A stretch of DNA of 32,077 nt from a virus, in the IMG/VR virus record IMGVR_UViG_3300030107_002090, positions 1-32,077 of that record; one strand, 5' to 3'. Positions 1 through 32,077 of the stretch are shown here, piece after piece (positions within the stretch are counted from its first letter, which is position 1; each line of letters starts with the position of its first letter). The notes beneath the pieces were generated by a model. It did no database searches, was not told the DNA's origin, and saw only the letters and a list, made by a program, of their open reading frames with translations. Both the position numbers and the translations under genes were made by a program.

Positions 1-99
1 GTTGCCTGTGTTCTCACATGCTTTCTTGATGGAGATTCCTTTAGCCTTGCGAGTCTCCTCGATGAAGTCTAGCAGTTGCTGTTTAGTTTCAATTTTCAT
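1..99 (-). CDS. Probable helix-turn-helix regulator, N-terminal fragment
   Basis: An open frame starts with ATG at 99 and runs off the left edge after 33 codons. The start has an AGGTGA ribosome-binding site four bases upstream and overlaps the end of the preceding 91-aa gene by 11 nt, which fits the tightly packed distal part of this leftward operon. The visible residues include ETRKAKGISIKKACENTGN, which resembles the first two helices of small phage DNA-binding proteins (KAKGIS followed by a short helix). Only this fragment is visible, so a repressor, an excisionase-like factor or an unrelated small protein are all possible. Confidence 0.55.
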   Translation of the reverse strand, partial: MKIETKQQLLDFIEETRKAKGISIKKACENTGN

Positions 100-364
100 C
101 GCTGTCACCTGTGTATCCTGCGATCACCGCTGCCCTGTTTTCTGTCGTATTGTCTAAACCAGCAGAGAGCAACTCATCACGCATCCTAGAGATCGTCCAG
201 TTGACCTTGATGACGATCATACTTTGAGATTGGAGATCGGTGATCATTGCATTAACACGATCATCGAATTCAACCTTGCTTAATGTGTTTCCAGTAAACT
301 CCTGCCAGTGAGAATGCTCACCAGCAGGTGGAACCCAAATAGCTATTTCGTTGACATCATTCAC
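89..364 (-). CDS. Hypothetical protein, 91 aa
   Basis: I do not recognise this family. The start is GTG at 364, supported by an AGGTGA site four bases upstream and by an 8-nt overlap with the end of the recombinase gene; no ATG is available in frame nearby. The protein is mildly acidic, with no signal peptide, membrane segment or cysteine motif. The middle part (about residues 33-75, DDRVNAMITDLQSQSMIVIK onward) looks helical and could be a small DNA- or protein-binding fold. Lying between a serine recombinase and a probable helix-turn-helix gene, it may be a cofactor of either, but that is only inference from position. Confidence 0.7.
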   Translation of the reverse strand: MNDVNEIAIWVPPAGEHSHWQEFTGNTLSKVEFDDRVNAMITDLQSQSMIVIKVNWTISRMRDELLSAGLDNTTENRAAVIAGYTGDSDEN

Positions 365-1037
365 GGATCACCTCACATCTCTTTAAGATCTTCCACACGT
401 TGCTGCGTGTCCAACCATTGCCAGACCTGCTCGGAACACCATTGCGGTTGAGCGTGGCTGCAATGTCAGAGAAGCCTTTGCCTTCACTTCGGTAACGGCG
501 AATCTTACGCAGTATCGGATGCTCGTGTAAACAGGGAATCAACTTGGAATCATCTTCAGGATCTGTCGTGAATCCGAAAGGTAGTTTAGCTGATAGCCTC
601 CGACCCTTCTTGCGAAGATAGTGCATCGAACTGCGAGTACGCTCAGCGATTGTCTCACGCTCCCACTGGGCTATCGTCGCAAACATGTTAGCGATCATGC
701 GACCAGCTGCGGTGCTTGTGTCAATCGAGTCGTAAACACTGATGAGAACCTTCGATGATTTGTCGAAGATCTCCATCAGGTCGCACCAGTCACGAACAGA
801 CCTTGAAAGCCTGTCGAGCTTGGTAATTATCACGCCATCAATGTCCTGTGTTTTCAGGGCTTCCAGCACGGCTTGTAACCCTGGGCGATCAGTGTTTTTA
901 CCACTGACTCCCTCATCTTTGAATGTGTTAACAATCTCGTGATCATGCAAACCAGCAAAGGCACAGGTTTTATCAACCTGCGCCTCGATGGTCTGCTGAT
1001 CGCCAGTGCTAACTCTTGCGTAGGCGATTAGTCTCAT
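357..1037 (-). CDS. Compact serine site-specific recombinase (resolvase/invertase family)
   Basis: This enzyme would recombine DNA through a serine nucleophile. The N-terminal catalytic domain (about 1-140) carries the family signature AYARVST with R8 and S10, the DEGVSGKNTDRPGL segment at 41-54, and the ITKLDRLSRS motif with D75, R76 and R79. The E-helix-like region WERETIAERT follows at 125-134. Residues 150-222 match a shortened recombinase domain (PFGF, then GKGFSDIAATLNRNGVPSR and GWTRSNVWKIL). At 226 residues it is longer than Tn3-type resolvases but lacks the zinc-ribbon and coiled-coil of large serine integrases. A GGGGAGG ribosome-binding site precedes the ATG, which overlaps the upstream stop codon (ATGA). 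It could be an integrase, an invertase switching tail genes, or a genome resolvase. No att or inversion sites were found in the window. Confidence 0.93.
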   Translation of the reverse strand: MRLIAYARVSTGDQQTIEAQVDKTCAFAGLHDHEIVNTFKDEGVSGKNTDRPGLQAVLEALKTQDIDGVIITKLDRLSRSVRDWCDLMEIFDKSSKVLISVYDSIDTSTAAGRMIANMFATIAQWERETIAERTRSSMHYLRKKGRRLSAKLPFGFTTDPEDDSKLIPCLHEHPILRKIRRYRSEGKGFSDIAATLNRNGVPSRSGNGWTRSNVWKILKRCEVIRE

Positions 1038-1282
1038 TCTAAAACCTCCCCGTCTTCAAGAATCGTGTAGCCCTTGGAGCGTATGAAGTCCAAAGCATCA
1101 GACTCAAACTCGTCAATAAACCCGCATTGATAATGCTCGGGCACATCGTCGAAGCTCTTGACCTCATGCAGGTCAGCAATCTCCTGTTCCCCATCGTCAA
1201 TGCTTTGGTGGCCGAGTGATTCAGCGAACCAACAGGTTTCATAAACACCTTCGTAGTTATAGATTTTCTTTTTGTCAGTCAT
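1034..1282 (-). CDS. Hypothetical acidic protein, 82 aa
   Basis: The family is not recognised. The protein is strongly acidic (for example SIDDGEQEIADLHEVKSFDD), soluble by composition, and has two cysteines far apart that do not form a metal motif. The start at 1282 has an AAGGAG site and the leader GGAGATTCACAATG, which is shared almost exactly with the upstream 130-aa gene. It overlaps that gene by 8 nt and the recombinase by 4 nt, so translation is probably coupled. Small acidic phage early proteins often act as DNA mimics or host-takeover factors, but nothing here shows such a role directly. Confidence 0.75.
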   Translation of the reverse strand: MTDKKKIYNYEGVYETCWFAESLGHQSIDDGEQEIADLHEVKSFDDVPEHYQCGFIDEFESDALDFIRSKGYTILEDGEVLE

Positions 1283-1667
1283 TGTGAATCTCCTTGTCTT
1301 CGTGCTTTGCGTCTCTTATCGTCCGAAGGTAATGCCATTTGGTGTAGTAGCGAAACAGCTCCTCTGTCATCGCCTCAAGGCTTCCCGTGTCATGGTATCC
1401 ATGCTCTAGCAATGCAGGTATCCAGTCGAAGTCATACGCTAGGCAAACTCCACCAAGTGTTTGCCCAGAAAGATTCAGAGCATCGCCACAGCCTAAGCTG
1501 ATCTGCTCAGCCATACCGATCACTAAATGTCGCACACTAACCGAGCCCTGCTCCTCTCTGTATTCTTCAATGGCCTGTTGGAAAACAGTTCCGGGGTTAG
1601 AGTTGTCCCGATCTAAAATGTGTTCCATCACACACAATGCGTCTATGATTTGAATCTCTATCTTCAT
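1275..1667 (-). CDS. Hypothetical protein, 130 aa
   Basis: I do not recognise this protein. It is helical and acidic in the N-terminal two thirds and has a more basic C-terminus (YYTKWHYLRTIRDAKHEDKE). There is no signal peptide or membrane segment, and two cysteines near residues 12 and 60 and a third near 70 do not form a motif. The ATG at 1667 follows a GAGGAG site with the leader repeated before the next gene. It lies 12 nt downstream of the 1680-1952 gene and overlaps the 82-aa gene by 8 nt, placing it in the same transcript. Confidence 0.72.
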   Translation of the reverse strand: MKIEIQIIDALCVMEHILDRDNSNPGTVFQQAIEEYREEQGSVSVRHLVIGMAEQISLGCGDALNLSGQTLGGVCLAYDFDWIPALLEHGYHDTGSLEAMTEELFRYYTKWHYLRTIRDAKHEDKEIHND

Positions 1668-1679
1668 TGTGAATCTCCT

Positions 1680-1952
1680 CTATCGCTGAGCCTGAACGAT
1701 TGCACGTTCAGCGGCTTTGAAAGTTCTGAAGTATTTACGAGTCAACCATGTGAACCCGTCACCTGTGTTTGTGAAGACCTGATAAACCGGAGTCAGATAT
1801 TTTGACCGTTGGCTTTTTGGTAGCTTCTTCCACGGCTTTGGCATTAAGAGGGATTCTGTGTAAACGATCTGGAATTGATCGTCGTTCGTCGTCCAGTACC
1901 TACGTTTTGAAACGGTGTCTGTGAGCCGCTTCGTCCTTTTTTTCCATTGCAT
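1680..1952 (-). CDS. Hypothetical basic protein, 90 aa
   Basis: A basic protein (KKRTKRLTDTVSKRRYW at the N-terminus, WLTRKYFRTFKAAERAIVQA at the C-terminus), possibly nucleic-acid binding, but the family is not recognised. I prefer the ATG at 1952, which has a GAGG site about ten bases upstream; a TTG at 1961 would add three residues but sits too close to that site. Unlike the promoter-proximal genes, its start is not at normal distance from a CGAAAGGATCA element. One copy of that element lies about 40 nt further upstream (1992-2001), separated by unexplained leader sequence. Confidence 0.65.
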   Translation of the reverse strand: MQWKKRTKRLTDTVSKRRYWTTNDDQFQIVYTESLLMPKPWKKLPKSQRSKYLTPVYQVFTNTGDGFTWLTRKYFRTFKAAERAIVQAQR

Positions 1953-2035
1953 CGTGTGCAATCCTCATTCGTGCTATACTTGTGTTGTGACTGATCCTTT
2001 CGAGGCTTTCCTTCGGGAAAGTTTGGTTTGTCACT

Positions 2036-2065
2036 GAGGTCAGACGGCACGTTTCGTCTGGCCTC
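2036..2065. other. Strong intergenic hairpin
   Basis: An 11-bp inverted repeat with one mismatch: GAGGTCAGACG pairs with CGTCTGGCCTC around an 8-nt loop. On the plus strand it is followed by GTTTTAC, so it could terminate transcription coming from the left. On the minus strand, the direction of the flanking genes, there is no U-run. The loop side reads CGAAACG followed by GUC on the minus strand, which recalls the ribozyme stem III ends further upstream in the operon, but no CUGANGA partner is present. Confidence 0.5.
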
Positions 2066-2074
2066 GTTTTACAG

Positions 2075-2122
2075 GTCACCGCTGCGGGTATGATCCGCAT
2101 ATGCTCCAACTAGCGCGGTGAC
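2075..2122 (-). other. Three-way-junction-like structured element in the spacer
   Basis: An 8-bp perfect inverted repeat (GTCACCGC at 2075-2082 and GCGGTGAC at 2115-2122) encloses a second perfect 5-bp stem, TGCGG/CCGCA, with a 7-nt loop. On the minus strand the loop reads ATCATAC, and a short GCT/AGC hairpin with loop AGTTGG lies beside it. The loop and the AGTTGG segment resemble an anticodon loop (CAU) and a D-loop, but there is no T arm and no proper acceptor stem, so this is not called a tRNA. It lies between two minus-strand genes in a 184-nt spacer. Confidence 0.45.
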
Positions 2123-2136
2123 AGTCTTCACGGGGT

Positions 2137-2301
2137 TTATTCTCCGGTCACCTGATACTTATTACCGTTTGGCAATGTGATAGTTCCTCCGAAGAACTCC
2201 CACATGAATTCGGTTTCCATTGCTTCGGCGTTTAGCCTCTCAAGTTCTGGCATATCCTGCTCAATTTGCTCAGGTGTGCATTCTGTTTGGATAATTCTCA
2301 T
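2137..2301 (-). CDS. Hypothetical small acidic protein, 54 aa
   Basis: A short gene that is easily missed. It starts with ATG at 2301, directly behind the conserved leader CGAAAGGATCAGAACT, and ends with TAA at 2137. The protein begins MRIIQTECTPEQIEQDMPEL and ends ITLPNGNKYQVTGE, suggesting an N-terminal acidic helix followed by a small beta hairpin. The family is not recognised. The start is well supported because the same leader precedes six other genes in this operon. It begins 25 nt after the stop of the 65-aa gene. Confidence 0.72.
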   Translation of the reverse strand: MRIIQTECTPEQIEQDMPELERLNAEAMETEFMWEFFGGTITLPNGNKYQVTGE

Positions 2302-2306
2302 AGTTC

Positions 2307-2323
2307 TGATCCTTTCGAAGATC
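2307..2323 (-). promoter_or_regulatory. Shine-Dalgarno hairpin before the 54-aa gene
   Basis: On the minus strand GATC-TTCGAAAG-GATC forms a 4-bp stem. The Shine-Dalgarno bases AAAGGA span the end of the loop and the start of the 3' stem strand, six to eight bases before ATG. Confidence 0.55.
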
Positions 2324-2326
2324 GGG

Positions 2327-2524
2327 TTAGTTACTTGGGTTTGGTCTTACGGTGATGCTGACAATATCTGTCGCGTTGTCTTCTTCGCTGGCGAATCGCC
2401 ATTGACCGTCTTTATGCCAGCCATCGACATAACCCGTCAACGATTTGTTGACCTCTTGTATTAGTCGTGGAGTTGGCAATCCGTCCAGCTTCTCAAATCC
2501 GTGGGTGTATACGTTGAATTTCAT
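2327..2524 (-). CDS. Hypothetical protein, 65 aa
   Basis: The family is not recognised. The sequence (MKFNVYTHGFEKLDGLPTP at the start, GYVDGWHKDGQWRFASEEDN later, ending in a beta strand DIVSITVRP) suggests a small mixed alpha/beta fold without membrane or metal motifs. The ATG at 2524 overlaps the stop of the 82-aa gene by four bases (ATGA), so it is translationally coupled, and it also has a GAAAGGATCA ribosome-binding element. No ribozyme lies in front of it, in contrast to the four spacers further upstream. Confidence 0.72.
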   Translation of the reverse strand: MKFNVYTHGFEKLDGLPTPRLIQEVNKSLTGYVDGWHKDGQWRFASEEDNATDIVSITVRPNPSN

Positions 2525-2769
2525 AGTTCTGATCCTTTCCTGTTGGATTTGATTTCCATCTCCATAACTTCCTGCAAGTTTTCGTGGGTCATACTCCAGT
2601 CCATATCATCACCGATGTGAACTACGCTTTCCCATTCTTTCTTGCTGACTCGTGGTTCGAACCAATCGTAATCGTCGTCAAAGAAATCATCCATATCCCA
2701 CCATGCTATGATGATTTCCTCCTCTGGATTCTTGTATTGTAAGTACTTGATTGCGTCTTTAACTTTCAT
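2521..2769 (-). CDS. Very acidic small protein, 82 aa
   Basis: A highly acidic protein: residues 15-40 read NPEEEIIIAWWDMDDFFDDD and continue in the same style, followed by KKEWESVV and an acidic C-terminal helix. The opening KVKDAIKYLQYKNPEEEIIIAWW resembles small conserved proteins that recur on phages and plasmids, though I cannot give a family name. The charge pattern is compatible with a DNA mimic, and the gene follows ardA in the same operon; both points are inference. The ATG at 2769 follows the conserved leader CGAAAGGATTAGAACT. A hammerhead ribozyme separates it from ardA. Confidence 0.8.
   Translation of the reverse strand: MKVKDAIKYLQYKNPEEEIIIAWWDMDDFFDDDYDWFEPRVSKKEWESVVHIGDDMDWSMTHENLQEVMEMEIKSNRKGSEL
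2530..2548 (-). promoter_or_regulatory. Divergent copy of the Shine-Dalgarno hairpin before the 65-aa gene
   Basis: GGAAAGGATCAGAACT precedes ATG 2524. The 5' half differs from the other copies and lies within the coding end of the 82-aa gene; ATCC at the far side can still pair with GGAT in the element (4 bp), so the fold is retained weakly. Confidence 0.4.
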
Positions 2770-2774
2770 AGTTC

Positions 2775-2793
2775 TAATCCTTTCGAGTGATTA
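2775..2793 (-). promoter_or_regulatory. Shine-Dalgarno hairpin before the 82-aa acidic gene
   Basis: Minus strand TAATC-ACTCGAAAG-GATTA, a 5-bp stem. Compared with the copy at 4482-4500 (TGATC/GATCA), the second pair is A-T instead of G-C, with both sides changed together. Confidence 0.65.
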
Positions 2794-2802
2794 GGTTTAA
2801 GG

Positions 2803-2865
2803 TGATCTGCCTCATCAGTGGCTGGAGATCATTCCAACCAGACACCGCCGGAGCGGTGTTTCGGC
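2803..2865 (-). ncRNA. Hammerhead ribozyme, type II, copy 4 (ardA / 82-aa gene spacer)
   Basis: A self-cleaving RNA fold with canonical core bases, read on the minus strand. GCC (2865-2863) is the 3' strand of stem II and is followed by GAA. Stem III is ACACCGC/GCGGTGT (7 bp) with loop UCCG, and C17 is at 2841. Stem I is UGGUUGG/CCAGCCA (7 bp, one G-U) with an 8-nt loop. The core CUGAUGA is at 2818-2812, and GGC (2811-2809) closes stem II. Predicted cleavage is between 2841 and 2840, 26 nt after the ardA stop codon and 71 nt before the next ATG. Loop I UGAUCU (2831-2826) can pair with AGAUCA (2808-2803) downstream of stem II as a pseudoknot. Open stem II makes this type II. Activity is inferred, not shown. 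Confidence 0.93.
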
Positions 2866-2866
2866 T

Positions 2867-3412
2867 CTAACAGTAGTTGTCGAAGATGTAGCAGGTGTGA
2901 TTGTTCGTTACACATGAAATGAATGAGGTGTAATGTTCCATTTCCCGCAGGATGTGGTCTTCGTCTGCGTAATTCCAGAATGTGGCCTTCTGATCATCGG
3001 TGAAGTGGCACAGGTCTAGCTCATTAAACCGGTCGCACGCCCAGCGCCGTTGTGCGTTGTGGTAATTCTCACATGTACCGCAATAACGATCTTGGAATTT
3101 GTCTTCGTCGAAGTCGCCAAAGTGGCTTATATACGCTTCTACTTCGTCCTGTCCGTATTGCTCCCAATAGCCGACGCGCTCAGCCAGATCGTCGAGGTCT
3201 TCATACTCGCTTAGCCTGTCAAAACCCTCATGATCATGGATTGCCCATTCTTCAGCGTATGGTTCTGGCGATCGGTCGAGCATGGCCTGCACTCGTGCTT
3301 TGAGATCGTCGGCAAACTCTGTTACCTCGATCCATTCACCATGTAGGATGCCAGCGTTGTAAGAGGCCAAGCATGCAACATAGATTCGGCCTGTGTGTGT
3401 TTGAGTAGTCAT
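2867..3412 (-). CDS. ardA: ArdA-family antirestriction protein
   Basis: ArdA proteins mimic bent B-form DNA and block type I restriction-modification enzymes, protecting incoming DNA. The 181-aa product opens with GRIYVACLASYNAGILHGEW, matching the typical ArdA start (IYVxxLxxYNxGxxxGxW). It continues with EEWAIHDHEGF, an acidic segment SEYEDLDDLAE, EAYISHFGDFDEDKFQDRYCG, and a C-terminal part with FWNYADEDHILREM and an aromatic end. Length and strong acidity fit the family (usually about 165-185 aa). I chose ATG 3412 rather than an upstream ATG at 3484, because the conserved Shine-Dalgarno hairpin ends eight bases before it and the extra 24 codons would cover a ribozyme. Hammerheads flank the gene on both sides, so it would be expressed from its own processed message. 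Its promoter-proximal position fits early expression on entry. Confidence 0.9.
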   Translation of the reverse strand: MTTQTHTGRIYVACLASYNAGILHGEWIEVTEFADDLKARVQAMLDRSPEPYAEEWAIHDHEGFDRLSEYEDLDDLAERVGYWEQYGQDEVEAYISHFGDFDEDKFQDRYCGTCENYHNAQRRWACDRFNELDLCHFTDDQKATFWNYADEDHILREMEHYTSFISCVTNNHTCYIFDNYC

Positions 3413-3417
3413 GTGTT

Positions 3418-3437
3418 TCATCCTTTCGAGTTGATGA
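3418..3437 (-). promoter_or_regulatory. Shine-Dalgarno hairpin before ardA
   Basis: Minus strand TCATC-AACTCGAAAG-GATGA, a 5-bp stem. The second pair is C-G here against G-C (4482 copy) and A-T (2775 copy), a third compensated state at the same position. Confidence 0.65.
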
Positions 3438-3447
3438 AATGTGATGA

Positions 3448-3510
3448 GGTCTGCCATCGTCAGTAGGTGGCGAACCAATGCCACCTAGACGCTCCGAGGA
3501 GCGTTTCGGC
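3448..3510 (-). ncRNA. Hammerhead ribozyme, type II, copy 3 (73-aa gene / ardA spacer)
   Basis: Minus strand: directly after the TAA stop comes GCC (3510-3508, stem II), then GAA. Stem III is ACGCUC/GAGCGU with loop CUCG, and C17 is at 3488. Stem I is UAGGUGGC/GCCACCUA, eight perfect pairs with an 8-nt loop. The core CUGACGA is at 3463-3457, where C at position 7 is allowed because that position varies in known hammerheads. One extra U (3456) precedes GGC (3455-3453), which closes stem II. Predicted cleavage is between 3488 and 3487, 23 nt after the stop codon and 75 nt before the ardA start. The loop I pairing with the 3' flank is weaker than in the other copies: GGUU with GACC, four pairs including one wobble. 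The extra U makes this copy slightly less certain than copies 2 and 4. Confidence 0.87.
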
Positions 3511-3732
3511 TTAGTTTAAAACTTGAATGTGCAATAGTGTCGATTCGGTTTCTCGCAGTGCTTCCAAGTCCTCCTCGGTGATTGGATAGCTTGAGTGTTG
3601 TACTACCCATGAGATTCGCTCACTCATCTCTTCGTGAATCCAGTCCTCCATCTCGTCATGCTCGTCGAATTCTTTGACCGTGGGATTGGTGTCTAGTGAA
3701 TCGGTGGAGTAGGTGACTTTGTATCGTGCCAT
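3511..3732 (-). CDS. Hypothetical acidic protein, 73 aa
   Basis: The protein begins MARYKVTYSTDSLDTNPTVKE, a probable beta hairpin, and continues with an acidic helix (FDEHDEMEDWIHEEMSERI) and a C-terminal strand (STLLHIQVLN). The family is not recognised. Sequence order and size resemble small host-modifying proteins common in phage early regions, but no function can be read from it. ATG 3732 follows the conserved leader CGAAAGGATCACAACC. A ribozyme lies immediately downstream of its TAA and another lies upstream of its leader. Confidence 0.78.
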   Translation of the reverse strand: MARYKVTYSTDSLDTNPTVKEFDEHDEMEDWIHEEMSERISWVVQHSSYPITEEDLEALRETESTLLHIQVLN

Positions 3733-3737
3733 GGTTG

Positions 3738-3754
3738 TGATCCTTTCGAAGATC
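3738..3754 (-). promoter_or_regulatory. Shine-Dalgarno hairpin before the 73-aa gene
   Basis: Minus strand GATC-TTCGAAAG-GATC, a 4-bp stem with the same loop as the copy at 2307-2323; the ribosome-binding bases AAAGGA end nine bases before ATG 3732. Confidence 0.55.
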
Positions 3755-3763
3755 GGGGTTAGT

Positions 3764-3825
3764 TGACCTGTCTCATCAGTGCCAGTAGGTCACGTCTGGC
3801 AGACGCTCCGAAGAGCGTTTCGACA
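3764..3825 (-). ncRNA. Hammerhead ribozyme, type II, copy 2 (215-aa / 73-aa gene spacer)
   Basis: The best-matching copy. Minus strand: UGUC (3825-3822) is the 3' strand of stem II, followed by GAA. Stem III is ACGCUC/GAGCGU closed by a UUCG tetraloop, and C17 is at 3802. Stem I is UGCCAG/CUGGCA with a 10-nt loop. The core CUGAUGA (3779-3773) is canonical, followed by GAC(A) for stem II. Predicted cleavage is between 3802 and 3801, 26 nt after the upstream stop codon and 69 nt before the next start. Loop I UGACCU (3792-3787) is complementary to AGGUCA (3769-3764) just past stem II. That pairing would take A3769 from a fourth stem II pair, leaving the 3-bp GUC/GAC stem seen in the other copies. 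Confidence 0.95.
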
Positions 3826-3827
3826 CG

Positions 3828-4475
3828 TTAGTACGGGAGTGGGACTGGCTCGCTGGAACCTTGCCCTTGGCCTATCCATCTGACCTTTTGTTCCTCCATC
3901 AACTTGACCCAACGCTTCGGCAATCGACGGTAGGAAAAGCGGCATCGTCGCCCTTCACCGGTGTATGAATCAATCACGAATAAAGCTGTTGTACCGTTAG
4001 GCATTTCGAACTCGCACAAAGCCAACCGTTTCTCGGTGTCAACGACCAACACCTCGGCATCTCGGTAGGCCTGATTGCACCAATGATGGAGAAATTGCCC
4101 ACGCTTGTAATGGCGTTTCCTGTCGGCCTTGAGATGCTCTAGAAAGTGCGTGAGGTAGCCGTGCGAATCTTTACCGCTTTCCAAGTGGTAGGCCGTTGTG
4201 AATCCGTGCTTGCCGTCTTCTCTGGTGAAGATGTATGTGTACGGTGGGTTCAGTGGGAATCCGTCCTCAACGGCGTTGTCTAGGTCATTGCCGTAGGCGA
4301 AAACCTGAGCGTAGAACAGTCGCCCATTCTCACGCTTGAAGATGTGTTCTTTGGTGTCGTGATGACGGTCACGAAAACGTACTGGTTCGAAGTCGTTAAG
4401 GAAGAACTCTTGGTCTACTGGTTCCAGTTGGTCAAAAATTACTTGCGGTTCGGTGTGTAGAAAATTACTTTCCAT
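3828..4475 (-). CDS. Hypothetical protein, 215 aa
   Basis: The family is not recognised. The protein is soluble and rich in aromatic and charged residues; it has strands such as GRLFYAQVFAYG, YTYIFTREDGKHGFTTAYHL, EVLVVDTEKRLALCEFE and TTALFVIDSYTGEGRRCRF, a basic loop (LKADRKRHYKRGQFLHHW at about 115-132) and a C-terminal helix (RRLPKRWVKLMEEQKVRW). It therefore looks like a mixed alpha/beta domain. ATG 4475 follows the conserved hairpin leader. It is the second gene of the operon, between ribozyme copies 1 and 2, so early expression is likely. A role in host takeover or antidefence alongside ardA is only inferred from the location. Confidence 0.82.
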   Translation of the reverse strand: MESNFLHTEPQVIFDQLEPVDQEFFLNDFEPVRFRDRHHDTKEHIFKRENGRLFYAQVFAYGNDLDNAVEDGFPLNPPYTYIFTREDGKHGFTTAYHLESGKDSHGYLTHFLEHLKADRKRHYKRGQFLHHWCNQAYRDAEVLVVDTEKRLALCEFEMPNGTTALFVIDSYTGEGRRCRFSYRRLPKRWVKLMEEQKVRWIGQGQGSSEPVPLPY

Positions 4476-4481
4476 TGTGTT

Positions 4482-4500
4482 TGATCCTTTCGAGTGATCA
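4482..4500 (-). promoter_or_regulatory. Shine-Dalgarno hairpin before the 215-aa gene
   Basis: Minus strand TGATC-ACTCGAAAG-GATCA, a 5-bp stem, and the reference copy for comparing stem covariation. AAAGGA lies partly in the loop and partly in the 3' strand, so folding would partly hide the ribosome-binding site. Confidence 0.65.
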
Positions 4501-4508
4501 GGGTTAGT

Positions 4509-4569
4509 TGACCTGTCTTATCAATGCCGGTAGGTCAGATCCGACAGACCGCCGGTTGGCGGTTTCGAC
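4509..4569 (-). ncRNA. Hammerhead ribozyme, type II, copy 1, with altered C3/G8 core pair
   Basis: Minus strand: immediately after the TAA stop comes GUC (4569-4567, stem II), then GAA. Stem III is ACCGCC/GGCGGU with loop AACC, and C17 is at 4547. Stem I is UGUCGG/CCGGCA (one G-U) with a 10-nt loop. The core is UUGAUAA (4524-4518) instead of CUGAUGA, and GAC (4517-4515) closes stem II. The two core changes are C3 to U and G8 to A, the two bases that pair with each other in the active fold, so pairing is kept. Loop I UGACCU (4537-4532) can pair with AGGUCA (4514-4509). Predicted cleavage is between 4547 and 4546, 23 nt after the stop and 71 nt before ATG 4475. It may be slow, inactive, or a working variant; the sequence alone cannot tell. 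Confidence 0.88.
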
Positions 4570-4779
4570 TTACTCGGCAGCAAGAGACTCCAGCTCTCGC
4601 TTAATCTCGCTAATCGCTTTAAGGGACTTGTCACGCTGTTCAGCCCAGTGGGTTTTCTTTGGCTCCTCAGCTTGGGCGTGAAGCATGCAAAGCCAAGGAA
4701 GACCGATTGTGTAGAGATGGAGATCGTCTTTTAGTACATCCTCGCGTGTTGCTCCTGCTGTTATTCGTGGGTATGTCAT
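4570..4779 (-). CDS. Hypothetical protein, 69 aa, first gene of the leftward operon
   Basis: The start is set to ATG 4779, because the conserved CGAAAGGATCAAACAC leader lies directly before it; a longer frame beginning at 4854 would cover the promoter's operator and -10 region. The protein (MTYPRITAGATREDVLKDDL at the N-terminus, then LPWLCMLHAQ, then the charged helix EQRDKSLKAISEIKRELESL) is short and mostly helical, with a probable C-terminal coiled coil. It is not recognised. As the first gene behind a repressible-looking promoter it could be an early regulator or takeover factor, which is inference only. Confidence 0.75.
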   Translation of the reverse strand: MTYPRITAGATREDVLKDDLHLYTIGLPWLCMLHAQAEEPKKTHWAEQRDKSLKAISEIKRELESLAAE

Positions 4780-4784
4780 GTGTT

Positions 4785-4802
4785 TGATCCTTTCGAGTGA
4801 TC
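4785..4802 (-). promoter_or_regulatory. Shine-Dalgarno hairpin before the first gene of the leftward operon
   Basis: Minus strand GATC-ACTCGAAAG-GATC, a 4-bp stem. This copy has no ribozyme in front of it; it follows the promoter leader directly, so the hairpin and the ribozyme are separable elements. Confidence 0.55.
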
Positions 4803-4819
4803 TGGTTTGAAGCTGCCTC

Positions 4820-4835
4820 ATATCCAACTGGATAT
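4820..4835. promoter_or_regulatory. Operator-like palindrome O1
   Basis: ATATCCAACTGGATAT is a perfect 7+7 bp inverted repeat with a 2-bp centre. It overlaps the expected transcription start (about 4834) of the leftward promoter. It matches O2 (4879-4894) at 13 of 16 positions. A dimeric repressor or activator is the likely ligand; none is identified in the window. Confidence 0.65.
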
Positions 4836-4840
4836 TCACC

Positions 4841-4868
4841 ATGTTAGCGTACATCGGTTAGTTGTCAA
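4841..4868 (-). promoter_or_regulatory. Leftward sigma-70-type promoter
   Basis: On the minus strand the -35 box TTGACA (4868-4863) is a perfect match to consensus, and after 16 bp comes a -10 box TAACAT (4846-4841), four of six matches. O2 lies 10 bp upstream of the -35 box and O1 covers the probable start site. The promoter reads into the ribozyme-punctuated operon with a leader of about 55 nt. Confidence 0.6.
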
Positions 4869-4878
4869 ACACTATTTG

Positions 4879-4894
4879 ATATCTTTCTGGATAT
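4879..4894. promoter_or_regulatory. Operator-like palindrome O2
   Basis: ATATCTTTCTGGATAT, an imperfect inverted repeat with ATATC/GATAT arms that is closely related to O1. The two sites are 59 bp apart start to start, a distance that would allow one protein to bind both and loop the promoter between them. Confidence 0.6.
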
Positions 4895-5215
4895 TTATTC
4901 CAAATAATTATTTAAGGCTATTCTTAGCGGCTGAAGACAACAGAATATTTCTTGGGCTGCGTACAATGTTGAGACGAGGACAGAGGGACACTAGTCGTGA
5001 CAGCTCTGCCTCTCGTGTGTTGATTCACTTCGATGGACTTGAGCAGTCTCAACACCACTGGATTAATCCGGTGGCTTGGGAACGCACGGAGACGCTAGCG
5101 GAGTAGAGTTTAACGCTGGTAGCGGGGATTGTGGCTTCCTGTATATATGAACCATATCCCCCCCCCTATCCTTGGAGTCCCTACTATATAGCCCCTGTTT
5201 CCCGCGCAACAAAAA
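4895..5215. other. Divergent control region, no convincing gene
   Basis: This stretch separates the leftward and rightward gene sets. It begins AT-rich (4895-4916) and later holds a run of nine C (5158-5166). A possible GGGGAT/ATCCCC pairing (5124-5129 with 5156-5161) brackets a TATATAT stretch. TACAAT at 4962-4967 is a plausible rightward -10 box, but no matching -35 box is seen. Frames crossing this region overlap the operators or lack a ribosome-binding site. The rightward promoter is therefore not located. Confidence 0.5.
5055..5074. promoter_or_regulatory. Palindrome, possible operator
   Basis: CCACTGGATTAATCCGGTGG is a 20-bp palindrome with one imperfect pair and centre TA. With almost no loop it is better read as a DNA-binding site than an RNA hairpin. 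It contains TGGAT/ATCC like the O1 and O2 arms (TGGATAT), so it may be a related but diverged site. Confidence 0.4.
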
Positions 5216-5503
5216 ATGAAAGTCCAAAACCTCAAGGTCGTCCACAACGCCGTCAGCGTGATCGAGAACAACCTTGCGGGCTACCGCACGGAAAACTACC
5301 AGGGGGCACACCAAGCCGCACAGATGGCGTTCAGAGAGGTCATACAGGCTTTGCTGAAAAACGGCTGGCTTCCGCACGATGATGCGGAGGTTTTAATACA
5401 TGAACAGGACGCAAAATGGCTGAAACAGTGGAATTACACGCTGCCTGGAGATGGGACTGCCCAGAGTGTGGAAGAGAACAATGGGTACGAGGAATTCACC
5501 TAG
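5216..5503 (+). CDS. Hypothetical protein, 95 aa
   Basis: A soluble, mostly helical protein (NAVSVIENNLAGYRTENYQG, then AAQMAFREVIQALLKNGWLP). The family is not recognised. The ATG is preceded by CGCAACAAAAA with no clear ribosome-binding site, which lowers confidence in the start. The last 88 nt overlap the zinc-ribbon gene in another frame. The C-terminal residues in that overlap are low in recognisable structure, so the gene may once have ended earlier or the overlap may be tolerated. It is the first gene of the rightward set. Confidence 0.6.
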   Translation: MKVQNLKVVHNAVSVIENNLAGYRTENYQGAHQAAQMAFREVIQALLKNGWLPHDDAEVLIHEQDAKWLKQWNYTLPGDGTAQSVEENNGYEEFT

Positions 5504-5652
5504 AAAGTGAACATTTAACACAGGATCAAAAGGATCGTTTAGAAGAAGCCGAATGGTGGGTGTTGTACCCGGAAATGGTGCAATGCGGAGACTGCAAAAG
5601 CCCTTATTACGTTAAACAAGGAATGGACGATGCCGAAGGTTGGAAAGACTAA
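5416..5652 (+). CDS. Small zinc-ribbon protein, 78 aa
   Basis: Two CxxC knuckles, CPEC (C15, C18) and CGDC (C57, C60), separated by 38 residues with an acidic helix (HLTQDQKDRLEEAEWWVLYP), give a typical single zinc-ribbon. Such proteins bind nucleic acid or proteins; the partner is unknown. An AGGA site lies seven bases before the ATG. The start lies inside the previous gene and the end overlaps the 34-aa basic gene by 23 nt. Confidence 0.75.
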   Translation: MAETVELHAAWRWDCPECGREQWVRGIHLESEHLTQDQKDRLEEAEWWVLYPEMVQCGDCKSPYYVKQGMDDAEGWKD

Positions 5653-5734
5653 ATACCCATACACGAAAGCCGGAAAAAAGAAGGCCAAACGAGCTGCCAA
5701 GAAGTCCGGCAAGAAGATGCGACGAAGTTACTAA
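5630..5734 (+). CDS. Very basic 34-aa protein, MPKVG...YPYT type
   Basis: A tiny gene with an AGGA ribosome-binding site seven bases before ATG. The product starts MPKVGKTKYPYTKAGKKKAK and is followed by further lysine and arginine residues; about half of its residues are basic. From memory, short proteins with the same opening pattern (MPKVG-x-K-x-[FY]-x-YT, then K-rich) recur in uncultured marine phages near structural genes, always without a known role. A DNA-condensing or packaging-associated peptide is plausible from charge alone. It overlaps the zinc-ribbon gene. Confidence 0.75.
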   Translation: MPKVGKTKYPYTKAGKKKAKRAAKKSGKKMRRSY

Positions 5735-5838
5735 GTTTTACGACATCATGTGTTTGGCCATAGTGCTGACCGTGATGTTGCCAAGGTTGGGTTCAATCAT
5801 GTTGTTCCTGGCACTGGTGTTACCGCCAAAGGTGATAA

Positions 5839-6387
5839 ATGGCTCAATACGCTAGACCTGATGCAGATGACACTGACGGCAACTGGACTGACAAATCCGG
5901 TGGTGGAACGCTGTACACAAGCATTGATGAGACAAGTTCCGATGGTGCGACAACCTATATCAAGGTCACGGATAACGGCAGTAATGAAGTCTGTATCGTC
6001 AGGCTGAGTGATGTGTCTACTCCTGGTTCATCGGGGACATACATCAAATACACAGCACTGAGAGATGACAACACAGGAGCTGGTGGTCCTGATCTAAAGA
6101 TTGAACTGTTAGAAGGCTCATCGGTTAAAGCCACGACAACCAATACAGGTGTTAGTACCAGTAGTTGGACTGCTTATTCATACACCATTTCAGACGTGTC
6201 TGGCATAAGTGACTGGACGGATCTGAATTTTCGCATCACCGCTATCGCTGGAAGCGGTGCTGGAATGGGTGCTGGTGACGAGATGAAGGTTTCGCAGGTG
6301 TATTTAGAAACACAAGACGCTAGTGGTGGAGGGTCAACTCCAATCGCTGCAATCGCAATGAACACATACAGACAGTTGAGTAGCTAA
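5839..6387 (+). CDS. Putative virion beta-sandwich protein, 182 aa
   Basis: The composition (rich in T, S, G, D) and alternating strands point to a jelly-roll or carbohydrate-binding-like fold: a region TYIKVTDNGSNEVCIVRLSD, another GTYIKYTALRDDNTGAGGPD, then KIELLEGSSVKATTT, SWTAYSYTIS and DLNFRITAIAGSG. There is no signal peptide, which fits a phage fibre or decoration protein. An AAGG site precedes the ATG. The TAA shares its last base with the next ATG (TAATG), coupling it to the fibre gene that follows. The exact role is not known. Confidence 0.75.
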   Translation: MAQYARPDADDTDGNWTDKSGGGTLYTSIDETSSDGATTYIKVTDNGSNEVCIVRLSDVSTPGSSGTYIKYTALRDDNTGAGGPDLKIELLEGSSVKATTTNTGVSTSSWTAYSYTISDVSGISDWTDLNFRITAIAGSGAGMGAGDEMKVSQVYLETQDASGGGSTPIAAIAMNTYRQLSS

Positions 6388-7397
6388 TGTTCTTAAAGCA
6401 ATCCACAGCATACACGTTTAGATTCGGGCCATTCTTGGATGACACTGATGGCAAGACTGCGGAAACTGGTCTGACCATTGAGGACTCTCACGTCAGGGTG
6501 AGTAAGAATGGCGGGAACTTTATAGACAAAGCAGAAACAAGTAATTCAGCACATGACGAAGCTGGCTTTTATGTAGTTGTCCTGAACACCACTGACACAA
6601 ACACAGTAGGTGAATTGCAGATTGCCTGCCACATTTCAGGAGCATTGCCGGTATTCAAAACGTTTTATGTGTTGGAAGAAGCAATCTACGATGCGATGTT
6701 TGCAGCCAGTGCGGACTTGATTACGAAGGTGGATGCTATCGACACAGTAGTTGATGCGATCCTTGTTGACACTGGCACTACGCTCGACGGGAAGATTAAC
6801 ACCATCGACGGAATTGTAGATGCCATTTTGGTGGACACCAATGAGTTGCAGGGTGATTGGACAAATGGCGGTCGCTTAGATTTGATTATCGACGCTACCT
6901 TAGCCGACACCAACGAGTTACAGGCTGATTGGGCAAACGGTGGTCGTTTAGACCTGCTGTTAGATGCGACTCTGGCAGACACGAATGAACTGCAAGGAGA
7001 CTGGGCCAATGGTGGACGGTTAGATTTAATTATCGACGCAATCCTAGTGGACACTGCTGAAATCGGTTCAGCCGGTGCAGGACTGACAGCAGTTCCCTGG
7101 AACAGTTCCTGGGACGCTGAAGTGCAGAGCGAATGCACAGACGCTCTTAACGCATACGATCCACCAACCAAAACCGAGATGGATGCAATGTGGACTACGG
7201 CTCAGACAGAGAGCTACGCCTCTGACGGAGCAGCTGCTACACCAGCACAACTGCTGTACATGATTTATTGCACCGTTGGTGAGTTCGCCATCAGTAGCAC
7301 AACGATCACGGGCAAGAAGCTGGACGGCAGCACAACGGCCATGACATGGACGATTAATGACGCAAGTAACCCAACTAGTAGAACTCGTGCGAGCTAA
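6387..7397 (+). CDS. Putative tail-fibre-like protein with 24-residue repeats
   Basis: The N-terminal domain (about 7-97) reads YTFRFGPFLDDTDGKTAETG, SHVRVSKNGGNF, HDEAGFYVVVLNTTDTNTVG. This is a beta domain widely seen in phage fibre or baseplate-associated proteins, and it is shared in this window with two other genes. Residues about 100-150 form a heptad-like stalk (TVVDAILVDTG, GIVDAILVDTN). Residues 150-221 carry three 24-residue repeats containing DTNELQ-DW-NGGRLDL. The C-terminal part (about 285-336) reads PAQLLYMIYCTVGEFAISST with a beta-rich ending, probably the distal tip. The layout of N-terminal anchor, coiled shaft and tip is that of a trimeric fibre. It is joined to both neighbours by TAATG. 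Confidence 0.82.
   Translation: MFLKQSTAYTFRFGPFLDDTDGKTAETGLTIEDSHVRVSKNGGNFIDKAETSNSAHDEAGFYVVVLNTTDTNTVGELQIACHISGALPVFKTFYVLEEAIYDAMFAASADLITKVDAIDTVVDAILVDTGTTLDGKINTIDGIVDAILVDTNELQGDWTNGGRLDLIIDATLADTNELQADWANGGRLDLLLDATLADTNELQGDWANGGRLDLIIDAILVDTAEIGSAGAGLTAVPWNSSWDAEVQSECTDALNAYDPPTKTEMDAMWTTAQTESYASDGAAATPAQLLYMIYCTVGEFAISSTTITGKKLDGSTTAMTWTINDASNPTSRTRAS
6834..7049 (+). repeat. Three in-frame 72-bp coding repeats in the fibre shaft
   Basis: Three adjacent units (residues 150-173, 174-197, 198-221) share DTNELQ, DW-NGGRLDL and DA-LA/V. The copies differ at many third codon positions, so the protein pattern, not the DNA, is conserved; this argues for old duplication kept by selection on shaft structure. 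Confidence 0.85.
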
Positions 7398-7813
7398 TGG
7401 CAGTCAAAGACTTAATCGGTCCAGCGTTTGTCGGAAACAACACCGTCAAATACATCGTGACCAGAGGCATGTCAACAACTCAAAGCGTCATTCCAATTAT
7501 CGCTCAGTCAAACACATTAATCGGCGACATCGCAACAGAAGACAGATACCGCAAAGGATTAGCCCTAACTGGACTGACCTTTGTGTTGGTGAACAAGAGT
7601 ACGGGAGCTGCGATCACCAGCGGCTCAGTGACAACCAAGATAACTAAAGACGGTGGAACTCAGGGGACAACCACCAACAGTGCAGCACATGAAGGCAATG
7701 GCCAATGGTCAATCAACCTGACAGCAGCGGAGATGGATGCCGACATTGTGGGACTAGCGATGACCCACACGAATGCACTGACACTGTACAAGACGCTCAA
7801 GACAAGCCTGTGA
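7397..7813 (+). CDS. Virion beta-domain protein, 138 aa
   Basis: The C-terminal two thirds (about 55-137) repeat the domain found at the N-terminus of the 367-aa protein at 15544: TGLTFVLVNKSTGAAI, then TKITKDGGTQ, then EGNGQWSINLTAAEMDADIV and MTHTNALTLYKTLKT. The short N-terminal part (MAVKDLIGPAFVGNNTVKYI) may be an attachment segment. It is probably a small structural protein belonging with the fibre encoded just upstream (TAATG junction). The exact location in the particle cannot be told. Confidence 0.78.
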   Translation: MAVKDLIGPAFVGNNTVKYIVTRGMSTTQSVIPIIAQSNTLIGDIATEDRYRKGLALTGLTFVLVNKSTGAAITSGSVTTKITKDGGTQGTTTNSAAHEGNGQWSINLTAAEMDADIVGLAMTHTNALTLYKTLKTSL

Positions 7814-7944
7814 AACATGTTTGTTCTGAGTGCAATCGACACGTTGAAGAAGAGCTTACTGAAGTCACTGAACCTAATTGGCAAGGTTGGCTTTGTAGAA
7901 GCTGTTTTGGCATGTACCTAAACAATGAGCTACCGGATGGCTAA
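7810..7944 (+). CDS. 44-aa zinc-ribbon protein
   Basis: Start GTG at 7810 overlaps the previous stop as GTGA, the kind of junction used throughout this arm. The product has CSEC (C5, C8) and CRSC (C29, C32), a compact two-knuckle zinc site, with an acidic linker. A longer frame starting at 7705 exists but would run inside the beta-domain gene and is less likely. The end overlaps the following gene by 8-20 nt depending on its start. Function unknown; possibly a regulator or a packaging accessory. Confidence 0.6.
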   Translation: MKHVCSECNRHVEEELTEVTEPNWQGWLCRSCFGMYLNNELPDG

Positions 7945-8497
7945 AGGCATAACAACACGAACAATTTTTAAGAACCGCATGAAGCGGGAAGGGCGTGGGT
8001 CGGAATGGAAGAGGCGATACGCTGATGCCAAGAAGGAAATGGAGTGGAAAGACGCATCGGACAAAGTAATGGCTGAAATGGGGTTTGTATCAGCCGAGGT
8101 CGAACGAGAGATCCATGAGAAGTTTCTGAAGTTCGGCATGAGAGGCATACCAAAACAACTGGAGCAGATTGAGCAGGAGAAATCACAGGAAGAGTTGATC
8201 GGGATCTTAGGTGATTACGACATCAACGACAGTGAACTACCTGCTGACATTGCTTTTGTGTTTCACAACTTACACAAGGCGGTCGGTGAAATGACCAGCT
8301 GGAAGATTAAACCAAAAGACGCACCAACACCCGGAGCATGGAACATGTTGATTTGGGCTAGTACCAATCAAACAAAGTTCATGGACAAGGTTCTTGGTGA
8401 ACAACTGAAAACAGGACGAACGACAGACGACCAGGGAATGAGAGACACAGGAGAGAGCGTCGAACAAATCGAAGCAATTCTTTCCGAACTTACATAA
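7925..8497 (+). CDS. Candidate small terminase subunit, 190 aa
   Basis: Placed two genes before the large terminase, where the DNA-recognition subunit usually sits. The N-terminus is very basic (TTRTIFKNRMKREGRGSEWK), followed by long charged helices (RYADAKKEMEWKDASDKVMA, and FGMRGIPKQLEQIEQEKSQE). The C-terminal half contains GAWNMLIWASTNQTKFMDKV and ends in an acidic tail with SVEQIEAILSELT. No recognisable helix-turn-helix sequence is present, so the assignment rests on position, size and composition. A second ATG at 7937 would shorten it by four residues; neither start has a strong ribosome-binding site. Confidence 0.55.
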   Translation: MSYRMAKGITTRTIFKNRMKREGRGSEWKRRYADAKKEMEWKDASDKVMAEMGFVSAEVEREIHEKFLKFGMRGIPKQLEQIEQEKSQEELIGILGDYDINDSELPADIAFVFHNLHKAVGEMTSWKIKPKDAPTPGAWNMLIWASTNQTKFMDKVLGEQLKTGRTTDDQGMRDTGESVEQIEAILSELT

Positions 8498-8509
8498 GGG
8501 TGTCTCAAG

Positions 8510-8668
8510 ATGAAACGTAACCGACTGTTCTACATCACAGGAACTTTATTCCACATAGCCGCAACTACATATTTTCTGGTGCTAATTTGGAAATCGTATG
8601 TGTGGTGGCAGTGGTTACACAGACTACAGGACACCTTAAACGCACAGCCTAATGGAATGTTGATTTGA
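8510..8668 (+). CDS. 52-aa single-pass membrane protein between terminase genes
   Basis: Starts at ATG 8510 with a weak CAAGA leader and ends at TGA 8668, overlapping the terminase TTG start by four bases. The product begins MKRNRLFYITGTLFHIAATT, followed by YFLVLIWKSYVWWQWL. This gives one hydrophobic segment of about 20-24 residues behind a basic N-terminus (probable N-in), with a tryptophan-rich interface and a short polar tail. The position is unusual for a holin, but size and topology would allow that; the alternative is a small membrane-associated factor of unknown role. Confidence 0.65.
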   Translation: MKRNRLFYITGTLFHIAATTYFLVLIWKSYVWWQWLHRLQDTLNAQPNGMLI

Positions 8669-10497
8669 GTTTATATGGCACTGTCCCCAAGGGGCTGAAA
8701 GAGAATCTGGAGTTCAGACGTGACCTGCTTCAATGGGCAGACACGATTGATCGTCAGCGCACCTTATGGACTGCCTGTAAGCACGACATCCTGTTTTTCA
8801 TCAACACATTCTGCTGGCTCTATGAGCCACGCAACAATCGTTTGGTGGGAACAACGAGTAACGTAATTCCTTTTAGAACTTACGAGTTCCAAGATAGAGC
8901 GTTTCTCGAAATGGATGAAGTGTTAGGTCAACACGACATTGGTGTGGAGAAGTCGAGAGACTTGGGAGCGACATGGATGTTCCTGACTCTCTTCTTTCAT
9001 CACTGGATGTTTCACGACTTCAGCAGCTTCGGGATTATGTCCCGTACTGCTGATCTTGTGGACAAGCCGGGGAAGAAGGACACGTTGATGTGGAAGCTAG
9101 ACTTCCTTCTCAACGGCGATGGTGGACGTGGTGGATTACCTGCTTGGATGAAACCAAGTAAGACCTATCGTTCCATGATGCTGATGGAAAACCGAGACAA
9201 CGGTTCGACGTTTGAAGGGGCATCAACCACAGAAGATGCCTTCCGTGGTGGCCGTAAGAAAGCCATTGCTATCGACGAATATGCAGCGTTTCCAAACGGT
9301 GACGACTACAAAGCGTTGGCAGCGACACAACACGCAACAGACTGTCGTGTGTTTGTATCCACTCCGAAAGGAGCAAGTGGTGCTTACTACGATGTGATGC
9401 ACACACCATCGAACATCAGGAAGATCATCCTTAACTGGACGGAGCATCCTGATCGTGGAGTTGGTTTGTACACCAGCAAGGAGGGTGTGTTGCAAATCCT
9501 TGACAAGGATTACAAGTTTCCCGAAGGCTACAAGTATGTGTTGGATGGAAAAGTTCGCGCACCATATTACGACCAAGAGTGTCAACGACCAGGAGCTACA
9601 CCCCAGTCAATCGCACAGGAACTAGACCGTGACTACGGCGGTTCTGAGTATCAGATCTTTGGCAAGGATTTGTACGAACAAGGGAAATCAGGACTGCTTC
9701 GCCCCTATGAGCAAGGAATCCTGTTTTATGACGAAGAAGACCTTACTCCCCAGTTTAATGAAACTTCGGACGGTCCGTTTAAGGTTTGGTGTCACCGTGA
9801 TAGTAGCGGTGTACCTGTAAAGAGCGGACAGTATGTGATTGGTTGTGACATCTCTGCCGGACTCGGTGGTGATTACACAAGTAACTCGGTGATGGTTGTG
9901 TCGGACACAGTAACCGGACAACAGGTGGCCGAATTTGCGACCAACACACTCAGACCAGTAGCGTTCGCTGACATGTCGATTGCGGCTTGTAAGTGGTTTA
10001 ACAACGCCTACTTAATTTGGGAAATGAATGGACCGCCGGGAGCTGCTTACACGAAGCAGATCCTCGAACGTAACTACGGGAACATTTACTACCGTGAAAT
10101 CGAGAACAAGAGTTATCGCAAGAAGACACGCAATCCAGGCTGGTTCAGTACGGACAAGAACAAACTTGCTGTACTGAGTCAGATGTCAGCAGCCATTCAG
10201 AACGGTGAATACTGTATCCGCAGTGAGAAGCTCCTGAATGAATGTCGGCAATACGTTTACAAGCAGGGGAAAGTTGTACACAGTCGTTCCATTAAAACAC
10301 AGGACGACTCGGCCAAAGGTCAGGCACATGGTGACCGAGTGATAGCAGCAGCTCTCGCATGGCACGCAACAAAAGATAGGCCAGCACGCAAACCAGTTGA
10401 ACGAGATGCTTTTGAAGAAGACTTGCCATACGGCTGCATGGCATGGCGAATCAAAGAGTACGAAGATCGTTTAGCGTTACAAAACGATGGTTGGTAA
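8665..10497 (+). CDS. terL: Terminase large subunit
   Basis: The packaging motor cuts concatemeric DNA and drives it into the procapsid. The ATPase half shows a Walker A variant VEKSRDLGATW (94-104), a Walker B with catalytic acid KAIAIDEYAAF (D204, E205) and the coupling motif VSTPKG (231-236). The nuclease half has the RNase H-like acids: D395 in GCDISAG, E453 in IWEMNGPPG and D557 in AHGDRVIAAA. The 610-aa length is normal. The start is TTG 8665: a stop lies four codons upstream in frame, the first ATG (residue 83) would delete part of the ATPase, and TTGA overlaps the preceding stop. The portal start overlaps its TAA (TAATG). Confidence 0.95.
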   Translation: MSLYGTVPKGLKENLEFRRDLLQWADTIDRQRTLWTACKHDILFFINTFCWLYEPRNNRLVGTTSNVIPFRTYEFQDRAFLEMDEVLGQHDIGVEKSRDLGATWMFLTLFFHHWMFHDFSSFGIMSRTADLVDKPGKKDTLMWKLDFLLNGDGGRGGLPAWMKPSKTYRSMMLMENRDNGSTFEGASTTEDAFRGGRKKAIAIDEYAAFPNGDDYKALAATQHATDCRVFVSTPKGASGAYYDVMHTPSNIRKIILNWTEHPDRGVGLYTSKEGVLQILDKDYKFPEGYKYVLDGKVRAPYYDQECQRPGATPQSIAQELDRDYGGSEYQIFGKDLYEQGKSGLLRPYEQGILFYDEEDLTPQFNETSDGPFKVWCHRDSSGVPVKSGQYVIGCDISAGLGGDYTSNSVMVVSDTVTGQQVAEFATNTLRPVAFADMSIAACKWFNNAYLIWEMNGPPGAAYTKQILERNYGNIYYREIENKSYRKKTRNPGWFSTDKNKLAVLSQMSAAIQNGEYCIRSEKLLNECRQYVYKQGKVVHSRSIKTQDDSAKGQAHGDRVIAAALAWHATKDRPARKPVERDAFEEDLPYGCMAWRIKEYEDRLALQNDGW

Positions 10498-12281
10498 TGA
10501 ATCCGAATAAAGAACTTGATCGCTCAAGATTGTTGAAAGCAATTCAGCATTCCACCAAAGCACTGCGACCTTTCCGTGAGGTACGCAAAGCCTTGGTGCG
10601 TGACTTTGTTGGTTCGCATTACGGTGTGACTGATGAGATGAATCGTCGTGAAGTCATTATGAACCTGATGTATCAAACGGCTGAAACGTACACGATGAGC
10701 TTAGCTGCGAACAGGCCACGATGTTTGGTGACTGCACGACACCCGGACATTGAATGGTTTGCACACACCTTCCAGTTGAGCTTAAACAATCTGATCAAAG
10801 AGATACGCCTGGAGAGCATCTTGCGAAAAGCGGTGATGGATTCTTTCTTTGCCCTTGGCATTGTGAAGGTCTACACCGCTGACGCAGGACTTGTGCAGCT
10901 GGAAGGCGAAGACGAATGGGTTGATCCCGGCAAACCTTTTGCTGAGAACATCAGCCTTGATGACTTTGTGTATGACACCACAGCGAGTGAATGGCGCAAG
11001 AGTTCGTTCTGCCTCAATAAGTACCGCATTAGTCGTGAGAAGGTGATGAACGATGCGGCATACGACCGCAAGGTTGTAGAGGAGTTGAAACCAGCGACTC
11101 AGTACCCTAACTATTCCAGTGATTCTGGTGAGGTTCCGGTGCGTGAGTTATTACGAAGTGAAACCACTGAAGCTGGCATCGACCCGATGATTGACCTGAT
11201 GGACATCTGGCTTCCCAAAGACAATCTGATTGTCACGATGCCGGTTGGTAAAGACACAAAGCCAGTACGCATCGTTGAATGGGAAGGTCCTGAAAACGGA
11301 CCCTATCACACATTAAGCCTAACGTGTGAAGTGCCGGACAACATTATGCCGGTATCACCAGCGATGAACCTCAAGCCACTGAGTGATCTGGTCAACGGAC
11401 TACTGAGAAAACAGAAACGACAGGCTCAACGACAGAAGGATATTCCGTTTTATCAGGCTGGACATCAGGACGATGCTCGCCGGATTGAACGTGCCAGTGA
11501 TGGTGAATGGACACGAGTAGATAACCCCGACAGTGTAAACGTAATGAAGATGGGTGGAGTGGATTCACAGAATCAGGCGTTTTCGCACAGCATGAGAGAT
11601 ACATTCGACCGGATGGCTGGGAACTTGCAGATGATGGCAGGTCTTGGTCCCCAAGCGGATACGCTAGGCCAAGATAAGCTGATCCATGGTGCTGTGTCAA
11701 AGCGAGAAGCGAACATGCAGTATCGTGTCGTGGACTTTACATCTCGAATCTGCAAGGATCTCGGTTTACTGCTTTGGCAGGATGAGATGCTTGAGATTCC
11801 AAACGAGTTTGAAGCTGCTGGTCAAACCATTAGAGCTGACTGGGACCCCGAAGTTCGTGAGGGCAATTTCCTCGATTACAACTTTGAAGTTGAACCTTTC
11901 AGCATGATGTACAAGTCTCCAAGTGAGCGTGTTCAGGGACTGACAAACTTTGTAACACAGATTGCTATGCCAATGGAACAAGTGCTTGCTCAGGCTGGTG
12001 GAGCAGTAGACATGCAGGAACTCACTGAAGTCTACGCAGACCTGATGGACATGCCACGACTAAGGTCGATTGTGAAGTTCGATCAGCCGGGCAGTGAGCG
12101 ACCTGGACCTACTCCAGAGCAACCAGCTCAGGCCACACACACAGTTCGTGAGTCAGTTCGCAAGAGTGTTTCCACCGGCGGCACAGACAAAGCCAGAAGC
12201 AACGTGATGCAACAGCTACTGCAAGGTGGCCAGCCTAACGAGCAGCAGATGGGAATGATGGGCAGAGAGAAAGCAACTTAA
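10497..12281 (+). CDS. Portal protein
   Basis: A 594-aa protein directly after the large terminase, as expected for the dodecameric DNA entry ring. The N-terminal helices include RPFREVRKALVRDFVGSHYG and REVIMNLMYQTAETYTMSLA. The central part carries ISLDDFVYDTTASEWRKSSF and, near residue 300, MPVSPAMNLKPLSDLVNGLL. It also has the wing/stem-like LRKQKRQAQRQKDIPFYQ and a conserved-looking SVNVMKMGGVDSQNQAF. The C-terminal tail is Pro/Gln-rich with NVMQQLLQGGQPNEQQMGMM. I chose ATG 10497 (TAATG) over an ATG 54 nt upstream inside the terminase gene. The assignment combines position, length and overall pattern. Confidence 0.88.
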   Translation: MNPNKELDRSRLLKAIQHSTKALRPFREVRKALVRDFVGSHYGVTDEMNRREVIMNLMYQTAETYTMSLAANRPRCLVTARHPDIEWFAHTFQLSLNNLIKEIRLESILRKAVMDSFFALGIVKVYTADAGLVQLEGEDEWVDPGKPFAENISLDDFVYDTTASEWRKSSFCLNKYRISREKVMNDAAYDRKVVEELKPATQYPNYSSDSGEVPVRELLRSETTEAGIDPMIDLMDIWLPKDNLIVTMPVGKDTKPVRIVEWEGPENGPYHTLSLTCEVPDNIMPVSPAMNLKPLSDLVNGLLRKQKRQAQRQKDIPFYQAGHQDDARRIERASDGEWTRVDNPDSVNVMKMGGVDSQNQAFSHSMRDTFDRMAGNLQMMAGLGPQADTLGQDKLIHGAVSKREANMQYRVVDFTSRICKDLGLLLWQDEMLEIPNEFEAAGQTIRADWDPEVREGNFLDYNFEVEPFSMMYKSPSERVQGLTNFVTQIAMPMEQVLAQAGGAVDMQELTEVYADLMDMPRLRSIVKFDQPGSERPGPTPEQPAQATHTVRESVRKSVSTGGTDKARSNVMQQLLQGGQPNEQQMGMMGREKAT

Positions 12282-12601
12282 TGGCTAAGAAATACTATTG
12301 GCGTGATAACGACGGAAAACTCGCTTGGCATGACGAGCCAGCACCTGAGTTTGGAAAAGAGAACGTAAAGAAAGTGGATAGACGGCTAGGCACAAATGCC
12401 TGGTCAACCGGCTTGGTTAGTGACGCTGCTGGTGTGCATCCAACTCAGGTTCGAGAGTTTCGAGAAGACGTACAGAAGAATGGATTTACAGGAGTATCGT
12501 TCACTGACAGTGGTGACTGTGTTTTTCACTCACGCCGTGAACGCGCACGCTATTTGAAGCACCGTGGTCTTTTCGACCGTAACGGTGGTTATGGAGATTG
12601 A
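12281..12601 (+). CDS. Conserved small phage protein after portal, 106 aa
   Basis: Starts by TAATG coupling to the portal gene. The sequence has LVSDAAGVHPTQVREFREDV, then SFTDSGDCVFHSRRERARYL, then KHRGLFDRNGGYGD. A pattern of this kind (a helix with GVHP-Q, then F-SR--R--YLK--G--D--GGYGD) recurs from memory in small proteins of phage head modules, often of FmdB or zinc-ribbon-like size but without the cysteines. The role is unknown; it may help assemble or stabilise the head. Confidence 0.78.
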   Translation: MAKKYYWRDNDGKLAWHDEPAPEFGKENVKKVDRRLGTNAWSTGLVSDAAGVHPTQVREFREDVQKNGFTGVSFTDSGDCVFHSRRERARYLKHRGLFDRNGGYGD

Positions 12602-12602
12602 G

Positions 12603-13604
12603 ATGCCAGAAGAAATTAATGAAGAATCACAGGAAGAAGAAATCACTCTTACTGAAGATGATTTAGCGGTGATCGATGAGGTTGAAGCAGACCACGAAGA
12701 ATCGCACGAAATAGAACAATCAGACTCTGTTGATTCAGAGCCTGAACCAGTCGTTAATGATGAACCTTCCATTAATGACGATGTGTCTGGTCAGACGTTT
12801 AATCCTGACTTGGTGGCACGCGCTCAGCAGTATGGACTCGATCCACACGGCTTTGCAAACGAAGAGCAGTTGAATTATGTAGTGAGCGAGTTCAACAAAG
12901 GTAATGATAATCTCTACCAATGGCAGAACTGGTATCAAAACCAACTACAGACACAACAAGCTCAGACCGCTGAAACTTATCGTTCTCAGCAACCTCAGTT
13001 CCGAGTGGACCTGAGTGATGATTACGACGAGGGACTACGATTAGCAATCGATCAGATGGCTATGCAAATGCAGTCATACTACGATCAGCAGCTCGATACG
13101 GTCGCTCGCAGTATTCTCGATCAGCAAGATCGAATTGCCTATCAACAACAGTATGTGTCGCAAGCTGAAGCCTATCAGCAACAGCAGTACGCAGCTGGAG
13201 AGTTAGATCAATTCAATAGTGCTGTGTCTCGTTTAGATGACCAAACACTTTTTGGTGATTCGCCTTATCAGGAACTTGTGCCGGGTAGTCAGGAAGCACA
13301 AAACATGGAACGCCTGTTCGATCAGGTCAACGTGTTAGCTGCTGGTTATGAAGCTCAGGGACTTCTAGCTCCTCAACAGGAAGAGCTAGTGAAACAGGCA
13401 TATCACACTGTGTTTGGTGAACAAATTAGTAACCAACACCGACAACGATTCAATGACCGTGCAAGGCGCAATTCTCGCCGTAGACTCGGTTCAGGTGCAA
13501 CGACCGCTGCTCAACCAGAGCTGGCTGAAGATGTAGATGAACTGGTCAACAGTGAGGTACTTAGAGAGTTTTACGACTCTGCCTTGACGGACAACGGATC
13601 TTAG
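12603..13604 (+). CDS. Probable scaffolding protein
   Basis: Lies between the portal and the major capsid gene, the standard place for the scaffold that shapes the procapsid and is later removed. The start is ATG 12603, with GGAG six bases upstream; a frame beginning at 12564 lies inside the previous gene. The 333-aa product has a very acidic N-terminus (ITLTEDDLAVIDEVEADHEE) and a short motif PDLVARAQQYGLDPHGFANE. A glutamine-rich helical middle (residues about 115-220, many QQQ) follows, and a basic C-terminus RQRFNDRARRNSRRRLG ends in an acidic tail. An acidic N-terminus, coiled middle and basic capsid-binding end is the classic scaffold plan. Sequence-level homology cannot be shown here. 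Confidence 0.82.
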   Translation: MPEEINEESQEEEITLTEDDLAVIDEVEADHEESHEIEQSDSVDSEPEPVVNDEPSINDDVSGQTFNPDLVARAQQYGLDPHGFANEEQLNYVVSEFNKGNDNLYQWQNWYQNQLQTQQAQTAETYRSQQPQFRVDLSDDYDEGLRLAIDQMAMQMQSYYDQQLDTVARSILDQQDRIAYQQQYVSQAEAYQQQQYAAGELDQFNSAVSRLDDQTLFGDSPYQELVPGSQEAQNMERLFDQVNVLAAGYEAQGLLAPQQEELVKQAYHTVFGEQISNQHRQRFNDRARRNSRRRLGSGATTAAQPELAEDVDELVNSEVLREFYDSALTDNGS

Positions 13605-13631
13605 TCGGTCTGAATATAGGAGGGCAATAAC

Positions 13632-14690
13632 ATGCCTTTACTTCCAGACCAGCTCGGTGATTTCGTTACCCTAACTCTCAACAACTTCAAGAAGAAGAGT
13701 TGGGTTGACTTGTCACTGGATAAGCAACACCATGTCTTCGCTCAGAAATTTCTGAGTGGGAAGACTCGTACTCCGTATTCTGGCGGTGGACAACTTGAAT
13801 GGAAGGTTCAAACAACGAACACTGGAACAGCAAAGTTCTCTGAGCTTTACAGTGTTGACGCTACATCAGTCAAAGACCTGATGACCACAGCGAAGCAACC
13901 TTTCACAAAAGCAACTGTCAACTTCAGCTATGACGTTGATGAAGATGCGTTCCAAAGTGACCGTGAAACTATCATTCGTGAGATTGATATTCGTCGTCAC
14001 TCTGCTTTCAACGACTACTTTGAGTTGATGGAAGAAGCTCTGTGGACTGCACCTAGTAGCTCGACAGAAAGCCCACGAAGCCCATCTGGGATTCCATTCT
14101 GGATTCAGAAGTCTACTACGACTCCTGGCGGTGGATTCACTGGTGGAGATCCGAGTGGTTTTTCATCTGGTGCTGCTAATATTGCAGTTGCTGATGTTCC
14201 GAACTGGAAGAACTGGGCGTTTAATTACACCAGTGCCGGTTCTCGTGATGACCTCGTAGCCAAGCTGCGTAAGGCCATTGCTCACTGTTACTTCCAAGCC
14301 CCCAAGCAGTTCTCTGAACTTGCCGGTGGAAAAGCTGCAAGTGACCACATGTTCTATACCACTTACTCAGTCATCTCTGACTTAGAGAAGCTCTTGGAAA
14401 GTCGCAACGACAATCTGGGAACGGATCTGATGAAGTACGCTGGCTCGGTTGTGATTAAGGGCAACCCTGTCGTGTGGGTTCCATATCTGGACTCAAACGA
14501 TTCTTCAAACCCAATCTACGGTGTGAACCACAAGACATTGCAATGGCACTACAAGAAGGGCCGTGACATGTTGTGGCATCCACCACAGAAAGCTGCTCGT
14601 CAGCATACTGTGCGTGAAGTTCACATGGATGCTTGGGGTAACTTCATCTGCCTGAATCGCCGTCGAAACTTCGTCGGATATGTGGCCTAA
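13632..14690 (+). CDS. Major capsid protein
   Basis: A 352-aa protein preceded by the strongest ribosome-binding site of the window (AGGAGGG, nine bases before ATG), as expected for the most abundant virion protein. N-terminal segments include LGDFVTLTLNNFKKKSWVDL and an extended-loop-like stretch RTPYSGGGQLEWKVQTTNTG. They are followed by the long helix-rich part EDAFQSDRETIIREIDIRRH and domain cores with DLVAKLRKAIAHCYFQAPKQ and VVIKGNPVVWVPYLDSND. The C-terminus is AWGNFICLNRRRNFVGYVA. The order portal, scaffold, this gene, decoration protein supports an HK97-fold capsid subunit. Confidence 0.9.
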   Translation: MPLLPDQLGDFVTLTLNNFKKKSWVDLSLDKQHHVFAQKFLSGKTRTPYSGGGQLEWKVQTTNTGTAKFSELYSVDATSVKDLMTTAKQPFTKATVNFSYDVDEDAFQSDRETIIREIDIRRHSAFNDYFELMEEALWTAPSSSTESPRSPSGIPFWIQKSTTTPGGGFTGGDPSGFSSGAANIAVADVPNWKNWAFNYTSAGSRDDLVAKLRKAIAHCYFQAPKQFSELAGGKAASDHMFYTTYSVISDLEKLLESRNDNLGTDLMKYAGSVVIKGNPVVWVPYLDSNDSSNPIYGVNHKTLQWHYKKGRDMLWHPPQKAARQHTVREVHMDAWGNFICLNRRRNFVGYVA

Positions 14691-14710
14691 TTAGGAAAGG
14701 AGTTTGAATA

Positions 14711-15466
14711 ATGGGTGACCTTTATCTCAAACCGCAACGTGGGTCGAGCAATCTCTTGCGAGGTTTGTCTCCGACCGTCTGGAGCCAGTCTCCACTAACG
14801 CAGCTTAGCGTTGGTGGGTTAGACGAAGGCTTCGGAATCATCGACGACTTTCTGACGTTTGATGATGAGAACAAATGGGTTCTCACACAGGCAACTGCCG
14901 GTACTGCTGCTCTTGATGCTGCTGCCAAAGGTGGTGTGTTGTTACTGGATTCTGCCAGTTCAACAAACAACCAAGGTGTGCAGATTCAGTTGGGTGGTGC
15001 TGCGGGTGCTAGTTCGTTTATTCCGAACGCTAACGCAACTATTTACTACGAAGCACGAGTAAAGATTGCTGACATCGGTAGTACAACCTGCCAGATGTTT
15101 GCTGGTCTTGCGATTGTTGACACCTCTGTGTTTGCTTCTGCTGCTAACAGCACGGCAAATCACATTGGCTTTGAAGCAATCAACTCGACTGCTATGGGTA
15201 TTCACAGCGAAAAAGCTGGTTCACGAAGTTCAACTGCATCAGTTCACACTGTTGTAGATGACACCTATGTGAAACTCGGTTTTGTCGTGGATGGTCTTAC
15301 GAAGATTACGCCATACGTTAATGGCGTAGCTAAGGACACCATCACTACGAATATCCCAATCGTAGCAATGACACCTAGCTTTGTTTGCCACAGTTCTGGC
15401 ACGACTGATCCTATCGTACATGTCGATTGGGTTGCTTGTGTTCAGGCTGAGCAAATTGCTAACTAA
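14711..15466 (+). CDS. Probable capsid decoration protein with lectin-like fold
   Basis: It has a strong AAGGAG site and sits right after the capsid gene. The 251-aa product starts with a short arm (MGDLYLKPQRGSSNLLRGLS), followed by a beta-rich domain from about residue 45. That domain contains DDFLTFDDENKWVLTQATAG, YYEARVKIADIGSTTCQMFA, GLAIVDTS, DTYVKLGFVVDGLTKITPYV and a final HVDWVACVQAEQ. This strand pattern is that of a concanavalin/LamG-type sandwich, used by many phages on the capsid surface, perhaps to bind sugars. The exact role is inferred from order and fold impression. Confidence 0.78.
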   Translation: MGDLYLKPQRGSSNLLRGLSPTVWSQSPLTQLSVGGLDEGFGIIDDFLTFDDENKWVLTQATAGTAALDAAAKGGVLLLDSASSTNNQGVQIQLGGAAGASSFIPNANATIYYEARVKIADIGSTTCQMFAGLAIVDTSVFASAANSTANHIGFEAINSTAMGIHSEKAGSRSSTASVHTVVDDTYVKLGFVVDGLTKITPYVNGVAKDTITTNIPIVAMTPSFVCHSSGTTDPIVHVDWVACVQAEQIAN

Positions 15467-15473
15467 GTCTCCT

Positions 15474-15526
15474 GTGCGTCAGCTCTGGCGTAGTGGCTTC
15501 GGCTGCTGCGTCAGGGCGACTCGCAC
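15474..15526 (+). other. UUCG-capped hairpin in the spacer after the decoration gene
   Basis: A 10-bp stem with wobble pairs (GCGTAGTGGC at 15488-15497 and GCTGCTGCGT at 15502-15511) is capped by UUCG. It is enclosed by a second stem, GTGCG (15474-15478) with CGCAC (15522-15526). No U-run follows, so it is not a typical terminator. It is the longest non-coding gap of the rightward arm (77 nt) and lies where transcript processing or attenuation after the capsid genes would make sense. Confidence 0.5.
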
Positions 15527-15543
15527 ATCTCTGAAAGAATCAA

Positions 15544-16647
15544 ATGGCTTTTGTACGAAATGAAGCGGTCACAGGTTTTACCTTTGGCCTCGTAAACAAA
15601 TCAAGCGGTGCAGCACTGACTGGTGTTGCCAGTGCGATTGGTAAGTACATCACCAAAGATGGTGGAACACAAGCAAGCATCTCAGGCTCAATCGCTGAAG
15701 AAGGCAATGGCCAGTACAGCGTGAACTTAACTGCCACCGAGATGAATGCTTCTGTGGTTGGTTTGTTATTCACACACACCAATGCCATTCCGGTTCAGTT
15801 CACAATCAAGACACTTGGCAGCCCGGCAGACACCTCCACCGAATCAACGCTGAGTCTCACCTATGCAGACATTCGCAAGGAGATTGGCTGGTTCCTATTC
15901 GGTGAACGCACAAGTTCCAACTGGTCGAGCGACGAAGGTTCACAGATCGACGACATCGTGAAGTCTGGTCTTCGCAACTTCTACCACCCGGCTCCAACAC
16001 AGCAGTCTCCGACTGGTTATAAGTGGACTTTTCTTGAACCAACAACAACTCTATCCACAGTCGCCAACACATCGAACTACACGCTCAGTGCAGACTTTGG
16101 CGGCTTGATAGGCCAGATGACTTATTCATCCGATGACAGTCGCTGGTTTCCAGTCGAAATAACCGGAGAGCATCGAATTCGTGTGTTGCGACAGCGAGAT
16201 TACAGCGATCTTGCGAGTGACCCGAAACTCGCTGCTATCCGACCTATTAGTTCTGATGGATCGAACGGTCAGCGATTTCAGCTAATGCTTTATCCCAAAC
16301 CGGATAAAGTCTACACGCTCAGTTATCGCTACCACGCACTACCCGGAAAGATTGACGCAAGCTATCCATATCCCAAAGGTGGACAGGCACATGCCGAGAC
16401 AATTCTCGAATCGTGTCTGGCAGTCGCTGAAGCACGCATGGACAACAACGCAGGGATTCACGCTGCTGCTTTCCAGAACCGGCTCAACGCATCCATTGCC
16501 TACGACAAGCTCATGCACACACCAGAACGCATGGGCTACAACGGTGACGGTTCAGATCAGGACTCATGGAGCGAGCAACAAAACAGATTTATGAACGGTG
16601 ACGTTGTGAAGTACAACGGCTCATTTTTTACTGACACGAACCCATAG
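15544..16647 (+). CDS. Putative head-tail adaptor fused to a beta domain, 367 aa
   Basis: Residues about 8-88 are a copy of the beta domain seen in the 138-aa and fibre proteins (TGFTFGLVNKSSGAAL, KYITKDGGTQ, EEGNGQYSVNLTATEMNASV, FTHTNAIPVQFTIKT). From about residue 98 a second domain begins (LSLTYADIRKEIGWFLFGER, then GSQIDDIVKSGLRNFYHPAP, and later TYSLSYRY-type strands). It ends in a helical part with ETILESCLAVAEARMDNNAG and RLNASIAYDKLMHTPERMGY. The second domain recalls adaptor/tail-tubular A-type proteins of short-tailed phages, and its place between capsid genes and the nozzle-like gene fits. The fusion is unusual. The ribosome-binding site is weak. Confidence 0.72.
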   Translation: MAFVRNEAVTGFTFGLVNKSSGAALTGVASAIGKYITKDGGTQASISGSIAEEGNGQYSVNLTATEMNASVVGLLFTHTNAIPVQFTIKTLGSPADTSTESTLSLTYADIRKEIGWFLFGERTSSNWSSDEGSQIDDIVKSGLRNFYHPAPTQQSPTGYKWTFLEPTTTLSTVANTSNYTLSADFGGLIGQMTYSSDDSRWFPVEITGEHRIRVLRQRDYSDLASDPKLAAIRPISSDGSNGQRFQLMLYPKPDKVYTLSYRYHALPGKIDASYPYPKGGQAHAETILESCLAVAEARMDNNAGIHAAAFQNRLNASIAYDKLMHTPERMGYNGDGSDQDSWSEQQNRFMNGDVVKYNGSFFTDTNP

Positions 16648-16654
16648 GTGAACT

Positions 16655-16978
16655 ATGCACTGCACACCTCAAAACGATGTGTTATCCAGCGTCACTGTAA
16701 GCGATGACAAGGACAACTCAACTGCGATTGTGTTCTCAGGATTTACGAAGGGAATAGTGTTCGTTCCCAACGGTTCTTCGATCACAGCGATTACTTACTG
16801 GATTGCCAGTACAGAAGATGGCACTTACCAGCAGCTTTACAACGCTGGTAGTGCTATTTCAACAACGGTAGCTGCCGACCGAACGTATGCACTTGCCAGT
16901 GCTATCGAAGGTGCAGCTTTTCTCAAACTGCAAGGCGATGCTGCCGGAACAGTGGACTTACATTTAATCTCTTCCTAA
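16655..16978 (+). CDS. Small virion-type beta protein, 107 aa
   Basis: An AGGTGA site precedes the ATG, seven bases after the previous stop codon. The sequence, rich in T, S and A with strands (STAIVFSGFTKGIVFVPNGS, SITAITYWIASTEDGTYQQL, YALASAIEGAAFLKLQGDAA), suggests a small beta sandwich, similar in style to head-fibre or decoration modules. No further assignment can be made. Confidence 0.72.
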   Translation: MHCTPQNDVLSSVTVSDDKDNSTAIVFSGFTKGIVFVPNGSSITAITYWIASTEDGTYQQLYNAGSAISTTVAADRTYALASAIEGAAFLKLQGDAAGTVDLHLISS

Positions 16979-16992
16979 TAAGGAACCCTTTG

Positions 16993-17361
16993 ATGAGTGG
17001 ACATAACATTCTTCAACAAATTGGACGTGAACCAGGATTGGAGATCGTCGATCCAGGTGCAGGCGGTACGATTCCGGTTGACCGTAGTTTTGGTATTTGC
17101 AGTGTTGTTACTGCTGCTTCGGAAGCGCGTAAAATTGCTTCTCCAGAAAGAGCTGGAATCGTGATCTCTATCTGTTTGAAAACAGATGGTGGTGACCTAG
17201 CAATTACCGGCGAAGGCTCTGAAATCCTGAATAGTGGTAATGGTACGGAAACGACTGCGACCATGGCTGATGCAGGTGACCTACTGACACTCATAAGTAT
17301 CAACAAAGGTACATCGATTGTCTGGTCACCTATTGCTAACAATGGAGCGGCGATGAGCTAA
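16993..17361 (+). CDS. Small virion-type beta protein, 122 aa
   Basis: The start is ATG 16993 with AAGGA eight to nine bases upstream; a TTG one codon earlier is less likely. The N-terminus MSGHNILQQIGREPGLEIVD precedes a beta-rich body (RKIASPERAGIVISICLKTD and TATMADAGDLLTLISINKGT). From memory this style recurs in phage tail or head accessory proteins whose middle reads as a quality-like adaptor strand set, but I cannot name the family. It is coupled to the nozzle-like gene by TAATG. Confidence 0.7.
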   Translation: MSGHNILQQIGREPGLEIVDPGAGGTIPVDRSFGICSVVTAASEARKIASPERAGIVISICLKTDGGDLAITGEGSEILNSGNGTETTATMADAGDLLTLISINKGTSIVWSPIANNGAAMS

Positions 17362-18932
17362 TGGCGAGACTACTGACACGGTTTGATTTGCCGTGGCCAG
17401 TCAAGGGACTCGTCGAATCAACCGGCTATGAAACACAGCCAAGAGGAACGACTGTCGATTGCCAGAACGTTCGTGCTTACGATCCAGGCACAGGCCGCTC
17501 TCGTGGTGGCCAAAGAGCTGGGTTAACAAAGTACGTTAATGCTCGAACAGCTGACGGTAAGGTTCAGGACATTGGACAGGTTGTAGCTCGTGATGTGCCT
17601 GGCTCTCAAGCAGAGGTTGGTGCTAGAACGGTTACGACTTACGCTGTGACCAATGGTACTGTGGCTAAGGTAACCACTTCGGGATTCACAACTGCTACTA
17701 ACGGCAGTAGTGCTTTGTCATCGAGTGTACCTGCCATCTTTTCGGCTGAACTGTTTGGTGTTGTTTACTTTGCTGACGGAGCATCCGTGAAGCAATGGAC
17801 AGCGTCTACCAACACAGTGGCTACATGGTCGGCTTCTTCTGGTTCTCTGCCTGTTGATAGCAGTAATGAGCCTCGTCTTATCGAGACTTGGCGTGGTCGC
17901 ATTGTGCAGTCTGGCGTTAGCTCTGATCCACACAACTGGTATATGAGTGCTGTGGGTGATGCTAGGAACTGGAACTACAGTCCTGCAACGCCGACTGCGA
18001 CTATGGCTGTCGCTGGAAACAATGCTGATGCTGGCAAGAGTCCTGATATCGTCAATGCGATTTGTCCGTACAACGACGACATCCTGCTGTTCTTTGGTGA
18101 CCACAGTATCTATCAGATGACTGGTGATCCGGCTGAAGGTGGTCGTCTTGACCTGATCTCAGACACAATCGGTGCGCCATTCGGTAGACCGTACTGCAAG
18201 AGTCCTGAAGGCATTGTTTACTTCTTTGGTAGTCGTGGCGGTGTGTACCAGATGCAGCCTGGTTCACCTCCACAGAACATCACTGAAAACGCCATTCAGG
18301 AACGCATGAACACTTACAATGCTAACACCACGTTAGTTCGTATGGTGTGGTCTGACCGTGAGCGTGGATTCTATGTGTTTTTGACACCGCTTGGTGGTGG
18401 AGCAACCACTAACTACTACTACGACACTCGTAATCAGAGTTGGTGGCCGGACAAGTTCGGAAACAATGACCACAATCCCATCAGTGTTCATACGTTCGAC
18501 GGTGATGCGGCTGCCGACAGAACTGTGTTAATGGGTGGTCAGGACGGCTATGTACGGCGTTTCGACTATGACACACCTAGCAAGACGGATGATTCAACAG
18601 CGATTGATTCGTATGTCAAACTCGGACCAATCAATTTGAAGAACCGCCCAAAGATCATGCTCACAGAGTTAAAGGCAGCACTGGGAACAGGAAGTAACAA
18701 TGTCGCACTCAATGTTTACACCGGAGAAACAGCCGAAGCTGCTGCTGCTTCTAGCACTTCTCAGCTGGCTGCTACTGTGTCTGCTGGTCGCAATAAAAGT
18801 GAGAGACGAAGAGCGGTTGGTCATGACATGTTTATCAAACTTCAAAACAACACTGACAGCCAATCATGGAGTTATGAGTTCCTCGGAGTAGAACTCAACT
18901 CGTTTGACGGCCCAACATCGAGGCAATGGTAA
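17361..18932 (+). CDS. Probable tail nozzle/hub beta-propeller protein, 523 aa
   Basis: A large all-beta protein with propeller-like repeats: TYAVTNGTVAKVTTSGF, AIFSAELFGVVYFADGASVK, TWRGRIVQSGVSSDPHNWYM, ICPYNDDILLFFGDHSIYQM, KSPEGIVYFFGSRGGVYQM and a later GGQDGYVRRFDYD. The segment with DDILLFFGDHSIYQMTGDP and the following GAPFGRPYCKSPEG resembles tail nozzle or DNA-stabilisation proteins (T7 gp12-like or P22 gp10-like) that form the channel end of short tails. The N-terminal RFDLPWPVKGLVESTGYETQ resembles the usual arm of these proteins. Its position after adaptor-type genes and before large internal-type proteins agrees. Confidence 0.75.
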   Translation: MARLLTRFDLPWPVKGLVESTGYETQPRGTTVDCQNVRAYDPGTGRSRGGQRAGLTKYVNARTADGKVQDIGQVVARDVPGSQAEVGARTVTTYAVTNGTVAKVTTSGFTTATNGSSALSSSVPAIFSAELFGVVYFADGASVKQWTASTNTVATWSASSGSLPVDSSNEPRLIETWRGRIVQSGVSSDPHNWYMSAVGDARNWNYSPATPTATMAVAGNNADAGKSPDIVNAICPYNDDILLFFGDHSIYQMTGDPAEGGRLDLISDTIGAPFGRPYCKSPEGIVYFFGSRGGVYQMQPGSPPQNITENAIQERMNTYNANTTLVRMVWSDRERGFYVFLTPLGGGATTNYYYDTRNQSWWPDKFGNNDHNPISVHTFDGDAAADRTVLMGGQDGYVRRFDYDTPSKTDDSTAIDSYVKLGPINLKNRPKIMLTELKAALGTGSNNVALNVYTGETAEAAAASSTSQLAATVSAGRNKSERRRAVGHDMFIKLQNNTDSQSWSYEFLGVELNSFDGPTSRQW

Positions 18933-19210
18933 TGAGTGGATTAATTGGTGGACTCAACAGAGGTCCGAAGTTTCCTCCCAGAGCTAGGCGAGCTAATGCT
19001 CGATTGGCTTTGACTGACCCTTCACAGATTTCGGTCAACGGTGCTGTGGCCATTCCCGTAGTCACTAGCGATGAGACTGATTCAACAGATTTATCGAGCA
19101 GTCCTGCTGATGGTGAGATTGTGTTGTTATTCGGTGGTGGATCAACAGCAAAGTTATGTGTTGCCTACAACGGCAACTGGTACGAAGAGACACTAACACA
19201 GATGAGCTGA
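18932..19210 (+). CDS. Hypothetical small virion-region protein, 92 aa
   Basis: Start set to ATG 18932 by the TAATG junction (a second ATG two codons upstream is less consistent). The N-terminus is basic with GPKFPPRARRANARLALTDP, followed by GAVAIPVVTSDETDSTDLSS and the beta ending EIVLLFGGGSTAKLCVAYNG and NWYEETL. It may be a small particle-associated protein with a flexible basic arm. The family is not recognised. Confidence 0.68.
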   Translation: MSGLIGGLNRGPKFPPRARRANARLALTDPSQISVNGAVAIPVVTSDETDSTDLSSSPADGEIVLLFGGGSTAKLCVAYNGNWYEETLTQMS

Positions 19211-19212
19211 TT

Positions 19213-19725
19213 ATGAGTTACATGGCTGGCTATACGCCTCCTAGAACAAGAGAGTTCGCACAACAACGTGGTATCCAACTGCCTCCTGCACAGGGTGGTG
19301 GATTTGGTATGCCTCAACAACCACAACAGCTTAATCCTGCTGGCGGCATGGTTAGCCCGATGTCGCCTGGAATGCCGGGAACACAAGGTGGTGGAAGCAT
19401 GGACACTGGAGGATTGGATGCGAATCCAGGCGGTGGAGGATTTGGTTCAGCCAGCCCTTTACCTCCTGCTCCGACCATCACCAATCTAAGTCCCACGAAT
19501 TACCGCAACACCTACAACCGAACGAACAACCAACAAACCACATTCGATCAAAGCCAAAGAACTACCAACATTGATAACTCGATGACCAGTCAAGGTCAGC
19601 GAATGCAACGCAAGACGAAAGCACAGTTGAATCCCTTCCAAACCATCAGCCCAGAAATGGAGCAGAAGATGATCGGTGATCCTTCTAATCCAATGGCTCA
19701 ACTACGAATTATGCGAGGCCGATAA
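19213..19725 (+). CDS. Low-complexity virion protein, 170 aa
   Basis: Start at ATG 19213, two bases after the upstream stop codon; a longer frame from 19156 lies within the previous gene. The product is rich in G, P, Q, M and N (QGGGFGMPQQPQQLNPAGGM, SPMSPGMPGTQGGGSMDTGG), with a polar C-terminus containing NYRNTYNRTNNQQTTFDQSQ and a final MIGDPSNPMAQLRIMRGR. It resembles disordered internal virion proteins and shares the style (and an MSP motif) with the 1585-aa protein next to it, to which it is joined by TAATG. Confidence 0.7.
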   Translation: MSYMAGYTPPRTREFAQQRGIQLPPAQGGGFGMPQQPQQLNPAGGMVSPMSPGMPGTQGGGSMDTGGLDANPGGGGFGSASPLPPAPTITNLSPTNYRNTYNRTNNQQTTFDQSQRTTNIDNSMTSQGQRMQRKTKAQLNPFQTISPEMEQKMIGDPSNPMAQLRIMRGR

Positions 19726-22700
19726 TGGCTACCGGAGCAGACCAAAAGAATCCGTCACGAGGCGGTAACAAAAACGAGTCGGCAGAACAAAAGACACCAT
19801 TCGCTCAGTCACTGATTGAGCGTGTGATGAACCTGTTTGAAGAGGCTCGTCAGGCAGGTAACGCTGCCAACCAGTCTCGTTACGAGAAAATACTTCGTGG
19901 TTACGACCAACTGACTAATGAACAGAAAGCTGATCTGGATGGTCTGAGCAATAAGCATGGCAACCTGATTGAGAACATGGCCGATATGTCTGGCGATGTT
20001 GTCGAGAACATGAAGGGTGTTGCCAAAGGCACAATCACGGATGTTCTCACGGGCGGTGAACGACGAGTCGGGGATGTGTCTGATAGATACAGAACTGCCG
20101 AATCTCGTCTTGGCCAGCTGGCACAACGAGCAGAAGGACGTGTTGGTGAACTAGGTGACGCTGCCAGGCGACGAGCAGAAGGTCGTGGCGAACGAGTTGC
20201 TGGTCAGCTTGGTGAAATGGGTCAAGCTGCTCGTGAAGGTGTGACTGCTCGTGGTGAGCAAAGCATCGACGACCTGCTGGCTAAATACCAAGGAGCGACA
20301 GACGAAGCAGGACGGACTGTTCGAGAGGGCCGTGGCCAACTACAGGAAGGCTTTCAGGGACTTGGACAAGCTGATGCTGCCAGACGAGCTGCGGCCAGAG
20401 GTGAAGTTGGTGCTGACTTTGCCGGGCAGGAAGCTGCTGCTGGAAGACGGTTCGATCAGGCTCGTCAAGACATTGGCCGAGACACAGATGCTGGTGTGTC
20501 TGATACAGGCCAGCGATTCGCCGGTGGTCGTGAGGATGTGCGTGGAGAGTTTGGTAGAGCCAGACAAACCGCTCAGGATATCGCAGGTGGTGCTGAACAG
20601 CGTGCTGGTCAACTCGGACGACAAACGCTTCAGGATTTATCTGCCAGAGCTGAAGGCCGATTGGGTCAACTTGGGCAAGGTTATGCAGGATTAGGCCAGC
20701 AAGCTACTGGTCAGGCTGCTGCAACAGGTCAGGATATCGGTGGACGCTTTGACGCTTTGCGTGGTCAAACAGCTCAGGGAATCCGTGGAGCAATCGACGA
20801 AACGGGACAAGCCTTTGGTGCTGGGCGTGCTGATGTCACTGGTGGTTTCCAAGGCGCACAAGCCGAGCGTGCGGGACGCTACGATGACAGAACACAGCAA
20901 GGTCTGAACATGTACGATCAGATGGGTGCTGAATCCGCTGACCGTATTAACCGACAGTTTGATGAGCAGATTGCTCGTACTGTTGGCCAAATGGAACAAA
21001 GCCTGATTGGTCGAGGTCTGGATAGCACAACAATCCGTGGTCAAATCCAGCGAGCAACTTCAGACATTGAACGTAATCGTCAGGAAGCACTCGGTCAGGT
21101 AGATGCTCAGGTTCGCCAGCAGAAAGCGGGAGCATTTGAGCGATTCACTGCACAGGGCATGTCGGCTCAAGATGCAATGCAAGCTGCCGGATTATCAGCA
21201 GGTGCGCAGATGACTGGTCAGCAACTTGCTGCACAACAACAACTGCGTGGAGCTGGTGTACAGTCTGACATCGGATTAGGTCAGGCTGGAATCGGAGCAA
21301 GAGAACGAGCTGCTGGACGAGGAGAACAAGCTGGACTTCAAACAGGTTTAGCTGGACTGGCTCAACAGGCACAGGGACAACAGGCAATCTCTGCTGCTGA
21401 GCAGGCTGTTGGACGACAAGCACTTGCCGGACAACTTGGTGCGGTTCAACAAGGCACTCAGGCACAGATGGGTCTTCTCGGCCAAGGTGCTGGAGCAGCC
21501 GCTGGAATGACTGGCCAGGGATTAGCTGCTCAGCAACAAATGGCTGCTCAGGGTTTTGGAGCTAGATCAAGCCTTGCAGGTGCAAGGGCTGGTGCGCAAC
21601 AGCAAGCTGGAATGGCTGGCGTTGGAGCAACAACACAAATGCGTGGCCAAGAGCTTGGTGCTGCGACCGGACTTGGACAAGCCGGACTTGCTGCTCAGGA
21701 ACGTGGCCAAGCAGCACTGGAAGGTCAAACACAGCAATCAAGACTTGCTGGCCTGTCAGCATTAGCCGCAGGACAACAGCAACAACGTGGTGTTGATGCT
21801 TCGATGGCTGGACAACAGTTTGGCGCACAAGCAGGAGCATTGGCCGCTGGTCAGCAACAACAGGCTGCTCTGGAAGGACAGGCTCTCGGTGCTAGAACTG
21901 GATTAGTCGGTCAGGGCTTCGGCCAACAGGCTGGCATGGTCGGTCAGGGAGCTGGTGCATTCCAGCAGGGTCAGGCACAACTTACCGGACTTGAAGGACA
22001 GCTTGCCGGACAAGGCATGGCTGCTCGATTAGGTCAGCAATCACAAGGCTTCGGAACGCAAGCACAGCTTGGACAAGGTGCTGTGTCTGCTCTTGAACGT
22101 GGCATGGCTCGTGGCGACCAAACTAAGCAGAACACGCTTGACTTTATGGAACGAAAAACTGAAGACGTTCCATCACTGGATCAGTACGCTGGTTTAGCTC
22201 TTGCCGCTGGACAAAGTGGTATGGGTACTGGCGGTGGTGGAGTCGCTGCCGGAGGTGGTGGTCAGCAGCAGAACCAAGGTTTTAATCCATGGGCGATGGA
22301 GCAACTTGCCGCTAACCAGCAATGGATGCAGCAGCAGATGGTTGAAGGACGACAACAAGCTGCTCAAGAGCGGAAGGAAGCTGAGCAAAGAGCGCGGGAG
22401 AACCGTGTAGCAGCCATCAAGAAAGGAAAAGAAGACCTAGCAGCAGCCATTAAACAGCGAGAAGAAAACCGAGAGTACATCGACAACCTTCGCAAAGAAT
22501 CCGAGAAAAAATTTGAAGCTGCTCGTGAGAAGCATGATGCCAAACTTGAGCAGGCGAAATCCGACCTCAACACTGCTCAGTATACCGGAAACGCTGACGT
22601 GGTTCAGGCATACAAAGATCAGATTGCTCAAATGGAAACGCAGTTTCGGGAGAACAATGATCGCTTTGACAAGGCGATGGATAAGTTGGCGCAAGCTCGG

Positions 22701-24482
22701 AAAGAGAGCGGTGGAGCGGGAACCCAAGGCGGGGATAACGTTGATATCGATATTAAAATAGGTATGGATGGGTCGGTCACCGAAACTCATCGGAGTGACT
22801 GGCCAGGTACTGAAGCTGGGACAGACGGGCGGGTGTCAAACACAAGTGGCGAGTGGGGCGGTGGTAACCAAGGTGGAAACCAAGGTGGTGGTGCAGCAGG
22901 CACAACTGGCCAAGCCGGACAAGCCGGACAAGCCGGTGGTGGCCAAGCTGGACAGCCAGGGCAGGCTGGTGGTGGACAAGCAGGACAAGCTGGACAGGCA
23001 GGCCAAGCCGGACAAGCTGGACAGGCCGGACAAGCTGGTGGTGGTGGCCAACCAAATCAACCAGCTGGAGGAGGTGGAGGCCAACCAAATCAACCAGCCG
23101 GTGGAGGATGGCCAGGTACTGTACCTGGGACACACGGGCAGATGTCGCCGACAGATGGTGCATCGATGCCATGGACAGACATGGCAGGCTATCAGAACTT
23201 CATGCAGCAACAGCTCGACCCTTCCGGCGAACAGTCCATGCTTGCAGCGAACATGGGTGATGGCATGGGAGGTCTTCAAGGATTATCTGCACGGGCGATG
23301 GGACAACCAACAACGATGGGTGTGTTACCACCACCGACACAGGGTGAGGTGCAGACTGGCCCAGATGGTAAGCCAATAGGAAGTGAGCCAAACTTCGACA
23401 TGCCAGTTCCACCACCCGATGTGAACGTACCACCACCTCAAGGTGGCAACGTAGGAAGTGGTGTCGCCAATCTACCCCCAGGAGTGAACGCAAGTGTAGC
23501 TGCTCCTCAACAGAATCAACAACAACCTCAACAACAGATGGGATTTGCTATGAACCCTCGTTACTCAATTCCTCAGTACTCGGCTCTTCCACCAGAAGGA
23601 CGACCACCAAATATAGGACGGCCAGACGATCCCACAAGAAAAGTGATGGGACCAAGAACTGTTCCACAACAACCACCTCGAATACCACCACCTACGATGC
23701 CAACGCCCCCATTTGGTGGCCCAGGCGCTGGAGGTGGCGGAGGACGCAACCCATTTGAAGACCCGCCATCAACTGATCCTTGGGGAAGACCTATGCCCGG
23801 CGGTGAATTTGAGGTTCCACGCCCATCGTACCCAGGTCGGCATGACGCGCCGCAAACCGACATAAGTGACATATTGCCGAGGGGGATTGACCTTAATGCC
23901 CCCATGCCTCCAATGACAACACCACCGCCGATGATGGGATCGCCGGAAGGTCCTCCTATCTACGGGCCGAACGATGGGCCGAACGTCCTTTACCCTGAAG
24001 GCAGGCGAGACACTCATAGGAAGACACCCACAGGGCGGTGGGACGATTTTGGACCCGATCCTTTGCCTGACATCCGAACCCATGGAGAGAAGGTTAGGGA
24101 TCGCTTTAATAACCCCTTAAATCAAGGTGGGTTTGATGGTCAACCAACACCTAATCCAGGTGGTCGCCCAGATTTCAGAAGTCCCCACGGTATAGAGCCT
24201 GGAAGTGGCAGGGGTACACAAGGCCCAATGTCACCGACACAACCGCCTACACAAGGGCCGTTTACCAGTGCTTACCAATCTGACATAAACCGCACCAATC
24301 GTCAGATGCAGGGTGCTAATCCGACTGATATGCGACGACTTCAAGCACAAAAGGCTAATAGTCAGGCAAATCTAAATGTGGCGCGGCAGGGAATGAAACA
24401 GTTTCAGCCAAAGCCTAATTTACGAACGATGGCCAACCGAGCTAAACCTCGTACTTCACTACCCCAAATGTACGGAACCTAA
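19725..24482 (+). CDS. Giant low-complexity virion protein, 1585 aa
   Basis: Probably an internal or ejection protein, since it follows the nozzle-like gene and has no enzymatic motif. The N-terminal 70 residues are polar and helical. Residues about 110-800 are a long helix-prone stretch of degenerate repeats rich in A, G, Q and R (such as AEGRVGELGDAARRRAEGRG, and later QQQ-AGQLGAQ-type units). Residues about 895-1005 are a highly charged coiled coil (QAAQERKEAEQRARENRVAA onward). Residues about 1062-1127 are a collagen-like or silk-like GQAGQAG segment. The C-terminal 450 residues are Pro/Gly-rich and probably disordered. A long frame on the other reading (20251-20694) is a shadow of this composition. 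Confidence 0.85.
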   Translation: MATGADQKNPSRGGNKNESAEQKTPFAQSLIERVMNLFEEARQAGNAANQSRYEKILRGYDQLTNEQKADLDGLSNKHGNLIENMADMSGDVVENMKGVAKGTITDVLTGGERRVGDVSDRYRTAESRLGQLAQRAEGRVGELGDAARRRAEGRGERVAGQLGEMGQAAREGVTARGEQSIDDLLAKYQGATDEAGRTVREGRGQLQEGFQGLGQADAARRAAARGEVGADFAGQEAAAGRRFDQARQDIGRDTDAGVSDTGQRFAGGREDVRGEFGRARQTAQDIAGGAEQRAGQLGRQTLQDLSARAEGRLGQLGQGYAGLGQQATGQAAATGQDIGGRFDALRGQTAQGIRGAIDETGQAFGAGRADVTGGFQGAQAERAGRYDDRTQQGLNMYDQMGAESADRINRQFDEQIARTVGQMEQSLIGRGLDSTTIRGQIQRATSDIERNRQEALGQVDAQVRQQKAGAFERFTAQGMSAQDAMQAAGLSAGAQMTGQQLAAQQQLRGAGVQSDIGLGQAGIGARERAAGRGEQAGLQTGLAGLAQQAQGQQAISAAEQAVGRQALAGQLGAVQQGTQAQMGLLGQGAGAAAGMTGQGLAAQQQMAAQGFGARSSLAGARAGAQQQAGMAGVGATTQMRGQELGAATGLGQAGLAAQERGQAALEGQTQQSRLAGLSALAAGQQQQRGVDASMAGQQFGAQAGALAAGQQQQAALEGQALGARTGLVGQGFGQQAGMVGQGAGAFQQGQAQLTGLEGQLAGQGMAARLGQQSQGFGTQAQLGQGAVSALERGMARGDQTKQNTLDFMERKTEDVPSLDQYAGLALAAGQSGMGTGGGGVAAGGGGQQQNQGFNPWAMEQLAANQQWMQQQMVEGRQQAAQERKEAEQRARENRVAAIKKGKEDLAAAIKQREENREYIDNLRKESEKKFEAAREKHDAKLEQAKSDLNTAQYTGNADVVQAYKDQIAQMETQFRENNDRFDKAMDKLAQARKESGGAGTQGGDNVDIDIKIGMDGSVTETHRSDWPGTEAGTDGRVSNTSGEWGGGNQGGNQGGGAAGTTGQAGQAGQAGGGQAGQPGQAGGGQAGQAGQAGQAGQAGQAGQAGGGGQPNQPAGGGGGQPNQPAGGGWPGTVPGTHGQMSPTDGASMPWTDMAGYQNFMQQQLDPSGEQSMLAANMGDGMGGLQGLSARAMGQPTTMGVLPPPTQGEVQTGPDGKPIGSEPNFDMPVPPPDVNVPPPQGGNVGSGVANLPPGVNASVAAPQQNQQQPQQQMGFAMNPRYSIPQYSALPPEGRPPNIGRPDDPTRKVMGPRTVPQQPPRIPPPTMPTPPFGGPGAGGGGGRNPFEDPPSTDPWGRPMPGGEFEVPRPSYPGRHDAPQTDISDILPRGIDLNAPMPPMTTPPPMMGSPEGPPIYGPNDGPNVLYPEGRRDTHRKTPTGRWDDFGPDPLPDIRTHGEKVRDRFNNPLNQGGFDGQPTPNPGGRPDFRSPHGIEPGSGRGTQGPMSPTQPPTQGPFTSAYQSDINRTNRQMQGANPTDMRRLQAQKANSQANLNVARQGMKQFQPKPNLRTMANRAKPRTSLPQMYGT
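22909..23105 (+). repeat. Collagen-like GQAGQAG coding repeat
   Basis: Tandem 9-bp units related to GGACAAGCC encode GQA triplets, ending in two GGGGQPNQPA units. A 38-bp motif encoding WPGT--GT-G--S lies at both sides (22800-22837 and 23109-23146, 309 bp apart). The short identical units make the tract likely to change length by slippage or recombination. Confidence 0.85.
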
Positions 24483-24485
24483 ACA

Positions 24486-26699
24486 ATGCCAATTCGTGTT
24501 GAATATGGACCATCCGCTGTTGCGGTTGGTGAGCTAGCGTTTCGCACTGGCCAGAACGAGTACATCGCCAAACGCCGCAAGGAGTTGGAAGAGCTTGCTC
24601 AACGTCAGGCTGAAATGCGTCAGCGTAGCCAGCTACAACAGCAGAGCCTACAGTCTGATCTATACAAGTTTCATGGCCAACAACAAACGGCCATGAAGCA
24701 GTTGGAGCAGCGGCGACAGCAGGTTGAGCAGCAAGGTGTTCAATTTCAGCAAGGTCAGCAGCAGCAAATGCAGCTGGCTGAGCAAGGCAGAGAACACGAT
24801 CTCCAACTGAAGAAACTCCATGGCGAGCAAGAGGTTGCAGACGCTCGGATGCGGCATGGGCTTGCTACACAACGTGACTGGAACACAGCAAAACGCAACC
24901 AGTATATAGACACTTACAAGACCAAGCTCAACGACAATGGCCGCATGAAGATGATGGAGTTGTTGAAGCAGGCTGAAGATGTTGGCAACGACACTCGCAT
25001 TTCACCGGACGAACAGAGACGCAGCCAGCAAGAGATTTACGGCCAGATCGAGGTTCTAGAAGATGACACCCAATACAGAATCGACGCAGATCAGGTTGTC
25101 GGCTATGAGGAGGGTTTCGGTGCGATAAGCGGAGGTTTCGAAACAAACACATCTCACAAACGAGTTCGAAATGCCCAAGGTGGTTGGGATGTGGTGACCA
25201 ATTATGACTACACGACCCAAGATGCCTTTACTGGAGAAATGGTAACTAACACTGTCACTCAGGAAGAATGGGAAAAACACCACCTACCTCCTTCGTATGA
25301 AAATGAAGCTGGTGAAATAAAAGCACCTGACAAGTTCAATGAAGTAACTGGCCAGTGGGATTATCGTACTGTCTCAACGCGAGAACAGCGTGACGCACTT
25401 CAGCAGAAGAAGAAGGCTGAGGAAGCTGCCGAACGAAAGGAACTCTACGGTATGTATCAAGCCGACAGAGACAGTGCTTCAAACACAGGAGCAGCTTTCC
25501 TGAATTCAGACGATGACCCCATGACCTTCAACGACTGGCTCACAGAGGTATACCAGTTGCCTGGTGGCGGTCCACCTGCCCCTGCTCCTCAACCTCCTGA
25601 GCCTGCACCACAACCTCCTCAGCCAGCACCTCAACCACCTCAACCTGCTCCGCAGCCTGTGGAACAAGCACCACCTGAAGTCCCAGTGGAACCTGATCAA
25701 CCAGCAGGTCCTGTGACCGATCCAGCTGCACCAATAGGTACAGAAGGCAACCCAATCATTGTTAACTCGCAAGCAGAGGCTGACGATATGCGAGATCGTG
25801 GAGAGATTGGTGAGGATGATGTTGTTTGGAGTCAGGGCGATCCTGCACCACAACCTGCTCCGCAACCACAATTACCACAATCAGTCATTCAACAACGAGA
25901 AGCTCGTGGTGACCGTGAAGCACGAGAGGCTCGGATGATAGCGAGAGAAGACGCAGCAATGGCTGAACAGGCTGAAGCTCAACGGCTTGATGCTATCGAC
26001 GAAGCTAAACGTGTTCAGTATCGCCGTGAGCGTACTCCAATGTCGCCCGAAGAACAAATCCGGCGTGAAGACGCTGCGATCCGTGAAGAAATGGAAGCTC
26101 AACGTATTGATCGCAAAGTAGCAGAACGATCAGGAACACCACTCTATTTTGATCCTAGTATTAGGGGGGTGGGAGGAAGACCAGGCCGAGAAACACCAAT
26201 GTCATCAGCAGCCGATGAACCACAAATCCAGCGTTACGATGTGGAAAGAGATCGGCTGGGTTATCAATATAATCCAGTGTACTCTCTTCCTAGAGAATAC
26301 ATGGCTGAACTAGAACGCCGTGACGCAGAAATGAAAGATCGAGTGCAGTCGATAGATTACCAACCCTCTCAGGAAGTTGCTTCGCAGTACGGAATCAACC
26401 AGAACTTCCAAACTTACTTTGGTGAACAACAGCCAGCGACAACAACTCTAGGAGTCTTGGAAGGTCAGCCGCATCAGTACCCAACAGATAACTACAAAGT
26501 CCCTGTTTACCCAGGAGCTGCTGAAGCAGATCAGAATTCTGTTGAGGGTATTGAACTTCAAATGAAATACAACACTTCTGCATGGCAGCGTGACCCAAAT
26601 CGTGAGGTTGAACGTGTTAGCTCTGAGGAATTAATGGAGCAGACTCGACGTAAACTCAATCCGCAACCGAAATGGCAAGGACCGCTACAGGGATTCTAA
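24486..26699 (+). CDS. Coiled-coil virion protein with Pro-Ala-Gln linkers, 737 aa
   Basis: It starts three bases after the preceding stop codon. Residues about 1-25 (MPIRVEYGPSAVAVGELAFR) may be a folded or anchoring segment. Residues 28-150 form a glutamine-rich coiled coil (KRRKELEELAQRQAEMRQRS). A middle region carries GGWDVVTNYDYTTQDAFTGE. Residues about 363-418 and 452-465 are PAPQPP-type linkers separating a short folded piece with IVNSQAEADDMRDRGEIGED. The C-terminal part is again charged helix (RREDAAIREEMEAQRIDRKV) followed by a tail. It is probably an internal virion or ejection protein partnering the two giant neighbours; no enzyme motif is seen. It is directly followed by the next gene (TAAATG). 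Confidence 0.8.
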   Translation: MPIRVEYGPSAVAVGELAFRTGQNEYIAKRRKELEELAQRQAEMRQRSQLQQQSLQSDLYKFHGQQQTAMKQLEQRRQQVEQQGVQFQQGQQQQMQLAEQGREHDLQLKKLHGEQEVADARMRHGLATQRDWNTAKRNQYIDTYKTKLNDNGRMKMMELLKQAEDVGNDTRISPDEQRRSQQEIYGQIEVLEDDTQYRIDADQVVGYEEGFGAISGGFETNTSHKRVRNAQGGWDVVTNYDYTTQDAFTGEMVTNTVTQEEWEKHHLPPSYENEAGEIKAPDKFNEVTGQWDYRTVSTREQRDALQQKKKAEEAAERKELYGMYQADRDSASNTGAAFLNSDDDPMTFNDWLTEVYQLPGGGPPAPAPQPPEPAPQPPQPAPQPPQPAPQPVEQAPPEVPVEPDQPAGPVTDPAAPIGTEGNPIIVNSQAEADDMRDRGEIGEDDVVWSQGDPAPQPAPQPQLPQSVIQQREARGDREAREARMIAREDAAMAEQAEAQRLDAIDEAKRVQYRRERTPMSPEEQIRREDAAIREEMEAQRIDRKVAERSGTPLYFDPSIRGVGGRPGRETPMSSAADEPQIQRYDVERDRLGYQYNPVYSLPREYMAELERRDAEMKDRVQSIDYQPSQEVASQYGINQNFQTYFGEQQPATTTLGVLEGQPHQYPTDNYKVPVYPGAAEADQNSVEGIELQMKYNTSAWQRDPNREVERVSSEELMEQTRRKLNPQPKWQGPLQGF

Positions 26700-29600
26700 A
26701 TGGCCGACCAAGATAAACTCTTTTACGAGTTCAAAGACACACCGTCTGTTACGCTCCAAGACGACATGTACTCAAAGATGTCCGTCGAAGAACGACAGCG
26801 TGCTTGGGAAAAGGGCTTGCGCCCAGTCAATGAAGCGTGGCAGATTGTTTATCCAGAAGAAGCTCGCAGGAAGTATGAGTTCATCAACAAAGGCCGTGTG
26901 TTTGAACAACGCTATTCCGGCAACAAAGCCCCTAAGTCCATGTGGTCAAAAGAAGACCATGCTAAAGAGATACGCGCTAGGCAGTATCGATTCGCTGGCG
27001 GTGAAGAGTCAGCACCACTTCCATGGCGAAGGAAAGACCACAACTCAGCCACTAAGCTGATGAACACAATCCAGTGGTTTCGTGATAATCCTGATGAAGT
27101 CGAAAAAGGCGATTTCATGGATGTCTACGGTGGAGCTATGCGGAGGATGCCTTTGACCTTTGGTGCAGGTGAAATCGCCGAGGCTGTGTTAAAAGGAAAA
27201 CAGATCGACCGCATTTACGAAGGCAATGCACAGCCGGGAGACTACTACGGAGTCGCCAAGGAAATCGTTTACGCCGAGATGCAGGAAGAAGACCCACGAG
27301 CCATGAAGGTAGTTCGTGGTGTGTCTGAGCTGCCAGCATATGCCGTTGATATTGCCGTTACTGGCGGTCTTGGTGGAGCAACCAGAGCCGCAGGTCGTAA
27401 AGGGTTAGCAATACTGGCCAAGCGACTAGGTAAAGAGAAGTTCAAAAAGTTCATGGCATCAGCGGCTGTGAGAGGTGCAGTCAAAGCAGCACCAGCAGTG
27501 ACTGAAGCTGGTATCTATGCGGGTGTCACAGACGTTGGTGGAACGGCGGCTCAGGCTTTACCACAGCGTGACATCAAGTACGACGAGACAACCGAGACTG
27601 GATTTGCTGCCACTGAGAAAGACTCATGGATGAACAGTCTACCCAAGGCTGTCATCAACCAGATGAGCGAGTACCTCGTTGAGAAGGTTGGTGGTGAAGC
27701 ACTGGCTAGAGGTGCAGGCAAAATCGGCGCACCAATCCGTAAGGCGATGACACCAAAGCCTACGTCAGCGGATGTGCCTGAGAACATGAAGACGTACATC
27801 CTGAACCGCATTCGTCAGACATGGCAGCGTGCTAATCCAAACTTAGGACCAAGGGCGAAGCAGATCGGGTTCAACGGAATGATTGCCGAACTCGGTGAAG
27901 AGCGTGTTACTGAGATCGTTCAAGGTGCAAATGAAGCCTTCTTCTCTGCGATGCCCGGCTACGAGCGTGATGCTGCTCCGCAAATCGACCAACGCTTTGG
28001 CATGACTGGTGATGTTGTTCAAGAGGCTGGCTATCAGCTTGGTGTGACAGATGAAACACCAGAGCAGGCTTCTCAACGCCGTGATGACATGCTGACACAA
28101 GGACTCACTGAAGTCGCTGGTATCGGTGCGATGAAAGGAATGGCTGGCGGTCGAGCTATTCCAACGCCTTCAATCCAAGAGCTGGAGTCAGGCAAGATGG
28201 CCTCTGTGGTTCTACCTTTGAGCGAGGACATGGATTACCAAGCTGGCGTGATTAAGCTGATTGAGGAAGACCAAACATCACGAAAAGCCTTCAGTCAGGT
28301 GCAAGTGCCTGGAACCGATCAGAGCCTGTATGACATCCTTCCAAATGGACGGGAACGAAGCGAGTTCCTTGATACGGCGATGGATTACATTAATACAACT
28401 CGTGATATGGAGTCTAATCTACTCCAACAGCAGCAGCAGCAGCAACCTGCTCCACAGCCAACACCTGTCCAACCTGAAGCACAGCAGCCTGTACCTGAGC
28501 AGCAACAGCCGATTCAACAACAGCAAGCTACCGACCAGCTGCAACCCACCGATACAGTTTCACCACCCGCTGTGCCAGATGTGGCAGAGGCTGAAGAGAA
28601 TGTCGCTTACGCCAAGATTCGAATAGAGGCTGCTGAATCAGAGCTTGCAGGAGCAGAAAAGCGTGGTGAAAACACAGCACCTTATAAGAAGCGTGTTGAA
28701 GATGCGTACACCACTCTCGGCCTATACCAACAAGAGCTGCAACAGGCTCAACAACCTGATCCACAGCCAGTACCTGTCCAACCTGAAGCCCAGCAACAGG
28801 CTCAGCAGCAGCAACAGGAAAGCCAAGCCGGTTGGGATAAGCAATGGGAGCAAGAAGACGCAGCTCAACCTCAGCCAGCAGCTCAGTTACCTCCTGACAC
28901 CCCTGAGATGCAAGAAGCTCAAAGGATCAAAAGCAACATAACTCGTAAAGATGTTATGGGACTCACAAAGGGTCGCAGTGTGAAGGAGATGGAGAACGGG
29001 TTTGAACTGAACCTTATAAACGGTCGTGTGTTGGTGCTAACGGAAGACACGTTTGATGTAAGCGATCAACAGCTGGAGTCACTTTATAGTGATTACACTG
29101 CCACTATCGAAGGATTCCAAAACGAGTTTCCAACCTTTGAAGACTACCAAGCTGATTACCGTGAGAAGGAAGCTAGAGGTGAGTGGGGAGCAGGTTTTAT
29201 TAGCGGTCCCACTGCTGAGATGAAAGATAACCCGGCCACGATGGATGTGTTGGGTGTCATCACGATTAACAACAGTGAGTATGGCCGAAAGAACTACGAC
29301 CAGCTCAAAACGCTAACACATGAACTTATGCACGTTGCCTTCAACTCTGGGATGTTCAAAGGCCGTGAGATGGACGCACTGATTGACCGTTTCAGTAAAC
29401 CTGAAAACACAGCAAGGCAGCACTCGGAGGCTTTCGCTCTCAATCAAGAGTTTTGGCAAGAGCCTGGCATGATGCAACGGTTCACCGACTGGATTAATCG
29501 TGTGTTATCAAAGATCACGAGAGGCAAGATCAAGCTCAATGGAGAGGCTGTAACAAGGCTGCTTAACGATGAAGGATTTTGGGGTAGAGAAGCACAGTCG

Positions 29601-32077
29601 ATAGACACATTCCAAGCTCGTGAAGCTGGCCGTTTACAGGGAATTGATGCAACATCTATTCAAGGAATGGCCGATACAGACTATACTAGACCAACTGGAG
29701 AAGACTATGCCTTACAACAGCAAACAAGAACGGGACAACTGGCTCAAGAGCAAGGGACCCAAGCGGGAGAAATACGAGAGCGAGGAAGCCTACCAAGAGG
29801 CTCTGAGCAGCTTTCGACACAGAATAGGGCCACTATTGAGAAACCTGCCCTCGAAGGACTCCCCACAAACATCAAGTTAAAAGCCTATCCTGATGCGAAG
29901 ATAGGCCCTTCTAAAATCGCTCGCACAGCCGCTGCTGTTTACGCTGAGCGTTCGGGGATTGATTACAACCCACCATCCACCTACCAGAAGGTGGATAAAC
30001 AACGTGCAGCTCGGATAGCCGATTGGTATGAATCCGCAGAGCATATTCCCAATGATCCTGCCGTAAAGAAGTCTTATCGTGCGATGATGGATGAGACACT
30101 CGCACAGTGGCTTGTGATTAAAGAGACTGGATTGCAGGTCGATTGGATCACTGAAGATATGGACGACCCATATGCTGAATCACCCCGACTGGCTACCGAG
30201 GATATCCGAAGAAACAATCACTTCTATGTGTTCCCAACAGACCTAGGTTTTGGTTCCGATGCTGACTTTGATCCTGCACAGAATCCGCTGTTTGAACTAA
30301 CTAATGAAACCATCGCAGGCAAACAGGCACGATATAACGACATCTTCCGAATCGTTCATGATTACTTCGGCCATGTAAAAGAGGGCAATGGATTTAGAGC
30401 ATTCGGAGAGGAGAATGCTTGGCGATCACATGCTGCTATGTACTCACCATTGGCTCGACCAGCGATGACAATGGAGACTCGTGGTCAGAACTCATGGGTA
30501 AACTATGGACCACACGGAGATTCTAATAGGACCGCTAGTGGTGAAGCCACTATTTACGCCGACCAGAAAATTAACATCCCGCCAGCGTGGATCAATGAGG
30601 AGGGTGCTACTGACCCTATTATCCAAGGGATGCCTGACCAGCAGTTCACTGGCGAGCGTGGTGATGGGCTTGCTATTCCAGCTCGCCCAAAGGTTGCTCG
30701 CATTGCCTACAACCAAGCTGACGCTAATCGAATTGGATTCAAGCGGTCACATCAAGAAGTGATCAATGAAGTAAACACACGAAGGTCTGGTTCAGCAGAA
30801 GAACGACAAGCAGCGGATGAGGCCGCTATAGACCGCTGGCGAGATCCTAACCAGATGTTTGATGTGTTTGACCACGAACATATCATTCGTCTGTCTACGG
30901 AATTGGCCATGACAGGTGATGCAACGGATTACGCACAAGCTGTCGAGCTTATAGAACTCAAACGTGAGCGGGTAGCTGAAGTTGCTCGTGTGTTGGGATA
31001 CGGACGTGATCCACTGAGTCAATCTCCAACACAACGCCGTAAGAATGCAACCAAGGACGCTGTGTTTGAACCCGATGAGAAGACTAAGGAAAAGCTGAAG
31101 CATCTCAACAAAGGCGCGGGAGCAGGTCCCGGTCTAGGAGCTGGCAAAGGCCCAGGCCCTGGACAGCCAAAGCTGGTCGATCCAGCCAAGGAGAAAGTTG
31201 CACAGAAGGCATGGGAGAAGGAACGAGTCAGACTCAAGAAGATCGAGAAGTTTATGACCGATCTTGGATACGAGTTTAACGATAAGGGATTCGGGAAACT
31301 TGCTCAGAACCTCAAGGACAATCTAAAGGTGGTGCAGTTTGCTCTGCGGACTAAGAAGACCAAGGGTCGCCAAGCCTACGATATCTTCACCGAAATCACA
31401 TACGGCTTCATGCTCAGCGGTCATCAAACACAGCTAGTCAATGCGATGAGTAACACAGCATGGGGTGCAACTATGATGGGTGAGCAGTATGCCGCAGCTG
31501 CTGTGAACTCAATACTTGGAAACACACAAGACATTACTCTGGCTGATTACAAGTATGCTCGTAAGGTCATGAAGGATATGACTCCTTCCAAGATCCGAGC
31601 ATTAACGATTGCTGGAAAGAATGCTGTAACTCGCTTTGTATCTGAGAAAGCTGTGATCGAGGAACAGGTTGGAGCTGATGAGAAGGCGAAGTACGAAATA
31701 GATCCAGCGATCCCAGGGAGAACCGGCAAGGTCTTTAGGGCTACCTTTGGCTTTGGACCGATGGCAGCGGTAGACCAGTTCTACAAGACACTGTTTACGA
31801 ACCTGGAAGTCGGTGTCCATGCTGCACACTTAGCTCGTGTGGAAGCAGAGGATCACAATAAGCAGGCTAAGGATGCGTCTGAGAAGCTCACAGAGGAGGA
31901 TATAGCGGATCGAGCTGAGGAGCTAATGCTCGATAAGCGATCACAAGCATGGGTAGCGGCACTTCGTCAGGCTGAACAGAAGATGTTTCAGGATGAAGGT
32001 GGTGCGATCTCACAGGGTGTGATTAGAGCTAACGAAAAGATTCGCAAGATTCCAGTCTTTGGTCCTGCATTTCAACA
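26700..32077 (+). CDS. Giant polyvalent virion protein with HExxH peptidase motif, cut by window end
   Basis: The frame is open for 1792 codons from ATG 26700, one base after the previous stop codon, and has no end in the window. Residues 1-110 are polar. Residues about 205-330 alternate small hydrophobic and basic segments (GGLGGATRAAGRKGLAILAK, ASAAVRGAVKAAPAVTEAGI) that could touch membrane. Glutamine/proline-rich linkers lie at about 573-625 and 678-735. A metallopeptidase-like site THELMHVAFN (H874, E875, H878) has a possible third ligand in HSEAFALNQEF (E910). A second conserved-looking module has RIVHDYFGHVKEGNGFRAFG (H1220, H1225) and EENAWRSHAAMYS. A glycine-rich hinge lies at about 1471-1490, with long helices beyond. 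Large multi-domain phage proteins of this kind (polyvalent proteins) are injected with DNA to modify the host. The activities are inferred. Confidence 0.85.
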   Translation, partial: MADQDKLFYEFKDTPSVTLQDDMYSKMSVEERQRAWEKGLRPVNEAWQIVYPEEARRKYEFINKGRVFEQRYSGNKAPKSMWSKEDHAKEIRARQYRFAGGEESAPLPWRRKDHNSATKLMNTIQWFRDNPDEVEKGDFMDVYGGAMRRMPLTFGAGEIAEAVLKGKQIDRIYEGNAQPGDYYGVAKEIVYAEMQEEDPRAMKVVRGVSELPAYAVDIAVTGGLGGATRAAGRKGLAILAKRLGKEKFKKFMASAAVRGAVKAAPAVTEAGIYAGVTDVGGTAAQALPQRDIKYDETTETGFAATEKDSWMNSLPKAVINQMSEYLVEKVGGEALARGAGKIGAPIRKAMTPKPTSADVPENMKTYILNRIRQTWQRANPNLGPRAKQIGFNGMIAELGEERVTEIVQGANEAFFSAMPGYERDAAPQIDQRFGMTGDVVQEAGYQLGVTDETPEQASQRRDDMLTQGLTEVAGIGAMKGMAGGRAIPTPSIQELESGKMASVVLPLSEDMDYQAGVIKLIEEDQTSRKAFSQVQVPGTDQSLYDILPNGRERSEFLDTAMDYINTTRDMESNLLQQQQQQQPAPQPTPVQPEAQQPVPEQQQPIQQQQATDQLQPTDTVSPPAVPDVAEAEENVAYAKIRIEAAESELAGAEKRGENTAPYKKRVEDAYTTLGLYQQELQQAQQPDPQPVPVQPEAQQQAQQQQQESQAGWDKQWEQEDAAQPQPAAQLPPDTPEMQEAQRIKSNITRKDVMGLTKGRSVKEMENGFELNLINGRVLVLTEDTFDVSDQQLESLYSDYTATIEGFQNEFPTFEDYQADYREKEARGEWGAGFISGPTAEMKDNPATMDVLGVITINNSEYGRKNYDQLKTLTHELMHVAFNSGMFKGREMDALIDRFSKPENTARQHSEAFALNQEFWQEPGMMQRFTDWINRVLSKITRGKIKLNGEAVTRLLNDEGFWGREAQSIDTFQAREAGRLQGIDATSIQGMADTDYTRPTGEDYALQQQTRTGQLAQEQGTQAGEIRERGSLPRGSEQLSTQNRATIEKPALEGLPTNIKLKAYPDAKIGPSKIARTAAAVYAERSGIDYNPPSTYQKVDKQRAARIADWYESAEHIPNDPAVKKSYRAMMDETLAQWLVIKETGLQVDWITEDMDDPYAESPRLATEDIRRNNHFYVFPTDLGFGSDADFDPAQNPLFELTNETIAGKQARYNDIFRIVHDYFGHVKEGNGFRAFGEENAWRSHAAMYSPLARPAMTMETRGQNSWVNYGPHGDSNRTASGEATIYADQKINIPPAWINEEGATDPIIQGMPDQQFTGERGDGLAIPARPKVARIAYNQADANRIGFKRSHQEVINEVNTRRSGSAEERQAADEAAIDRWRDPNQMFDVFDHEHIIRLSTELAMTGDATDYAQAVELIELKRERVAEVARVLGYGRDPLSQSPTQRRKNATKDAVFEPDEKTKEKLKHLNKGAGAGPGLGAGKGPGPGQPKLVDPAKEKVAQKAWEKERVRLKKIEKFMTDLGYEFNDKGFGKLAQNLKDNLKVVQFALRTKKTKGRQAYDIFTEITYGFMLSGHQTQLVNAMSNTAWGATMMGEQYAAAAVNSILGNTQDITLADYKYARKVMKDMTPSKIRALTIAGKNAVTRFVSEKAVIEEQVGADEKAKYEIDPAIPGRTGKVFRATFGFGPMAAVDQFYKTLFTNLEVGVHAAHLARVEAEDHNKQAKDASEKLTEEDIADRAEELMLDKRSQAWVAALRQAEQKMFQDEGGAISQGVIRANEKIRKIPVFGPAFQ

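Follow-up and report, generated by a model that had tools for sequence, protein, structure and literature searches.

Genome Fragment and Operon Organization

The window analysed in this study, the whole stretch of DNA available, is a complete IMG/VR virus record of 32,077 bases. It encodes a terminase at positions 8665-10497 (Pfam Terminase_6N and 6C) and a serine recombinase at 357-1037; the record is therefore a fragment of a tailed phage, which is probably temperate. Its relatives are uncultured IMG/VR phages with a terminase identity of up to 97%, and the best-listed matches among cultured phages show about 19-24%. Megablast of the window against cultured phages gave no match, and a weaker search matched ArdA genes and the ribozyme of Roseobacter phage CRP-7. 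The distant cultured relatives and the metagenome-derived records suggest a marine origin.

The operon under study lies on the minus strand and includes five consecutive genes, with a type II hammerhead element in each of the four spacers between them. The first, gene A (4570-4779, 69 aa), has no match in Pfam or PHROG and is 81% identical to a gene of the relative L025. Gene B (3828-4475, 215 aa) and gene C (3511-3732, 73 aa), both checked in Pfam and PHROG, have no assigned function, and a protein search of viral_contigs with gene B found no relative. The next gene, located between hammerhead copies 3 and 4, is ardA (2867-3412), encoding a 181-aa antirestriction protein (PF07275, 74.7 bits with a cut-off of 27; phrog_2059, E = 1.4e-21). 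Gene D (2521-2769, 82 aa, no assigned function) overlaps the next gene, gene E (2327-2524), by 4 nt. The junction of genes D and E is without a ribozyme, so both genes would stay on one mRNA.

A promoter-like sequence, TTGACA-N16-TAACAT, recognized purely as a match to the consensus (10 of 12 positions), lies ahead of the operon on the minus strand at 4868-4841; the relative L170 has TTGACA-N17-TATCTT at the equivalent site. The promoter sits between two copies of the palindrome ATATCC...GATAT, namely ATATCCAGTTGGATAT just downstream (4820-4835) and ATATCCAGAAAGATAT upstream (4879-4894). A flanking palindrome pair is also present in the relative L006 and, with a different half-site of the CCCC...GGGG type, in L025 and L170. 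The two palindromes are likely a putative DNA operator pair, which fits better than an RNA hairpin because of the second copy at 4879-4894, and a changed half-site in the same geometry is as would be expected of repressor operators with altered specificity. The possibility that the 5′ hairpin of the first gene (AUAUCC-AGUU-GGAUAU) imitates the cut 5′ ends of the other mRNAs was considered and set aside, since the palindrome is duplicated upstream of the promoter and the relatives keep the pair with another half-site.

The ribosome-binding site (RBS) between hammerhead copy 1 and gene B is enclosed in a hairpin, UGAUC-ACUCGAAAG-GAUCA (4482-4500, minus strand). Analogues with different, still complementary stems are found at 4786-4802, 3739-3754, 3416-3439 and 2774-2794, so that a constant UCGAAAGGA with varying stems stands ahead of five operon genes. 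The motif occurs again before the gene at 2137-2298 and, as far as examined, is specific to this phage clade. The spacer at 1975-2137 is strongly structured on the minus strand (MFE −53.1, z −4.3), its RBS being enclosed by GUGAC...GUCAC around a CUUUCC-CGAA-GGAAAG hairpin. Its counterparts in L025 (about 4300-4400) and L170 have GUGUC...GACAC around CUCUAC-CGAA-GUAGAG. Compared with Rfam, this spacer (2137-1975) matched no known family; it is possibly a candidate new cis-regulatory RNA preceding the distal genes.

Type II Hammerhead Ribozymes in the Intergenic Spacers

The Rfam type II hammerhead model RF02276 (Hammerhead_II, gathering score 37 bits) matches the 32-kb record exactly four times, always on the minus strand, with one match per spacer among the five consecutive genes. 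Three exceed the gathering score: 2801-2866 (copy 4; 53.7 bits, single-family E-value in the record 3.5e-12), 3762-3825 (copy 2; 44.9 bits, 7.1e-10) and 3445-3511 (copy 3; 43.7 bits, 1.5e-9). The match at 4507-4570 (copy 1; 29.1 bits, 9.6e-6) remains below it because its core reads UUGAUAA, the paired C3-G8 being changed to U3-A8. A descriptor of our own design, which required GAAA, a stem III with four or more pairs and an A-U closing pair, H17, a stem I with three or more pairs, a 7-nt core and a stem II with two or more pairs, found the same four elements in the window and nothing else. With perfect cores required, it gave one hit in 1.64 Mb of reversed sequence compared with 307 on the true strands of the loci retrieved, a set picked because they hold hammerheads. 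Four type II hammerheads had been proposed for these spacers by the first-pass annotation, and both the Rfam matches and the independent descriptor bear them out, with copy 1 scoring under the Rfam cut-off.

All four copies follow the type II order, that is, stem II 3′ strand, GAAA, closed stem III, H17, closed stem I, core and stem II 5′ strand, with stem II loopless. Copy 1 (4507-4569) consists of stem II (4569-4567/4517-4515), stem III (4563-4548), stem I (4546-4525), the core UUGAUAA (4524-4518) and a pseudoknot strand (4514-4509), and its predicted cut is at 4547/4546. In copy 2 (3764-3824), stem II is formed by 3824-3822/3772-3770, stem III by 3818-3803 and stem I by 3801-3780; the core CUGAUGA (3779-3773) is followed by a pseudoknot strand at 3769-3764, and the cut is predicted at 3802/3801. 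Copy 3 (3448-3510) has stem II at 3510-3508/3455-3453, stem III at 3504-3489, stem I at 3487-3464, the core CUGACGA at 3463-3457, an extra U at 3456 and a pseudoknot strand at 3451-3448, with a predicted cut at 3488/3487. The last element, copy 4 (2803-2865), combines stem II (2865-2863/2811-2809), stem III (2859-2842), stem I (2840-2819), the core CUGAUGA (2818-2812) and a pseudoknot strand (2808-2803), and would be cut at 2841/2840. All cut sites are on the minus strand.

The catalytic core (C3 U4 G5 A6 N7 G8 A9 together with G12 A13 A14) is exact in copies 2, 3 and 4. The U3-A8 core of copy 1 recurs in L006, where stem III differs from that of copy 1, as well as in the contigs L057 and L085. 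U3-A8 cores of several natural hammerheads are described by Perreault et al. 2011 (PMC3088659), who cite earlier proof of their in vitro activity. The additional U of copy 3 is unpaired and lies between A9 and stem II; an extra base at this place, nearly always U, was found in 12 of 206 elements among the IMG/VR matches listed, including the L025 copy before ardA. Loop I forms a pseudoknot with the strand 3′ of stem II, comprising six pairs in copies 1 and 2 (UGACCU/AGGUCA) and in copy 4 (UGAUCU/AGAUCA) and four in copy 3. The first-pass annotation had given the stem sequences, the element coordinates, the cuts after 4547, 3802, 3488 and 2841 and the distances to the stop codons correctly. Its structural description holds for the order of elements and missed the extra U 3456 and the loop I pseudoknot, and the CUGANGA-type core that it ascribed to every copy is present in all except copy 1. 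Judged by sequence and predicted structure, the four elements are genuine type II hammerhead ribozymes. Cleavage could be slow in copy 1, given its sub-cut-off score, and likewise in copy 3, with its bulge next to the core.

Predicted Processing of the Operon RNA

It is highly probable that the type II hammerheads fold during leftward transcription and split the operon RNA into separate mRNAs. The operon would be transcribed from the minus strand, probably starting at the promoter at 4868-4841, and each ribozyme would fold while being synthesized and cleave its own strand at the junction of stems III and I. Individual mRNAs would be expected for gene A, gene B, gene C and ardA, plus one for gene D with its followers. 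Each upstream mRNA would retain its stop codon and, roughly 22-28 nt beyond it, terminate with the stem III hairpin, carrying a 2′,3′-cyclic phosphate; each downstream mRNA would start with a 5′-OH directly on the stem I hairpin, followed by the ribosome-binding site. In bacterial RNA decay, 5′-OH ends and terminal hairpins tend to slow degradation. The most likely benefit would be that every gene, regardless of the genes next to it, is given a separate mRNA whose ends are protected. Published arrays of a similar kind cleave during in vitro transcription, and one ardA array also does so in E. coli (PMC3088659). The first-pass annotation saw the ribozymes as acting in place of terminators; the sole minus-strand terminator-like match lies upstream of the operon and the whole scan was no better than chance, which weakly favours this part of the proposal.

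Position of Phage Hammerheads Relative to Stop Codons

The position of hammerheads was surveyed in 206 distinct elements from the fetched IMG/VR loci, among the matches listed. This sample is not random; it was selected by the ribozyme pattern without a stop-codon criterion, it includes at least one probable false positive with a low score (L044), and the open reading frames were called mechanically (same strand, at least 40 aa). G12 was located 0-5 nt after the stop codon of a same-strand frame in 161 of these 206 listed elements (78%) versus 2.6% of random positions, and 143 of 186 listed elements were still within this range after a crude removal of similar contexts. Downstream of the 206 listed elements, a start codon with a Shine-Dalgarno-like sequence follows at a median distance of 25 nt. 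At least four hammerheads, and up to 11, were present in 13 of the 50 IMG/VR and phage records searched, which had been chosen to favour multiple hits. Four copies per record are not exceptional, and these counts are evidence that long arrays are common in viromes. One record, L105 (IMGVR_UViG_3300040801_000321), has 11 type II hammerhead matches on one strand within about 5 kb. In another phage genome, L250 (MW202801.1, 2954-4057), a gene annotated as an antirestriction protein is located shortly upstream of a type II hammerhead, which makes it a further case of the two being neighbours.

The tight spacing is compatible with a refinement of message splitting rather than its opposite, with a low probability in our estimate: with the stop codon in or against stem II, a ribosome halted there would shield stem II, GAAA and one half of stem III, cutting would take place only in its absence, and splitting would thereby be linked to translation of the upstream gene. 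Stop-to-G12 distances of 2 and 3 nt are the most frequent (77 and 52 of the 206 elements among the matches listed), and in 85 of the 161 close cases among these matches the stop codon overlaps the stem II strand, its last base often being in stem II, as such gating would have it. However, simple genome compaction would also press the motif against the stop codon, and the enrichment is less marked in contigs of bacterial genomes, where 15 of 46 elements lie within 0-5 nt versus 2.1% of random positions. If gating does occur, a stop codon in stem II would be a translation-linked punctuation mark, controlling whether each gene receives a separate mRNA, and at what time.

Covariation and Gene Shuffling in Related Phages

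Fifteen ribozymes from the window and the three relatives L006, L025 and L170 were aligned. In stems I, II and III, all 225 of 225 cells are standard pairs, several positions showing three to six pair types. The pseudoknot, which covaries across the relatives, is paired in 59 of 60 cells among the short-loop copies and in 20 of 25 among the long-loop copies; given the small alignment and the kinship of the copies, these counts are descriptive and not a significance test. All stem positions are paired despite many compensatory changes, which argues that the hammerheads are maintained RNAs.

Among 43 terminase relatives, many of the others being short fragments, arrays were found in two, L006 (the same as contig L158) and L170. 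The pattern scan for ribozymes identified a third array phage, L025, which was also recovered via ardA. The corresponding operon holds four ribozymes in L006, four in L025 and three in L170. The order in L025 is gene G, ribozyme, a small ORF, gene A, ribozyme, gene H, ribozyme, ardA, ribozyme and then a recombinase, with gene G being the sole gene common to L006. The close relative L159 (terminase 95% identical), which has its own ardA, lacks ribozymes throughout the 48 kb of its record, so this lineage can dispense with them. From these comparisons, the ribozymes persist as the intervening genes come and go among close relatives, and one lineage does without them.

Two simpler associations were also considered. 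A tie between the ribozymes and ardA was rejected, ardA being present in only one of 50 ribozyme-bearing records, where, as in the present array, it has ribozymes on both sides. In three phages the copy preceding ardA is of one shared subtype; since the remaining copies show no such pattern, no tracking of subtype with the downstream gene is claimed.

The difference in gene content between persisting ribozymes among the four related phages, including the unit of gene A plus one ribozyme that is present in L025 and absent from L170, is what would be left by cassette exchange, in which the near-identical ribozyme and RBS repeats are recombination sites shuffling small phage genes and cutting is secondary. 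This is improbable, more so than gating by the ribosome, as the stems diverge yet stay paired and the cores stay catalytic-type, neither of which recombination alone would require, and U3 and A8 change jointly. It is very improbable that the motifs are mainly mRNA end stabilisers or RNase guides that do not self-cleave in the phage: stems III and I are strong hairpins and the self-cleavage of these sequences is a prediction, but plain hairpins would have no need of the features conserved here, namely the pseudoknot, the complete catalytic core, C17 and the A15.1-U16.1 pair. The splitting of the operon RNA by self-cleaving hammerheads remains the preferred explanation, supported by the Rfam matches in all four spacers, the paired stems, the arrays kept in relatives and the position of 161 of 206 elements, among the matches listed, near a stop codon.

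Comparison with Known Hammerhead Arrays

Type II hammerheads, their pseudoknot and their clusters flanking single prophage genes were described by Perreault et al. 2011 (PMC3088659), who proposed the processing of single-gene mRNAs from long phage transcripts. The same paper reports a triple array around ardA of A. tumefaciens, which cleaves in E. coli, and ardA downstream of a hammerhead in Legionella. The dedicated mRNA-processing system envisaged by the first-pass annotation is thus a reading supported by sequence, covariation and published precedent, and the idea that such a run had no earlier description was wrong. A 2017 review (PMC6155905) still regards the role of hammerheads in phages as an open question.

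As in the prophage clusters of 2011 (PMC3088659), successive hammerheads surround single genes or short gene blocks, ardA is flanked and an integrase is nearby; several hammerheads on one strand flanking single genes are found here and likewise in L006, L025 and L170. Unlike those clusters, the present array belongs to an uncultured, presumably marine phage and has four copies in four successive spacers. Its ribozymes are fused or nearly fused to stop codons; the words "stop codon" do not occur in the body text of the 2011 paper (PMC3088659). In the comparisons made, no named relative was identified for the genes besides ardA. The elements share the order, core, open stem II and loop I pseudoknot of RF02276, differing from it in the U3-A8 core and sub-cut-off score of copy 1 and the extra U after A9 in copy 3. 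Roseobacter phages CRP-7 and CRP-212 and Anoxybacillus phage A403 also carry type II hammerheads, located between genes or immediately in front of them; in contrast to the array, these cultured phages have one or two copies only, and they are useful laboratory models.

The array is a new example of an arrangement first described in 2011 and not a new system. What is added here are the statistics on stop-codon fusion, the recurrent extra U after A9, the comparison of gene shuffling and the evidence for long arrays being common in viromes; the literature search covered open-access papers, so later reports of these additions may exist. Its four copies, two of them canonical and two variant, and the shuffled genes of the related phages make the locus a compact test case. 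Gene cassettes punctuated by ribozymes could help to build balanced synthetic operons. The fusion of ribozymes to stop codons offers a specific, testable idea on the interplay between cutting and translation.
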